From contig PBLA01000007.1 in the NCBI GenBank assembly GCA_002722245.1, forward strand, positions 1-55,722: a stretch of DNA of 55,722 nucleotides, in the 5' to 3' direction. This document shows, piece after piece, positions 1 to 55,722 of the stretch. Below the pieces are notes generated by a model that had not been told where the DNA came from, ran no database searches, and worked only from the letters and a program-made list of their open reading frames with translations. Source of the DNA: Flavobacteriales bacterium (lineage in GTDB: Bacteria; Bacteroidota; Bacteroidia; Flavobacteriales_C; GCA-002722245). Position 1 is the stretch's first letter, and each line of letters opens with the position of its first letter. The position numbers were made by a program, and so were the translations under genes.

Positions 1-27
1 TTCATGTCCGTTTTCAAAACGGGAGCG

Positions 28-58
28 CAAATTTAATGAACTATTTCTGAATTACAAA
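28..58 (-). promoter_or_regulatory. Promoter P2, leftward, toward the window edge
   Basis: On the minus strand TTTG (58-55) is followed after 19 bp by TAAATTTG (35-28), a full match to the Bacteroidota -33/-7 consensus. The decamer CTCCCGTTTT starts two bases after the -7 box, and an ATG lies at minus-strand position 5. It probably drives a gene whose body lies left of the window. CCGTTTT and AAAACGG (8-22) form an inverted repeat in the expected leader. Confidence 0.65.
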
Positions 59-130
59 AATTAATGCCCAAAAAAAATTTACTTCTCTTTGTTTTAATAC
101 TAAACGAACGTCTTCCCGAAAACGGGAGGC

Positions 131-162
131 CAAAGATACGTTAAGAAATTCTTAAGAAACAA
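131..162 (-). promoter_or_regulatory. Promoter P1, leftward, upstream of P2
   Basis: TATCTTTG (138-131, minus strand) is a perfect -7 box. The nearest -33-like TTG is at 162-160, a 21-bp spacer that is slightly long. The spacer holds a perfect 7-1-7 palindrome, TTAAGAAATTCTTAA (141-155). As at P2, CTCCCGTTTT begins two bases after the box; here it is part of a small hairpin, TCCCG-4 nt-CGGGA (114-127). Confidence 0.5.
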
Positions 163-223
163 TTTTTTTAATTAAAATGTGATCTTTTTTTTACAACTAC
201 CTAATTATTAATTAATTAAAAAA

Positions 224-898
224 TCAAGGCGTCGAAACAGAAAGCGGAATAATTTTTCCATTCATGACTTTATCAAAAGAAAGGGTGAACTCAACAATAG
301 CTTTAGCGATTTGTATGGCACTCGTTGGCGCAACATAACCAGGGAAAGCTTCATGGAGCATTTCAGTATTCACCGCACCAAGTGCCAAGCAATTAGAGGC
401 TATTCCATATTCTTTCAATTCTTCGGCCCAGCACTCTGATAAATTAGCCAATGCAGCTTTTGTAGAACTGTAAACAGATAATCCAGGGAATTTTGAACTT
501 CCTGAGACCCCCCCCATAGATCCAATATTCACAATATGCGCTTTACCTCTTTTTAAATTATCCAATAGTCCTTGTATTAATTGCAATGGGGCTGAATAAT
601 TAATCGTCAACATTTTGTTTATCTCATACTGCGGAATAGCACCTGTTTTACCATTGTAAAGGTATCCTGCATTATTAATTAGTCCATGAATTTCTTTATC
701 ATTAACATATTCAATGACTTTATCCATCCATAAATCGGTCATAAAGTCTACCTCTACTGCTACAATAGATGAATGTTTTGGCAATCGATTAATATTAGAG
801 GAGAGGGCAAAAACAGTTTCTACTTTATCTGAATTTAATAAAACTTGTAAAATCTGAAGGCCGATCCCTCTCGAACAACCGGATAAGAGAATATTCAT
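224..898 (-). CDS. SDR-family NAD(P)-dependent oxidoreductase
   Basis: Short-chain dehydrogenase of 224 residues, a normal single-domain length. The N-terminus has the Rossmann glycine pattern (SGCSRGIG, residues 6-13). NNAG is at 76-79, the catalytic serine in the IGSMG segment near 128, and Y-x3-K at 144/148. The start ATG directly follows the TAA of the crotonase gene upstream, so the two are almost certainly co-transcribed and perhaps translationally coupled. Pairing with a crotonase suggests acyl-CoA or related oxidation-reduction chemistry, but the substrate cannot be read from the sequence. The SDR fold and catalytic residues are seen; the pathway is inference. Confidence 0.9.
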   Translation of the reverse strand: MNILLSGCSRGIGLQILQVLLNSDKVETVFALSSNINRLPKHSSIVAVEVDFMTDLWMDKVIEYVNDKEIHGLINNAGYLYNGKTGAIPQYEINKMLTINYSAPLQLIQGLLDNLKRGKAHIVNIGSMGGVSGSSKFPGLSVYSSTKAALANLSECWAEELKEYGIASNCLALGAVNTEMLHEAFPGYVAPTSAIQIAKAIVEFTLSFDKVMNGKIIPLSVSTP

Positions 899-1645
899 TT
901 AGCGTGATTTAAATTCTTTTAATGTCTTTCTTGTGAATTCTGTTAAGACAAGCTTTCCACTTTGAGCGGCTTTGTTATCCATGTCCTCCTCTAAAGTATT
1001 GTGTTTTTCCCAAAACATTTTTTTCATGGCTGTCATTGCCATTGGAGAATATTGGGCGTAGCAGGAGCAAACCTCAGTCGCTCTCAATTTTGGTTGTTCA
1101 TTGATTTCAGAATACAATCCAGTATCTAACCCCCATTTTGCAGCTTTGTAATTCGTTGGATCTAAGGCCATATTGCTAAAATGCGCTAATCCTATTTTTC
1201 TTTTTAAAACCGGACCGATTACAAATGGGCCTAAACCTATCGATAACTCACTTAATTTAGCACTAGCCTCAGGAGAGGCCACCACATAATCTGATGCAGA
1301 GACAATGCCTAATCCCCCTCCAATAACTTTCCCTTGTAAAGCGGTTACAACAAACTTAGGAGCATTTTTGATGGCTTTGATTACTTCTGTAAAGCCAGAA
1401 AAAAACATTTTCCCTTGATGTTGATTTTTGATCGCCAATAATTCATCAAAAGAGGCACCTGCACAAAAAACTCGATCACCAGCACTTGTAAGGAGTATAG
1501 TCTTTACTTTTTTATTTTCGCCGGCCTTAGTAATCGCCAACGCTAAATTTGAAAGAACTTCGGAAGGAAGTGAATTACTTTTAGGGTGATAAAATTCAAT
1601 TTTCGCAATACTGTTGACTATTTGCATATTAACATATGGATCCAT
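899..1645 (-). CDS. Enoyl-CoA hydratase/isomerase family protein (crotonase)
   Basis: Crotonase-fold protein of 248 residues, typical for the family. The first oxyanion-hole segment is the CAGASFDEL stretch near residue 62. The second is the GKVIGGGLG loop near 105. A downstream acidic residue sits in the KLSELSIGLGP segment, where enoyl-CoA hydratases keep a catalytic glutamate. It is first in a two-gene leftward operon with the SDR gene, with zero spacing between stop and start. Family assignment is secure. Whether it hydrates, isomerises or hydrolyses a CoA thioester is not decidable here. No strong -7 box was found directly upstream. Confidence 0.88.
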   Translation of the reverse strand: MDPYVNMQIVNSIAKIEFYHPKSNSLPSEVLSNLALAITKAGENKKVKTILLTSAGDRVFCAGASFDELLAIKNQHQGKMFFSGFTEVIKAIKNAPKFVVTALQGKVIGGGLGIVSASDYVVASPEASAKLSELSIGLGPFVIGPVLKRKIGLAHFSNMALDPTNYKAAKWGLDTGLYSEINEQPKLRATEVCSCYAQYSPMAMTAMKKMFWEKHNTLEEDMDNKAAQSGKLVLTEFTRKTLKEFKSR

Positions 1646-1738
1646 ACGGTTAATTTACTCCCTAACTTATGAATTTCAAAATAGATATATAATAAAACGC
1701 TTAATTAAAGTTTAACGTAAATTCAACATAGAATCATT

Positions 1739-1746
1739 TATCTTCG
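1739..1746 (+). promoter_or_regulatory. Possible -7 box for the M20 amidohydrolase
   Basis: TATCTTCG differs from TAnnTTTG at one position and lies 19 bp before the start codon. No -33 element is obvious, so this is a weak call. Confidence 0.35.
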
Positions 1747-1765
1747 TTAAAAGAAGGAAAATGAT

Positions 1766-2950
1766 ATGAAAGATCAGATAAAAGCATTAGCAGACAAATA
1801 TTTCGATGAAATAGTCTCCCACAGAAAATATCTTCACGCGAATCCAGAACTTTCTTTTAAAGAGTTTGAAACCAGTAAATACATTCAAAACTTTCTAAAA
1901 ACGAATAATATTGAATTTCAGAAGGGATATGTAAAAACAGGAATTGTCGCCCATATTAAAGGAAAAAATCCTCATAAAAAAACCATAGCGCTACGTGCAG
2001 ACATTGATGCTTTACCGATCAACGAAAAAAATAATGTCGATTATAAATCTCAAAACGAAGGTGTAATGCACGCCTGCGGGCATGACGTTCACACCAGTTC
2101 TATGCTCGGTGTTTGTAAAATCCTAAACGCGTTAAAGGACAAATTTGAAGGAACTGTTAAAATTGTATTTCAACCTGGAGAAGAAATTGTTCCAGGTGGA
2201 GCCTCTTTAATGCTAGAAGAAGGGGCTTTACAGAATCCTGATGCTGAATTAATTATTGGGCAACACGTTTATCCTCAAATGGAAACTGGTAATGTAGGTT
2301 TCAAAAAAGGAATGTATATGGCTTCTGCAGATGAATTGCATGTTACTGTCAAAGGTGCAGGTGGACATGGCGCCTTACCTGAAAAATGTGTTGATCCAAT
2401 TGTAATCACGTCTAATATTATTGTGGCATTACAATCAATCGTTTCAAGAAGTGCAACTCCTACGATTCCTTCTGTATTAACGTTTGGACATATCGAAGGA
2501 CTAGGTGCTACCAACATTATTCCTGACGAAGTTAAACTTAAAGGAACTTTTAGAACATTTGATGAAGAATGGAGAGCTGAAGCGAAAGCCAAAATGAAAA
2601 AAATGGCTGAAGCAATAGCAGAAGGAATGGGTGGCTCTTGTGATTTTGATATTCATCATGGCTTTCCATATTTAGTAAATGACGATAATACAACACAAAT
2701 TGCCTGGAGTTCAGCAGAAGAATATTTAGGAGAAGACAAAGTTCACGCTCTTGATCTAAGAATGACTTCAGAAGATTTTGCTTTTTACTCACAAGAAATG
2801 CCGTCATGTTTTTACCGCCTAGGTGTTGCGAATACAAATAAAGGTATTACATCTGGATTACATACAAATACATTTGATATTGATCACGAGTCATTAAGAA
2901 CCTCTATTGGTCTGATGAGCTACATTGCATTAAACATGTTAAAAAGTTAA
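1766..2950 (+). CDS. M20-family amidohydrolase (N-acyl-amino-acid hydrolase type)
   Basis: Metallo-amidohydrolase of 394 residues, related to hippurate, indole-acetyl-amino-acid and N-acetyl-diaminopimelate hydrolases. The metal-binding MHACGHDVHT motif is at 101-110, with Cys104 and His106. The GEE catalytic/metal pair is at 138-140, a further histidine in GQHVYP near 167, and a C-terminal histidine in SGLHTNTF. The lid/dimerisation domain falls between about 185 and 300. No signal peptide is present, so it is probably cytoplasmic. It is a single gene whose TAA abuts the stop of the convergent T9SS gene with no gap. The substrate is unknown. Confidence 0.92.
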   Translation: MKDQIKALADKYFDEIVSHRKYLHANPELSFKEFETSKYIQNFLKTNNIEFQKGYVKTGIVAHIKGKNPHKKTIALRADIDALPINEKNNVDYKSQNEGVMHACGHDVHTSSMLGVCKILNALKDKFEGTVKIVFQPGEEIVPGGASLMLEEGALQNPDAELIIGQHVYPQMETGNVGFKKGMYMASADELHVTVKGAGGHGALPEKCVDPIVITSNIIVALQSIVSRSATPTIPSVLTFGHIEGLGATNIIPDEVKLKGTFRTFDEEWRAEAKAKMKKMAEAIAEGMGGSCDFDIHHGFPYLVNDDNTTQIAWSSAEEYLGEDKVHALDLRMTSEDFAFYSQEMPSCFYRLGVANTNKGITSGLHTNTFDIDHESLRTSIGLMSYIALNMLKS

Positions 2951-5758
2951 TTACTTTCTAACAAATTTTGCTGTGTATATCTTTTCATCCATTTGGATAA
3001 GAAGAGTATAATGACCTTTGGAAAGATCTGAAATATCGAGTTGTTGGTTTTTTTGTTTCTTCAACATCACCAGTCTCCCGTTAAGATCTAGAATTTGTAC
3101 AATCAATTCTTTTGATGAACTTTTATTTATATCAAATTGAATGAAATGATCTGAAGGATTTGGGAATACATCACAAGTCAACCTTGTTGTTTTGTTCATT
3201 TTGGAATCATTGCGAGTAGTAAGATAGTTTTCTGATGTAAACAATCCTCTTCCGTGTGTAGCAACAAAAATCTGCCCTCTATTTTCAGTTTGTTTAAAGG
3301 TTTGCTGACGGATCATTGTTACCGGACATTGAGGAGGACCATCAAATTCCTGATACCATGTACTTCCTCCATCCTCACTTGAGAAAAGACCATATTCTGT
3401 ACCAATAATATAAACTCCTGTTGTAAGCTCAATTATTCCAGTGTAAACGGGAAGCGAAGGTAAATTCCCTTGAATGGAAACAAAACTTTCTTCACCCTCT
3501 GTTGATGCAGCATTTGTAGATACATAAATATTTGTGGATTGATCATAATAACCTGTAGTAATCATGACATGTTCTTGATTATTTGGATCAACAGCGATAT
3601 CAGTAATTAGAGCGTATCCATCACCGCCATCTCTTTCTATCGATGCGATTTTGGTAATTGTTGTGAGATTAGCTGTTTCATCACTCAATACTTCGGACAC
3701 ATTAGAAACTCTGTAAACTTCACCTCGGACGGTGCCATAATAAACTATATTCCCATCGTAAGAGGTCGCAATTGCTGTTATCCCATATCCTGAACCAAAT
3801 TGATCAAATTTACAGCCTAATGTGGACAATTCAATCCAGCTCGGATTCACAGAAAAATCAATCGCATTTCGAGACATATATAATGCTTGATTTGTTCCAT
3901 ATAAAAACATGGATTGAGATGGTACTTTTATGGTGAGTGAGTCTCCTTCAAAAAGAACATCATCTAACGTATGCTGAAATGTAAGACCAGAAATATTAGA
4001 GGTAACAGTAATAATATCATCGCTTGAGAAATCTTGTTTTGCAATGTATATTACTGAGTCTTTTATGAGTTGATCATTGTTGGATTCCCAGAGGCAGATT
4101 GGAGTTACAAAACGACTCCAATTCCCATCATAATCCACATCATCATATACATTAATGGCCGCATTTTGATGATAAAAGAATTCTGAATAGGAATTTGTTC
4201 TGGAATTATCTCTTTTAATTCTTCCATACTGGCTTTCTACAAAAATAGCGTCTTTCACCAAGTTTGAAATTGCCACATGGCCCCCATCACCCGAATTATG
4301 TAAATCACCATTTAAAGCTGTATTTCCATTATAATCAATGTAAATATTTGAATTATCTTGTGTTCCGCCAATCACTTTAGAGGACCCATCAAATCCAACG
4401 CTGTAAAATTGCGTTACATTAAACCCTCGATTTAATCGCTGATAAATCTTTCCGTTATCTTTTGTTACAAAAATCCCACCATCCGTTCCAATGTAATATT
4501 GATTTGGATTTGATGGATGAAAAGCAAAGGTGTGAACATCGGCATGCACATAATCGGGATCTCCCCATGAACCATTCCATTTAGAAAGCCTTTTCCAGTT
4601 CTCTCCTTCCTCCCATTGATACACTTCAATTCCTCCTAAAAGAATTTTATTGGGATTATTTGGAAACACAGCAAGGCATTGATTATAATCCCCCTGACCT
4701 ATCCCTCCTGTGAAAGGTTTAAAAATACTACTTCCTCCTCCTATTATTTTCTCCCAAGTCTCCCCTCTATCAACTGACCTAAATAAGCCATCAAAAGTAG
4801 ACTTATTATTTGATCGACAGATATAAATTACGTTCTCATTAGAGGGCGAAATAGCTATAACTGAGCGCCCTGAAGCCGGTGTTAAAACACTCGAATAACC
4901 TGATATCTTTTCAAAACTGTAGGCGTCTCCTGTTTCCGACATATAATAATCATATCCCATCGCCATTATAACTCCACCATCTGAAAACGTTTTAACATCA
5001 TATACATTTCCATAAATCACTTGGGAATTCGACAGTGCATTAACAGGATCCCATGTTTCTCCTCTGTTCGAAGTACGATATAACTTATTCTTGGCTCCCG
5101 CATAAACCTTTCCTTTCCCATCCGAGGAAAGCGCATTTACTGCGATAGTATTGGATTCTTTTCCAATCCATGAATCTTCCAAATGCTCAAAAACCGTCCC
5201 ATGGGGTTCGGTAGATCTGAAAACACCTTTTCCTCTGAAACCAAATTGCCCTGTCCCAGGTGCTTCCTCAAGATAATTCCCATAAAAAACACCCTCACCT
5301 GTTCCATAATAGACATAGCCATCTTCGTCTTGAGTGATACAATTCACTGTTAAAACTTCCGCTAAATCACCTGGTTCTGTTTGTTGCCATGTGAGACCCG
5401 CATCCTGACTATACCACAATCCTCCCGAAACTCCACCTGCGTATAAAAGGCTAGGATTCATATTATCAATTAATAACGCTCTGACTCTACCTCCTATATT
5501 ATCAGGACCTAGCTCTTTCCAAGCTAATCCTAATGACTTTTTTTTGGGTATTTTATCTATTCTTGAACGAACGCGCTTCATCTCCGATATAAACTGTTCA
5601 TCCGTTTTGAAAACACCTACTCTATTCGCCCAATACGATTTGGCACCCGCGTGGTCTTCTTTTTCTTTGTGCTCATAGCCGTCTTCTTTCTTTACAGGAG
5701 ATAACACTCTAATTGAAATTAAAGCAATCAAGCATGGTATAATGAGCCAGTTTTTCAT
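2951..5758 (-). CDS. Secreted T9SS cargo protein with BNR/Asp-box repeats
   Basis: About 935 residues from the chosen ATG at 5758, which lies 4 bp after the lipA stop. An in-frame ATG at 5803 would overlap lipA and bury the signal peptide (MKNWLIIPCLIALIS). The body carries Asp-box motifs of the S-x-D-x-G-x-T-W type: SQDAGLTW, SVDRGETW and SEDGGSTW, plus degenerate TSNRGETW and TKDNGKIY. These are typical of sialidase/sortilin-like beta-propellers. The final 75 or so residues are a type A T9SS sorting domain (VFPNPSDHF, then ILDLNGRLV, ending in KFVRK). It is therefore expected to be exported and surface-attached or released. It is last in the ytxJ-unknown-lipA operon. The ligand or activity is unknown; no catalytic set is recognised. 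Confidence 0.88.
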   Translation of the reverse strand: MKNWLIIPCLIALISIRVLSPVKKEDGYEHKEKEDHAGAKSYWANRVGVFKTDEQFISEMKRVRSRIDKIPKKKSLGLAWKELGPDNIGGRVRALLIDNMNPSLLYAGGVSGGLWYSQDAGLTWQQTEPGDLAEVLTVNCITQDEDGYVYYGTGEGVFYGNYLEEAPGTGQFGFRGKGVFRSTEPHGTVFEHLEDSWIGKESNTIAVNALSSDGKGKVYAGAKNKLYRTSNRGETWDPVNALSNSQVIYGNVYDVKTFSDGGVIMAMGYDYYMSETGDAYSFEKISGYSSVLTPASGRSVIAISPSNENVIYICRSNNKSTFDGLFRSVDRGETWEKIIGGGSSIFKPFTGGIGQGDYNQCLAVFPNNPNKILLGGIEVYQWEEGENWKRLSKWNGSWGDPDYVHADVHTFAFHPSNPNQYYIGTDGGIFVTKDNGKIYQRLNRGFNVTQFYSVGFDGSSKVIGGTQDNSNIYIDYNGNTALNGDLHNSGDGGHVAISNLVKDAIFVESQYGRIKRDNSRTNSYSEFFYHQNAAINVYDDVDYDGNWSRFVTPICLWESNNDQLIKDSVIYIAKQDFSSDDIITVTSNISGLTFQHTLDDVLFEGDSLTIKVPSQSMFLYGTNQALYMSRNAIDFSVNPSWIELSTLGCKFDQFGSGYGITAIATSYDGNIVYYGTVRGEVYRVSNVSEVLSDETANLTTITKIASIERDGGDGYALITDIAVDPNNQEHVMITTGYYDQSTNIYVSTNAASTEGEESFVSIQGNLPSLPVYTGIIELTTGVYIIGTEYGLFSSEDGGSTWYQEFDGPPQCPVTMIRQQTFKQTENRGQIFVATHGRGLFTSENYLTTRNDSKMNKTTRLTCDVFPNPSDHFIQFDINKSSSKELIVQILDLNGRLVMLKKQKNQQLDISDLSKGHYTLLIQMDEKIYTAKFVRK

Positions 5759-5762
5759 TGCA

Positions 5763-6632
5763 TTAAACGACGTGTTTTTCAGCATGATAAGATGATCGAA
5801 CAAGAGGAGAGCTCTCTACGTGTTTAAATCCCTTATCTAACGCATATAAACGATATTGCTCAAATTGCTCAGGGGTTATAAAACTGGCAATTTCCAAATG
5901 ATTAGGTGTTGGCTGTAAATATTGACCTATTGTCACAATATCGACTTGAACAGAAGCTAAATCATCAATGGTTTCATAAATCTCTTCTTCAGATTCTCCT
6001 AGACCAACCATAAAACCAGATTTTGTTCGCATTCCCCCTTTTTTCAAACGAAACAATAATTCTAAACTCCTGTCATATTTTGCCTGAACCCTTACTTGTT
6101 TAGAAAGCCTCCTCACCGTTTCAATGTTGTGAGATACAACCTCTGGTGCAACATCAATAATCTTTTGAAGATCATCCCATTTCCCCATAAAATCACCAAC
6201 AAGAGTTTCCATCGTTGTCCCAGGACTTATTCTTCGCACAGCCTCAACAGTCTTCACCCAATGAGCAGCTCCTCCATCATCTAAATCATCTCGGTCAACA
6301 GAGGTGATAACAGCATGCTTTACTTTCATTGTTTTAATGGATTTTGCAACTTTGACCGGTTCCCATTCATCTAATTCTTCACCTTTACCCGTTTTAACGG
6401 CGCAGAAACCACAACTTCTAGTACAGGTATTCCCTAAAATCATAAACGTAGCAGTACCTGCTCCCCAACATTCTCCCATATTGGGACAGTTACCACTTTG
6501 ACAAATTGTATGAAGATTATTCTCGTCAACCAATTTCCTTACTTTCTTGTACCCTTCACCAATTGGTAATTTAACCCGTAACCATTTTGGTTTTTTGTAC
6601 AACGGTTTTTTATTTCCAATTTCCTTACTCAT
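5763..6632 (-). CDS. lipA: Lipoyl synthase LipA
   Basis: Radical-SAM enzyme of 289 residues that inserts two sulfurs into protein-bound octanoyl groups to make lipoyl cofactor. The auxiliary cluster cysteines are in [12 protein letters not shown] near 44-55. The radical-SAM C-x3-C-x2-C is in CTRSCGFC near 70-77. The diagnostic C-terminal RSSYHA is near 279-284. The ATG is 12 bp downstream of the preceding gene, and the stop is 4 bp before the T9SS cargo gene, so all lie in one leftward transcription unit. No lipB is present in the window. Confidence 0.97.
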
Positions 6633-6644
6633 ACCCTTCTTTCT

Positions 6645-7373
6645 TTATCTGTACCATTTCTTTCCATATTGTAAACTAAGATATAAGCTTACATAGATCG
6701 GGTAATTATTTGCAAACGCTAACAAATCAACGTTTTTATAATAACCATCTATAATCGCACCAACCTCCATACTCCTGATGGAAGTACGTTCAGCTGCATA
6801 TTCAAAATTTAATGCAAATTTACCAAAAATACCTGGCACCATTTGTAATTCATTGAAGCCTTTAAAATATGGACCTGGACCATAAATATTAAAGAGGTCA
6901 TGCTGATCTTCATTAAACCGTTCCACTGACACCTCCGAATCATTGCCGTAAACCATTAAATAGTAAACAGGCTTCAATATTGTTGTTGCCATTCCAAAAG
7001 AATATATAGTTTTTAATTCAACACCTTCACCAAATGGTTTAAATGCAATTATCGTATGCTTTCCCTTACCCAATCTGAAGGTATAAGCATGATTTAATTT
7101 GGCAAACGTAAACCCATCTGAACCATCGAATGGAAGAAGTTTTATTTCTCTTGGATGTTTTAACGTAGAGATTTGAAAATCAATGAGATTTTTTGTTTTC
7201 ACGGTTTTGTGATATCCTCTTCGGAACTCTCCCCCCCAACCATGCGTATTAAGCTGTAAGCCACCATAAAATATATGGTGATATCCAATTGTATGATCTC
7301 TAATGTCCTCCTTCTGTGAAACACCTCGAAAAGAATAACAAAAAAGAGTAATTATGAGAAGGATTTTAATCAT
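6645..7373 (-). CDS. Secreted protein of unknown function, possible outer-membrane beta-barrel
   Basis: 242 residues starting with a clear signal peptide (MIKILLIITLFCYSF), with mature residues from about SQKEDIRDH. The rest shows alternating hydrophobic/polar segments rich in Tyr, Phe and Gly (FYGGLQLNTHGWGGEFRRG; LSLQYGKKWY at the end), as expected of a small beta-barrel in the outer membrane. I do not recognise a named family. It sits between ytxJ (31 bp upstream) and lipA (12 bp downstream) in the same orientation, so co-transcription is likely. The barrel topology is inference. Confidence 0.75.
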   Translation of the reverse strand: MIKILLIITLFCYSFRGVSQKEDIRDHTIGYHHIFYGGLQLNTHGWGGEFRRGYHKTVKTKNLIDFQISTLKHPREIKLLPFDGSDGFTFAKLNHAYTFRLGKGKHTIIAFKPFGEGVELKTIYSFGMATTILKPVYYLMVYGNDSEVSVERFNEDQHDLFNIYGPGPYFKGFNELQMVPGIFGKFALNFEYAAERTSIRSMEVGAIIDGYYKNVDLLAFANNYPIYVSLYLSLQYGKKWYR

Positions 7374-7404
7374 TTAACAATTCTATTTAAGATTTTTTCC
7401 ACGC

Positions 7405-7743
7405 TTAGACTAATTGAGCGAAAGCCTTATCAAAGGAAACTTCAGAATGAGAAGCATGAAAAACACATCTCCCTTTTTTGATAACCAAAATTTGAGGTGA
7501 TTCATGCACAACATGATACTTAGAGGCAATCTTGTTACTAATTTGTCTAAACGCAATTAAATCCAAATAAAACACATCAGCCTTAGATTGAACATCTTGG
7601 TTATATTCGCGCAAAAGTATTTTTTTAGCAAACAAGCTAATACTACATCGTGTGCTGTGCTTGAATATTATTTGAGTTTTAGTAAATGACTTTTCATCAA
7701 TTTCATTTATTTGCTCCTCTGAATTTAAATTAATCCAATCCAT
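7405..7743 (-). CDS. ytxJ: Monothiol bacilliredoxin YtxJ (BrxC family)
   Basis: Thioredoxin-fold protein of 112 residues with a single active cysteine, Cys33, in FKHSTRCSIS, the signature region of the YtxJ/BrxC family used in bacillithiol systems. The second half holds the cis-Pro-type loop (ESPQILVIKKG) and a short helix. It would reverse S-bacillithiolation of proteins in the cytoplasm. That implies that the organism makes bacillithiol, but no bsh genes are in this window. It is first in the leftward operon toward lipA. No perfect -7 box was found in the 80 bp between it and ung. Confidence 0.9.
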   Translation of the reverse strand: MDWINLNSEEQINEIDEKSFTKTQIIFKHSTRCSISLFAKKILLREYNQDVQSKADVFYLDLIAFRQISNKIASKYHVVHESPQILVIKKGRCVFHASHSEVSFDKAFAQLV

Positions 7744-7837
7744 CTTGTTACTTTTAATTTATGTAAAACTCCGGAAAAAGGCGTAATTTATCAATTTTGA
7801 TCAGATTATTGTTCTTATTCACTAATTGAATTTATCA

Positions 7838-8524
7838 ATGTCCAATTTTCCTGTACATATCCAATCAAGTTGGCGAAAAAAGTTAACGCATGAATTCCAA
7901 AAAGATTACTTCTCGCAATTAAACACTTTTTTAATTGAAGAGCGAAAACAGTTTGAAGTTTATCCTAAAAGGGATCATATATTTGAAGCGTTTAATCAAA
8001 CATCATTTGAAAAAGTAAAAGTTGTCATTATTGGCCAAGACCCGTATCATGGAGCTAAGCAAGCTCACGGACTTAGTTTTTCTGTTCAAGAGGGCATAAA
8101 AAAACCTCCCTCTTTAAATAATATTTTACTCGAATTGAAAGAGGACATTGGTGGAGATTTACCTGAATCTGGAAACCTAATTAAATGGTCAAAACAAGGA
8201 GTTCTTATGCTCAATGCAACGTTAACCGTTCGAGCTCATCATGCGGGAAGTCATCAGAAAAAAGGATGGGAAACATTCACAGATGCCGTAATTAAAGTTA
8301 TTAATAACGAACTTGAAAATGTAGTATTCATTCTTTGGGGGAAATATGCTCAAAAAAAGGGAGGTATTATTAACAGAGATAAACATTACATTATTCAATC
8401 TGCACATCCCTCACCTTTTGCTGCCCATCGCGGTTTTTTCGGAAGTAAACCTTTTTCGAAAACTAATGATTTTTTAATCTCAAAAGGAATAAAACCAATA
8501 AATTGGTCGTTGGTTGATTCATGA
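7838..8524 (+). CDS. ung: Uracil-DNA glycosylase
   Basis: Family 1 uracil-DNA glycosylase (base-excision repair) of 228 residues from the ATG at 7838. An in-frame TTG lies 12 bp upstream but adds nothing conserved. The water-activating motif GQDPYHG is near residue 68-74, and the DNA-intercalation HPSPFAAHRGFFG loop near 186. The stop codon overlaps the ATG of the next gene in ATGA, so the outer-membrane gene is probably translated by coupling. Confidence 0.97.
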   Translation: MSNFPVHIQSSWRKKLTHEFQKDYFSQLNTFLIEERKQFEVYPKRDHIFEAFNQTSFEKVKVVIIGQDPYHGAKQAHGLSFSVQEGIKKPPSLNNILLELKEDIGGDLPESGNLIKWSKQGVLMLNATLTVRAHHAGSHQKKGWETFTDAVIKVINNELENVVFILWGKYAQKKGGIINRDKHYIIQSAHPSPFAAHRGFFGSKPFSKTNDFLISKGIKPINWSLVDS

Positions 8525-10272
8525 GGCTCTTAATCTCCTCCATATTATTCTTTTTAACATCTTCCTGTTTTGGACAAATCAATATTTCGTGGAAGTTACA
8601 AAATCAAAACATCTCATTTTTTCCAGACTCCACGTTTACCGATTGGAATGATTTTGAAATTAATCTCCAAAAAACGCAAAATAATGCATTCGAACAAGGT
8701 TACTTAACATTCTCTATTGATAGTTTAGTTCCTAAAGATTCTAATAATTTTACAGGATTTATCCACCTAGGAAAACAATATTTTTGGAAAAAAATCGAGC
8801 TTCAATCCAAAGAATATGATATTCCAAATTATGTAAAAGGAAAATGGAGAAAGCAACTTGTTTCCGGATTAGATATCGCCAAAAGATTAAATAATATAGT
8901 TGAATACTTCTCCAATAACGGCTATCCTTTTGCAAAAGTAAATTTAGATCACATCACTGTAGATGAAAATCTTCTATCTGCAAACATTAATCTTGAGCCC
9001 GGAAAGTATATTGAATGGGACACCTTAACAATTGTTGGAAATGTACGCTTAGAACGATCATTTTTGAGTAGTTATCTAGGAATAAAAAAAAATAAACCGT
9101 TTAGTGAAAAATTATTTAAGGATATTACGAGAAGATTAAAAGAACTTCCTTTTATCGAAATGACTGCTAATCCACAAATCTCGTTCAGTGATAAAAAGGC
9201 GTTAGTAACACTCTCCCTCAAACAAAAGTCAGCCAATTTCATTAATGGTATTGTTGGTGTGTTACCAAACTCAACCAGTACATTAACAAATGATGAATCC
9301 CAATTGGTCATCACAGGTGATTTAAAACTAAATCTGGGAAACTCTTTTGGTTATGGAGAAAAAATTAAAATAAATTGGAAACGTATTCAGGCAGAAAGTC
9401 AACGATTAAGCACCAAGGAAGACATCCCATATTTATTGGGGTCGTTTGTTGGGGTAACCCATAGTTTAGATTTATTAAAACAAGATTCTAGTTTTATTAA
9501 TTTCAACAATAGATTAGGCATCAAATATGAACTTTCGGGAAAACAATCCTTTACAGCATTTTGGGAAAATGAAAGTACAAATGCATTGTCTAACGAAGCA
9601 TTAGGCGACAATGCACTAACTGCGATTTCAGGAGCCAAAAACAGTTCAGGTTTTCAGCTTTTTCTTGATTGGCTCGATTATCGATTCAATCCTAGAAAGG
9701 GGCTAGTTATAAATCTTGAAGGTAAAGCTGGTTTAAAAAAAATTAATGGCTCCAAATCAGGTGATAAAATAATCATTCCTTTAAATACAACTGGTGAAAT
9801 CACAACAGCACTATATGCTCCTGAAACATCTACTATTTTCGAAGGAAAATCAATTATTGAAAGTTATTTACCAATTTGGAAGTCTATTGTTTTGAAACTT
9901 GCTAACCAATCTGGATTTAAATTTAATGAGTTCTTAACGGACAATGACCTATTCCGTTTAGGAGGATTCCAATTATTAAGAGGCTTTGATCAACAATCCG
10001 TATTCGCAACAAATTATACAATATTTATTAGTGAACTGCGTGTGCTCTTTGAGCAAAACTCTTTCCTTAGTATATTCTGGGATCAATCAATTCTTCAAAA
10101 AGTCACACTACTGGAAAATGAACCACTTACAACAACAGCAATAGGGGCAGGAATAAATTTCCAAACAAAACCAGGGATTTTTTCAATTAGTTATGCTCTT
10201 GGAAAGTTTTCTAATAATCCATTTGAAATCGCTCGTGCAAAAATTCATTTTGGATTTATCAACTTATTCTAG
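8521..10272 (+). CDS. BamA/TamA-family outer-membrane protein
   Basis: 583 residues. A signal peptide (MRLLISSILFFLTSSCFG) is followed by POTRA-like periplasmic modules to about residue 235 (for example IEWDTLTIVGNVRLERSFLS, with FLSSYLGIKKNKPFS). A beta-barrel of the surface-antigen D15 type follows, with FRLGGFQLLRGFDQQS, the conserved LRG-F region of loop 6, and a terminal aromatic residue (HFGFINLF). Full BamA proteins are longer and usually have five POTRAs, so this is more likely a TamA-like or accessory paralogue. It inserts or exports substrates at the outer membrane. It overlaps ung by 4 bp. Confidence 0.88.
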   Translation: MRLLISSILFFLTSSCFGQINISWKLQNQNISFFPDSTFTDWNDFEINLQKTQNNAFEQGYLTFSIDSLVPKDSNNFTGFIHLGKQYFWKKIELQSKEYDIPNYVKGKWRKQLVSGLDIAKRLNNIVEYFSNNGYPFAKVNLDHITVDENLLSANINLEPGKYIEWDTLTIVGNVRLERSFLSSYLGIKKNKPFSEKLFKDITRRLKELPFIEMTANPQISFSDKKALVTLSLKQKSANFINGIVGVLPNSTSTLTNDESQLVITGDLKLNLGNSFGYGEKIKINWKRIQAESQRLSTKEDIPYLLGSFVGVTHSLDLLKQDSSFINFNNRLGIKYELSGKQSFTAFWENESTNALSNEALGDNALTAISGAKNSSGFQLFLDWLDYRFNPRKGLVINLEGKAGLKKINGSKSGDKIIIPLNTTGEITTALYAPETSTIFEGKSIIESYLPIWKSIVLKLANQSGFKFNEFLTDNDLFRLGGFQLLRGFDQQSVFATNYTIFISELRVLFEQNSFLSIFWDQSILQKVTLLENEPLTTTAIGAGINFQTKPGIFSISYALGKFSNNPFEIARAKIHFGFINLF

Positions 10273-10309
10273 AATCTATCATCAAAACATCAAAAAATAT
10301 AAGTAAGTT

Positions 10310-10317
10310 TAATTTTG
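10310..10317 (+). promoter_or_regulatory. -7 box overlapping the L,D-transpeptidase start
   Basis: TAATTTTG is a perfect TAnnTTTG, but its final G is the first base of the GTG that starts the reading frame. No TTTG is seen at -33. Either the box is fortuitous or the real initiation codon is slightly downstream. Confidence 0.35.
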
Positions 10318-10931
10318 TGTGGATAAGTAAAAAAATACTCAGTTTATTCCTCTTTTTAAGCTTTTGTTCATTTTACGAACCCACAGAAAATGACGTACTT
10401 TTTTTTGTTGAGGAATATTGTAAGGACGTTTACCCCCATCGATCAATTAACCAACTATTATTTGTAGCTATTAAACAACAAAAAATCTATTTAATTCGGC
10501 ATGGCCACATGGTCACCTCCTATCCAATAAGCACAAGTAAATATGGAGTTGGTAATCTTATTCATAGTAAAAAAACACCTACTGGCCTGCACATTATAGA
10601 ACATAAAATTGGTAAAGGAGTCCCCTCACAAGGGATTATAAAAGGTGGAGTGTATACGGGAGAACAGATTGATTTGGAACATTATCCAGTTACCAAAAAA
10701 GGTGATTTTGTCACGTCAAGATTACTTTGGTTAAAAGGACTTGAACTTGGAAAAAACCTTGGAGGTAATGTTGATTCTTATGAGCGAAGGATATACATTC
10801 ATGGAACACCCGAGGAGGGACTTATTGGAAAACCATCCTCACATGGATGTATTCGTATGACAAATCACCAAGTTATAGAACTTTTTAACCTTGCTGAAAA
10901 AGGGTTAAATGTACTCATCTTGGATGTATAA
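10317..10931 (+). CDS. L,D-transpeptidase (YkuD domain)
   Basis: Secreted peptidoglycan cross-linking or anchoring enzyme, 204 residues from a GTG start. The N-terminus (MWISKKILSLFLFLSFCSF) looks like a signal peptide or membrane anchor. The YkuD domain spans roughly residues 46-203, with His162 in IHGTP and the catalytic SHGCIRM at 175-181 (His176, Cys178, Arg180). There is no ATG until well inside the domain, so the start must be GTG or another non-ATG codon near 10317-10330. It lies 44 bp after the BamA/TamA-like gene and 30 bp before rmuC, in the same direction. Confidence 0.88.
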   Translation: MWISKKILSLFLFLSFCSFYEPTENDVLFFVEEYCKDVYPHRSINQLLFVAIKQQKIYLIRHGHMVTSYPISTSKYGVGNLIHSKKTPTGLHIIEHKIGKGVPSQGIIKGGVYTGEQIDLEHYPVTKKGDFVTSRLLWLKGLELGKNLGGNVDSYERRIYIHGTPEEGLIGKPSSHGCIRMTNHQVIELFNLAEKGLNVLILDV

Positions 10932-10949
10932 TTCGCTTTTCAATTTTAG

Positions 10950-10957
10950 TATCTTTA
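10950..10957 (+). promoter_or_regulatory. Possible -7 box for rmuC
   Basis: TATCTTTA (TAnnTTTG with the last base changed) ends 4 bp before the rmuC ATG. If used, the mRNA would be essentially leaderless. Confidence 0.35.
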
Positions 10958-10961
10958 AAGT

Positions 10962-12263
10962 ATGGACAGTGTGTTTTTGATGATAAGTATTCTTTTAGCA
11001 GGTGTTATAGGCTTCTATACCGGAAGACAAAAAATAACGAAGAAACTCCGTGATAGTGAAAATAAAATCACTGAAAAAGAAGTCCTTCTTGCTCAGTCAA
11101 ATACGCGTATTGAGGAAATCAAAATAACTCTCGAACAAGAAATAAATTTAAAAAATGATGCGCTAAGTGAATTAAAAAAATCCGAAATCACTCTTGCTCA
11201 AAAATTAGTTGAGATCGATCATCACAAAAATCGTTTTACAGTCTTCAAAGAAGAAACAAAAGATTTACAGAAACAATTAAAAATTGAATTTAAAAACATT
11301 GCTAACGATATTATCAAAGCGCAATCAAAAGACTTCTCTGAGCACAACAGTAATTTATTGAAGCCATTTAAAACACAGTTGGAATCTTTTGAAAAAACTG
11401 TTCAAAATCAACTTAAGGACAATATCCAACGAGATGCTTCATTTAAAGCAGAGTTAAAGCAACTCACTGCGTTAAATAAGCAAATTTCTGAAGATGCAAA
11501 TAACTTGACGAATGCATTAAAAGGAGATAATAAATTTCAAGGAAATTGGGGGGAACTTATTTTGGAGAGAGTATTAGAAAGTTCTGGTTTAGAAAAAGGC
11601 CTTGAATACCATACACAAGTAAGTTTAACGAACTCGGATAATGAGCGAATCCAGCCAGATGTTATTGTTGATCTACCGGATAAAAAACACATTATAATTG
11701 ACTCTAAAGTATCTCTTATTGCTTATGAGAAATACGTGAATTCAACGCACAACACAGAAAAAGAACAATTTTTGAAGGCACATATCCTCTCAGTAAAAAC
11801 ACACATAAAACAGTTAAGTGAGAAAAAATATCAAATGGCGGATGGTATTTCATCGCCTGATTTTATTTTACTTTTTGTTCCAATAGAATCATCTTTTGGA
11901 GTTGCTGTTAAAGAAGATATTGACTTATTTAACTTTGCTTGGAACAAAAATATTGTTATTGTTAGCCCAAGTACCCTACTAGCAACACTTAAAACAATTG
12001 CCTCGCTTTGGAAACAAGAAAAACAAAACAAAAATGTTTTGAAAATTGCAGAAGAAAGCGGAAAACTTTACGATAAATTCGTGGGATTTCTGCGTGACTT
12101 AGAAAAAATTGAAAAAACACTGGATCGTACTGCAAAAGACTTCTCCGAAACAAAGAAAAAATTAAACGGAGGAAGAGGAGATATCATTAGTAGGATTGAA
12201 AAAATAAAAACACTAGGGGCTAAAACCACCAAACAGATTGATGAAAAATATTTGGAAGAATAG
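10962..12263 (+). CDS. rmuC: RmuC-family DNA recombination protein
   Basis: 433 residues. An N-terminal membrane segment (VFLMISILLAGVIGFYTG) precedes a long charged coiled coil (about 25-180). The RmuC domain follows, with the conserved GNWGELILERVLESSGL and the restriction-nuclease-like DVIVDLPDKKHIIIDSKVSL stretch. Family members limit inversions and resemble PD-(D/E)xK nucleases; the biochemical role is poorly defined. The 3' end overlaps the GWxTD gene by 23 bp in another frame. Confidence 0.93.
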   Translation: MDSVFLMISILLAGVIGFYTGRQKITKKLRDSENKITEKEVLLAQSNTRIEEIKITLEQEINLKNDALSELKKSEITLAQKLVEIDHHKNRFTVFKEETKDLQKQLKIEFKNIANDIIKAQSKDFSEHNSNLLKPFKTQLESFEKTVQNQLKDNIQRDASFKAELKQLTALNKQISEDANNLTNALKGDNKFQGNWGELILERVLESSGLEKGLEYHTQVSLTNSDNERIQPDVIVDLPDKKHIIIDSKVSLIAYEKYVNSTHNTEKEQFLKAHILSVKTHIKQLSEKKYQMADGISSPDFILLFVPIESSFGVAVKEDIDLFNFAWNKNIVIVSPSTLLATLKTIASLWKQEKQNKNVLKIAEESGKLYDKFVGFLRDLEKIEKTLDRTAKDFSETKKKLNGGRGDIISRIEKIKTLGAKTTKQIDEKYLEE

Positions 12264-13488
12264 CATTCTGATTCTTGTTATCACACTTTTATTTGGTTGC
12301 AAAGGAACCCAACGATTAAATGAATTCGATTTAGCTAAAAATTATCAAATCAAGGGTTTTCAACACGAAATCGATGCTTCTTTTCACTCGATTAACGACT
12401 CAATTACAGAACTCATTGTGAAAATTAATCCTGAAGATCTTTTATTCTCGAAAACTAAAATCAACAACCATATAGCCCGATACGCCATTGGATATAAAGT
12501 TTTTGAAGGCTACAATAATAAACTTCCTTTGGATACAGCAACCATTCATTACTCATTAAAACAAGAGAAAATAACGTCCACTAAATTCCACAAGATTAAA
12601 TTAATTGCCCAAAAAGGAAAAGATTATGTTGTTAAAGTAACCTTGAATGATGAGAATAGAAGTTTAAGCAGTTCAAAAATATATACGTTGAGGAAAAAAT
12701 ATAATTCCTCAAGGTCGTATTACGAAATTTCAGCAAAAGACCAACAGAGAGTTAACTTCACACCACTTCAAGAAGATACTTTTTACATTAATCCTCTTAA
12801 TGGTCAACAGAACGTTAAGGTTCAGATTTTTTCCACAAATAATACCTGCGCTGCTAAGCCATATGAAGTCAATTATCAATACCGTTTTGATGGAATCCCT
12901 GATACATCATGGACAACGACATTAACTACAAATACCGCATTCCCGCCTTTGAAAAACCAATATTATCATTTTATTACTGACACGATACTTAATGATGGAT
13001 TTTCTGTATTTCCTATTCCTCCCACCTTTCCTAAAATCGGTTCAATCTATCAAGCAAATGGGGTTCTCGGTTATCTTATTAGCAAAAGTGAATATAGTGA
13101 TGTTCTTAGTGCTAAATACCCTAGAAAGGTTTTCGAAAATAAATGGTTGGAACTTAGTGGAAATCGTCAAAGAGCAAGGAATATTATAAAAGAATTCTAC
13201 TCTGAAGCATCTAAAGCAAACCAACTATTTACTTGTAATCAGCCAGGTTGGAGTACAGATAGAGGAATGATTTATATAATTTATGGCCCTCCAAGAATTG
13301 TTTATCGATATAACGATTCTGAAATATGGATTTATGGCGAGGAAAACAATCTATTTAGCGAGCAATTTGAATTTCAGCGAATACATAGTAATTTTTCAGA
13401 TAACATCTATGAATTAAAGCGAAACATCAACTACAAAGTTAACTACAATAGAATGATAAATGCTTGGATTGATGAAAGAGGCTATTAA
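12241..13488 (+). CDS. GWxTD domain-containing lipoprotein
   Basis: 415 residues from the ATG at 12241; the TTG just before it adds only one residue. A lipoprotein signal (LVITLLFGCKG, lipobox Cys near 20) predicts outer-membrane anchoring after export. The C-terminal domain contains the family signature GWSTDRGMIYIIYGPP, and an N-terminal beta-rich region precedes it. GWxTD proteins are common in Bacteroidota and lack a settled function. The start lies inside rmuC, suggesting translational coupling. The TAA shares a TTAA palindrome with the stop of the convergent M42 gene. Confidence 0.9.
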   Translation: MKNIWKNSILILVITLLFGCKGTQRLNEFDLAKNYQIKGFQHEIDASFHSINDSITELIVKINPEDLLFSKTKINNHIARYAIGYKVFEGYNNKLPLDTATIHYSLKQEKITSTKFHKIKLIAQKGKDYVVKVTLNDENRSLSSSKIYTLRKKYNSSRSYYEISAKDQQRVNFTPLQEDTFYINPLNGQQNVKVQIFSTNNTCAAKPYEVNYQYRFDGIPDTSWTTTLTTNTAFPPLKNQYYHFITDTILNDGFSVFPIPPTFPKIGSIYQANGVLGYLISKSEYSDVLSAKYPRKVFENKWLELSGNRQRARNIIKEFYSEASKANQLFTCNQPGWSTDRGMIYIIYGPPRIVYRYNDSEIWIYGEENNLFSEQFEFQRIHSNFSDNIYELKRNINYKVNYNRMINAWIDERGY

Positions 13489-14534
13489 AGAGACCAATCA
13501 AAATCACCAATTTCCTGTACACAATTCACCAATAAATCAACAGCCCCCTCCACATCGTTCTTGTGACAGGTTTCAATCACTTGATGTATATGGCGTGTGG
13601 GAACAGAAATAGCCCCCGCGATACTTCCTCCTGCAGTAAACTGTTGTATCCCCATGGTATCTGTCCCTCCACCTGTTAATATTTCAGGTTGCCAAGTAAT
13701 TTTATTTTTATCGGCAGTTTGTTTCATAAATTTTACCATTCTTTGATCACAAATTGTTCTCGAGTCCATTATTTTCACAGCCACACCATCCCCTAAACTG
13801 GTTATTTTCTCATGATCAGCAGCACCAGGAGTATCAAATGCAATTGTAGTGTCGATACAAATCCCAAAATCTGGATTAATTGCTAGAGTCGCGACTTGAG
13901 CACCCCTAATCCCAACTTCTTCCTGAACCGTAAAAGTGGCATAAAAATCATAGGGGATTTCTTTTCCTTTCAATTGTTTTAGTGTTTCTATTAAAATAAA
14001 AACAGCTACCCTATTATCCAGAGATTTACAATTGATACAATCTCCCATTTCAATCAAACCTCGCTCTCTAGTTACTGTATCTCCAACACGGACTATTTTT
14101 TCAACTGCCTCTTTCTTCATCCCTAAATCAATAAAATAATCAGAGATTTTTGGTGCTTTATTCCTTTCCTCTGGAGTCATAACGTGAATGGGTTTAGCAC
14201 CCATAACACCAATTAAATCTTTCTTACCATGAACAATAACCCTTTGAGCAGTTAAAGTCTTTGGGTCGAATCCTCCTAATGTATGGAAGTTTAAAAATCC
14301 TTCGTCAGTTATATGAGTTACTACAAATCCAATTTCATCCATGTGAGCCGCAGCCATTAATTTTTTCGGCGACCGCCCTCTTTTTATGGCAATTACATTA
14401 CCCATATTATCAATGGTTACATCATCTACTAATTCTTGAACTTCCCTTAAAACGAGACTTCTTACTCTGTTTTCATAACCAGGTGCACCGGCAACTTCAC
14501 ATAGTTCTTTTAATAAATTAATATTGATAGACAT
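13485..14534 (-). CDS. M42-family metallopeptidase (glutamyl-aminopeptidase type)
   Basis: Cytoplasmic dinuclear zinc aminopeptidase of 349 residues, normal for the family. Metal and catalytic residues are visible in order: His in AAHMDEIGF; Asp in the SLDNRVAVF stretch; the two Glu in QEEVGIRGA; Asp in the CIDTTIAFD region; and a late His in RHIHQVIETCH. Such enzymes trim peptides or act as deblocking aminopeptidases, often in large tetrahedral assemblies. It lies downstream of pyk, separated by a strong terminator, so it probably has its own promoter in the short gap, although I see no perfect -7 box. Confidence 0.93.
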   Translation of the reverse strand: MSININLLKELCEVAGAPGYENRVRSLVLREVQELVDDVTIDNMGNVIAIKRGRSPKKLMAAAHMDEIGFVVTHITDEGFLNFHTLGGFDPKTLTAQRVIVHGKKDLIGVMGAKPIHVMTPEERNKAPKISDYFIDLGMKKEAVEKIVRVGDTVTRERGLIEMGDCINCKSLDNRVAVFILIETLKQLKGKEIPYDFYATFTVQEEVGIRGAQVATLAINPDFGICIDTTIAFDTPGAADHEKITSLGDGVAVKIMDSRTICDQRMVKFMKQTADKNKITWQPEILTGGGTDTMGIQQFTAGGSIAGAISVPTRHIHQVIETCHKNDVEGAVDLLVNCVQEIGDFDWSL

Positions 14535-14582
14535 ATAAAACTGTTTTAATAATCATGTAAACTCAATGGTTTCTGAAGTAAA

Positions 14583-14614
14583 AAAAGGGAATCAATACAA
14601 ATCGATTCCCTTTT
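14583..14614 (-). terminator. Intrinsic terminator after pyk
   Basis: A perfect 11-bp stem (AAAAGGGAATC with GATTCCCTTTT) and a 10-nt loop, with A-runs on the plus strand at 14581-14586 that give a U-tract for leftward transcription. It ends the pyk message before the M42 gene. Confidence 0.85.
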
Positions 14615-14630
14615 AAAACCTATTTTCAAA

Positions 14631-16052
14631 TTAAGCTTGACTTAATTTCAATGTATTTGTTTTTCCTTTTGCCTCTATAGGCATAGAAGCGATATTAATA
14701 AAGAAATCGCCTTTTTTGATTGCTCCCTTTTCCACTAAAGACTCTCTAATATCATCGATGTTTTTATCCGTTGAGGAAGAATCGTCATAGTATACAGCTT
14801 GAACACCCCAAACCAAGTTTAACATATTTAAAATTGCTTTGTTTCTTGTATATACATAGGTAAATGCTCGTGGACGCTGGGATGATATTTTGCGTGCTGT
14901 ATATCCAGATACAGTCATAGTTATAATTGCTTTTGCATTTACACTTTCAGCAAGGTTAACAGCACTAGTACAAATATTATCTGAAATAAACCTTTCCTCT
15001 CTGTAGATAGGCAGGTAATCATGGTTATAAATATCATCGTACTCCTCTACTTTCTTTATAATATTAGACATAGTTTCAACAACCAATCCTGGATGTTTTC
15101 CAACAGACGTCTCTCCAGATAACATAACAGCATCAGCACCATCCATAACTGCATTAGCTACGTCATTAACCTCTGCTCTTGACGGAGTAATTCCATCAAT
15201 CATGCTCTCCATCATTTGAGTTGCGACTATAATTGGTTTAGAAGCCTTTAAACACTTTTTCACCATCATTTTTTGCAAAAGAGGGACATCTTGATAAGGA
15301 ACTTCAATACCTAAATCTCCTCTTGCAACCATAATAGCATCTGTTTCATTTACAATTGCATCAATATCATCAATCGCTTCTGGCTTTTCAATCTTTGCAA
15401 TAATCTTGAGATTTTTTCCAGCAGCTTCTATCAACTCTCTTAATTCGATAATATCTTTGGCTGAACGAACGAATGAAAGTGCCACCCACTCCACATCTTG
15501 AGTAAGAATATATTCTAAATCTTCCTTGTCTTTTTCTGTTAATGAGGGCAAAGAAATTTTTGTATTTGGCAAATTCACACCCTTTTTACTTTTCAATATT
15601 CCTCCGTGCTCTACAATAGCCACTACCTCATTGGTCCCGTTAGAGCTTTTTACCCGAACAGCAAGTTTCCCATCATCAATCAAAATCAACTCACCAGGTT
15701 GAACATCTTGAGCAAAATTTTGATAGGTCATAAATACTTTTTGAGAGGTCCCCTCACATTCTTCATTAGTAAAAATGATTTCATCACCATTAGTGATTTC
15801 ACAGCCTCCATCTTTCATCTCACCAACACGTAACTTCGGACCTTGCAAGTCTGCTAAAACAGCAATGTTTGAATGAAGCTCTTCATTTACTTGTTTCACA
15901 CGCTTGATATTATCACCATGTATGCTGTGGTCTCCATGAGAAAAGTTGATACGACATACGTTCAATCCCTTATAATACATCTCTTTCAATACTTCAACAG
16001 AAGAGGATGCAGGTCCTAACGTTGCTACAATTTTGGTTCTCTTTAAGTCCAT
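14631..16052 (-). CDS. pyk: Pyruvate kinase
   Basis: Glycolytic enzyme (phosphoenolpyruvate + ADP to pyruvate + ATP), 473 residues. The A-domain start TKIVATLGPASS and the substrate loop CRINFSHGDH are at the N-terminus. The catalytic lysine region AKIEKPEAIDDI and the metal/phosphate segment IMVARGDLGIEVP are in the middle. The B domain lies roughly between residues 70 and 170. The C-terminal regulatory domain ends normally. It follows the acpP-fabF-rnc cluster but has its own -7 box and terminator, so it is at least partly an independent unit. Confidence 0.97.
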   Translation of the reverse strand: MDLKRTKIVATLGPASSSVEVLKEMYYKGLNVCRINFSHGDHSIHGDNIKRVKQVNEELHSNIAVLADLQGPKLRVGEMKDGGCEITNGDEIIFTNEECEGTSQKVFMTYQNFAQDVQPGELILIDDGKLAVRVKSSNGTNEVVAIVEHGGILKSKKGVNLPNTKISLPSLTEKDKEDLEYILTQDVEWVALSFVRSAKDIIELRELIEAAGKNLKIIAKIEKPEAIDDIDAIVNETDAIMVARGDLGIEVPYQDVPLLQKMMVKKCLKASKPIIVATQMMESMIDGITPSRAEVNDVANAVMDGADAVMLSGETSVGKHPGLVVETMSNIIKKVEEYDDIYNHDYLPIYREERFISDNICTSAVNLAESVNAKAIITMTVSGYTARKISSQRPRAFTYVYTRNKAILNMLNLVWGVQAVYYDDSSSTDKNIDDIRESLVEKGAIKKGDFFINIASMPIEAKGKTNTLKLSQA

Positions 16053-16089
16053 ATAATTTTAGTTTGCTCGTCTTAGTTAAAACAAGCGA

Positions 16090-16097
16090 TAAATATA
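16090..16097 (-). promoter_or_regulatory. -7 box for pyk
   Basis: TATATTTA on the minus strand (one change from TAnnTTTG), giving a leader of roughly 30 nt before the pyk ATG. No clear -33 TTTG. Confidence 0.45.
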
Positions 16098-16177
16098 CAT
16101 AATTCGTTTTATATAACATCCAATATTCATTGGCATTTCTATTAACATAAAGGGGTTTAAGAAGGATGTTTTCTAAA

Positions 16178-16594
16178 CTAAAAAAGAAGATTATTTCTAC
16201 TTTTCAATTCCTTAGGATTTATCGCAATAGCAGTAAGGACAGAAGGTATTTTTCGGAGTTCATTTTTAAAGTTATCCATTTCTTTATTTGACATTGGACC
16301 CCAATATTGAATGAAATAGTCAATTTGCTTTAGTTCAGGAATAAAATAACCGAAATTACATCGATTAGCTATTAAATGAAAAGTAGTGTAACTTTCTTCA
16401 TCATCAAACCTATATAGACTAAATTTCCCTTTTTTTTGAGGCCCAAAAGACAAATCAATATCATCAACTCGCTCTAAATCTAATTCAAATTGCTGATTCA
16501 TTCCCCAAGCCAATCGATAATTAGCAACGTGACTTGAAACACCTAACAAGAAAAAGTCAAAATCATATTCTAGCTCAAGTACTAACTTACTCAT
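16178..16594 (-). CDS. IPExxxVDY family protein
   Basis: Small cytoplasmic protein of 138 residues with the family signature in the form IPELKQIDY (the valine position is isoleucine), followed by FIQYWG. The family is restricted to Bacteroidota, and its function is not known to me. It overlaps the 3' end of rnc by 8 bp, so the two are co-transcribed. The link to rnc is often seen in this phylum (recalled, not checked here). Confidence 0.85.
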   Translation of the reverse strand: MSKLVLELEYDFDFFLLGVSSHVANYRLAWGMNQQFELDLERVDDIDLSFGPQKKGKFSLYRFDDEESYTTFHLIANRCNFGYFIPELKQIDYFIQYWGPMSNKEMDNFKNELRKIPSVLTAIAINPKELKSRNNLLF

Positions 16595-17315
16595 CTAAAA
16601 TTTTAAATTGTTTACAAAACTCCTCCGCGGCTTTTTGTTCTGCCTTTTTCTTAGATTGCTCTTTTCCTCTTGCAACCTCTTTGCCATCTAACTTCACGCA
16701 GGCTTCAAAAACTTTTTCTCGACCTTCTCCTTTTTCACTAAGAATTTCAAAAATTAAATCTCTTTTTTCTTTTTGCGCCCACTCTATTATTCTGGACTTA
16801 AAATTAGTTTCTTCTTTCTCAAGTTTTTCTAATAAAATATATGGATGAATAACTCGCTCTAATATAAACTTCTCAGCTGCTTTGGTCCCTTTATCCAGAT
16901 AAATAGCCCCTATTAAAGCCTCAAAAGCATTCCCATAAATAGAATCAGTCTTACTTTTTTTATCCAATCGAGCAATAACTATATGATCTAATCCAATTTT
17001 TTTCGCCAAATCATTTAATGAATGACGACTTACAATTTTTGACCGCATTTTAGTTAAAAAGCCTTCATCCTCATTTGGATAAACCTTAAAAAGGTAGTCT
17101 GCAACAACAGCTCCTAACACAGCATCTCCTAGAAATTCAAGACGCTCATTACTTTTCTTGTAGGAAGAGGTGTGATCATGTACTGCAGACTTATGAACCA
17201 ATGCTCTTTCAAACAAAAAAACATCGTTGGGATAAAATCCAACGATGTTTTTAATTTTTTTTGCAAGATCGTTTTTGTTTGTAAAAAAGGACCCTAGTAT
17301 GGTTTTGAAATTCAA
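16587..17315 (-). CDS. rnc: Ribonuclease III
   Basis: Double-strand RNA endonuclease of 242 residues that matures rRNA and cleaves structured mRNAs. The catalytic signature ERLEFLGDAVLG is near 57-68, the second acidic site in FEALIGAIYLDKG near 131-143, and a C-terminal dsRNA-binding domain runs from about residue 170 (KSRIIEWAQ to AEEFCKQF). Initiation is from a TTG at 17315, only 2 bp after the fabF TAG; no ATG occurs before the conserved core. Codons 22-36 form a perfect hairpin with a following U-tract (17217-17252), described separately. It is third in the acpP-fabF-rnc order. Confidence 0.95.
   Translation of the reverse strand: MNFKTILGSFFTNKNDLAKKIKNIVGFYPNDVFLFERALVHKSAVHDHTSSYKKSNERLEFLGDAVLGAVVADYLFKVYPNEDEGFLTKMRSKIVSRHSLNDLAKKIGLDHIVIARLDKKSKTDSIYGNAFEALIGAIYLDKGTKAAEKFILERVIHPYILLEKLEKEETNFKSRIIEWAQKEKRDLIFEILSEKGEGREKVFEACVKLDGKEVARGKEQSKKKAEQKAAEEFCKQFKILDE
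17217..17252 (-). other. Perfect terminator-like hairpin inside the rnc coding region
   Basis: Two perfect 14-nt arms (17239-17252 and 17217-17230) enclose an 8-nt loop. In the direction of rnc transcription the second arm ends in a run of seven U (17221-17215). The arms encode the ordinary RNase III N-terminal residues around NIVGFYPNDVF, so this is a structure superimposed on coding sequence. It begins about 63 nt after the TTG start. It could act as an attenuator or as an RNase III cleavage site for autoregulation; neither is proven. Confidence 0.75.
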
Positions 17316-17317
17316 AA

Positions 17318-18580
17318 CTAGCCTCTATACTTTTTTAAAACGATCGAGGCATTATGACCTCCAAATCCAAATGTATTTGTCATTGCAACTTCCACTGTTC
17401 GTTCTTGACCATTATTCAAAGTAAGGTTTAACTTACTGTCAATATTTTCGTCCGAAGTAGAGTGGTTAATTGTTGGAGGAATAAAATCTTCCTCAACGGC
17501 TTTAATCGTTGCAATAGCTTCAATTGCACCAGCTGCTCCAAGTAAATGCCCAGTCATGGACTTCGTTGAACTAATATTCAAATCGTAGGCCTTTTCTCCA
17601 AAAAGCTTTTGAATAGCAGTTAATTCAGCCACATCTCCTAGGGGAGTTGAAGTTCCATGTACATTGATGTAATCCACATCATTTACAGTTAACTCCGCAT
17701 CTTCTAACGCATTTTTCATAACATTCCTAGCCCCAAGACCTTCAGGGTGAGGAGCAGTCATATGGTGAGCATCTGCAGACAGACCACCACCAACTATTTC
17801 AGCGTAAATTTTGGCACCTCTAGCTTTTGCATGCTCATATTCTTCTAAAATGATAGCACCGGCTCCTTCTCCCAAAACAAAGCCATCTCTTGTTGCATCA
17901 AACGGTCGAGAAGCAGTTGCAGGGTTATCGTTATTAGTAGAAAGTGCATGACACGCATTGAATCCCCCTATACCTGTTTCATTCACAGCCGCTTCAGAAC
18001 CACCACTTACAATAACATCCGCTTTTCCTAATCTTATGTAAGTAAACGCGTCTATTAGTGCATTGCTGGACGATGCACAGGCAGAAACCGTAGTATAATT
18101 AGGCCCTCTAAATCCATGTTTAATTGAAATATTACCAGGAGCAATATCAGCAATCATTTTCGGAATAAAGAATGGATTAAATTTAGGGCCTGTTTGATTC
18201 TCTCTCGCTTTCAATAGCGCTTGAGCTTCATCTTGAAAGGTTTCTAAACCACCTATACCAGACCCCCAAATCACACCTACTCTATCGGGATCAAAATTAC
18301 CTTCAACCAAACCAGCATCATCAATAGCCTCATCAGTAACCACCATAGCATACTGACTAAACTTATCCATTCTTCTTGCTTCTTTTCTGTGAATGAATTC
18401 ATTCACATCAAAGCTTTTTAATTCGCAAGCAAATTGGGTTTTGTGATGTGTTGGATCAAAATAGGTAATTCTTGCCGCACCGCTAACCCCTTTTTTTAGG
18501 GACTCCCAATACTCTGGAAGTGTATTCCCTATAGGAGTAAGTGCACCAAGTCCAGTGACAACAACTCTCTTTAACTCCAT
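17318..18580 (-). CDS. fabF: Beta-ketoacyl-ACP synthase II (FabF)
   Basis: Condensing enzyme of type II fatty-acid synthesis, 420 residues. The catalytic cysteine is in VSACASSSNA near 165. The two histidines are in HGTSTPLGD near 305 and in TGHLLGAAG near 342. The glycine-rich C-terminal NTFGFGGHNAS is intact. It is located 24 bp downstream of acpP, the usual pairing that supplies its acyl-carrier substrate, and is followed immediately by rnc. Confidence 0.97.
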   Translation of the reverse strand: MELKRVVVTGLGALTPIGNTLPEYWESLKKGVSGAARITYFDPTHHKTQFACELKSFDVNEFIHRKEARRMDKFSQYAMVVTDEAIDDAGLVEGNFDPDRVGVIWGSGIGGLETFQDEAQALLKARENQTGPKFNPFFIPKMIADIAPGNISIKHGFRGPNYTTVSACASSSNALIDAFTYIRLGKADVIVSGGSEAAVNETGIGGFNACHALSTNNDNPATASRPFDATRDGFVLGEGAGAIILEEYEHAKARGAKIYAEIVGGGLSADAHHMTAPHPEGLGARNVMKNALEDAELTVNDVDYINVHGTSTPLGDVAELTAIQKLFGEKAYDLNISSTKSMTGHLLGAAGAIEAIATIKAVEEDFIPPTINHSTSDENIDSKLNLTLNNGQERTVEVAMTNTFGFGGHNASIVLKKYRG

Positions 18581-18604
18581 AAATAGGTTAAATAAGGTTA
18601 AGGA

Positions 18605-18841
18605 TTACTTTGCGTTCTCTTCGATGTATCCAATCGCTTCCTTTACAGTCCCGATTTTTTCTGCTTGATCATCTGGAATAGCAATATTAAATTCTTTCTC
18701 AAATTCCATGATAAGCTCAACAGTGTCTAAAGAGTCAGCTCCTAGGTCATTTGTAAAACTTGCCTCTGGTGCAACTTCACTTTCATCAACACCTAACTTA
18801 TCAACGATAATTGCTTTTACTCTTGATTCGATATCAGACAT
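18605..18841 (-). CDS. acpP: Acyl carrier protein
   Basis: 78 residues from the ATG at 18841 ([11 protein letters not shown]). A longer frame to 18871 begins at a non-ATG codon and would add unlike residues. The phosphopantetheine attachment serine is in [10 protein letters not shown]. It is small, acidic and helical. It carries growing acyl chains for FabF encoded next to it. A good promoter lies 28 bp upstream, making it the first gene of the acpP-fabF-rnc unit. Confidence 0.97.
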
Positions 18842-18868
18842 TTTTTTAAATTTTAAAGTTATAAGCTG

Positions 18869-18900
18869 CAAAGAAAAACATTTCTTGATAATTATTCAAA
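18869..18900 (-). promoter_or_regulatory. Promoter of the acpP-fabF-rnc unit
   Basis: On the minus strand TTTG (18900-18897) is followed after 20 bp by TTTCTTTG (18876-18869), one mismatch from TAnnTTTG. It lies 27 bp upstream of the acpP ATG, a normal leader length. Confidence 0.55.
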
Positions 18901-18968
18901 AAATAAATGAAATGGATTATTAACAATTTCGTGAAAACTAATTTAAACAGGACTTTGCACATTAATAT

Positions 18969-18976
18969 TACCTTTG
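18969..18976 (+). promoter_or_regulatory. -7 box for purN-rnhA
   Basis: TACCTTTG is a perfect TAnnTTTG 23 bp upstream of the purN ATG. TTTA at 18942-18945 is the best -33 candidate, at a long spacing. Confidence 0.5.
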
Positions 18977-18999
18977 TTTTAAATAGATCTTAAAGCACA

Positions 19000-19566
19000 A
19001 TGATAAATTTGGCCATTTTTGCCTCCGGAGGAGGTTCCAACGGAGAAAAAATTCATGACTATTTCAAAAACAATAGACATATCAAGGTTAATTGTATAGT
19101 TGTTAACCAACCCAACGCTGGAATTATTAAAAAAGCTAAGGATTGGAACTGTGCGGTTATTTTAATTGAAAAACAAGAATTTTACAGTTCAAACGCTATC
19201 TCAACTCAATTGAAAGAACGTGGTGTAGACTTCATTATATTAGCAGGGTTCTTGTGGTTAATCCCTCAGCATCTCTTGAATGCCTTTCCTCAAAAAATCC
19301 TTAACATCCATCCTGCCTTACTCCCTAATTATGGAGGTAAAGGCATGTATGGTATGAATGTTCATAAAGCTGTTTTCGAGGCTAAAGAAAAGGAATCAGG
19401 AATTACCATTCACACAATTGATGAAGAATATGATAAAGGCCAAATACTTTTTCAAAAGAGCGTAAACATCAAAAATTGTAGCTCTCCGGAAGAAATTGCT
19501 GCAAAGGTTCTGGTTGTTGAACATGAAAATTATGCTCGAATTATTGAGGAATACATAAACCAATGA
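19000..19566 (+). CDS. purN: Phosphoribosylglycinamide formyltransferase (PurN)
   Basis: Folate-dependent enzyme of purine synthesis (GAR to FGAR), 188 residues, usual length. The phosphate-binding start IFASGGGSNGEKI matches the GART fold. The catalytic Asn-His region is ILNIHPALLPNYGGKGMYG near 98-116, and the conserved Asp is in IHTIDEEYDKGQI. Its stop overlaps the rnhA start (ATGA), so the two are coupled. It is divergent from acpP. Confidence 0.96.
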   Translation: MINLAIFASGGGSNGEKIHDYFKNNRHIKVNCIVVNQPNAGIIKKAKDWNCAVILIEKQEFYSSNAISTQLKERGVDFIILAGFLWLIPQHLLNAFPQKILNIHPALLPNYGGKGMYGMNVHKAVFEAKEKESGITIHTIDEEYDKGQILFQKSVNIKNCSSPEEIAAKVLVVEHENYARIIEEYINQ

Positions 19567-20012
19567 ATATCGTTACAATCTATACTGATGGTGCTGCTAA
19601 AGGAAATCCAGGCAATGGAGGATATGGAGTTGTTTTATTAGCGGGTAAACACATAAAAAAATTGGCACAAGGATTTCAACTAACAACCAATAATCGAATG
19701 GAATTAATGGCCGTTATTATTGGATTAGAGGCTCTGAAAAAAAGATGTGAAGTCACAATTTACTCCGATTCAAAATATGTAGTAGATGCTGTTGAAAAAA
19801 GGTGGGTATTTGGGTGGCAAAAGAAGGGATTTAAAGACAAAAAAAATCCTGATTTATGGAAAAGATTTTTATCCGTGTACAAAAACCATGACGTTAAATT
19901 TATTTGGGTAAAAGGCCACTCAGGAAATAAATACAATGAAATTTGCGACCAACTTGCCGTTAAGGCTGCTGAAAGTAAAAATTTAATTATTGATAATGGT
20001 TACCAACCTTAA
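19563..20012 (+). CDS. rnhA: Ribonuclease HI
   Basis: Degrades RNA in RNA-DNA hybrids; 149 residues. The catalytic acidic residues are visible: Asp9 in IYTDGAAKGNPG, Glu47 in NRMELMAVI, Asp69 in IYSDSKYVVDA, and a late Asp in NEICDQLAV. The basic handle (KRWVFGWQKKGFKDKKNPDLW) is present, so it is the complete E. coli-type enzyme. Its TAA forms a shared TTAA with the panC stop on the other strand. Confidence 0.96.
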   Translation: MNIVTIYTDGAAKGNPGNGGYGVVLLAGKHIKKLAQGFQLTTNNRMELMAVIIGLEALKKRCEVTIYSDSKYVVDAVEKRWVFGWQKKGFKDKKNPDLWKRFLSVYKNHDVKFIWVKGHSGNKYNEICDQLAVKAAESKNLIIDNGYQP

Positions 20013-20791
20013 TTAAATGCTAAATTGTCAATTAAACGCACTCCTTCGTATAATCCGGCAATAAAGACTCTTTTTTCACCACCAAACTGATGCACCTCTA
20101 AATATTCCAGCTCAAAGCCGTGATCAATTAATAGTTGCTCCAAATCTTCTCTTTTTTCATGACCATAGCGTTTCAACACATCAAACAGAAAACCTGCCTT
20201 CAATCTTCCCGAAATTGTTAATCTTGAATTCCTACTACTCATTGCAAGCCCGTTGGATTCTCTAATAATTGGCGCTTTCACAATTTGAACTGGTAAGTTT
20301 AATTGGCTAACCATTTTTTGCACAACCATAATTTGCTGAAAATCTTTTTCACCGAAAAAAGCATAATCGGGTTTAACCACAGAAAACAAACGATAAACCA
20401 CTTCCACAACACCTTCAAAATGGTTGGGTCTGAATTTACCTTCCATAACGGTATCCAAATCTTCTAAATCAACTGATTTTGGAACAATTGACTCCATCTC
20501 CTCTTTAGTTGGGATAAATACCGCATTACATCCGTGCTGATGAAGGAGAGTAATATCTTTTGCCTCATCTCTAGGGTATGAATCAAAATCACTGGGATCG
20601 TTAAATTGAGAAGGATTAACATAGATACTTGAAATAGTGATGTCTGTCTTTTCTTTGGATAAATCAACAAGTGACATATGACCTTTATGCAAAAACCCCA
20701 TAGTGGGCACAAACCCAATTGATTGACCTGCTCGCTTTACCTCCTGAATATACAGAGTCAATTCCTTTAAGGTTCTTAGTTCAATTAACAT
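20009..20791 (-). CDS. panC: Pantothenate synthetase (pantoate-beta-alanine ligase)
   Basis: Joins pantoate and beta-alanine with ATP in coenzyme A synthesis; 260 residues from the ATG at 20791 (a TTG three codons upstream is unlikely). The nucleotidyl-transferase signature is GFLHKGHMSLV near residues 35-45. Substrate-binding motifs include SIYVNPSQFN and the YAFFGEKDFQQ block, and AMSSRN is the KMSKS-like element. It is slightly shorter than the roughly 280 residues common in the family, at the C-terminal domain. panB and panD are not in the window. Confidence 0.95.
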   Translation of the reverse strand: MLIELRTLKELTLYIQEVKRAGQSIGFVPTMGFLHKGHMSLVDLSKEKTDITISSIYVNPSQFNDPSDFDSYPRDEAKDITLLHQHGCNAVFIPTKEEMESIVPKSVDLEDLDTVMEGKFRPNHFEGVVEVVYRLFSVVKPDYAFFGEKDFQQIMVVQKMVSQLNLPVQIVKAPIIRESNGLAMSSRNSRLTISGRLKAGFLFDVLKRYGHEKREDLEQLLIDHGFELEYLEVHQFGGEKRVFIAGLYEGVRLIDNLAFN

Positions 20792-20857
20792 AAGAAGCAA
20801 AATTACAAAAGAATTAACTTCCCTCCTTCTGACACCCTATTTAATTACCTTGTTTTA

Positions 20858-20888
20858 TTGATAATCTCGCATACTTTGAGTATATTTG
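20858..20888 (+). promoter_or_regulatory. Promoter of the glycogen-synthase-like gene
   Basis: TTG (20858-20860), a 20-bp spacer, then a perfect TATATTTG (20881-20888). The predicted leader is about 50 nt. Confidence 0.5.
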
Positions 20889-20944
20889 TCTTCTTTATTT
20901 TTCGGTAAATCTTACCCCTAAATAAAAGAATCAACAAAAGTCGA

Positions 20945-21763
20945 ATGAAGAAAAGAGTATTGTTTATTAATCAGGAGATGTTACCCTACATCGAAGAATC
21001 TGAGATTGCAAAAATAGGAAGAAATCTTCCGCAAGGAATTCAACAAAAAGGAAAAGAAATACGAACCTTTATGCCCCGATTCGGGTGCATAAACGAACGT
21101 AGAAATCAACTGCATGAGGTTATCCGTTTAAGCGGAATGAATCTAATCATTGATGACAACGATCATCCCTTAATTATAAAAGTAGCGTCAATTCAAGCTG
21201 CTAGAATGCAAGTGTATTTTATAGATAATGAAGAGTATTTCCAAAGAAAATTTGGCTTAAAAGATAAAGCTGGAAATTTCTTTGAAGATAATGATGAACG
21301 CGCTATTTTCTACTGTAGAGGTGTTTTAGAAACTGTGAAAAAACTTGGATGGGCACCAGACGTTATTCATTGCCACGGCTGGATGAATGCATTTGTTCCT
21401 CTTTACATTAAGAAAGTATTTAATGAGGATCCTATTTTTGCTCATTCAAAAGTCATTTTTTCTGTTTACAACACTGGATTCGAAGGAGAATTAAATAAGA
21501 ATTTTGGAAACAAAGCCATTTTAGATGGAGTAGATCTTCAAGATGTAGCAGATCTGGAGAAGCCTACAGCCCATGAGGTATACAAACATGCTGTAAAATG
21601 GTCAGACGGAGTCATTTTAGGAAGCGAAAATATTGATTCATCATTGGTTGACTTTATCAACGAATCGAACAAGCCTACTTTAGAGTTTCAAAAAGAGGAG
21701 ACGTATGTAGAAGAATACAATAATTTTTATGATTCTGTGTTAGCTCTAGAAGAAGCTAAATAA
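20945..21763 (+). CDS. Orphan glycogen/starch-synthase N-terminal domain protein
   Basis: 272 residues resembling only the N-terminal Rossmann half of GT5 glycogen synthase: MKKRVLFINQEMLPY, IRTFMPRFGCINERRNQ, AIFYCRGVLETV and the DVIHCHGWMNAFVPLYIKK block. The C-terminal GT-B half that completes the sugar-nucleotide site is absent. The usual K-x-G-G loop reads KIGRNLPQ. It is therefore probably not a functional glycogen synthase; it may be a regulatory or structural derivative. It is followed 9 bp later by the DUF4270 lipoprotein and lies divergent from panC, an arrangement I recall from other Flavobacteriales. Confidence 0.85.
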   Translation: MKKRVLFINQEMLPYIEESEIAKIGRNLPQGIQQKGKEIRTFMPRFGCINERRNQLHEVIRLSGMNLIIDDNDHPLIIKVASIQAARMQVYFIDNEEYFQRKFGLKDKAGNFFEDNDERAIFYCRGVLETVKKLGWAPDVIHCHGWMNAFVPLYIKKVFNEDPIFAHSKVIFSVYNTGFEGELNKNFGNKAILDGVDLQDVADLEKPTAHEVYKHAVKWSDGVILGSENIDSSLVDFINESNKPTLEFQKEETYVEEYNNFYDSVLALEEAK

Positions 21764-21772
21764 GATTTAATT

Positions 21773-23002
21773 ATGAAAATTGTAGAAACTTTGATTATTG
21801 GGCTGTGTGTAAACATGGCCCTTTTATCTTGCACAAAAGACGAAGATAGTATTGGTTCAAAATTAATTGACAACCCAAACAGTATTGGTGCAGAAGTTAT
21901 TGATTTTCACGAAATAATCACCTTCAATGCTGTTGAAGACTCTATTCAAACTTCAGAGCGAACAAACCCCGTAATCGGAAGTCTTAATACAGAACAAACA
22001 GGGATAACTTCGGGTAGTGCCTATATCACTCTTTTACCCGACACTCTAGACCAAACCTTTCCCTCCTCTAATTTTACAATTGAATCTTTCACACTTAACC
22101 TCCATATTGTAGAGTATTATGGTGACAATCAAACTCAAGAATTTGAAGTATATAAAGTAAATTCCTCCGTAAATAGCGATACAACTTATTACCATTTTAA
22201 CAATCTCCAACTTGGAGATTATTTGGGCGCATTTACACTAGAAAATATTGATTCTGGTATTTATTCTTTTCCGCTAGATCTAAACGCGGGAGAATTGTTA
22301 ATGAGTCCATCATTAAAAGACTACGAAACAAATGATGATTTTGTGAATTTCTTTCCTGGTATTTGTATTCTTTCTAAATCTAATCCTGCCTTAAATACTG
22401 GAACTGTTTATAAATTAAACCGAACAGGTGTTTCATTGGAACTGAATTACACGACTGAAGATCCAACTGATGACTTTGATAAAACCATTGTGTATCAAAT
22501 TGAAAAAGACAATTATCTTTTTACTGAATTTAATCATGATATTTCTGGTTCTGCACTTGAAGCGAATCTTTCTGATACAGCACTCGATATGGAATTGTTT
22601 TATGTACAAGGAATGGGAAGTTGTTTAGGGAAATTTACTTTCCCAACAGTTCAAAACTGGTTTACAAATGATTCCAGCAATTTTATTATTAATAAGTTTC
22701 AAGTTGATTTTTTTGCAGAAGAAAACCCTGTTTTCAATCTTCCAGAGGAACTGATTTTGACCTATACGAACGCCGATGGAGTGCGATCCTTCAAATCAGG
22801 ATTCATTAATTCTGAGAATCAATCCTATACTTTTACGCTCTCTCCAAATAATATGAATCAGCTTCTTGAAAACAAGCTATTTCAATCCGCCAATTTCTCA
22901 ATAGAACATCCTCAATCGGGAAGTGGCGGAGAGTTGGTATCCTTAAATGGACCAACTTCAATTAAGCCTCCTGTATTAACGATTTCATACACAAAGTATT
23001 AA
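21773..23002 (+). CDS. DUF4270 domain-containing lipoprotein
   Basis: 409 residues with a lipoprotein signal (IIGLCVNMALLSCTKDED; lipid-bearing Cys near 20). The mature start DSIGSKLIDNPNSIGA and the beta-rich body with repeated hydrophobic strands fit the DUF4270 family of Bacteroidota. No function is established for the family that I know of. It lies in an operon with the truncated glycogen-synthase-like gene (9-bp gap), and the conserved linkage suggests a shared, unknown role. It ends at a hairpin shared with convergent sodA. Confidence 0.82.
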   Translation: MKIVETLIIGLCVNMALLSCTKDEDSIGSKLIDNPNSIGAEVIDFHEIITFNAVEDSIQTSERTNPVIGSLNTEQTGITSGSAYITLLPDTLDQTFPSSNFTIESFTLNLHIVEYYGDNQTQEFEVYKVNSSVNSDTTYYHFNNLQLGDYLGAFTLENIDSGIYSFPLDLNAGELLMSPSLKDYETNDDFVNFFPGICILSKSNPALNTGTVYKLNRTGVSLELNYTTEDPTDDFDKTIVYQIEKDNYLFTEFNHDISGSALEANLSDTALDMELFYVQGMGSCLGKFTFPTVQNWFTNDSSNFIINKFQVDFFAEENPVFNLPEELILTYTNADGVRSFKSGFINSENQSYTFTLSPNNMNQLLENKLFQSANFSIEHPQSGSGGELVSLNGPTSIKPPVLTISYTKY

Positions 23003-23017
23003 TTTGATCCTAAAAAA

Positions 23018-23042
23018 AAGCCCAGTTATTTTAACTGGGCTT
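23018..23042. terminator. Hairpin between DUF4270 gene and sodA
   Basis: AAGCCCAGTTA pairs with TAACTGGGCTT around a 3-nt loop. A run of eight A at 23012-23019 makes it a strong terminator for leftward sodA. The rightward side has few U, so it is weaker for the DUF4270 gene. Confidence 0.8.
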
Positions 23043-23069
23043 CAAATCTATTTTTTACTGTTTCGCACA

Positions 23070-23675
23070 TTATATTGCAGCAGCATATAATTCTGCAACT
23101 TTGTCCCAGTTTACCACATTAAAAAATGCGTTAATATAATCCGGACGTCTATTTTGATAATTCAAATAATACGCGTGCTCCCAAACATCTAATCCTAAAA
23201 TAGGTTGACCTTTTACCTCTGCAATATCCATTAGCGGATTATCTTGATTTGGCGTAGAGGTCACTTGAAGTTTTCCATCAACTACAATCAACCAAGCCCA
23301 TCCAGATCCAAACTGAGTGGCAGCTGCATTTGAGAAAGCATCCTTAAACGCTTCAAAAGAACCAAAAGAAGCATCAATCGCAGATGCTAAATCACCAGAT
23401 GGGTTTCCACCTGCATTAGGCGCCATAACCTCCCAAAATAAGCAGTGATTGTAAAAACCACCTCCATTATTCCGAACACCAGCACCTGCTGAACCAGCGC
23501 TTGCCAAAATAGCCTCAATTGACTGTCCTTCTAGATCTGTTCCAGAAATAGCTCCATTTAATTTCGTTGTATAACCAGCATGGTGTTTTCCATGGTGGAT
23601 TTCCATTGTTTTTGAATCAATGTGGGGTTCCAATGCATCTGATGCATATGGTAATGATGGTAATTCGAATGCCAT
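23070..23675 (-). CDS. sodA: Superoxide dismutase, Mn-type by sequence
   Basis: 201 residues. Metal ligands are recognisable: His in [12 protein letters not shown], His in [11 protein letters not shown], and Asp plus His in [15 protein letters not shown]. Two discriminating positions favour manganese over iron: glycine rather than glutamine before the NH-x3-W segment, and NQD in TPNQDNPLM. It detoxifies superoxide; no signal peptide, so it is cytoplasmic. Single gene with its own -7 box and downstream hairpin. Metal preference is inference from sequence; cambialistic behaviour is possible. Confidence 0.93.
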
Positions 23676-23713
23676 ATTTATGTTATTTAGTTAATTGAAA
23701 TTAGTTTCGATTT

Positions 23714-23721
23714 CAAATATA
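23714..23721 (-). promoter_or_regulatory. -7 box for sodA
   Basis: Perfect TATATTTG on the minus strand, 38 bp upstream of the sodA ATG. The -33 region has TTTC rather than TTTG. Confidence 0.5.
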
Positions 23722-23784
23722 ATGATAGAATTCACTCTTCTGAAATTTTTGAACTTTATGTTTTCAATTTTTCACGTGTGATCA

Positions 23785-24876
23785 TTATTTAATCAATGCA
23801 ATATGATCCAACAACAGAAGACAAATAATATTACTTAATCCACCCCTACCCACCATATATTTGGACTTTTCTTTTTTGCGATACATGTACTCATTTCGCT
23901 TATCAAGTTCTAAACGTAGTTTTGAAACAACGATTTGTCGCTCCTTTAACTTTAATTGAACATAACCAAGCAATTGCTCACGAGAGAGACTCTGAAGAAA
24001 AACAGGAAAGTCATCGATGTTCAAATCTTTTAACTCAAATTCTCCTCTACTGTAAAGATCTACCATATCCCAATCATATTTCCCTTGAATAAAGGGGGAA
24101 GATTGGAATATTAACATTTCCTCATAATTTTCTAAAGAGCTGATTTTCAACTTATCAATAATCTTATTTAATTGATTCATTTTCAATTTTCCTTTTGAAC
24201 CAATCGGTAAATAGGTAGACATTAACTTAGCTCCTGCATTGACAATAAAGGCTTCATCATAATACTTTTTAAAGGAAACTGTTTGAAGCGCGGGTTGAGC
24301 TATAATTAAATCATTTCCTGTAAGCTTCGCAAATTTCTTCCAGCTTTCTCTTCCTCGGGCGGAACTAGCTGATCGTTGATAGAAAATTGGCTGTATACTT
24401 ATTCCCTTTTTTTTAGCCTTCAAGAATTCTTTCTCAATTGATTTTAATTCTACCTCCCCATTGCCAATAAAAACAATTATTCTCTTTGTTACATTGTCCT
24501 CGCTCCATTTAATCTTTTTAACACAAGCACTTAATGCTTTCTGCGGATAAGTTTCGCAACTATTAATAATAACTTGAAGCTTTACAAGTGAATAACCTAT
24601 TTCATTAACAGGAGAACCCAAAGGATGAATAACTTTTACATAATTATTTTCTTGATGAAATGATTTTCGTCCATATCCAATAAGTCCAAATTCAATTTGA
24701 ACACTGTCCTTTTCCTGTATTTGATTCATTGAGGACCAAATCGTTTTTTGAAGTTCAGTAACCATACCATTCGTACTGCCACTAAAATCAGCACAAAACA
24801 CCACCTCAATACGTTTTGCGAAAAGAGATGTAGAACTAAATAAAATCAACAAAAAAATAAACCGGATAAAATTCAA
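23785..24876 (-). CDS. Secreted von Willebrand factor A-domain protein
   Basis: 363 residues starting at a TTG (24876); no ATG is available before the mature domain. The N-terminus MNFIRFIFLLILFSSTSLFA is a signal peptide, and the VWA domain follows at once. Its metal-ion site begins DFSGSTNG (D-x-S-x-S), and the strand RIIVFIGNGEVELK near 140 carries a further motif. The C-terminal 120 residues are charged and helical (LKERQIVVSKLRLELDKRNEY). It is probably a periplasmic or surface protein that binds a partner through divalent metal. No partner gene is adjacent. Confidence 0.8.
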   Translation of the reverse strand: MNFIRFIFLLILFSSTSLFAKRIEVVFCADFSGSTNGMVTELQKTIWSSMNQIQEKDSVQIEFGLIGYGRKSFHQENNYVKVIHPLGSPVNEIGYSLVKLQVIINSCETYPQKALSACVKKIKWSEDNVTKRIIVFIGNGEVELKSIEKEFLKAKKKGISIQPIFYQRSASSARGRESWKKFAKLTGNDLIIAQPALQTVSFKKYYDEAFIVNAGAKLMSTYLPIGSKGKLKMNQLNKIIDKLKISSLENYEEMLIFQSSPFIQGKYDWDMVDLYSRGEFELKDLNIDDFPVFLQSLSREQLLGYVQLKLKERQIVVSKLRLELDKRNEYMYRKKEKSKYMVGRGGLSNIICLLLLDHIALIK

Positions 24877-24932
24877 TGGACTATTTAAACAAAATATATT
24901 AACAAACTATAAAATTGATTAGCTAAAAAAAA

Positions 24933-24951
24933 ACCTCATCAATGATGAGGT
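24933..24951 (-). terminator. Intrinsic terminator after the acidic protein gene
   Basis: An 8-bp stem (ACCTCATC/GATGAGGT) with a 3-nt AAT loop; the A-run at 24925-24932 gives the U-tract for leftward transcription. Confidence 0.8.
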
Positions 24952-24980
24952 CCTTCTTACATAAGATTGTTTTAGTTTTC

Positions 24981-25331
24981 CTAATAAAGCTCATCCCAGA
25001 TGGCTGTTCTATACCATTTTATTTCCTCCCTATTATATTTATTATCGGAATCAATTAAAAGATTCAAAAGGTGAGGCAGATGCTCATCAGGCGCTTCATA
25101 CTCCTCTAAATCTTCCTCTGGAATCTCCAATTCAATATCAAAATCTAAAGACTCGTCTTCCTCCAACTTCTCCTTAATAATTCGTAGAGTTTTTACCACT
25201 AACGGATCTTCTAATTGCAATGCAATATCTCTAACTGCCATTAACTGATCACCTATGGACTCAATTGATCCATCATTTTCTACTTCCGAAACTATTTTCT
25301 TTAATAGGTCTTTTGCCTTGGAATTATTCAT
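24981..25331 (-). CDS. Acidic protein of unknown function
   Basis: 116 residues with no signal peptide or membrane segment. It is mostly helical in the first half (NSKAKDLLKKIVSEVEN), then very acidic (LEEDESLDFDIELEIPEEDLEEYE), and ends in WYRTAIWDELY. I do not recognise a family. It has its own -7 box and terminator, consistent with a real monocistronic gene. A protein-binding or adaptor role would be a guess. Confidence 0.7.
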   Translation of the reverse strand: MNNSKAKDLLKKIVSEVENDGSIESIGDQLMAVRDIALQLEDPLVVKTLRIIKEKLEEDESLDFDIELEIPEEDLEEYEAPDEHLPHLLNLLIDSDNKYNREEIKWYRTAIWDELY

Positions 25332-25347
25332 CTAATAAAATTTAATT

Positions 25348-25355
25348 CAAATTTA
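25348..25355 (-). promoter_or_regulatory. -7 box for the acidic protein gene
   Basis: Perfect TAAATTTG on the minus strand, 16 bp upstream of the ATG at 25331. No TTTG at the expected -33 distance. Confidence 0.45.
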
Positions 25356-25483
25356 CTACATTACACGAAGAAATAAGCCTAATCATCCTGTTTTTTTAAC
25401 CCTTCTTGTTTTACAAATAATTCACCTTAATCAATTTAAACCTTCCGCTCTGCAGGTAATAAAACATAAAATCAAACACGAAC

Positions 25484-25515
25484 AAAACAAAATGAGCTCG
25501 ATACGATTTTGTTTT
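25484..25515 (-). terminator. Possible AT-rich terminator of ribE
   Basis: Perfect 10-bp arms (AAAACAAAAT and ATTTTGTTTT) with a 12-nt loop, beginning at the ribE stop codon. The stem is weak because it is AT-rich, but U-rich sequence follows. Confidence 0.4.
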
Positions 25516-26101
25516 AATAGTTCCGATGAAGCTTTGCAATATACTTACCTACAACATCAAATTCTATATTAACAACATCATCCTCCCTTAAATTCTTAAA
25601 GGTTGTATAATTGTAGGTGTACGGAATAATACAAACAGAAAAAACACCCTTACCTGAATCAACTACAGTCAAGCTAGTTCCATTTACCGTTACACTGCCT
25701 TTTTCCACCGTAATATTATTTAAAGACGGATTGTATTCAATGGTATATTTCCAGCTGCCATCCAGCTCTTCTATCTCTTTGACTTTACCTATCTGATCTA
25801 CGTGACCTTGAACAATATGGCCATCCAATCGATCTCCCAAACGCATGCATCGTTCCAAATTCACTTCATCACCTTCAGACAAAAAGTTCAAGTTAGTTTT
25901 TTGTAAAGTTTCTTCAATAGCTGTTACCACATAACTTCCTCCCTGAATATCAACAACAGTTAAACAAACTCCATTGTGCGCAAGACTTTGATCAATTTTA
26001 AGTTCATTTGTAAATTCACATTCTACTGTAAAATGAAGGTTTTCTCCTTCTTTCTGAATCCGATTTATTATACCTAAACCTTCAATTATCCCTGTAAACA
26101 T
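25514..26101 (-). CDS. ribE: Riboflavin synthase
   Basis: Dismutates two 6,7-dimethyl-8-ribityllumazines to riboflavin; 195 residues. The diagnostic start MFTGIIEGLG and two tandem lumazine-binding repeats are present: SLAHNGVCLTV in the first and GHIVQGHVDQIG to KGSVTVNGTSLTV in the second. Acts as a trimer in the cytoplasm (family knowledge). Monocistronic here. There is no FMN riboswitch-like leader: only about 30 nt lie between the -7 box and the ATG. Confidence 0.96.
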   Translation of the reverse strand: MFTGIIEGLGIINRIQKEGENLHFTVECEFTNELKIDQSLAHNGVCLTVVDIQGGSYVVTAIEETLQKTNLNFLSEGDEVNLERCMRLGDRLDGHIVQGHVDQIGKVKEIEELDGSWKYTIEYNPSLNNITVEKGSVTVNGTSLTVVDSGKGVFSVCIIPYTYNYTTFKNLREDDVVNIEFDVVGKYIAKLHRNY

Positions 26102-26129
26102 GCATTAATAATTTGTATCTAACGAGAAT

Positions 26130-26137
26130 CAAAAATA
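26130..26137 (-). promoter_or_regulatory. -7 box for ribE
   Basis: TATTTTTG on the minus strand matches TAnnTTTG; 28 bp upstream of the ATG. No -33 TTTG seen. Confidence 0.4.
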
Positions 26138-26265
26138 TAAAACCTTTTAGATTAATCCTATGACAATAAAACAAGACCAATGAACTCGTTAACACAAATT
26201 ATATGAAAATGCATTCTAATAAATGGAATAAAAACGATTTAGCATCGTACAATGGGTAAATAAAA

Positions 26266-26288
26266 AAGGGTGCATTTCCAGCACCCTT
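26266..26288 (-). terminator. Intrinsic terminator after the small T9SS protein gene
   Basis: AAGGGTGC/GCACCCTT stem of 8 bp with a 7-nt loop and an A-run at 26262-26267, giving a U-tract leftward. Confidence 0.82.
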
Positions 26289-26310
26289 CATCTTTCTAAT
26301 TAAATCTTAA

Positions 26311-27135
26311 TTATATTTTTTTGATAATTTGACCAAACTTTGCATCAAAATTCACGAAATAATCACCTTTTGCAAGACCAGACATATCAACCTTAGACCC
26401 ATAACCCTTTCTTACAATTAACCCTTTTGTATTAAAAATTTCATACATGGTTGCTGTTTCTTTCCCTGAGTCATCTTTAAAAAAGAGATTTTCAGCAATT
26501 CTCATTGGATTATCATTTCCAATAAAAACTTCTTTTACGGAAGAACGAATAAGACGCTTTTCTTGGGAATATCTTGGTTTGCGCGTGAAATCTACCTGCT
26601 TAATCCGGTAAGTATTCTTTCCAGAATGCGGTTTAAGCTGAAGAGAGTACTCATTTTTGTCAGAATTTCCTTTTCCTTTCACTGTAGCTACTTTCACCCA
26701 TTTATTCCATCTTTTTTGTTCGATGATAAAAGGTAATTCACCAGATTCATTCGAGGTAGAAAACGCAAATTGTCCATCAGGGGTGATATTCATACTTGTT
26801 ATTACATACGTACTCGTTGGTTTAATTACATCAGGATTGAGTACTGTAGGATTACATTCATCTTTATATTCAATCTTAACTTCAACTGGAGCACCTCTCT
26901 TTAATTGATAACTAGAAAAATCAATTTCAAAGGCACTTGAATTGATTTCATCAATAGATTGCTGACCATTAATTGTCACATTAACAACACAAAAACCTAC
27001 TCCTGAACTAGAGAAAGGATTTTGAACATAAATGTTCGCCCCTTGATAAGTCCCTTCCAATACCATTTCTTGCTGAGCATAACTTGCAGTTATACAAGAT
27101 ATTCCAAGAACAAGTGTACCTAATAACTTTTTCAT
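26311..27135 (-). CDS. Secreted protein with probable T9SS sorting domain
   Basis: 274 residues with a signal peptide (MKKLLGTLVLGISCITASYA). The body is beta-rich (roughly 25-200) with two isolated cysteines. The last 45 or so residues read as a T9SS type A sorting domain: MYEIFNTKGLIVRKGYG, then VDMSGLAKGDYFVNFDAKFGQ, ending IIKKI. No catalytic motif is recognised. It is a single gene with a strong terminator. A possible weak -7 (TATCCTTG) lies in the 260 bp upstream. It should be surface-exposed or secreted; function unknown. Confidence 0.8.
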   Translation of the reverse strand: MKKLLGTLVLGISCITASYAQQEMVLEGTYQGANIYVQNPFSSSGVGFCVVNVTINGQQSIDEINSSAFEIDFSSYQLKRGAPVEVKIEYKDECNPTVLNPDVIKPTSTYVITSMNITPDGQFAFSTSNESGELPFIIEQKRWNKWVKVATVKGKGNSDKNEYSLQLKPHSGKNTYRIKQVDFTRKPRYSQEKRLIRSSVKEVFIGNDNPMRIAENLFFKDDSGKETATMYEIFNTKGLIVRKGYGSKVDMSGLAKGDYFVNFDAKFGQIIKKI

Positions 27136-27404
27136 ACCTATAATATTCTGGCCCGAATTTTAGCTTTTTTAGTGCAAGGATACAATAATAAAACAATCTG
27201 CATGAAAATCAAAAATATCGAGCGATTATTAGAAAATAATTAGAAAGATCAGGTCAAATAAAATGCCAAAACTTTTAAATCAGCACCTTACTTTATTTAA
27301 AAGAATGATAATCAATCGATTATAATGTACTAGACTCGGTTATTTAAACTAATTTCTTTTGAAAAGAACTGGTCATCGACTCTTCTTATTGTATGAATGT
27401 TAAA

Positions 27405-28046
27405 TTAATAAATGAATTGAATAAATATACTACAAACCCAAACTAGCCCTATGAAACGCAAAAGAAAGGTATTAACGTTAATTTTTTGAGTCTTTTTTAA
27501 CCCGAGTATCAAAAGAAAATAAAAAGGGAATAACAACGAAAAAAGATACGTCCAAGCATCAAAAGAAAATGGAGCGGATTGATTCCATTTACTATTCAAT
27601 ACATAAAGGGGTTTAACCGAATTGGAAAATGAAGAAATCGATATAAAATCAATAAAGAAAAGAGAAGACAAACTTCCAATAATGCACATTATCATCAGCA
27701 ATCCTATCCATATAAAACTTGTGTAAACGATACCTCGAGCGTACTCATTTTTGGAAATAGAATTTTCTCTTTCTCTGTTTATATTAGTAAAAGACGAGCC
27801 ATCAGGTTCAATGAAATTAAAACTACTCTTCATGGATGCATAGTCTTTTTCTGTCCGAGCTTTTGTTACTGTAAACCATAGGAAAAGGTAAAGTGGAATA
27901 GTTACCAAAAAGAAAAAAGAAAACACAAGAAAAAAAATTCTTATCACCATTCGATTTATGCTCAAATAAGAACTTAATCCTGAGCAAACTCCACCAAAAA
28001 CTCTATGACGAGGGTTTCTAAATAATTTTCTTCTTCCATTACCCAT
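27405..28046 (-). CDS. PspC-domain membrane protein
   Basis: 213 residues. The PspC domain occupies residues 6-65 (NPRHRVFGGVCSGLSSYL, then a long hydrophobic segment IFFLVFSFFFLVTIPLYLFLWF). A polar linker follows, then three more predicted membrane segments: near 110-135 (VYTSFIWIGLLMIMCIIGSL), 168-182 and 195-213. PspC proteins regulate envelope-stress responses in proteobacteria; here no pspA/B is nearby, so the role is unknown. The extra C-terminal membrane domain is not part of the minimal PspC. Confidence 0.85.
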   Translation of the reverse strand: MGNGRRKLFRNPRHRVFGGVCSGLSSYLSINRMVIRIFFLVFSFFFLVTIPLYLFLWFTVTKARTEKDYASMKSSFNFIEPDGSSFTNINRERENSISKNEYARGIVYTSFIWIGLLMIMCIIGSLSSLFFIDFISISSFSNSVKPLYVLNSKWNQSAPFSFDAWTYLFSLLFPFYFLLILGLKKTQKINVNTFLLRFIGLVWVCSIFIQFIY

Positions 28047-28114
28047 TTTTTTAAAAGTATTTAAATTAAAAACGAATACGATGATCCTTAAAGTGTTTTA
28101 ACTTTTTTTAATCC

Positions 28115-28122
28115 TAATTTTG
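28115..28122 (+). promoter_or_regulatory. -7 box for the agmatine deiminase operon
   Basis: Perfect TAATTTTG ending 5 bp before the ATG, implying an essentially leaderless transcript. No TTTG at -33. Confidence 0.5.
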
Positions 28123-28127
28123 CACCC

Positions 28128-29138
28128 ATGAAGATTAGACTTCCTGCGGAATGGGAACAACAAGACGGTGTGGTAATGGCTTGGCCTATTTGTACAACAG
28201 ACTGGAATGAAAACTTAATCGCTGTTCAAGAAACGTATGTCCAAATAATAAGCCAAATAGCAGACCACCAACTTGTACTTTTAATTGCTCCTACAAACGA
28301 ACCCACACAATTCTTTAGTCCTAAACTTCAGAAAAACATTAGAATAATTCATGTGCCTTACAACGACACATGGACAAGAGATTATATTGGCCTATCAATA
28401 GAAAAAGAAAGTCAAATTCACCTTCTTAACTTTGAATTTAATGCCTGGGGAGAGAAATTTGACTTTTGTAGAGATAATCGTGTAAACGAACTATTTGAAA
28501 AAAATAACTTATTTAAGCACACTACGATAGCCATTCCTTTTATTCTTGAAGGCGGATCAATAGAATGTAATGGCGATGGCGTATTAATTACTACCTCAGA
28601 GTGTTTACTTCATCCCAATAGAAACCCTTCATATTCTAAATTAGAGATTGAAGCGTTACTAAAATCAACTTTTGGTGTTCATAGTATAATATGGTTAAAT
28701 TCCGGAGAGATTAAAGGAGATGATACAAATTCACATATTGACACACTAGTTCGTTTTTGTGATAAAAAAACACTGGTATATGCAAAAGACGAATCTACAG
28801 AGTTAATCGAGATGGAAAATGAATTAAAGAAGCATTTTAGGAACAAAGCATTTAATCTTATTCCAATTTATCAACCTCAATGTAAAACCTTTAAAAAAAG
28901 AAATTTACCGGCCTCCTATGTAAACTTTCTTATCACAAACAAAAAAGTACTTGTTCCCATTTACAATGACAAAAATGATCAACTTGCCATTTCCACACTT
29001 CAGCGTCTTTTTACAAACAGAAAAGTTGTTGGAATTAACTGCAATGAATTAATTAAACAAAACGGTTCTCTTCACTGTATTACCATGCACCTTCACAAAG
29101 GCATTTTAAAGCAATTCCCTCATGAGCAAAAAAATTAA
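28128..29138 (+). CDS. aguA: Agmatine deiminase family protein
   Basis: Guanidine-modifying (peptidyl-arginine-deiminase fold) enzyme of 336 residues, predicted to convert agmatine to N-carbamoylputrescine. Family blocks are present: LPAEWEQQDGVVMAWP at the N-terminus, NDTWTRDYI near 83, EGGSIECNGDGVLITTSECL near 140, GDDTNSHIDTLVRF near 205, and the catalytic Cys317 in SLHCITMH. The end overlaps the next gene, an N-carbamoylputrescine amidase, by 17 bp, which supports the agmatine assignment over a peptidyl-arginine substrate. Confidence 0.88.
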   Translation: MKIRLPAEWEQQDGVVMAWPICTTDWNENLIAVQETYVQIISQIADHQLVLLIAPTNEPTQFFSPKLQKNIRIIHVPYNDTWTRDYIGLSIEKESQIHLLNFEFNAWGEKFDFCRDNRVNELFEKNNLFKHTTIAIPFILEGGSIECNGDGVLITTSECLLHPNRNPSYSKLEIEALLKSTFGVHSIIWLNSGEIKGDDTNSHIDTLVRFCDKKTLVYAKDESTELIEMENELKKHFRNKAFNLIPIYQPQCKTFKKRNLPASYVNFLITNKKVLVPIYNDKNDQLAISTLQRLFTNRKVVGINCNELIKQNGSLHCITMHLHKGILKQFPHEQKN

Positions 29139-30006
29139 CATAGGAACAATTCAATTAGCGTGTTCAAAAAATACAAATACCAACCAAACGAAAATAAAGG
29201 AAGCAATTATAAAGGCAGCAAAAGAAGGGGCTAACCTTATCGTTTTGCAGGAACTTCATGACTCCCTATATTTTTGCCAAACAGCGCATGTTGATCAATT
29301 TGATTTGGCTACAGAAATCCCTGGACCCACCACCGAATTTTATGCTAATCTTGCGAAAAGACACAACCTTGTTTTAGTCACTTCTCTTTTTGAAAAGAGA
29401 ACATCGGGGGTATATCACAATACGGCAATAGTATTTGAAAACGACGGCTCTATCGCTGGAAAATACAGAAAAATGCATATTCCAGATGATCCAGGATATT
29501 ATGAAAAATTTTATTTCACACCAGGAGACCTTGGATTTAATCCAATAGAAACCTCATTGGGTAAACTTGGTGTAATGATATGCTGGGACCAATGGTATCC
29601 AGAGGCTGCAAGAATTATGACATTAAAGGGTGCCGAACTGTTAATTTACCCAACAGCAATTGGTTTTGACGAACACGATTCTGTGCTTGACCAACAACAT
29701 CAATTAAGTGCTTGGAAAACAATTCAACAAGCACACGCTATAGCAAATGGTGTTCCTGTTGTATGCGTGAACAGAACAGGGATAGAAATTGCCCCAGACA
29801 ACTCAAACAAAATTATTTTTTGGGGAAATAGTTTTATATGCGGACCTCAAGGAGAGCTACTTTTCGAAGCTCCAAAAAATGATGAATCAATTCAAGTTAC
29901 ACCAATTAATACTCAACGATCAGAAACGATAAGAAGATGGTGGCCATTCCTTAGAGATCGCAGAATTGAAGCATATAGTGAATTGAATAAACGGTTTATC
30001 GAGTAG
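29122..30006 (+). CDS. aguB: N-carbamoylputrescine amidase (nitrilase family)
   Basis: Carbon-nitrogen hydrolase of 294 residues with an intact catalytic triad: Glu44 in VLQELHDS, Lys117 in KYRKMHIPDD, and Cys154 in VMICWDQWYPEAAR. It completes the agmatine-to-putrescine route by releasing ammonia and CO2 from N-carbamoylputrescine. The 17-bp overlap with aguA indicates coupled translation. Other carbon-nitrogen hydrolases look similar, but the HIPDDPGYYEKFYFTPGD block is typical of this subfamily. Confidence 0.9.
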   Translation: MSKKINIGTIQLACSKNTNTNQTKIKEAIIKAAKEGANLIVLQELHDSLYFCQTAHVDQFDLATEIPGPTTEFYANLAKRHNLVLVTSLFEKRTSGVYHNTAIVFENDGSIAGKYRKMHIPDDPGYYEKFYFTPGDLGFNPIETSLGKLGVMICWDQWYPEAARIMTLKGAELLIYPTAIGFDEHDSVLDQQHQLSAWKTIQQAHAIANGVPVVCVNRTGIEIAPDNSNKIIFWGNSFICGPQGELLFEAPKNDESIQVTPINTQRSETIRRWWPFLRDRRIEAYSELNKRFIE

Positions 30007-30023
30007 TAATTTTCCATAAAAAA

Positions 30024-30049
30024 AAACGCCCAAAAAATATTGGGCGTTT
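30024..30049. terminator. Hairpin between aguB and the secreted protein gene
   Basis: AAACGCCCAA pairs with TTGGGCGTTT (10 bp, 6-nt loop). The long A-run at 30018-30026 makes it strong for the leftward gene; the rightward U-tract is short. It probably serves both convergent genes. Confidence 0.82.
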
Positions 30050-30061
30050 ATCTTAATTATT

Positions 30062-30493
30062 TTAAAGATCATCTGGGCTTGGCGCCGCTGCAACCTTCTT
30101 CTTTGGAGGTTTGATTGACTTTGGAAAAAACACATTCACAATTCTATTATCAATGGTTACTCTCGATTTTGACATACCATTCGATATCAATGCTTTTTCA
30201 TCAGGATATTTCCACTTCGCATTAAATATTTGAAAAGTACCATCCTCGTTCTTTAGAAACATCTGAGTAATCATACCCTTTTCAACCTTAACTTTTGCAT
30301 AACTACACTGAGTTTCCTCAGGATTACTCGTTCTAATTGTAAGTACAACATCAAAATGCCAACCATCTTCAACTTCAAAGGCGCCTCTTTGTTCAAATTT
30401 TCTGTTATAACCATCATAACAACTTCCTGATCCACCAGCAAAAGAACCAACAGACAATAACAATACAAATGTTCCCAACAATACTTTTTTCAT
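30062..30493 (-). CDS. Secreted protein of unknown function
   Basis: 143 residues. Signal peptide MKKVLLGTFVLLLSVGSFAGG, then a compact beta-rich domain with two cysteines (SGSCYDGYN near 24 and ETQCSYAKV near 62) that could form a disulfide. A lysine/proline-rich tail follows (SIKPPKKKVAAAPSPDDL). I do not recognise a family. A 6-bp hairpin (30516-30533) lies in the presumed leader, and the gene has a strong terminator, which supports expression. Confidence 0.72.
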   Translation of the reverse strand: MKKVLLGTFVLLLSVGSFAGGSGSCYDGYNRKFEQRGAFEVEDGWHFDVVLTIRTSNPEETQCSYAKVKVEKGMITQMFLKNEDGTFQIFNAKWKYPDEKALISNGMSKSRVTIDNRIVNVFFPKSIKPPKKKVAAAPSPDDL

Positions 30494-30689
30494 ATTTACT
30501 CTTTTTTATTTTTCTAGCCTTAAGCAAAAGGCTTGCCAAAATCATACAACTCGAAGACTATCAAAATTAACAAATAATCGTTAATATTTTCCATTTTTTC
30601 AATTTGTACACCATTACACAAAATTTACTTTATCAAAACACCTTGTCATCCCATCTTAAAATTTAGTTTGGTTACTAAATTCTTAACGC

Positions 30690-32228
30690 ATGTTAGTTAA
30701 AACTTATGGTGGGTCAGTACAAGGTGTTGACGCCACATTAATTACCATTGAAGTTTCTGTCTCAAAAGGAAGTAAATTCTTTTTGGTAGGACTACCAGAT
30801 AAAGCTGTTCAGGAAGCGAGTATTCGAATAGATACAGCACTGAAGAACACTAATTTACATAGCCCGCAAAAGAAAACCGTGATTAACATGGCACCTGCAG
30901 ATCTAAAAAAAGAAGGAGCTGCTTACGATCTTCCAATAGCCATAGGGATTCTAGGCGCTACTGAACAGATCAAAAAAGAAAAATTGAATGATTTCTTAAT
31001 TATGGGTGAGTTATCATTGGATGGAAACCTTCAACCCATAAAAGGAGCTTTACCAATGGCTATACTAGCGAGAGAACTTGGATTTAAAGGTATTTTATTA
31101 CCTGAACAAAATGCAAAAGAAGCAGCCATTGTGAATGACCTCGATGTATATGGTTTCAAAGACATTCTACAAGTTGTCCACTTTTTTAATGAAACAGAAA
31201 CCTTTAGTCCGATTGAAATTGATACACGAAAAATCTTTTTTGACAATCTCCGCTATCCCGATCATGACTTTGAGGATGTTAAAGGACAGGAAAATATTAA
31301 ACGAGCAATGGAGATTGCTGCTGCAGGAGGACACAACCTTATATTAATTGGACCTCCCGGCGCCGGTAAAACAATGTTGGCAAAAAGATTTTCTTCCATA
31401 TTACCTCCAATGACCCTTTATGAAGCATTGGAAACTACCAAAATTCACTCGGTAGCCGGAAAAGTTGAGGGGAGCGAGGGATTAGTATCACAAAGACCTT
31501 TTAGAAATCCGCATCATACCATTTCAAGTGTTGCCCTAATTGGAGGTGGAACAAACCCTCAACCCGGAGAAGTATCCATGGCACATAACGGTGTGTTATT
31601 TTTAGATGAACTACCTGAATTTCAACGAAGTGCTTTAGAAGTCTTGCGACAACCTTTAGAGGATCGAAAAGTGACCATTTCACGAGCTAAATTTACAGTA
31701 GACTACCCATCTAGCCTCATGCTTATTGCAAGTATGAACCCATGTCCATGTGGTTACTATAATCATCCAGAAAAGGAATGCATCTGCCCCGGAGGAGCCG
31801 TTCAAAAATATTTAAATAAAATTTCAGGCCCATTGTTAGATCGAATCGATTTACATGTTGAAGTAACACCCGTATCATTTGAAGAACTCTCCGATGCTAA
31901 ACCCTCTGAAAAAAGCACAAACATAAGAGCGCGCGTAATAAAAGCGCGTGGTATACAAACAAAAAGATTCTCATCATCAAATAAAATTCATTCAAATGCA
32001 CAAATGAACGCACAGCATTTAAAAAATTCATGCCAATTAAATAATGAGTGTAAGTCGCTTATTAAACAGGCTATGAACAAACTGGATTTATCCGCAAGAG
32101 CTTACAATCGAATTTTGAAAGTTGCGCGTACCATTGCTGATTTAGACCAGCAAGAAAATATCCAGCCAAATCATATTGCAGAAGCTATTCAATATCGAAG
32201 TTTAGATCGAGATAGTTGGGCAGGATAA
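30690..32228 (+). CDS. comM: YifB/ComM-family Mg-chelatase-like AAA ATPase
   Basis: 512 residues. The N-terminal Lon-protease-like ChlI domain (to about 170) contains [24 protein letters not shown]-type sequence. The central AAA domain has Walker [14 protein letters not shown] near 220 and Walker [11 protein letters not shown] near 303. A short cysteine-bearing segment ([18 protein letters not shown]) and a C-terminal helical lid follow. In transformable bacteria ComM is a branch-migration helicase aiding natural transformation (family knowledge). No competence genes are adjacent; the gene is widespread in non-competent bacteria. Confidence 0.93.
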
Positions 32229-32235
32229 CATATAA

Positions 32236-32266
32236 TTTGATTACGAGTTGTAAAAATGTAACTTTG
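32236..32266 (+). promoter_or_regulatory. Promoter of the SulP transporter gene
   Basis: TTTG (32236-32239), exactly 19 bp, then TAACTTTG (32259-32266): a complete -33/-7 match, 17 bp upstream of the ATG. Confidence 0.7.
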
Positions 32267-32283
32267 CGCGCAAAAAATTAGAT

Positions 32284-33888
32284 ATGCTTTTAAGATGGTT
32301 AATTTCCAATGGGACAATAAAAGACGATGCATTATCAGGGTTAACTGTTGCACTAGCTCTTGTTCCTGAAGCGATAGCTTTCGCATTTATTGCAAAAATT
32401 GACCCTATGGTTGGACTTTATGGTGCATTCATGGTAGGTTTAGTTACTGCAGTTTTTGGAGGGAGGCCTGGTATGATTTCAGGTGCAACAGGCGCATTAG
32501 CAGTTGTTATGGTAAACCTTATAGCTGAAGCTCCTAATCACGCCCCTGAAGGAATGGAAAACCCTGGTTTACAATACTTATTTGCTACTTTAATCCTTAT
32601 GGGAATTATTCAAATATCCTTTGGGGCGCTGAAACTTGGTAAATTAGTGCGTTTGATTCCTCACCCTGTTATGATGGGTTTTGTAAATGGATTAGCCATC
32701 GTTATTTGTTTAGCCCAATTTGGTATGTTTAAAACGGCTGATGGTAATTGGTTGGAACAAGCAAAAATGATTCCAATGGTCGCTTTAATAGGACTAACAA
32801 TGCTCATCATGTGGTTACTACCTAAAATAACCAAAGCTGTACCAGCAGGATTGGTGGCGATTGTTGTAGTAACTTGCGCAGTTTACTTTGGCGGTATAGA
32901 TACTGATACTGTTTTGTCCTTTTTGCAATCAGAAAACCCCGATGCCACGCTTAATGGAGGACTCCCTAAATTTTCTATCCCTTTTTCTGGACATTTCAAT
33001 CACTTATTTACACTTGAAACATTGTGGTTTATCGGTCCATATGCCCTTATTTTAGCTGCAGTAGGCCTTATTGAGTCCCTTATGACCCTTCAACTTGTTG
33101 ATGAAATAACGGAAACAAAAGGTTCAGGAAATAAAGAAAGTTTTGGCCAAGGTTTGGCAAATATTGTTAATGGTTTTTTTGGAGGAATGGGAGGTTGTGC
33201 AATGATTGGACAAGCAATGATCAATGTCTCATCAGGAGGAAGAGGAAGATTATCTGGCATCATCGCTTCCCTCGGTTTACTTTCATTCATTCTATGGCTA
33301 TCCGATTTAATTGAAATCATACCCATTGCAGCGTTAGTAGGTGTCATGTTCATGGTGGTCATCGGAACGTTTGCTTGGAAAAGTTTTAAAACAATTTTTG
33401 TTGTTCCTAAAACAGATGCATTTGTCATTATTTTGGTGACAGCAGTTACTGTTTGGCAAAATTTAGCCGTGGCAGTTATTAGTGGTATAATTGTTTCTGC
33501 ACTGATGTTTGCATGGGAAAACGCAAAAAGGATTAGAGCAAGAAAATCAGTAAAAGAAGATGGTACAAAAGTGTATGAGATTTGGGGCCCGCTATTTTTT
33601 GGATCAATAACAGCATTCAGTGAAAAGTTTGATATTCACAATGATCCTGAAAAAATTGAAATTGACTTTATGGAATCAAAAGTATCCGATCATTCAGGAA
33701 TAGAAGCATTAGAGGCTATCGTTAAGAAGTATAAAGCAGCTGAGAAATCTATTACACTAACGCATTTGAGCCAGGATTGTAAAGATATTCTATTAAAAGC
33801 CAATCCAACTTTTTCAAATGTGATTGAAAATAATGTGGATGACCCTCGATATTTCGTTGTATCAGATGTAAACGCGAATGACGCGTAA
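32284..33888 (+). CDS. SulP-family inorganic anion transporter
   Basis: 534 residues. About ten to twelve membrane segments fill residues 15-430, starting with the SulP signature region DALSGLTVALALVPEAIAFA and GATGALAVVMVN. A cytoplasmic STAS domain at the C-terminus (from about 435, ending SNVIENNVDDPRYF) is typical of SLC26/SulP carriers. Substrates in the family include sulfate and bicarbonate with proton or sodium coupling; none is indicated by the neighbours, and no carbonic anhydrase lies in the window. It has its own strong promoter. Confidence 0.93.
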   Translation: MLLRWLISNGTIKDDALSGLTVALALVPEAIAFAFIAKIDPMVGLYGAFMVGLVTAVFGGRPGMISGATGALAVVMVNLIAEAPNHAPEGMENPGLQYLFATLILMGIIQISFGALKLGKLVRLIPHPVMMGFVNGLAIVICLAQFGMFKTADGNWLEQAKMIPMVALIGLTMLIMWLLPKITKAVPAGLVAIVVVTCAVYFGGIDTDTVLSFLQSENPDATLNGGLPKFSIPFSGHFNHLFTLETLWFIGPYALILAAVGLIESLMTLQLVDEITETKGSGNKESFGQGLANIVNGFFGGMGGCAMIGQAMINVSSGGRGRLSGIIASLGLLSFILWLSDLIEIIPIAALVGVMFMVVIGTFAWKSFKTIFVVPKTDAFVIILVTAVTVWQNLAVAVISGIIVSALMFAWENAKRIRARKSVKEDGTKVYEIWGPLFFGSITAFSEKFDIHNDPEKIEIDFMESKVSDHSGIEALEAIVKKYKAAEKSITLTHLSQDCKDILLKANPTFSNVIENNVDDPRYFVVSDVNANDA

Positions 33889-33911
33889 TCTGTATTAATA
33901 TAACCACTTTA

Positions 33912-34850
33912 TTATACAAATCTTATACCCAATTGGACCACCATCAAACAAAAAAACACTAGTTCTAGTTTCCACCTTCCCTTTAAGGAAGATTCCAATT
34001 TGAAATACTCAATAGAAAAAATTGCACAAGGAAGGAGAGCCAGCCATTGCACCATGTAAAGGAGACTAAATGCACGTTGAAAAAACAATAGAGAGAGTAG
34101 CAAGCAAACGAATGTCCATATCCAAATCCGATAATTAACACGAACTCTAACACTTCTTTTTTCAATTACCTTGAAAATTCTTAAAAAAATCATACATACA
34201 AACAAAGACAAAACCATCCATTTAATCATTTCGATATTCCAGTTGAAATCAAATACTGGAAGAGATATTGAAAGATGAAAAAATTCATTGATTGGTCCTT
34301 CCTCAAACACAAAATGATAGCAATATTTTATCAAAAACACCCAAAAAACACCTAAAACCGGAGCTAAAAAATCCCTCCAGGTGAAGGATACTACCAACGC
34401 TAACCCAATTAAAAACATTATTCCAACAACCAGAAAACCAGGAGAGATAAACATCACTAAACCCAATAATAACCCAATCTCAAATTCACGAAGAAGATTT
34501 TTGGGTGTATTGTGCAGGGAAATCAACCGAATATTAACAATTAAAATGAGACAGAGCCCCATTAATTCTCTGTAAAAAAGGTGAGGATCTTTCAATCCGA
34601 ACATGAAACTTAAAAATACGGCACCGGCAATCCCATCCCCTAAACCAACGAACTTGAATTTTTGAGTATACCCATTCAAGAGCAAAACAATACAGAGCAC
34701 AGATCCCCACGAAAGAACCATCTTGGAAACTGGAACGTCTGATTCGTTAAAGACCTCACCTATATTGAGAAGGAAATTACCAAAAAATAAAACCGATGTT
34801 ACCAGAATTGTAGAAATAGAATTCGTATTTCTTAAAGCAGACACGATCAT
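33912..34850 (-). CDS. DUF6427-like polytopic membrane protein
   Basis: 312 residues, nearly all hydrophobic, with roughly nine to ten membrane segments (for example IGLLLGLVMFISPGFLVVGIM and SLLYMVQWLALLPCAIFSI). The segment SFTWRDFLAPVLGVFW matches my memory of DUF6427 proteins in flavobacteria, but this was not searched. Function unknown. It is divergent from the small DUF6341-like gene, a neighbour pairing also recalled for this order. Confidence 0.65.
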   Translation of the reverse strand: MIVSALRNTNSISTILVTSVLFFGNFLLNIGEVFNESDVPVSKMVLSWGSVLCIVLLLNGYTQKFKFVGLGDGIAGAVFLSFMFGLKDPHLFYRELMGLCLILIVNIRLISLHNTPKNLLREFEIGLLLGLVMFISPGFLVVGIMFLIGLALVVSFTWRDFLAPVLGVFWVFLIKYCYHFVFEEGPINEFFHLSISLPVFDFNWNIEMIKWMVLSLFVCMIFLRIFKVIEKRSVRVRVNYRIWIWTFVCLLLSLLFFQRAFSLLYMVQWLALLPCAIFSIEYFKLESSLKGRWKLELVFFCLMVVQLGIRFV

Positions 34851-34922
34851 AAAGTAAAATTAGCACATTATTAGATGATATTAATTATCAAACACAAATT
34901 CGTTTAATTATAATATAACTCG

Positions 34923-34930
34923 TATATTTG
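34923..34930 (+). promoter_or_regulatory. -7 box for the DUF6341-like gene
   Basis: Perfect TATATTTG, 15 bp before the ATG at 34946. TTTA at 34903-34906 is a possible -33 at 16 bp. Confidence 0.55.
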
Positions 34931-34945
34931 TAAAAATTTTTCGTC

Positions 34946-35113
34946 ATGAATATTAATGGATTAGTAGAATTTCTACAAGACTTCTTTTACAAAACATTTG
35001 AAGTTCTTCCGATGTTAGGATGGTTTGTTAACTACCTATTTTTAATCATCATGTTTACCTTGTTTATTTACTGGTTAACAGTATTGGCGAAAACTCCTAA
35101 AACAGAACGATAA
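34946..35113 (+). CDS. DUF6341-like single-pass membrane microprotein, 55 aa
   Basis: Short gene starting MNINGLVEFLQDFFYK. An amphipathic N-terminal helix is followed by one membrane segment (WFVNYLFLIIMFTLFIYWL) and a short basic tail (AKTPKTER). It resembles small DUF6341 proteins of flavobacteria in layout (FIYW near the end of the helix). The real-gene case rests on three points: a perfect -7 box upstream, a strong terminator 20 bp downstream, and the family resemblance. It sits next to the DUF6427-like gene. Function unknown. Confidence 0.7.
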   Translation: MNINGLVEFLQDFFYKTFEVLPMLGWFVNYLFLIIMFTLFIYWLTVLAKTPKTER

Positions 35114-35134
35114 ACATCCAAATAATATTTATTC

Positions 35135-35168
35135 AAAAAAACCGAAGTGTATACACTTCGGTTTTTTT
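35135..35168 (+). terminator. Strong terminator after the microprotein gene
   Basis: Perfect inverted repeat centred at 35151/35152 (ACCGAAGTGTA with TACACTTCGGT) extended by A6/T6 and a run of eight T. Confidence 0.9.
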
Positions 35169-35259
35169 TGATTTTAACCATCGAAAAAAGGCTTTATTTA
35201 AATTTAGTAGTAGTTGATTATCTCGCTGCCTTTAGCAACAACAATATATACACACAAAA

Positions 35260-35279
35260 AAAGCCACAAACGTGGCTTT
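35260..35279 (-). terminator. Terminator after the MORN gene
   Basis: AAAGCCAC/GTGGCTTT stem with an AAAC loop and an A-run at 35256-35262, giving a leftward U-tract 20 bp after the MORN-protein stop. Confidence 0.8.
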
Positions 35280-35299
35280 ACATCTTTTATAAAAACAAT

Positions 35300-35722
35300 T
35301 TAGTTTCCGAAAGTTGGTTTTTCTTGACAATCAGTAACCGTATTTACATCCATGTCTATGATTTGATCCTCCTTCCAAAAACCATTGTAAGTGGCACTAT
35401 TTTCCCATTTAAAAACTCCAGAACCTTCTCGCTTACCTTCCTTCCATTGACCGGTATAACTTCCTTTATTTTTCCAAACATACACGCCAGTTCCATCACG
35501 TTTATTGTCGTGGAAATCTCCATTATAACGATCTCCATTTGCAAACTCATATTTACCTGAACCGTGCATTTTGCCGTCCTTCCATTGACCTTCATATTTA
35601 TCTCCATTGGCAAATTGATATGTTCCTTTACCATTGTGACAATTTCCTTTAACACATTGAGCGTTAGAATCTAAAGCGATACCTCCAACAAACAACAAGA
35701 CTATACAAACTATTCTTTTCAT
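35300..35722 (-). CDS. Secreted MORN-repeat protein
   Basis: 140 residues with a signal peptide (MKRIVCIVLLFVGGIALDSNA). Four to five MORN repeats of about 23 residues follow: GTYQFANGDKYEGQWKDG, SGKYEFANGDRYNGDF, GVYVWKNKGSYTGQWKEG and GVFKWENSATYNGFWKED. The repeats form beta-hairpins that bind partners or lipids (family knowledge). It is exported and probably periplasmic or surface-located. Monocistronic with its own terminator; divergent from the DUF4296 gene across an intergenic region with nested inverted repeats. Confidence 0.9.
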   Translation of the reverse strand: MKRIVCIVLLFVGGIALDSNAQCVKGNCHNGKGTYQFANGDKYEGQWKDGKMHGSGKYEFANGDRYNGDFHDNKRDGTGVYVWKNKGSYTGQWKEGKREGSGVFKWENSATYNGFWKEDQIIDMDVNTVTDCQEKPTFGN

Positions 35723-35780
35723 TATACTTTTTTTTTGATTTAGTACTTTTTTAAAACAAATCCTGTACCAAATTTTCTTA

Positions 35781-35842
35781 AATCGCTTAAGTTAGCGATT
35801 ATACGCGTTTGTATATTTAAGGTTTCATACAAACACAACGCG
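35781..35842. repeat. Two adjacent inverted repeats in the MORN/DUF4296 divergent region
   Basis: AATCGCT and AGCGATT (35781-35787, 35794-35800) form a 7-bp inverted repeat. GTTTGTAT and ATACAAAC (35807-35814, 35827-35834) form an 8-bp one, flanked by CGCG at both sides. They lie in the 196-bp gap between divergent promoters and could be operators. Confidence 0.5.
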
Positions 35843-35904
35843 AATATATAAAAAGTACATTAGATTAATATAGTTTTAAACGAAGTCTTTGTTTTCCGAT
35901 TTAT

Positions 35905-35912
35905 TATCTTTA
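35905..35912 (+). promoter_or_regulatory. Possible -7 box for the DUF4296 gene
   Basis: TATCTTTA ends 6 bp before the ATG at 35919; one base off the consensus. Would give a leaderless message. Confidence 0.4.
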
Positions 35913-35918
35913 AAGACC

Positions 35919-36266
35919 ATGTTAAAAACTTACTATTTCCTTTTTCTGAGCACCTTTCTTCTCTCTTGTGAAGAAAATAAACCAAATGATTTCATTCTTA
36001 GTGAAGAACAGTTGGTGCCTATTCTAGTCGATTTTCATTTAATTGATGCGGCTGCCAAACAAGGAGTGTTACAAAACAATCGAAACAATTTTATAAGACA
36101 CAAACAATACAAATCAATTCTTCATCACCATAAGGTTGAAGAAGAACGTTTTGATTCTACACTAAACTATTTCTCCAATCATCTGGATCAATTTTCGGAA
36201 ATTTACCAAAAGGTAGAACAAAAACTCGTAGAAGATTTAAGTAAGTATCAAGAATCTGAAGAATAA
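35919..36266 (+). CDS. DUF4296 domain-containing lipoprotein
   Basis: 115 residues from the ATG at 35919; an upstream non-ATG start would run through the -7 box. Lipobox LFLSTFLLSCEEN with the acylated Cys near 16. The rest is helical with the family pattern: LVPILVDFHLIDAAAKQG, then YKSILHHHKVEEERFDSTLNYFS, then IYQKVEQKLVEDLSKY. The family is confined to Bacteroidota and is without known function. The last 19 bp overlap the convergent epimerase gene. Confidence 0.85.
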   Translation: MLKTYYFLFLSTFLLSCEENKPNDFILSEEQLVPILVDFHLIDAAAKQGVLQNNRNNFIRHKQYKSILHHHKVEEERFDSTLNYFSNHLDQFSEIYQKVEQKLVEDLSKYQESEE

Positions 36267-37267
36267 TCCTTTAAGAATAAACCTCCCGAATGATTTACAG
36301 CTTCCTGAATAGGATTAAACTCAAAATTTAGTGCATTTTTTAATTTTTTATTGGAATAATATACTTTCGAAAGTGCACTCGAGGCAGCCTCTTTTGTCAC
36401 TAAAGGATCTTTTCCGAATAATACATTTTTAACCGCTTCTACCCGCCAAATCAATTGCGCCATCCATGGCTTAACTTGAATAAAAGGCTTCCGTTTATTT
36501 AGGGTTTCAGCAATCATATCAAATACATGTTGAAATGATAAATTTTCACCAATAACAAGAAACCTTTCATTTTTAATCGAACTATTCATTAATTCCAACA
36601 TAGCACGAGAAACATCCCTCACATCAACAAATGCGTTTACCCCTGTTGAGTAATATTTTAACCCTTGCCAAACCTTCAAAAATAAGTTAGAACTCGACTG
36701 CAACCAATCTCCAGGACCAATTATAATTGAAGGATTTACAATCACTACGGCCAAGCCCTCTTCACTTCCTCTCCAAACTTCCATTTCAGAAAAATATTTC
36801 GATATAGAATAATTTGAAAAAGATCCATCATTCACCCAATTACACTCCTCATCTCTCATTTCGTCATGCACTGTTTTTCCAATTGCAGCTGTTGAACTGA
36901 CATGACATAATTTTTTGACCGATTGGGACAAGCATAAGTTTACCACATTTGCTGTTCCTTCAATATTTACTTTCAATAATTTTTGTTTGTCTTTTTTATT
37001 AAAAGAAACCATTGCAGCACAATGATAAACGTACTCTACTCCATCAAACGCGCATTGGAGCACCTCCGGATTCAATAAATCAGATTGCACCCATTCTATT
37101 TTTCGAGAAATCTCTTCCCAATCAATACAATAAAGTTCAAATACTCTCTTTGCCTTCTTTAATGACTTTTCCGATCTGTAAATAGCACGAATTGGTTTAT
37201 CCCCCTTCATTAAATCCATTAACAAATGGGTTCCAACCATTCCAGTTCCTCCGGTCACCAAAATCAT
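36248..37267 (-). CDS. NAD(P)-dependent epimerase/dehydratase family protein
   Basis: Extended-SDR protein of 339 residues. Rossmann motif VTGGTGMVGTHL (G-x2-G-x2-G) at residues 4-15. Catalytic serine region HVSSTAAIG near 128 and Y-x3-K in NYSISKYFSE near 157. It belongs with nucleoside-sugar epimerases or dihydroflavonol-reductase-like enzymes. The substrate cannot be told; no sugar-nucleotide genes flank it. A DUF4296 neighbour is common in this phylum (recalled). Confidence 0.88.
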   Translation of the reverse strand: MILVTGGTGMVGTHLLMDLMKGDKPIRAIYRSEKSLKKAKRVFELYCIDWEEISRKIEWVQSDLLNPEVLQCAFDGVEYVYHCAAMVSFNKKDKQKLLKVNIEGTANVVNLCLSQSVKKLCHVSSTAAIGKTVHDEMRDEECNWVNDGSFSNYSISKYFSEMEVWRGSEEGLAVVIVNPSIIIGPGDWLQSSSNLFLKVWQGLKYYSTGVNAFVDVRDVSRAMLELMNSSIKNERFLVIGENLSFQHVFDMIAETLNKRKPFIQVKPWMAQLIWRVEAVKNVLFGKDPLVTKEAASSALSKVYYSNKKLKNALNFEFNPIQEAVNHSGGLFLKDYSSDS

Positions 37268-37292
37268 ATATCAAAATTAAGTATAATAAGTC

Positions 37293-37319
37293 TTGACTTA
37301 ACTAAATATCTTAAATTTG
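37293..37319 (+). promoter_or_regulatory. Promoter of tyrS-tsaB
   Basis: TTG (37293-37295), 16 bp, then a perfect TAAATTTG (37312-37319), 15 bp before the ATG. The box also rules out the upstream in-frame TTG at 37317 as a start. Confidence 0.55.
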
Positions 37320-37334
37320 AGCAAAATTAAACGT

Positions 37335-38609
37335 ATGAGTTTTGTAGGTGAATTACAATGGAGAGGTATGATTCATGACATCATGCCAGGAACAGAAGAA
37401 CAATTGGGGAAAGAAATGACAACTGCCTATGTTGGTTTTGACCCTACAGCAGACTCATTACACATTGGACATTTAGTATCTATTATGATACTTAAACATC
37501 TTCAGGCAGCAGGCCACAAACCCATAGCACTTGTTGGGGGAGCTACAGGTATGGTAGGAGATCCTTCTGGAAAGTCTGAGGAAAGAAAATTCTTAACTGA
37601 GGAAACGCTCCAACACAACCTTGTTGGAATTAAAAAACAACTGGCATCATTTTTAGATTTTGATTGCGGTGAAAATTCAGCTGAAATCGTTAACAACTAC
37701 GACTGGTTTAAGGATTTCTCATTACTTGGTTTCTTAAGAGACGCAGGGAAGCATCTTACCGTGAATTACATGATGAGTAAAGACTCCGTGAAAAAAAGAC
37801 TTGAAACAGGAATATCCTTTACCGAATTCTCCTACCAACTCATTCAAGGATACGATTTTTACCATTTAAATAAAGAAAAGAACTGTAAACTTCAAATGGG
37901 AGGTTCGGATCAGTGGGGAAATATAACTACAGGAACAGAGTTCATTCGCAGATTAGGAGGAGGAGAAGCCTATGCATTGACATGCCCATTATTAACAAAG
38001 TCAGACGGTTCTAAATTTGGAAAATCCGAAGGAGGAAACATCTGGTTAGATCCAGAAAAAACTTCTCCGTACAAATTCTATCAATTTTGGTTGAATCAAA
38101 CCGATGAAGATGCCTTAAAGTCCATCAAAATTTTCACGATGAAAACTGAGGACCAAATCAATACTCTTGCTACTCAGCATGCTGAAGCCCCCCATACAAG
38201 GGTACTTCAAAATGCATTAGCTGATGATATTATGGTCACTGTTCACAGTAAGGACGCATTAGATAATGCTAAGGCAGCAGCTCAAATTCTTTTTGGTAAG
38301 ACGAATGAAGATAACGTTCGAGAATTAAGTAAAGATGCGCTCGAATCAATTGGACAAGAAGTTCCAAAACACCAAATATCAAAATCAATTCTCTCAAAAG
38401 AAATTGGGATTATTGATTTACTCTCAGAATACACTCCGATATTTGGATCAAAAGGAGAAGCAAGAAGGGCTCTTAAGAATAATGCTGTGGCGGTTAACAA
38501 AACGAAAGTACAGGATTCGAAAACCATTTCGTTCGCAGACGTTATTCAAGAGAATTACATTTTAGTACAAAATGGTAAGAAGAATTACCATTTAATCAAC
38601 TTGATTTAA
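37335..38609 (+). CDS. tyrS: Tyrosine-tRNA ligase
   Basis: Class I aminoacyl-tRNA synthetase, 424 residues from the ATG at 37335. Tyrosine/ATP site: AYVGFDPTADSLHIGHLV (HIGH motif). KMSKS loop as KFGKSEGGN near 227. QMGGSDQWGN is the tyrosine-specifying block. A C-terminal S4 RNA-binding domain is present from about 355 (SKGEARRALKNNAVAVN). The TAA is followed directly by the TTG start of tsaB in the same frame. Confidence 0.97.
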   Translation: MSFVGELQWRGMIHDIMPGTEEQLGKEMTTAYVGFDPTADSLHIGHLVSIMILKHLQAAGHKPIALVGGATGMVGDPSGKSEERKFLTEETLQHNLVGIKKQLASFLDFDCGENSAEIVNNYDWFKDFSLLGFLRDAGKHLTVNYMMSKDSVKKRLETGISFTEFSYQLIQGYDFYHLNKEKNCKLQMGGSDQWGNITTGTEFIRRLGGGEAYALTCPLLTKSDGSKFGKSEGGNIWLDPEKTSPYKFYQFWLNQTDEDALKSIKIFTMKTEDQINTLATQHAEAPHTRVLQNALADDIMVTVHSKDALDNAKAAAQILFGKTNEDNVRELSKDALESIGQEVPKHQISKSILSKEIGIIDLLSEYTPIFGSKGEARRALKNNAVAVNKTKVQDSKTISFADVIQENYILVQNGKKNYHLINLI

Positions 38610-39290
38610 TTGAGCTATATTCTTCACATAGATTCCACCACGAAAGTTTGCTCAATAGCATTGAGTAAGCAAAATTCATTAATTGAACTTGTTGAGTTAG
38701 AAACAAATGGATTAATTCACAGTGAAAAACTGCATCTTTTTATTGAGGAATGTCTAGAAAAAGCGGCGATCACGCCTTCGAATTTAGCCGCCGTCTCTGT
38801 GTCTAAAGGCCCTGGTTCTTATACTGGATTACGAATTGGGATTTCCGCTGCAAAAGGTTTATGTTATGGATTAAACATCCCTTTAATTGCTATTGATACA
38901 TTAGAAGCAATGGCTCAAACTGTAGCTTTAAATGTTGAGAAAAATGCGGTGTTAATTCCTATGATTGATGCCAGAAGAGTTGAGGTTTTCTGTTCTGTTC
39001 ATCAATCGGGAAGAAGAATAAAAGACGTGCATTCAAGGGTTTTAGATGAAGAACCATTCCATGAAATTGAAGCTGAAAAAGTTTATTACTTTGGTGATGG
39101 TGCTAACAAAGCTCAAGATTACTTAAATCGTTCATGGACTTACCTTCTTGAACCTAAAACCTCAGCTCAAAACCTGATTCCTTTAGCTTGGGAAAAGTTC
39201 CGGAAAAAAGAATTTGAAGATGTAGCTTATTTCGAACCCTCTTATCATAAGGCATTCAAAGCTGGCAAACCCAAACAGCTATTAAAATAA
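38610..39290 (+). CDS. tsaB: tRNA threonylcarbamoyladenosine biosynthesis protein TsaB
   Basis: 226 residues of the TsaB (YeaZ) family, the scaffold partner of TsaD in making t6A37 on ANN-decoding tRNAs. N-terminal ILHIDSTTKVCSIAL and the conserved VSKGPGSYTGLRIGISAAKGL near 64-84 are clear. No ATG is available, so translation begins at the TTG immediately after the tyrS stop codon. It is translated in the same frame as tyrS and almost certainly coupled to it. tsaC, tsaD and tsaE are not in the window. Confidence 0.94.
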   Translation: MSYILHIDSTTKVCSIALSKQNSLIELVELETNGLIHSEKLHLFIEECLEKAAITPSNLAAVSVSKGPGSYTGLRIGISAAKGLCYGLNIPLIAIDTLEAMAQTVALNVEKNAVLIPMIDARRVEVFCSVHQSGRRIKDVHSRVLDEEPFHEIEAEKVYYFGDGANKAQDYLNRSWTYLLEPKTSAQNLIPLAWEKFRKKEFEDVAYFEPSYHKAFKAGKPKQLLK

Positions 39291-39326
39291 TGCTACAAAA
39301 TGCATTACGACTGTATTAAACGTCCT

Positions 39327-40367
39327 TTATTTTAACAATCCTTGAATTGCTGCAAACGTTCTTTTAGGATTTTTACCTTCATATAAGCATTTATATACCG
39401 CATCAGCGATTGGTAATTCCAATTCAAATTTCTTTTGTATTTCATTCACACAATTGGATGCATAATATCCCTCAGCAACCATTTTCATTTCCAATTGGGC
39501 AAACTTCACAGAATGGCCTTTCCCAATCATATTTCCAAAAGTTCGGTTTCGCGAATATTGAGAATACGCTGTTACTAATAAATCGCCAAGGTATGCAGAT
39601 GTTTTCACATCCCTATGTTTAGGATAAACATGATCAACAAAACGCTCCGTTTCACGAATAGCATTGGATAGAAGTACTGCCATGAAATTATCTCCATAAC
39701 CTATTCCAAAACAAATACCTGCAGCAATAGCATATACATTTTTCATAATGGCTGAATATTCCGTCCCCACTAAGTCATCGTTTCTATTAACATTAATGTA
39801 TCTGCACCTCAATAAATCTGCTATAGCATATGCTTTACCGCGAGTAGGTGTGGCGATTGTTAAGTAAGATAATCGTTCATGAGCAACTTCCTCAGCATGA
39901 CAAGGACCCGCAACAATAGCCATATTATTATACTCAACGCCAAAATGCTCATTTAAATACGCTGCCGGTATCAATGTAAACTCGGGAATTATTCCTTTAA
40001 TTGCAGAAACAATAATTTTATCTTTTAAATCTTCAGGTGTAATTCCTGCATGAGTAAATTCGGTATGTAAAAATGCAGACGGAATAACAAGAAAAATAAC
40101 ATCTGACTCTTTTATCGTCTCTTTTAAATCTGTAGATACGTTTAATGCCTTCCTATCAAATTCAATTGATGAAATATAGTTGGGATTATGACCATATTTT
40201 TCAATATGCTCTGCCACCTCTTTACGACGTACCCACCAACTGATTTGATCAAGGTTGTTCAAAAGGATTTTGGAAAGTGCTGTAGCCCAGCTTCCTCCTC
40301 CGATTACCGACACCTTAGCGTCTGCAAGTAGATTCTGTTGCTTTGATTCCTTATTTCCTTTTTGCAT
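39327..40367 (-). CDS. gpsA: Glycerol-3-phosphate dehydrogenase [NAD(P)+]
   Basis: Makes sn-glycerol-3-phosphate for phospholipid synthesis; 346 residues. NAD(P) loop VIGGGSWATALS near 20-31. The IIVSAIKGI block is near 117. The catalytic lysine is in AIMKNVYAIAAGICFGIGYGDN near 210. GHTFGNMI-equivalent sequence (SRNRTFGNMIGKG) binds the substrate. Convergent with tsaB. The N-terminal 15 residues (MQKGNKESKQQNLLA) are extra and polar, so translation might start later, though no other Met is close. Confidence 0.95.
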   Translation of the reverse strand: MQKGNKESKQQNLLADAKVSVIGGGSWATALSKILLNNLDQISWWVRRKEVAEHIEKYGHNPNYISSIEFDRKALNVSTDLKETIKESDVIFLVIPSAFLHTEFTHAGITPEDLKDKIIVSAIKGIIPEFTLIPAAYLNEHFGVEYNNMAIVAGPCHAEEVAHERLSYLTIATPTRGKAYAIADLLRCRYINVNRNDDLVGTEYSAIMKNVYAIAAGICFGIGYGDNFMAVLLSNAIRETERFVDHVYPKHRDVKTSAYLGDLLVTAYSQYSRNRTFGNMIGKGHSVKFAQLEMKMVAEGYYASNCVNEIQKKFELELPIADAVYKCLYEGKNPKRTFAAIQGLLK

Positions 40368-40469
40368 AAACTTTCACTTGAGCTTTACCCCTTATACTTC
40401 GGGTTAAATCATTTAATGAGTCACTTATTTAAAACACAAAGTAAGCAACATTTAATCCATTTCACTCTT

Positions 40470-42179
40470 TTAGGAAATGATTTGAATAAATAGGCCTTCC
40501 TCTGTTTTCTCAACTTTTGTTAAGCCATGTGCCGCAAGACCTTTTAATGCTTTATCCCATTTCTTATTGGACAAATCAACTTGAGATTTTAATACTCCCA
40601 ACTCCATTTGCTCCTCTTTTTTCAAAATCTCAAAAATCACCTTTTCATTCTCTCCTAATTCTGGTCCTTTTTGCTCAGGTTTCATTTGCGGAAAAAATAA
40701 AACATCTTGAATTGAATTAGAATTGGTCATGATCATGGATAAACGATCAATTCCTATTCCTAATCCCGCAGTTGGAGGCATTCCATATTCAATAGATCTT
40801 AAGAAATCTTCATCTAGTACCATTGCCTCATCGTCCCCTCGCTTTCCAAGTTCTAGTTGCTCTTCAAAACGCTTTCTTTGATCAATTGGGTCATTTAACT
40901 CAGAGTAAGCATTACAGATTTCTTTTCCATTACAAATGCACTCGAAACGTTCAACTAACCCATCTTTATCTCTATGCTTCTTGGCTAATGGCGACATTTC
41001 AACAGGATAATCAGTAATAAAAGTTGGCTGAATTAATAATCCCTCACACTTCTCGCCAAAAATTTCATCAATCAATTTCCCTTTACCCATTGTATCGTCA
41101 ATTGGTACTTCTAACTTCTCAGCAGTAGCTCTCAATTGAACTTCATCCATTTTAGAAATATCAATTCCCGTATACTCTTCAATCGCCTCAAACATAGTAT
41201 AGCGCTTCCAAGGGCGAGCAAAGTTAATTTCATTTTCACCGACTTGAACTTTAGTATCACCGTGAAGAGCCAATGCAATTTTTTCAACCATCTCCTCAAC
41301 CATATCCATCATCCAATTATAATCTTTATAGGCAACATAAAGTTCCATTTGCGTAAACTCTGGATTATGAAAGCGACTCATTCCTTCATTACGGAAGTCT
41401 TTAGCAAATTCAAATACACCATCAAACCCACCAACAATTAACTTTTTTAAATACAGTTCATTCGCAATACGTAAGTAAAGCGTCATGTCTAATGTATTGT
41501 GATGTGTTTTAAACGGCCTCGCAGCAGCTCCTCCATAAATGGGTTGAAGAATAGGCGTTTCTACTTCTAGGTACCCTTTATCCGATAAGAAATTTCTCAT
41601 TGTGTTCACCAATTGGGTTCTTTGAACAAATGTTTCTCTTACATGCGGATTAACTGTTAAATCAACATAACGCTGGCGGTATCTTTGCTCAGGATCTGTA
41701 AACGCATCATACTCCTTTCCATCTACATCAACTTTTGGTTGTGGAAGTGGTTTAACGGATTTAGTTAATAAAGTAAACTCATTTGCATGAATTGTAATCT
41801 CTCCAACTTGTGTAGTAAACACATATCCCTTCACACCAATAATATCACCTGTATCAACTAGTTTCTTAAAAACTTCATTGTACATTATTTTATCCTCACC
41901 GGGACAAATTTCATCTCGGTTAAAGTAAACCTGAATTCGTGCAGTTTCATCCTGCATTTCAACAAATGCAGCCTTTCCTTGCATCCTTCTTCGCATGATT
42001 CTCCCCGCAAAACTTACCGTTTTGTATAAGGTTTTATTACTTTCGTAATTGGTAAGTATATCTTCTGCAGAACAGTCAACCTTAAACTCTGCAGCGGGAT
42101 AAGGATCAATTCCTAGCTCTCTTAATCTATCTAGCTTTTCTCTTCTTTGAATTTCCTGTTCACTTAAATTCTGTGCCAT
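40470..42179 (-). CDS. lysS: Lysine-tRNA ligase (class II)
   Basis: 569 residues, longer than the roughly 500 typical of LysS. The N-terminal OB-fold anticodon domain (about 50-150, [20 protein letters not shown]) and the class II core with motif 2 ([18 protein letters not shown]) are present. Motif 3 is [13 protein letters not shown]. The C-terminal extension of about 60 residues after PQMKPEQ ([15 protein letters not shown] to IQIIS) looks like a small winged-helix-like appendage; this extra part is the odd feature and is intact in frame. Single gene; a TATCTTCG box lies 20 bp upstream. Confidence 0.96.
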
Positions 42180-42199
42180 GCGTAAAATTTATTAAGCAA

Positions 42200-42207
42200 C
42201 GAAGATA
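42200..42207 (-). promoter_or_regulatory. Possible -7 box for lysS
   Basis: TATCTTCG on the minus strand, one mismatch from TAnnTTTG and identical to the box before the M20 gene; 20 bp before the ATG. Confidence 0.35.
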
Positions 42208-42280
42208 CAAAATGGGACTTGAAAGGCGTGAGGAATCCACACATAAATTACTCCTCGAATTCTTAAAAAATCATTCAATA

Positions 42281-43255
42281 TTAGATGTATTCCTCTATTC
42301 GCTTTTTAATATGATTAACCTGTAGTTGATTCATGCAATTGAAGTGCTTTTTGGGGCAATTTGAATACCCTATTTTACTGCACGGACGACAACTTAAACC
42401 TTCAACCTCAATAATATGAACGAGGTCTTTATTTTGTGGAATGTATGGATACATTCCGAACTCGGGAACAGTGTTGCCCCATATACTTATAACCGGCTTA
42501 TCAAGCGCTGAGGCTATGTGCATCATACCTGTATCCGGTGTAATTACACATTGGGATTGTTTTAATAATGATGCAGATTGTTCAATATTAAATCCGCCAC
42601 AAGCATTGAACAGATTTTTATTTATAGATTGTTTTATTACCTCCTCCGCTTTTTCTTTTTCACCCGGTCCACCTATCAAAATAAAATTAGCATCAATTGC
42701 ATTAATTACTTCAACCATTTTTTTGGTTGTCATAGCCTTTGTAGCATGAGCCGCTCCAACAACTAAACAAACATACTTGTCAAACGGGACCTCTTTTACT
42801 TCATTCTTTTCGGAAATAAAAAAATCTAACCCTTGGTAATCATTAATAACACCCAACCCTCCAACTACCTCTAAATACCGATCAACTATATGAGTATCGG
42901 GCATTTTATTGATTTTGAAACTCGTTAAAAGCCATTTTTGCCAATTAAGTTTAGAAAAGCTCTTAGAATTTGAGTTAACAATAGATTTTGTTTGTCGGGA
43001 CCGTATATTCTTATGAAGATCAACCACAAAGTCATACCCTTCGTTTTTTAATTCACTCATGACTTCTTTCACTTCTTTATCTATTGCAATGACTTTTGAC
43101 ACATAAGGATTTGAAGCAATCACAGAAGCGAAAGCCTTCTTCGTTAAGTAATGAATTTCACAATCAGGATATTTGTTTTTTAAACACCGCAAAACAGGTG
43201 TTGTTAGAACAATATCACCAATAGAACTGAACCGTATGATCAGAAACTTTTTCAA
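42281..43255 (-). CDS. Glycosyltransferase family 9 (heptosyltransferase-like)
   Basis: 324 residues with a TTG start at 43255; the family's N-terminus (KKFLIIRFSSIGDIVLTTPVL) requires this start, and no ATG is near. Two Rossmann halves: DFVVDLHKNIRSRQT in the first, and VITPDTGMMHIASALDKPVISIWG, the nucleotide-sugar site, in the second. A cysteine-rich tail (LSCRPCSKIGYSNCPKKHFNCM) is common in GT9. It probably adds a sugar to lipopolysaccharide core; no other LPS genes are adjacent. The -7 box ends 6 bp before the TTG. Confidence 0.9.
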   Translation of the reverse strand: MKKFLIIRFSSIGDIVLTTPVLRCLKNKYPDCEIHYLTKKAFASVIASNPYVSKVIAIDKEVKEVMSELKNEGYDFVVDLHKNIRSRQTKSIVNSNSKSFSKLNWQKWLLTSFKINKMPDTHIVDRYLEVVGGLGVINDYQGLDFFISEKNEVKEVPFDKYVCLVVGAAHATKAMTTKKMVEVINAIDANFILIGGPGEKEKAEEVIKQSINKNLFNACGGFNIEQSASLLKQSQCVITPDTGMMHIASALDKPVISIWGNTVPEFGMYPYIPQNKDLVHIIEVEGLSCRPCSKIGYSNCPKKHFNCMNQLQVNHIKKRIEEYI

Positions 43256-43261
43256 GAAGTG

Positions 43262-43269
43262 TAAATATA
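43262..43269 (-). promoter_or_regulatory. -7 box for the GT9 gene
   Basis: TATATTTA on the minus strand ends 6 bp before the TTG start codon. One base from consensus; no -33 TTTG. Confidence 0.4.
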
Positions 43270-43300
43270 AGAAGTGATTTTGGAGTAGAGAGAAAAAAAT

Positions 43301-43326
43301 GTGAGTGGGAGCCTATCCCCACTCAC
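43301..43326 (-). terminator. Leftward terminator-like hairpin upstream of the GT9 gene
   Basis: GTGAGTGGG pairs with CCCACTCAC (9 bp, 8-nt loop, GC-rich), followed leftward by a run of seven U. It lies upstream of the GT9 start, so it ends some transcript coming from the right or acts as an attenuator. Confidence 0.75.
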
Positions 43327-43675
43327 CCCTTAACTAGATTGACAAGTATCAATCTTTACCCTAAATCTTTAAAGGACTTGCTTGAGTATTTCGATTTGAA
43401 AATATTACTTCTTCTAATCAACTCTCACAATATGCTTTGTCAGTAATGATCTATTTCAAAGTGTCAATTTCAATTTTGACACTACGAATATGATGTTTTA
43501 TCAATGATCAATCAATAATTAAAGACTTAAGTAGCACCTGTTCTAAATCGGCTTAATGTGATTTAATTATCTGCTATTCAGTGTATTGATTAATTAAAAA
43601 ACTGCTTTCTTAAGCTTTTAAAACCCCTAGAAATATGACTAAAAACATCATTTTTTTCATTTGACTTGTATTTTT

Positions 43676-43683
43676 TAGTTTTG
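43676..43683 (+). promoter_or_regulatory. -7 box for the small S4 protein gene
   Basis: Perfect TAGTTTTG ending 4 bp before the ATG at 43688; predicts a leaderless mRNA. TTTG at 43660-43663 is too close (12 bp) to be an ordinary -33. Confidence 0.45.
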
Positions 43684-43687
43684 TTTA

Positions 43688-43903
43688 ATGGAATTTAGTC
43701 TTCAAGAACAAGCATTTATTGAACTGAATAAATTACTGAAATTATTAAATATTGCAGAGTCTGGCGGTTATGCTAATCAAATGATCATAAATGGAGAGGT
43801 CTATTTAAATAATAAAATAGAAACTCGAAAACGATGTAAATTAAAACCTGGTGATACGGTTTCAATCAGTAATACTGAAATTACAATTTACATTAAACAT
43901 TAG
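43688..43903 (+). CDS. S4-domain RNA-binding protein (YbcJ/RqcP-like size)
   Basis: 71 residues that are almost entirely one S4 domain: IELNKLLKLLNIAESGGYAN, the QMIINGEVYLNN loop, and TRKRCKLKPGDTVSI. It resembles YbcJ-type S4 proteins; those that can be assigned bind rRNA or tRNA on the ribosome. Its TAG abuts the stop of hslR, which encodes another S4 protein on the opposite strand. Confidence 0.88.
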   Translation: MEFSLQEQAFIELNKLLKLLNIAESGGYANQMIINGEVYLNNKIETRKRCKLKPGDTVSISNTEITIYIKH

Positions 43904-44275
43904 TTAAACCTCCCAAAAATCATCAAGGTCTCTTCTATTCTTTTTTGTAGGCCTTCCCAACATTCCCTTTAATCTATTTTCGCGATTTTGTCTTTGCACC
44001 TCCTCCAAAAGTCTAAGATCCTCCTCGGAAGTTATTTCCTTAATTAAATCAATCACCAAAGGTGCCCCTACTCTGGATTTTGGAATATCCAAAACTTTCC
44101 ATGTTCTCCAAATTGGTTGAACTCTAATTGAAAAGGTTTGATCTACTCGAATTTCACGGCTGGCTTTTTTTGTTTCTTCACCATTAATCATGAGGTTACC
44201 TGCTTCTATAAACTTTGTTGCTTTTGATCTTGTTTTTTGCAAACGTACACACCATAAATACTTATCTATTCGCAT
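43904..44275 (-). CDS. hslR: S4-domain protein, Hsp15 (HslR) family
   Basis: 123 residues. S4 domain at the N-terminus (MRIDKYLWCVRLQKTRSKAT, then IEAGNLMINGEETKKA), followed by a basic helical tail (QRQNRENRLKGMLGRPTKKNRRDLDDF). Hsp15 proteins bind stalled 50S subunits carrying peptidyl-tRNA and help recycle them (family knowledge). It is downstream of the mutS2-like gene by 45 bp and may be read from it. Confidence 0.9.
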   Translation of the reverse strand: MRIDKYLWCVRLQKTRSKATKFIEAGNLMINGEETKKASREIRVDQTFSIRVQPIWRTWKVLDIPKSRVGAPLVIDLIKEITSEEDLRLLEEVQRQNRENRLKGMLGRPTKKNRRDLDDFWEV

Positions 44276-44320
44276 TTCCCCCTTCTTACTTTTTGTTACT
44301 GAAAATAATTGAAATCTTGT

Positions 44321-46450
44321 TTAAACCACCTCCAAATCGCCAACTTTTATCTTCACATTAAAATTACCAACTTGAACTTCAGCCTGTTTTCCATTTAAAG
44401 CACTTACCACACCTGTTTTTGTATGCCCTGGAATCCGAACACGAGCACCAACAGTTACAGGCTTTAGTGATGTTGGTTTTTCATTTGAAGTCTGAACAAT
44501 AGGTTGTTCTTTTTGTTTTGGCTTCTGAAGCTTCGGTGCTTTTAAACGCTTATCCAAAACAGGTGCTCGTTTAATTGATAAGGCCCTTTCCTTTTCAATA
44601 GCTACTAATTTTTTAACCGATTCATTTAACCCTTTGTTTGTTTGATCACCTTTATGCCTCCCAATTAAATCAAATATCTTTTTACCAACTTTTAGAAACT
44701 TCCCCTGTTGCTCATAATAACGATGTTGTTGATTTGACTTTTCATATAAATCTCTCAACTTTTCATTGTATTGTTTTATCAATTTCCTAGATTCTTGCGT
44801 TGCTTTTTCTTGAAGTTTATTTGCTTTGTTAAACGTTGACTTTTCTTTTTGTAGTTCTAAAGCTAGATTGTCTAGATTTATTTTTAGGTCTGAAACCTTA
44901 TTTTGAGCGCGCTTAATTAAGTTTGATTCAATCCCATTTAATTTGGCTACTTCAAAGGTAAAGGAGGAACCTGGTTGCCCTATTGAAAGCCTATATAAAG
45001 GCTTCAATTCCTTTGTATCAAATAACATAAAAGCATTAACAGCTTCCTCTTTTTTAGAAGTCAAAATCTTTATGTTGGTATAATGCGTGTTAATTACTGC
45101 AAAACAGTTTCTATCGTACAATTCTTCATAAAATACTTCAGCTAATGCACCTCCCAATTCAGGATCAGAGCCACTTCCGAATTCATCCAAAAGTACCAAC
45201 GAATTTTCACATATCTTATCTAAGAATAATTTCATTCTTGACAATCGATAACTATACGTACTCAATTGGTTTTCTATCGACTGATTATCCCCGATATCGG
45301 AAAGAATTGTACTGAACCAACAAAACTCACTAACATCGTTAACCGGAACAAATAAACCACTTTGAAACATTAACTGGAGCAACCCAACCGTTTTTAACGT
45401 AATGGATTTTCCTCCTGCATTTGGTCCTGAAATCACAAGAAATCGTTGCGCTTTTTCCAAATTGAAGTTTTGAGCAATAGTTTCTTCCCCCTGTTCTTTA
45501 TTTTTTAAAAATAAAATTGGGTGAAACGCCTCCTCCCAATACATTTTTGAGTTTTTATTGATCTTGGGAATAATTCCTTTATAACTTGAAGCAAGTCGAA
45601 CTTTTGCATTATACAAATCAAAACGAACGAGTAAACGCTCAAAGGCCTGTAAATTCTTTTTCTCGTCCCTTAGCAAAAGCGTTATATCTTGCAGAATTTT
45701 GAAAATTTCGTTCGACTCATCAATGATTAACTTATCAAGGCTTTTATTCAAAGTAATGTTTACACCTGGTTCAATATAACTTAAATTCCCTTTTCCACTA
45801 ACTCCATGGATTTTCCCATTGATTTTTCTTTTATGTGCAGAAACAACCACTAAAAGTCTTCGATTATCTAAAAACGTTTCTTCCGTAGAATCTAAAACAT
45901 CCTCTTTTTTGTATTGGCGGAGTACACGATTAAAGTTCTTATCAATCTCAATTTTACTGGACTTAATTTGCTTCCTGATTTCAAATAAATCTTTTGATGC
46001 CTTATCATCAATTTCCATGTGTTTATTCAACACCGATTTAATCAACTTAATCACATCTTGTACCCTGTCAATATGCTCACATGCCTCCCAAACTTTTGGA
46101 TATTCTTCTTTATACTTTTTGGCAAAACGAACTAAATTATCGGTACCCAAACAAAGCTGAAACACACGCACAAGTTCCTCAACAGTTAAAACACCATTTT
46201 CAACTCGGATTACCTTAAGAGCATGATCAATATCGGCTGCAGCTGCATGAGGAAAACTAATTTCATCGTTTTCATAAACCAGTTGAATCTCTCGTAAAAT
46301 TGCAAACTCTTTTTGCACTTCATTTAAAGAAGCAAACGGTTTTATTCGAACTGCATTTTTTTTTGCCTTCTCCGATTTACATTGGTCAGCTAAAAAACCT
46401 CTAACAATACCGAACTCTAAATCTTGTATAGTTTGCTCGTCAATAAGCAT
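44321..46450 (-). CDS. mutS2: MutS2-family ATPase without a visible Smr domain
   Basis: 709 residues from the ATG at 46450; an earlier frame start at 46489 precedes the -7 box. The helical clamp-like region (about 40-310) leads to the ABC ATPase: Walker A in ISGPNAGGKSITLKT, signature/Walker B in SLVLLDEFGSGSDPELGGALAE. A coiled coil (530-610) and a KOW-like end (GARVRIPGHTKTGVVSALNG, QAEVQVGNFNVKIKVG) follow. B. subtilis-type MutS2 is about 785 residues and ends in an Smr endonuclease domain; that domain is missing here. MutS2 acts on collided ribosomes or recombination intermediates (family knowledge). Confidence 0.9.
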   Translation of the reverse strand: MLIDEQTIQDLEFGIVRGFLADQCKSEKAKKNAVRIKPFASLNEVQKEFAILREIQLVYENDEISFPHAAAADIDHALKVIRVENGVLTVEELVRVFQLCLGTDNLVRFAKKYKEEYPKVWEACEHIDRVQDVIKLIKSVLNKHMEIDDKASKDLFEIRKQIKSSKIEIDKNFNRVLRQYKKEDVLDSTEETFLDNRRLLVVVSAHKRKINGKIHGVSGKGNLSYIEPGVNITLNKSLDKLIIDESNEIFKILQDITLLLRDEKKNLQAFERLLVRFDLYNAKVRLASSYKGIIPKINKNSKMYWEEAFHPILFLKNKEQGEETIAQNFNLEKAQRFLVISGPNAGGKSITLKTVGLLQLMFQSGLFVPVNDVSEFCWFSTILSDIGDNQSIENQLSTYSYRLSRMKLFLDKICENSLVLLDEFGSGSDPELGGALAEVFYEELYDRNCFAVINTHYTNIKILTSKKEEAVNAFMLFDTKELKPLYRLSIGQPGSSFTFEVAKLNGIESNLIKRAQNKVSDLKINLDNLALELQKEKSTFNKANKLQEKATQESRKLIKQYNEKLRDLYEKSNQQHRYYEQQGKFLKVGKKIFDLIGRHKGDQTNKGLNESVKKLVAIEKERALSIKRAPVLDKRLKAPKLQKPKQKEQPIVQTSNEKPTSLKPVTVGARVRIPGHTKTGVVSALNGKQAEVQVGNFNVKIKVGDLEVV

Positions 46451-46455
46451 TATCG

Positions 46456-46463
46456 CAAAGATA
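46456..46463 (-). promoter_or_regulatory. -7 box for the mutS2-like gene
   Basis: Perfect TATCTTTG on the minus strand, ending 5 bp before the ATG. It excludes the longer reading-frame start at 46489. Confidence 0.5.
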
Positions 46464-46543
46464 TGAGATTTAGGGGAGGAAGCCCCCAAGAGAACTTAGT
46501 TGAAACCTAATTAGAAATAATTATAGCTGTTGTCCAAAAAAAA

Positions 46544-47869
46544 TCAAATTAAATCCCTCAACGCAACAACATCAATCTTCCCATTGTTGTTTAATGGCAA
46601 TTCATCTAACTGAATAATATCAGAAGGCTTATAATATGAAGGAAACTCTTTCTCCACCAATTCCGCAATTTTTTCTTTTGGGTTATTACTGAAAATAACG
46701 AGTTTAGGAATTTCTTTTACGTAAATTGATTTTACCCATCCATTTGATTTATCACTGATCAAACGATCTATTTCTTCCAATTCAATGCGGTAACCATTCC
46801 ATTGTATTTGGTTATCTTTTCTGCCATCAAATATGAGTTTACCATTTTCATCATAATGAGCCAAATCTCCAGAATGATACTGCTCTATTGATGTTTGATT
46901 CAAATATCCATGGAAGGTTTGTTCTCCTGAAAAAATGATTTCTCCTTCAATAATTTGCAAATCGATTCCCTCAAACTCTTTTCCAAGAGGTAAAGGCAAT
47001 GCATTAGTAAAATACGCATCATCTAAATCATTTAGAAGCTCCTCTGTACAGACAATCACGGTTTCTGTTGGTCCATAACAATTATAAACTTTTGCATTTG
47101 GAACCGATTGCATCCATACTTTCGCCCAGTCTCCCATTAATGCCTCTCCACTAAAAAATGAATACTTTAACGATGGAAATTCTATCCGAGTGAGGAAATC
47201 TTTTGTTAAACGTATAACCGACGGCACAAAGCTCGTGACAGTTACATTATAGTTTAAAATTGCGTTAAACAAACCCAGTTGTTTTACTTTAGATTTTGGA
47301 GGTATAACTAAGGTACCTCCCACTAAAAAGGGCATTAAATAGCAAAATACACTCACATCAAAAGTAAGATCATAGCTCTGTAAAAAAATATCTTCTGAGC
47401 CAAACTTTATTGATTTGTGATTGATGTAATGGCTCGCAAAAGACGCTAAATTAGCATGAGAAATTGCAACTCCTTTAGGTGCCCCCGTTGTTCCACTAGT
47501 AAATAGTAAATAAGCCTTTTCACCTGAATTAACATCAACTATTTCGTGCGTTAAACACGGCGTATATTCATTAATTAACATTAACCAATTAACCTGCGAT
47601 TCAATTTCTTGAATTCTGGATTTCGGGAAATTAAAATCAATAGGAACATAGCCATTTCCTGTGATCCAACACGCTAAAATTGCGGCATAAAATTTCCAAT
47701 CAAGTTTAGTGTCAATCGCGATCCAAGAATCTCTCACATCAATTGAATTCGCATAACCATATGCAACATGCAATAATTCCTTATATGAAATAACATAATC
47801 TACCCCTTGAATAGCTATAGAATCAGGGTTATTTTTCGCTTGATCAATTATTTCTTGAATCAATGTCAT
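46544..47869 (-). CDS. Stand-alone amino-acid-type adenylation domain (AMP-binding)
   Basis: 441 residues from the ATG at 47869; a GTG at 47908 lies upstream of the -7 box and is rejected. Adenylation core motifs are present in order: A3 YLLFTSGTTGAPKGVAIS near 132; A4 SYDLTFDVSVF with the Asp that holds a substrate amino group; A5 VYNCYGPTETV; A7 YHSGDLAHYDENGK; A8 GRKDNQIQWNGYRIELEEI; and A10 LPLNNNGKIDV with the catalytic lysine. No carrier, condensation or thioesterase domain is fused or adjacent. It is DltA-like in size, but no dltB/C/D are nearby. It probably activates an amino acid; acceptor unknown. Confidence 0.88.
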   Translation of the reverse strand: MTLIQEIIDQAKNNPDSIAIQGVDYVISYKELLHVAYGYANSIDVRDSWIAIDTKLDWKFYAAILACWITGNGYVPIDFNFPKSRIQEIESQVNWLMLINEYTPCLTHEIVDVNSGEKAYLLFTSGTTGAPKGVAISHANLASFASHYINHKSIKFGSEDIFLQSYDLTFDVSVFCYLMPFLVGGTLVIPPKSKVKQLGLFNAILNYNVTVTSFVPSVIRLTKDFLTRIEFPSLKYSFFSGEALMGDWAKVWMQSVPNAKVYNCYGPTETVIVCTEELLNDLDDAYFTNALPLPLGKEFEGIDLQIIEGEIIFSGEQTFHGYLNQTSIEQYHSGDLAHYDENGKLIFDGRKDNQIQWNGYRIELEEIDRLISDKSNGWVKSIYVKEIPKLVIFSNNPKEKIAELVEKEFPSYYKPSDIIQLDELPLNNNGKIDVVALRDLI

Positions 47870-47875
47870 AGAAGA

Positions 47876-47883
47876 CAAAGATA
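47876..47883 (-). promoter_or_regulatory. -7 box for the adenylation-domain gene
   Basis: Perfect TATCTTTG on the minus strand, ending 6 bp before the ATG at 47869. Confidence 0.5.
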
Positions 47884-48069
47884 GAGACTTATTAATCAGA
47901 CCTTCCACCTCACGCTTCTTTATTCTATCCGGCCTTAAAAGTATTCCCGCTTAAAAGTAAAGAATTGACGTGATTACGTGTCAAAATGGAAAGTATCTTT
48001 TGTTTACACGAAGCATTTAACTTTAAAAATTGAACTGAGCTATGTATATGACTGCGGGTATTGAGGCAT

Positions 48070-48077
48070 TATTTTTG
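48070..48077 (+). promoter_or_regulatory. -7 box for the M28 peptidase gene
   Basis: TATTTTTG matches TAnnTTTG, 14 bp upstream of the ATG. No -33 TTTG. Confidence 0.45.
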
Positions 48078-48091
48078 TACTTTTAAGCACC

Positions 48092-49360
48092 ATGAAAAAA
48101 ATGCTATTCATTGCCTTGTTGTTTATTTGTTCTGGATTAATTGCCCAAGACAAAGTTTTTGCCATCCAAATGGTTGATTCATTAACTTCTGAAAACTTTG
48201 CAGGAAGAGGATATGTTCGGGATGGACATGTAAAGGCAGCCAATTTTATAGCACGTAAATTCAATGAATTTGGTTTAAAGCGTTTTGACACAGATTTTAA
48301 ACAGAAATTTAAAATTAGTATTAACACGTTTGGCGGTGCTTGTGATCTTATTATTGATAAAAAATTAATGTTTGCAGGAGTCGATTTTTTGGTTGATCCA
48401 AGCTGCCCCTCAATCACAGGAAAATTTGATTTAGTTTGGTTAAATCCAAAAATTGTTGGGGACGCCAAAAAAATGATCAAATTTACCTCAACCGACTTTT
48501 CCAATTCATTTCTTATCGTAGATAAAACGGGAATAACAGATACCACTCAACTTGATTTCCTTGATAATATGATTCACAATCCTTTTCAAGCAAAAGGTAT
48601 CATCATTGTTCAAAATAAAAAATTCACGTGGTCCATGTGTCAACAGCAACGACCCTATCCCATTTTTTATATTAAAAAAGATCGAATCACCTACAAAAAC
48701 AAAAAAATAGAGGTCACAATTGATGCTCAACTCAAAAAAGAAGAAATTACCCAAAATGTATTAGGGTATATAAAGGGGACTGAATATCCTGATTCTTTTC
48801 TCGTACTATCTGCCCACTACGATCATTTAGGAATGATGGGGCCGGACGCACTTTTTGAAGGAGCCAATGATAATGCGAGTGGAACAGCGCTTATCCTAGA
48901 TCTTGCTCGACATTATTCTCTGCCAGAAAACGCGCCTAAACACTCTATTTTATTTATAGCTTTCGGTGCAGAAGAGGTTGGTTTAATAGGAAGCAACTAC
49001 TATGTTGAAAAACCCTATTTCCCACTAAAACAAATCAAACTGCAAATTAATACAGATATTATGGGAACAGGCGATGAGGGTATTATGATGGTTAATGGGA
49101 AAACCCATCCAAAAATCTATGAAGCTTTCAAAAAAATAAATTCTGACAAAGGATATTTAACTAAAATAGGAGCGCGTGGAAGATCTTATAACAGTGACCA
49201 TGCTCCTTTTGATTACAAAGGCGTTCAATCTGTTTTTATTTATACAAAAGGAGGTTCCACAGCTTATCATGACATCTATGATACCGCTGAAAACTTAACG
49301 CTATCAAAATACAATGAGGTATTTCAATTAATCAAAGATTTTATTACCGAGTATAAATAA
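48092..49360 (+). CDS. Secreted M28-family metallopeptidase
   Basis: 422 residues with a signal peptide (MKKMLFIALLFICSGLIAQ). The di-zinc aminopeptidase domain is intact: His-Asp in LSAHYDHLGMMG, Asp in GANDNASGTALILD, Glu-Glu in FGAEEVGLIGSNYY, Asp in INTDIMGTGDEG and late His in NSDHAPFDYKGV. An inserted protease-associated-like segment occupies about 90-220. Probably a periplasmic or secreted peptide-trimming enzyme. The TAATG junction with the next gene (1-bp overlap) signals coupled translation. Confidence 0.92.
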   Translation: MKKMLFIALLFICSGLIAQDKVFAIQMVDSLTSENFAGRGYVRDGHVKAANFIARKFNEFGLKRFDTDFKQKFKISINTFGGACDLIIDKKLMFAGVDFLVDPSCPSITGKFDLVWLNPKIVGDAKKMIKFTSTDFSNSFLIVDKTGITDTTQLDFLDNMIHNPFQAKGIIIVQNKKFTWSMCQQQRPYPIFYIKKDRITYKNKKIEVTIDAQLKKEEITQNVLGYIKGTEYPDSFLVLSAHYDHLGMMGPDALFEGANDNASGTALILDLARHYSLPENAPKHSILFIAFGAEEVGLIGSNYYVEKPYFPLKQIKLQINTDIMGTGDEGIMMVNGKTHPKIYEAFKKINSDKGYLTKIGARGRSYNSDHAPFDYKGVQSVFIYTKGGSTAYHDIYDTAENLTLSKYNEVFQLIKDFITEYK

Positions 49361-50250
49361 TGGATACGATACATCACGATAAGTGCATAGTTTGCGGTTC
49401 TAATGATATCCAAGAAAAACATTCACTTAAAGATCATTCGCATACTGGAGACCACTTTACTGTTTCAAAATGCAAAAACTGTGGATTCCACTTCACCCAA
49501 AATGCCCCAGACTCAAACTCTATTGGACCTTATTATAAAAGTGAAAATTATGTTTCACACTCAGACACCCAAAAAGGTTTATTCTTCAAAGTGTACCACG
49601 CCGTTAGAGATTACATGCTTAAAAAGAAAAGAAATCTTGTAAACTCAGTTACGGGACTGAAGACTGGAAAATTATTAGATATAGGAACAGGCACGGGCTA
49701 CTTTCCAAACATAATGATTCAATCAGGATGGAAAGTTGAAGGAGTGGAGCAAGACGAAGAAACTCGTAATTATGCCGCTTCTAAGTTTAATTTTACTATT
49801 CATGATACGCCAGCACTTTACGACTTACCTAAAGAAAGTTTCGACGCTATCACCATGTGGCATGTCTTGGAGCATGTGCATGATTTAGACGGATATTTAA
49901 AAAAGATTTATTCGATTTTAAAAGATAAGGGAGCTTTTGTTGTTGCAGTTCCAAATCACACTTCCTTCGATCAAGAGCATTACAAAGAATTTTGGGCAGC
50001 TTGGGATATTCCGATTCACCTTTGGCATTTCAATCCAGCTACAATGAGCAAACTAATTGAGCGTTATGGATTTAAGGTTGAAAAAATCGTTCCAATGCCT
50101 TTTGATGCTGCTTATGTTTCAATGTTGAGTGAAGAATACAAAACAGGATCAAAACTACCAGGGCTTCTTAAAGGGATTCGCTTTGCTTTAAAAGGAAAAT
50201 CTAAACCAGAAAAATGTAGTTCTGTGATATATGTTCTTAAAAAAGTCTAA
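49360..50250 (+). CDS. Class I SAM-dependent methyltransferase with N-terminal zinc-ribbon
   Basis: 296 residues. Two C-x2-C pairs (CIVCGSND near 7-10 and CKNCGFHFT near 36-39) form a probable zinc ribbon. The SAM-binding loop is LLDIGTGTGYFP near 106-117, and the acceptor region FDAITMWHVLEHVHDLDGYLKK near 163. The C-terminal part (FWAAWDIPIHLWHFNPATM) is typical of methyltransferases acting on sugars or quinone-like small molecules in this layout. The substrate is not known. Coupled to the secreted M28 peptidase, although the two act in different compartments. Confidence 0.87.
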   Translation: MDTIHHDKCIVCGSNDIQEKHSLKDHSHTGDHFTVSKCKNCGFHFTQNAPDSNSIGPYYKSENYVSHSDTQKGLFFKVYHAVRDYMLKKKRNLVNSVTGLKTGKLLDIGTGTGYFPNIMIQSGWKVEGVEQDEETRNYAASKFNFTIHDTPALYDLPKESFDAITMWHVLEHVHDLDGYLKKIYSILKDKGAFVVAVPNHTSFDQEHYKEFWAAWDIPIHLWHFNPATMSKLIERYGFKVEKIVPMPFDAAYVSMLSEEYKTGSKLPGLLKGIRFALKGKSKPEKCSSVIYVLKKV

Positions 50251-50265
50251 ACTAAATTTAGACTT
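50243..50265. terminator. Weak hairpin at the methyltransferase stop
   Basis: AAGTCTAAA/TTTAGACTT, 9-bp AT-rich stem with a 5-nt loop, overlapping the stop codon and facing convergent phhB. No long U-tract rightward. Confidence 0.4.
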
Positions 50266-50282
50266 GATTACATTTAATTAGG

Positions 50283-50522
50283 TTATACAATTTGATTAAT
50301 CGCATTCGCTAATTCATAATCCTTGTGTGTTACTTGATTCCCTTCATCATGCGTGGTTAAATGAATGGAAACTACGTTATATGCGTTTTTCCAATTTGGA
50401 TGATGATTCAATTGCTCGGCAAGAAAAGCTACCCTTGTCATAAAAGTAAATGCCTCTTGAAAATCCTCGAATTCAAAGGTTCGCGATAAAAAACCTTTCT
50501 CTTGTGTCCAATGCTCAACCAT
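50283..50522 (-). CDS. phhB: 4a-hydroxytetrahydrobiopterin dehydratase
   Basis: 79 residues, shorter than the about 95-110 usual for the family but with its core complete: LSRTFEFEDFQEAFTFM, the LNHHPNWKNAYNVV motif (HHP-x-W) and LTTHDEGNQVTHKDYELA. It regenerates the pterin cofactor after aromatic hydroxylation, or has a folate/molybdopterin role when no phenylalanine hydroxylase is present. No hydroxylase gene is in the window. It overlaps the upstream heme A synthase gene by 8 bp. Confidence 0.92.
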   Translation of the reverse strand: MVEHWTQEKGFLSRTFEFEDFQEAFTFMTRVAFLAEQLNHHPNWKNAYNVVSIHLTTHDEGNQVTHKDYELANAINQIV

Positions 50523-51543
50523 ATTTTGTTGATTTATTTATGATTTTAAAGAATAAATTAGATTGTACCAGTAATAAAATAGAACTTACAATGACATGAA
50601 AAGGCTGGGCCGCTTTTGGGACGTCTAGATAACCCATAATCGCTCCCGAAATAACTTCACCAATCGTACAAATTATTACCCATTTAAAGTTCTTCCACTC
50701 AAAAGAATCCTTCGGAACATACCTAAGCATTCGGTAAGTAACAAACCCTAGCGCTACATAAACCAACGATGAAGATCGATGTACTAAAAAGTTAAGTCCT
50801 GCACTGTTCACCCAATCTCCTCTTGAAACACCAACAAGGTAATCAAACGTTTGGCGCAAAATAACGCCAAAAAATAATTGATATATCAAGAAAATAAATG
50901 CAACAATCTGTATTCTCTTATACAATTTAGGATAAGTAAAAGAAGATTTTTCTCTATTCTTTGTGTAAGCAAAAGACAATGTGACTACAAGAGCAAAAGC
51001 AGCAAACATATGGTAACTTATACTAGAAGGAGCTAAAACATTGTCAACAACTAATTTTCCTAACCAAGCATTAAATCCAATTAGGAATAGTGCCAATAAA
51101 CTTACAACAACATTAACCCCTCTTTTCCTATCGGATTTAAAAGCAAAAATAATCATCAGTAATACTGAAATACCTAGAAGTACAGAAACCAACCTATTCA
51201 CATATTCAATGATTGTGTGCATTGGTTTATAAATCTTATAATCGTGTTTATCATAAATCGACCAGTTTGAACCATTATGAACTTCATTCGTTTTGAAATC
51301 CCGATCTGCTTTTAATAAATCACCTTCCCAAAATATCATCTCACCGGCATGGTAGTCAAAATTAGGTTTCCATTCTAATTTCTCTGCGTTAAAAGGAGGA
51401 ATATAATATCCAAAACACTTTGGCCAATCAGGGCAGCCCATCCCAGAGCCAGTGACTTTCACCATACTTCCGGCAAAAACAACAAAAATGGTGAAGAAAA
51501 TTGTGATTTTGGTATACCTTATGAATCCTTTATTTGACGCCAT
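50515..51543 (-). CDS. ctaA: Heme A synthase (COX15/CtaA)
   Basis: Integral membrane oxidase of 342 residues, about eight helices, converting heme O to heme A for cytochrome oxidase. The start includes KVTGSGMGCPDWPKCFGYYIPP with a cysteine pair. Heme-ligand histidines stand in HTIIEYVNRLVSV, SISYHMFAAFALV, NFLVHRSSSLVYV and AQPFHVIVSSI. An extracytoplasmic loop of about 60 residues between helices 1 and 2 is longer than in bacilli, as in other Bacteroidota. ctaB and oxidase subunits are not in this window. Confidence 0.94.
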   Translation of the reverse strand: MASNKGFIRYTKITIFFTIFVVFAGSMVKVTGSGMGCPDWPKCFGYYIPPFNAEKLEWKPNFDYHAGEMIFWEGDLLKADRDFKTNEVHNGSNWSIYDKHDYKIYKPMHTIIEYVNRLVSVLLGISVLLMIIFAFKSDRKRGVNVVVSLLALFLIGFNAWLGKLVVDNVLAPSSISYHMFAAFALVVTLSFAYTKNREKSSFTYPKLYKRIQIVAFIFLIYQLFFGVILRQTFDYLVGVSRGDWVNSAGLNFLVHRSSSLVYVALGFVTYRMLRYVPKDSFEWKNFKWVIICTIGEVISGAIMGYLDVPKAAQPFHVIVSSILLLVQSNLFFKIINKSTKYG

Positions 51544-51598
51544 AAATATTTATCAAATTTCGGACAAAAAGGTAAAAATTAAAACCGTAAAATGTTAA

Positions 51599-52030
51599 CT
51601 AGTGTAATAACGAGTTTAAAAGGCTAAAAAGATTAGGTAACTGGAAACCCGTAGAATGAGCTAGATCAGGTTTGGTAATATCAAAATCCGTATCATTACT
51701 TTCTTTGCTTTGTGATGAAGAAGACTTAGGAGAATTCAACGATGTCACTAAACCTACTTTATACTGCCCATCTGCTAAAGATTCAATTTTTTGAATAATT
51801 TCTTTCTGTGATATTTCATGAATGTTAAAAGTAACTTTAGCCGATTTACTTTCAAAAGATACATTTGTTTCTAAAACTCCATCCAATTTATTTAAATTTT
51901 TCTGTATGTAAGGGGCGCATGAATGACTACATGACATCCCTTCAACCGAGAACATCATAGATGATTTTTCAACAGTCTGATTACATGCTGAAATGACTAA
52001 GACTAAAAGTATATAAACTAACTTCTTCAT
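51599..52030 (-). CDS. HMA-domain lipoprotein
   Basis: 143 residues. Lipoprotein signal (MKKLVYILLVLVISACNQ; Cys near 16). One heavy-metal-associated domain (MMFSVEGMSCSHSCAPYIQK) with a C-x3-C metal site instead of the usual C-x2-C. A serine-rich tail and a final amphipathic segment (FQLPNLFSLLNSLLH) complete it. It probably carries copper or another soft metal in the periplasm. The location just downstream of rplU's divergent region and upstream of ctaA may hint at a copper link to cytochrome oxidase, but this is inference. Confidence 0.82.
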   Translation of the reverse strand: MKKLVYILLVLVISACNQTVEKSSMMFSVEGMSCSHSCAPYIQKNLNKLDGVLETNVSFESKSAKVTFNIHEISQKEIIQKIESLADGQYKVGLVTSLNSPKSSSSQSKESNDTDFDITKPDLAHSTGFQLPNLFSLLNSLLH

Positions 52031-52349
52031 TAGAATAGTATAGGTTTCTCAAAATTGAAATACGAAAAATGAGAACAATTACCACATAAAAGTACAAATT
52101 TCAACGCTCTTAACCTAATATTTGTTGCAACAATTTTCCACAAAGTCTTCCAATACCCGTTCAAAAACACCTCATTTTTTAGCTTTGTATAGCGCACTTT
52201 TTTATACCATATAAAAAGCATGCTGAACGAATACTTTATCCAAGTATTATTTTTTATAAATTGAATTGAGAGCTTCTCGCTATTTGTTATTTAAATAATT
52301 AACCCTATCTTTGCAGACCCGAAAAATTTAAACTTAAAAAAGCTATATA
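52031..52349. other. 319-bp intergenic region with the rplU promoter
   Basis: Gap between divergent HMA and rplU genes. It contains a 12-bp perfect palindrome, TTGTTGCAACAA (52122-52133), directly followed by TTTTCCACA (52134-52142), and the rplU promoter. A 63-codon leftward frame here lacks conserved features and is not called. Confidence 0.5.
52283..52313 (+). promoter_or_regulatory. Promoter of rplU-rpmA
   Basis: TTTG (52283-52286), exactly 19 bp, then TATCTTTG (52306-52313): full consensus, 36 bp before the rplU ATG, as expected for a highly expressed ribosomal operon. Confidence 0.8.
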
Positions 52350-52664
52350 ATGTACGCAATTGTAGAGATAGCAGGGCAACAGTTCAAAGTAGAGAAAGAT
52401 CAGCAGATTTTTGTTCATCGTTTGGATGCTGAAGAAGGTGCGAAAGTTGATTTCGACAAGGTTCTTTTGGTAGACAATGATGGGAAAGTTAATGTTGGCG
52501 CCCCAGCTGTAGAAGGTGCGAAAGTTACTGCATCAGTAGTTTCACACATTAAAGGAGACAAGGTAATCGTTTTCAAAAAGAAAAGAAGAAAAGGATACCA
52601 AAAGCAAAATGGACACCGTCAGGCGTTCACTCAAATTAAAATTGAATCAATTTCTGCTAATTAA
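52350..52664 (+). CDS. rplU: Ribosomal protein L21
   Basis: Large-subunit protein of 104 residues, full length: [18 protein letters not shown] at the start and the basic 23S-rRNA-binding tail [18 protein letters not shown]. First gene of the rplU-rpmA pair with a strong promoter and a shared terminator. Confidence 0.98.
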
Positions 52665-52686
52665 TAATTAAAAAACTTTTTAAGAA

Positions 52687-52944
52687 ATGGCACATAAGAA
52701 AGGAGTTGGATCTACGGACAACGGAAGAGACTCGCAGTCGAAACGTTTAGGAGTTAAGAAATTTGGAGGAGAAACTGTTATCGCTGGTAACATTATCGTC
52801 CGTCAAAGAGGAACAAAGCACCACCCAGGAGAAAATGTTGGTATTGGTAAAGACCATACTTTATACGCTTTAACTGACGGTACTGTAGTTTTCAAAAAGA
52901 AGAAAAACAACAAATCATTTGTTTCTGTTGAAGCTCAGGCTTAA
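52687..52944 (+). CDS. rpmA: Ribosomal protein L27
   Basis: 85 residues. The N-terminus [17 protein letters not shown] contacts tRNA at the peptidyl-transferase centre. No N-terminal extension requiring Prp cleavage is seen. 22 bp after rplU; ends before a strong terminator. Confidence 0.98.
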
Positions 52945-52963
52945 TTGAAACATTGAAAAGCAT

Positions 52964-52994
52964 AAAAAAAGCCGCTCAATGAGCGGCTTTTTTT
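52964..52994 (+). terminator. Strong terminator of rplU-rpmA
   Basis: AAAAAAAGCCGCTC and GAGCGGCTTTTTTT form a perfect 14-bp stem with a 3-nt loop and a U-tract. Confidence 0.93.
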
Positions 52995-53123
52995 ATGTAA
53001 ATATATTGAAAGAGAACTTTTTGTTTGAACGTTACTCTCTCACATTAGTTCGTGATTTGGAATATAAAAGAAGAAAAACACTCTGAGTTCTTCTGATCTC
53101 TTCCGATATCTCTACAAACAATT

Positions 53124-53131
53124 TATATTTG
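53124..53131 (+). promoter_or_regulatory. -7 box for serS
   Basis: Perfect TATATTTG, 16 bp before the ATG. No -33 TTTG. Confidence 0.5.
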
Positions 53132-53147
53132 CACAAAAATTAAAATT

Positions 53148-54419
53148 ATGCTTCAGGTAAAACATATCCTTGAGAATAAAGAACAAGTAATTGAAGGTTT
53201 AAAGAAAAGAAATCTTGATGCTGAAACACTTGTTCAGCAAATTATTGATCTTGATATTGAAAGAAGAGCTTCGATTGCAAAAGTGGAAGAATTAAGAGCT
53301 GAAGGGAATAAAATGTCTAAGGAAATTGGGGGGTTATTCAAAGAAGGAAAAGTGGAAAAAGCAAATGCTGCTAAAGCAAAAGTTCAGGAAATCAAATCTG
53401 AGCAAAAAGCACTTGAAGAAGGTTTAAATGATATTGAAGGCAAGTTCAACGACTTACTTTACCATATTCCAAACGTTCCACACGTAACTGTTCCTGCTGG
53501 AATTTCTGATGAAGATAACGAAGAGGTATATAAAGAGGGTATTATTCCAAATCTTCATGAAGGAGCAAAACCTCATTGGGATATTGTAAAGGAAAAAGAC
53601 TTAGTTGATTTTGAAACTGGAGTAAAAATTACTGGAGCTGGATTCCCTGTTTATAAAGGAAAAGGGGCTCGTTTGCAAAGAGCGCTAATTAACTTTTTTT
53701 TAGACGAAGCCGACAAAGGTGGTTACGCTGAAGTTATTCCTCCTTTACTTATTAATGAGGCATCAGGAATTGGAACAGGTCAGTTACCAGATAAAGAGGG
53801 TCAGATGTACCATGCAACAAGTGACGACTTATATTTAATTCCCACTGCTGAAGTTCCAATTACTAATATATACCGTGATGTTATTCTAAACGAAGATGAG
53901 CTTCCAAAAAAAAACTGTGGATACACTCCATGTTTTAGAAGAGAAGCTGGATCTTATGGTAAAGATGTGAGAGGTTTAAATAGACTGCATCAGTTTGATA
54001 AGGTTGAAGTTGTGCAGGTTGTTCACCCTGACGAAAGCTATAATGTTCTTAATGATATGGTTGACCATGTGAAAGAGTTAGTAAGACAACTTAGATTACC
54101 TTTTAGAATACTAAGATTATGCGGAGGAGATTTAGGATTTACGGCTGCATTAACATTTGATTTTGAAGTGTACTCAGCCGCACAAGAAAGATGGTTGGAA
54201 GTAAGTTCTGTTTCCAACTTTGAAACATATCAAAGTAACAGGCTTAAATTAAGGTATCGGAAAGGGCAAGACAAACCTCAGTTAGCTCATACGCTAAATG
54301 GTTCTGCACTAGCTTTACCAAGAATTATGGCTGCTCTAATTGAGAATAACCAAGATGAAAAAGGCAATATTCTAATTCCAGAGGTGTTACATAAATACAC
54401 TGGATTTGATCGAATTTAA
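53148..54419 (+). CDS. serS: Serine-tRNA ligase
   Basis: Class II synthetase of 423 residues. N-terminal antiparallel coiled-coil arm (about 30-100) that holds tRNA-Ser. Catalytic core with the TAEVPITNIYRD block near 243. Motif 2 is CFRREAGSYGKDVRGLNRLHQFDKVE near 265, and motif 3 is LNGSALALPRIMAALIENNQ. Full length and monocistronic. The 179 bp after it, up to the kinase gene, contain no recognisable terminator with a long U-tract. Confidence 0.97.
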   Translation: MLQVKHILENKEQVIEGLKKRNLDAETLVQQIIDLDIERRASIAKVEELRAEGNKMSKEIGGLFKEGKVEKANAAKAKVQEIKSEQKALEEGLNDIEGKFNDLLYHIPNVPHVTVPAGISDEDNEEVYKEGIIPNLHEGAKPHWDIVKEKDLVDFETGVKITGAGFPVYKGKGARLQRALINFFLDEADKGGYAEVIPPLLINEASGIGTGQLPDKEGQMYHATSDDLYLIPTAEVPITNIYRDVILNEDELPKKNCGYTPCFRREAGSYGKDVRGLNRLHQFDKVEVVQVVHPDESYNVLNDMVDHVKELVRQLRLPFRILRLCGGDLGFTAALTFDFEVYSAAQERWLEVSSVSNFETYQSNRLKLRYRKGQDKPQLAHTLNGSALALPRIMAALIENNQDEKGNILIPEVLHKYTGFDRI

Positions 54420-54586
54420 CTTTATATTTCACCGCTAATACTGGCATAATAAACAATCGATTTAGGATGATATTATGTGATTATTAGACTCAGTATATCG
54501 CTTTATTCGCTATTCCTTAAAAATCAAAGGTTCATTTTCCCCCGTTAAAAAAAGTTAACCTTCAAACATTCAAGGATTTTTACTAG

Positions 54587-54594
54587 TACATTTA
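54587..54594 (+). promoter_or_regulatory. Possible -7 box for the histidine kinase gene
   Basis: TACATTTA, one base from consensus, ends 4 bp before the GTG start at 54599. Confidence 0.35.
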
Positions 54595-54598
54595 CGTT

Positions 54599-55722
54599 GT
54601 GAAGGAAAAGCATCTTAAAATTCTTGTTTCTGTCATGACCATTGCCCTTTTGGGTATAATCGTTGTTCAAGGGTATTGGTTGAATAGCGCGATTAAATTG
54701 AAAGAACAACAGTTTAAAGAGAGCGTAATGCACGCCATGAGTGTATCTACGAATCGACTAGAACGATTAGAACGCCTAACTAATTTCAAAACACCATCTA
54801 GCAAAAGTCTTGCATCATTCTCTATAAAAACGCATACTTCTATTGACACCAATTTTAATGCTCGAAATTATTCCTTTAAGTTAGAGGAAGAAAGTGTTTT
54901 TGAAACGGCAGATGGCAAAACCATTAAAAAAACGACTCAAACACTTAAAGATCAAAACGGAAATATTGTCCAAAAGCTCTATAATACCCGCAAATCATCA
55001 AACGCTTACAATAAATTTAAAGTTGATTTGTTTGATCATTTATCTTCTGATTTTTCCTTATTGGGAAACCCGTTTCTTCGTCATTCCTCAACACCTTTAT
55101 CAGAGCGAGTAGATCCTCATTTATTAAGTAAAATATTAAAAAATGAACTCAAAAATCATGGGATTAAAACCAAGTTTCATATTGGTTTATTTTCTAATAA
55201 TAAACTGGTTGTTAAGGAGAAAGGTGTAGACACTCAATCCTTTATCGATTCTCCTTACAATGTAGAACTTTTCAATGAACCTTTTTCGTTAAGGCAAGAT
55301 CATTTGAGTTTATACTTTCCAAAAGAAAGGACCTTTTTGTTTATGTCCATAGGGCCTGTCATTATTTTATCTACCATTTTCATTTTAGCAATACTCGTTG
55401 CTTCATGGATTACATTTATGACCATTGTTCGGCAGAAAAAAGTGGCTGTCATTAAAAATGATTTTATCAACAATATGACTCATGAGTTAAAAACACCTAT
55501 TTCAACAATTTCATTAGCCTGCGAAGTTTTAAATGATAAGGATATCCCAAAAACTGAAGAAAGGACCTCTCATTATGTTAATGTGATCAATTCAGAAAAC
55601 AAACGATTAGGAACATTGGTGGAGAACGTACTACAAAGTGCCGTTTTAGATAAAGGTGACTTTAAACTCAAACTGCAGGAAATAAATATTCATACTATAA
55701 TAGAAAACATAGCTAAACAAGC
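54599..55722 (+). CDS. Sensor histidine kinase, N-terminal part (cut by window end)
   Basis: An open frame from a GTG at 54599 runs 374 codons to the window edge without a stop. Membrane segment 1 is near residues 8-28 (LVSVMTIALLGIIVVQGYW). The periplasmic sensor is about 30-245, with no recognised fold. Segment 2 is near 250-275. The HisKA dimerisation domain has the phospho-acceptor His295 in NNMTHELKTPIS. The ATPase domain should follow outside the window. No ATG alternative is well placed; ATG at codon 13 lies inside the first membrane segment. A response-regulator gene probably follows (inference). Confidence 0.9.
   Translation, partial: MKEKHLKILVSVMTIALLGIIVVQGYWLNSAIKLKEQQFKESVMHAMSVSTNRLERLERLTNFKTPSSKSLASFSIKTHTSIDTNFNARNYSFKLEEESVFETADGKTIKKTTQTLKDQNGNIVQKLYNTRKSSNAYNKFKVDLFDHLSSDFSLLGNPFLRHSSTPLSERVDPHLLSKILKNELKNHGIKTKFHIGLFSNNKLVVKEKGVDTQSFIDSPYNVELFNEPFSLRQDHLSLYFPKERTFLFMSIGPVIILSTIFILAILVASWITFMTIVRQKKVAVIKNDFINNMTHELKTPISTISLACEVLNDKDIPKTEERTSHYVNVINSENKRLGTLVENVLQSAVLDKGDFKLKLQEINIHTIIENIAKQ

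Follow-up and report, generated by a model that had tools for sequence, protein, structure and literature searches.

We observed that rnc, the gene for RNase III, carries a hairpin with a U-tract near the start of its coding sequence, and that comparable elements recur at the same place in other Bacteroidota. The gene lies in a stretch of 55,722 nucleotides from a Flavobacteriales bacterium, the whole of which was analysed and is referred to here as the window. On the sequence comparisons given below, we estimate a probability of about two in three that the element is a partial intrinsic terminator (i.e. an attenuator) inside the acpP-fabF-rnc operon, termination itself being predicted. Such an element would probably limit the output of RNase III relative to the upstream fatty-acid genes. 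The hairpin had been pointed out in an initial annotation of the window, which did not see the recurrence of the element across the phylum.

The genes around rnc are all on the minus strand, in the order acpP-fabF-rnc-(IPExxxVDY)-pyk. The start of acpP (18605..18841) was set at an ATG from the sequence itself (the longest ORF starts at 18871). It is followed by fabF (17318..18580; profile match), whose stop lies 2 nt before the TTG start of rnc at 17315. The rnc gene (16587..17315) encodes 242 aa, and its identification as RNase III in the initial annotation was borne out by TIGR02191 (score 208 bits, cut-off 166). The TTG is kept in all five species of the genus. The end of rnc is overlapped by the downstream IPExxxVDY-family gene (16178..16594), and the last co-oriented gene is the pyruvate kinase gene, pyk (14631..16052). 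An ordinary intergenic terminator after pyk (14583..14614, minus strand, -20.0 kcal/mol) served as a yardstick for the rnc element. The congeners keep the acpP-fabF-rnc-pyk order where the contig reaches that far. Since fabF and rnc abut without intergenic space, an intergenic terminator could not fit ahead of rnc, which would account for the placement of the element in coding sequence.

A scan for the Bacteroidota promoter motif gave counts at chance level. A separate 7-bp hairpin, GTTTTGA-ATT-TCAAAAC (17302-17318, minus strand), spans the end of the fabF stop and the rnc TTG, and by eye it was absent in the congeners inspected. Elsewhere in the window, a repeat scan found a long imperfect palindrome at 5786-5837 (30-nt overlapping arms, 70% complementary).

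The rnc hairpin occupies codons 22-33, and its U-tract extends to codon 35. The inverted-repeat scan and folding agreed with the earlier description of two exactly complementary 14-nt arms around an 8-nt loop: the arms, at 17217-17230 and 17239-17252, are 100% complementary. The 5' arm AAAAACATCGTTGG (17239..17252, minus strand, codons 22-26) is the same in five of five genus members except for a covarying C/T at 17244. In the loop ATTTTATC (17231..17238, minus strand), the wobble positions of Gly26, Phe27 and Tyr28 differ among species. The 3' arm CCAACGATGTTTTT (17217..17230, minus strand) runs from Pro29 (CCC) to Phe33 and includes the D31N site, the G/A of which is the pairing partner of the 5'-arm C/T. 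The U-tract UUUUUUUGUUU (17211..17221, minus strand) consists of five stem U followed by UUGUUU. It is identical in all five species, and the 3' ends of the transcript are predicted here. Seven U had been said to follow the stem; the U-tract stands, but five of those in the 17221-17215 run (17221-17217) are paired within the stem to the 5'-arm AAAAA and had been counted twice, and what lies beyond the stem is UU-G-UUU.

The folding energy on the sense (-) strand was about -18.7 to -19.1 kcal/mol (z = -5.0), and none of 200 shuffles was as stable. Only 5 of the 14 pairs are G-C, and a few extra outer pairs extend the stem to about 18 bp in the window genus. Since the outer pairs are A-U, the antisense strand takes a similar shape. 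The element has the parts of an intrinsic terminator, namely a stable G-C-containing stem-loop with a loop of 3-9 nt, and a U-rich tract right after the stem (a tract that is present in all three of the stem arrangements described below). An Rfam scan returned only sub-threshold chance matches.

We further estimated how unusual such a structure is within the genome. When rnc codons 19-38 were resampled synonymously with the codon usage of this genome, stems of at least 14 bp were found in 0 of 20,000 sequences, the longest being 10 bp against the 14 observed. Perfect stems of at least 11 bp with at least 4 G-C pairs were also counted in 20 sampled stretches (432 kb, 87.5% coding). This gave 16 hairpins, with 13 intergenic, one at a gene edge and two in coding sequence. 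The rnc hairpin was the sole one of at least 12 bp within coding sequence, the others of that length being intergenic. Several of the intergenic hairpins have an A-stem-U shape like that of the rnc element, and three that were measured had energies of -19.5 to -26.6 kcal/mol, against -18.7 for rnc. The rnc dyad motif is present in a single copy in the genome even when 3 mismatches are allowed, and therefore does not represent a repeat family or a regulon.

The hairpin is kept by selection in the window genus (g1) and is not due to chance, as judged from four congeners (the members of the genus located by name are metagenome assemblies). Their rnc proteins are 72-81% identical, and third-position identity to the rnc of the window is near 50%. 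The initial annotation had proposed looking in relatives for pairing kept through compensatory changes, and this was what we observed. All four congeners have a perfect 14-bp stem and an identical U-tract, and in two species (which are close relatives) ATC->ATT occurs together with GAT->AAT, so that a C-G pair becomes U-A. The second of these changes is non-synonymous (D31N). Of the 13 synonymous codons within codons 22-35, 9 are invariant, compared with 35 of 143 in the rest of rnc (P = 0.0016). The codons that do vary are those of the loop (26-28) and of the covarying pair (24/31), and the arm wobbles are frozen. The five rnc genes of the genus have five CCC prolines in all, every one at codon 29. 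The covariation statistic for the five sequences was equalled in 46 of 500 shuffles and is weak alone, so the case for selection rests on the frozen arm wobbles and on the wider survey.

For this survey, rnc loci were gathered by protein similarity and by a family search over 296 class genomes, giving 198 distinct anchored loci. Searches at the order level added nothing, the order comprising only the 10 genomes of this family. The strict scan asked for a stem of at least 8 bp with at least 4 G-C pairs and at most 1 G-U, a loop of 3-9 nt, and at least 6 T in the 8 positions after the stem. Applied to the 153 kb of rnc from the 198 loci, it gave 34 sense and 7 antisense matches, and no sense match lay more than 40 nt from the G-F-x-P glycine. 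The element was present in 33 loci, whereas resampling each gene synonymously from its own codons gave 0.35 expected (maximum 2 in 100 runs); these counts are of loci and not of independent events. A relaxed scan gave 38 loci with a match near the site and 3 matches elsewhere (null mean 1.0, maximum 4). In 445 kb of ORFs around these rnc genes, rnc contributed 24 sense matches, and all the remaining ORFs together contributed 2.

The remaining 165 of the 198 rnc genes do not have the element under the strict criterion. These loci showed no excess folding in 5' rnc; the minimum of the gene falls there in 26 of 165, about what is expected by chance, and there is therefore no phylum-wide tendency to fold near the rnc start. 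The Bacteroidales-type pattern was absent from 396 sampled class genomes, so this version is confined to the lineages recovered by the protein-similarity search. In all 33 carriers fabF is directly upstream, with 60-93 nt from the fabF stop to the glycine codon. None of the 14 rnc genes without an upstream fabF carries the element (too few cases to count alone).

We found three ARRANGEMENTS of the stem, distributed over four clades that stand apart in the rnc tree (g1, the sister genus g2, the carriers of family f32, and the Bacteroidales carriers). In g1 and the Bacteroidales group the stem is in the same register: the N-I-x-G codons pair with the P-x-N-I codons, and the U are supplied by the following F-L-F/Y codons. 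This in-register type may have had a single origin with losses. The genus g2 has a different, more upstream stem of 10-11 bp, GACCCGGTTA-loop-TTAACCGGG, and its UUUUUU comes from G-F-F-P. A third stem, reaching 20 bp, is found in family f32, where 2 of the 3 carriers likewise use GFFP. The g2 and f32 stems sit 10-20 nt further upstream than the in-register stem, and the U-tract still follows.

When we examined 40 sequences picked by the peptide rather than by the hairpin, the in-register stem paired in 90.3% of cells, against 48-66% when the stem was slid. The compensatory pattern extended in the same register to the related Bacteroidales: both-side changes occurred at 7 of 15 pairs, and the covariation score was reached by 0 of 500 shuffles (relatedness remains in this control). 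Phenylalanine at +7, whose UUU lies in the tract, was present at 25 of 27 in-register loci and at 11 of 137 loci without the hairpin (P = 8e-19, uncorrected for kinship).

Other structures were also seen at or near these loci. At the same place in rnc, locus L198 (family f14) has a -29.8 kcal/mol hairpin, AAGGCTTGCG...CGCAAGCCTT, without a strong U-tract; it could represent a fourth arrangement, or else a structure of the RNase III type. L138 of family f38, and also L139 of the same family, show G-C-rich pairing in register (TTGCTGGGC...GCCCGGCAA) over the same codons without a U-tract, which may be a decayed state of the element or a precursor of it. A predicted non-rnc ORF at L037 has, on its antisense strand, a 27-bp hairpin with a U-tract, AGCGAAATGTGAAAAGCGAAAAGCGAAATG..., possibly a repeat element. 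The RNase III of the window genus (L001-L005) is about 50% identical to that of Bacteroidales and only 36-42% identical to that of the sister genus (L086-L090), and g2 sits on a long branch of the rnc tree (1.54). This may reflect fast evolution in g2 or gene transfer.

An attenuator would fit the arrangement of the operon. Acyl carrier protein is abundant in cells, and RNase III is scarce. Polymerase arriving from the strongly expressed acpP-fabF would transcribe the start of rnc, where the hairpin would form and the U-tract would release a fraction of the polymerases. The predicted outcome is plenty of acpP-fabF mRNA, stable at its 3' end, and only small amounts of full-length rnc. A ribosome that starts early at the weak TTG may cover the 5' arm and pre-empt the hairpin, and would in this way raise read-through.

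Some observations count against an attenuator. With only five of fourteen pairs being G-C, the stem could be melted by a translating ribosome. The peptide N-I-x-G-F-x-P-x-N-I itself predisposes its codons to pair. The element is also not universal, as seen from the 165 genes that fail the strict criterion and from the lack of any Bacteroidales-type match in the 396 class genomes sampled.

The initial annotation had named a self-cleavage site or an attenuator and made no choice between them. The U-tract and the short g2 stem favour the attenuator, and self-cleavage is left as the main rival or as an added role. If the hairpin were an autoregulatory RNase III site, excess enzyme would cut it within its own coding region and start decay of the mRNA. 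There are precedents for this, since in both S. aureus and Streptomyces the RNase III coding sequence is cut by the enzyme itself (PMC3386247; review PMC10126417). The stem is double-stranded in the rnc transcript, with 14 bp and a few outer pairs, and that such hairpins are far commoner in rnc than in other genes would also fit. However, a cleavage site needs no U-tract. Here the tract is kept and shifts along with the stem, so that it comes directly after the stem in the displaced arrangements too, and for this reason we favour the attenuator. The strict scan demands a U-tract, but in an earlier survey that was blind to the tail nearly all hairpins near the site had at least 6 T of 8. Stem length argues in the same direction, since the g2 stem, at 10-11 bp, is short for RNase III. 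The roughly two helical turns or extended irregular helix of an RNase III site were not seen in the 14-bp stem of the window or in g2, and a length of 20 bp was reached only in f32. Short stems (10-11 bp) are poor substrates of RNase III. The absence of the element from all 14 rnc genes without an upstream fabF, although these are few cases, also speaks against a cleavage site, as does position: in S. aureus the site, a long irregular helix, lies near nt 296, as against nt 64-99 here. We therefore regard self-cleavage by itself as unlikely, while a double role, as terminator and RNase III self-cleavage site, is possible from this analysis.

It is very improbable that the dyad acts at the level of DNA, either as the operator of a DNA-binding protein or as a site blocking antisense transcription. 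The sequence is symmetric, a DNA dyad would likewise show paired changes, and in g1 the antisense strand also has a U-tract; however, the genome has a single copy (up to 3 mismatches allowed), unrelated sequences occupy the same place in other clades, and g2 has the U-tract in the sense direction only. More improbable still is a functionless by-product of a conserved N-I-x-G-F-x-P-x-N-I peptide that forces self-complementary codons, for even though this motif puts GG and CC about 8 nt apart, its AAT-ATT codons are self-complementary and in-register pairing without a U-tract occurs elsewhere (e.g. L138), the idea is contradicted by the 0.35 loci from own-codon resampling against 33 observed, by loop wobbles that vary when arm wobbles do not, by g2 and f32 hairpins built from other codons, and by a covariation score above all 500 shuffles.

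The attenuator reading can be set beside known systems. That internal intrinsic terminators can set operon stoichiometry is established in Clostridia, in the ABC importer operons of Ruminiclostridium cellulolyticum (PMC9045158). The rnc element resembles these as a stem-loop between a high upstream and a lower downstream gene of one operon, with termination predicted here. The R. cellulolyticum elements are intergenic, whereas the rnc element lies wholly within conserved coding sequence, where the choice of amino acids seems to have been adjusted to accommodate it. As cited in PMC3386247, E. coli rncO is a hairpin in the rnc leader that is cleaved by RNase III (Matsunaga 1996). Like the present element, it is a hairpin of the rnc mRNA that keeps RNase III in check (a role that is predicted here), but going by that citation it lies in the 5' untranslated leader of another operon, while our element is rnc codons 22-35 and terminator-shaped. 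The S. aureus enzyme cuts its own coding sequence at about nt 296 in a long irregular helix for which no terminator shape is described (PMC3386247), and coding-region autoregulation by RNase III is also cited there for S. coelicolor absB; unlike the S. aureus site, the rnc element is a short perfect stem with a U-tract near the rnc start. Our literature search found no paper joining Bacteroides, rnc, fabF and termination, and nothing relevant on rnc with acpP and fabF. The main text of the B. thetaiotaomicron atlas papers does not discuss the site or mention fabF, and that of the 2020 paper does not mention rnc either.

A broader proposal is that, in several lineages of Bacteroidota, an attenuator sensitive to translation has arisen repeatedly within the rnc coding sequence. 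The RNA signal would have shaped the protein (Phe after N-I, GFFP, D31N), and termination, possibly together with self-cleavage, would keep RNase III scarce in an acpP-fabF operon. We hold this proposal tentatively, at somewhat worse than even odds. Terminator-like signals in coding sequence are rare, with rnc accounting for 24 of the 26 sense matches in 445 kb of related-locus ORFs. If the signal is indeed recurrent in the same codons, it would show how an operon without intergenic space can tune abundant (acpP-fabF) against scarce (rnc) products. It would add a third design for the control of RNase III beside the leader hairpin of E. coli and the cuts within coding sequence in S. aureus and Streptomyces, and it suggests that an RNA signal can influence the residues of the protein in which it is embedded.
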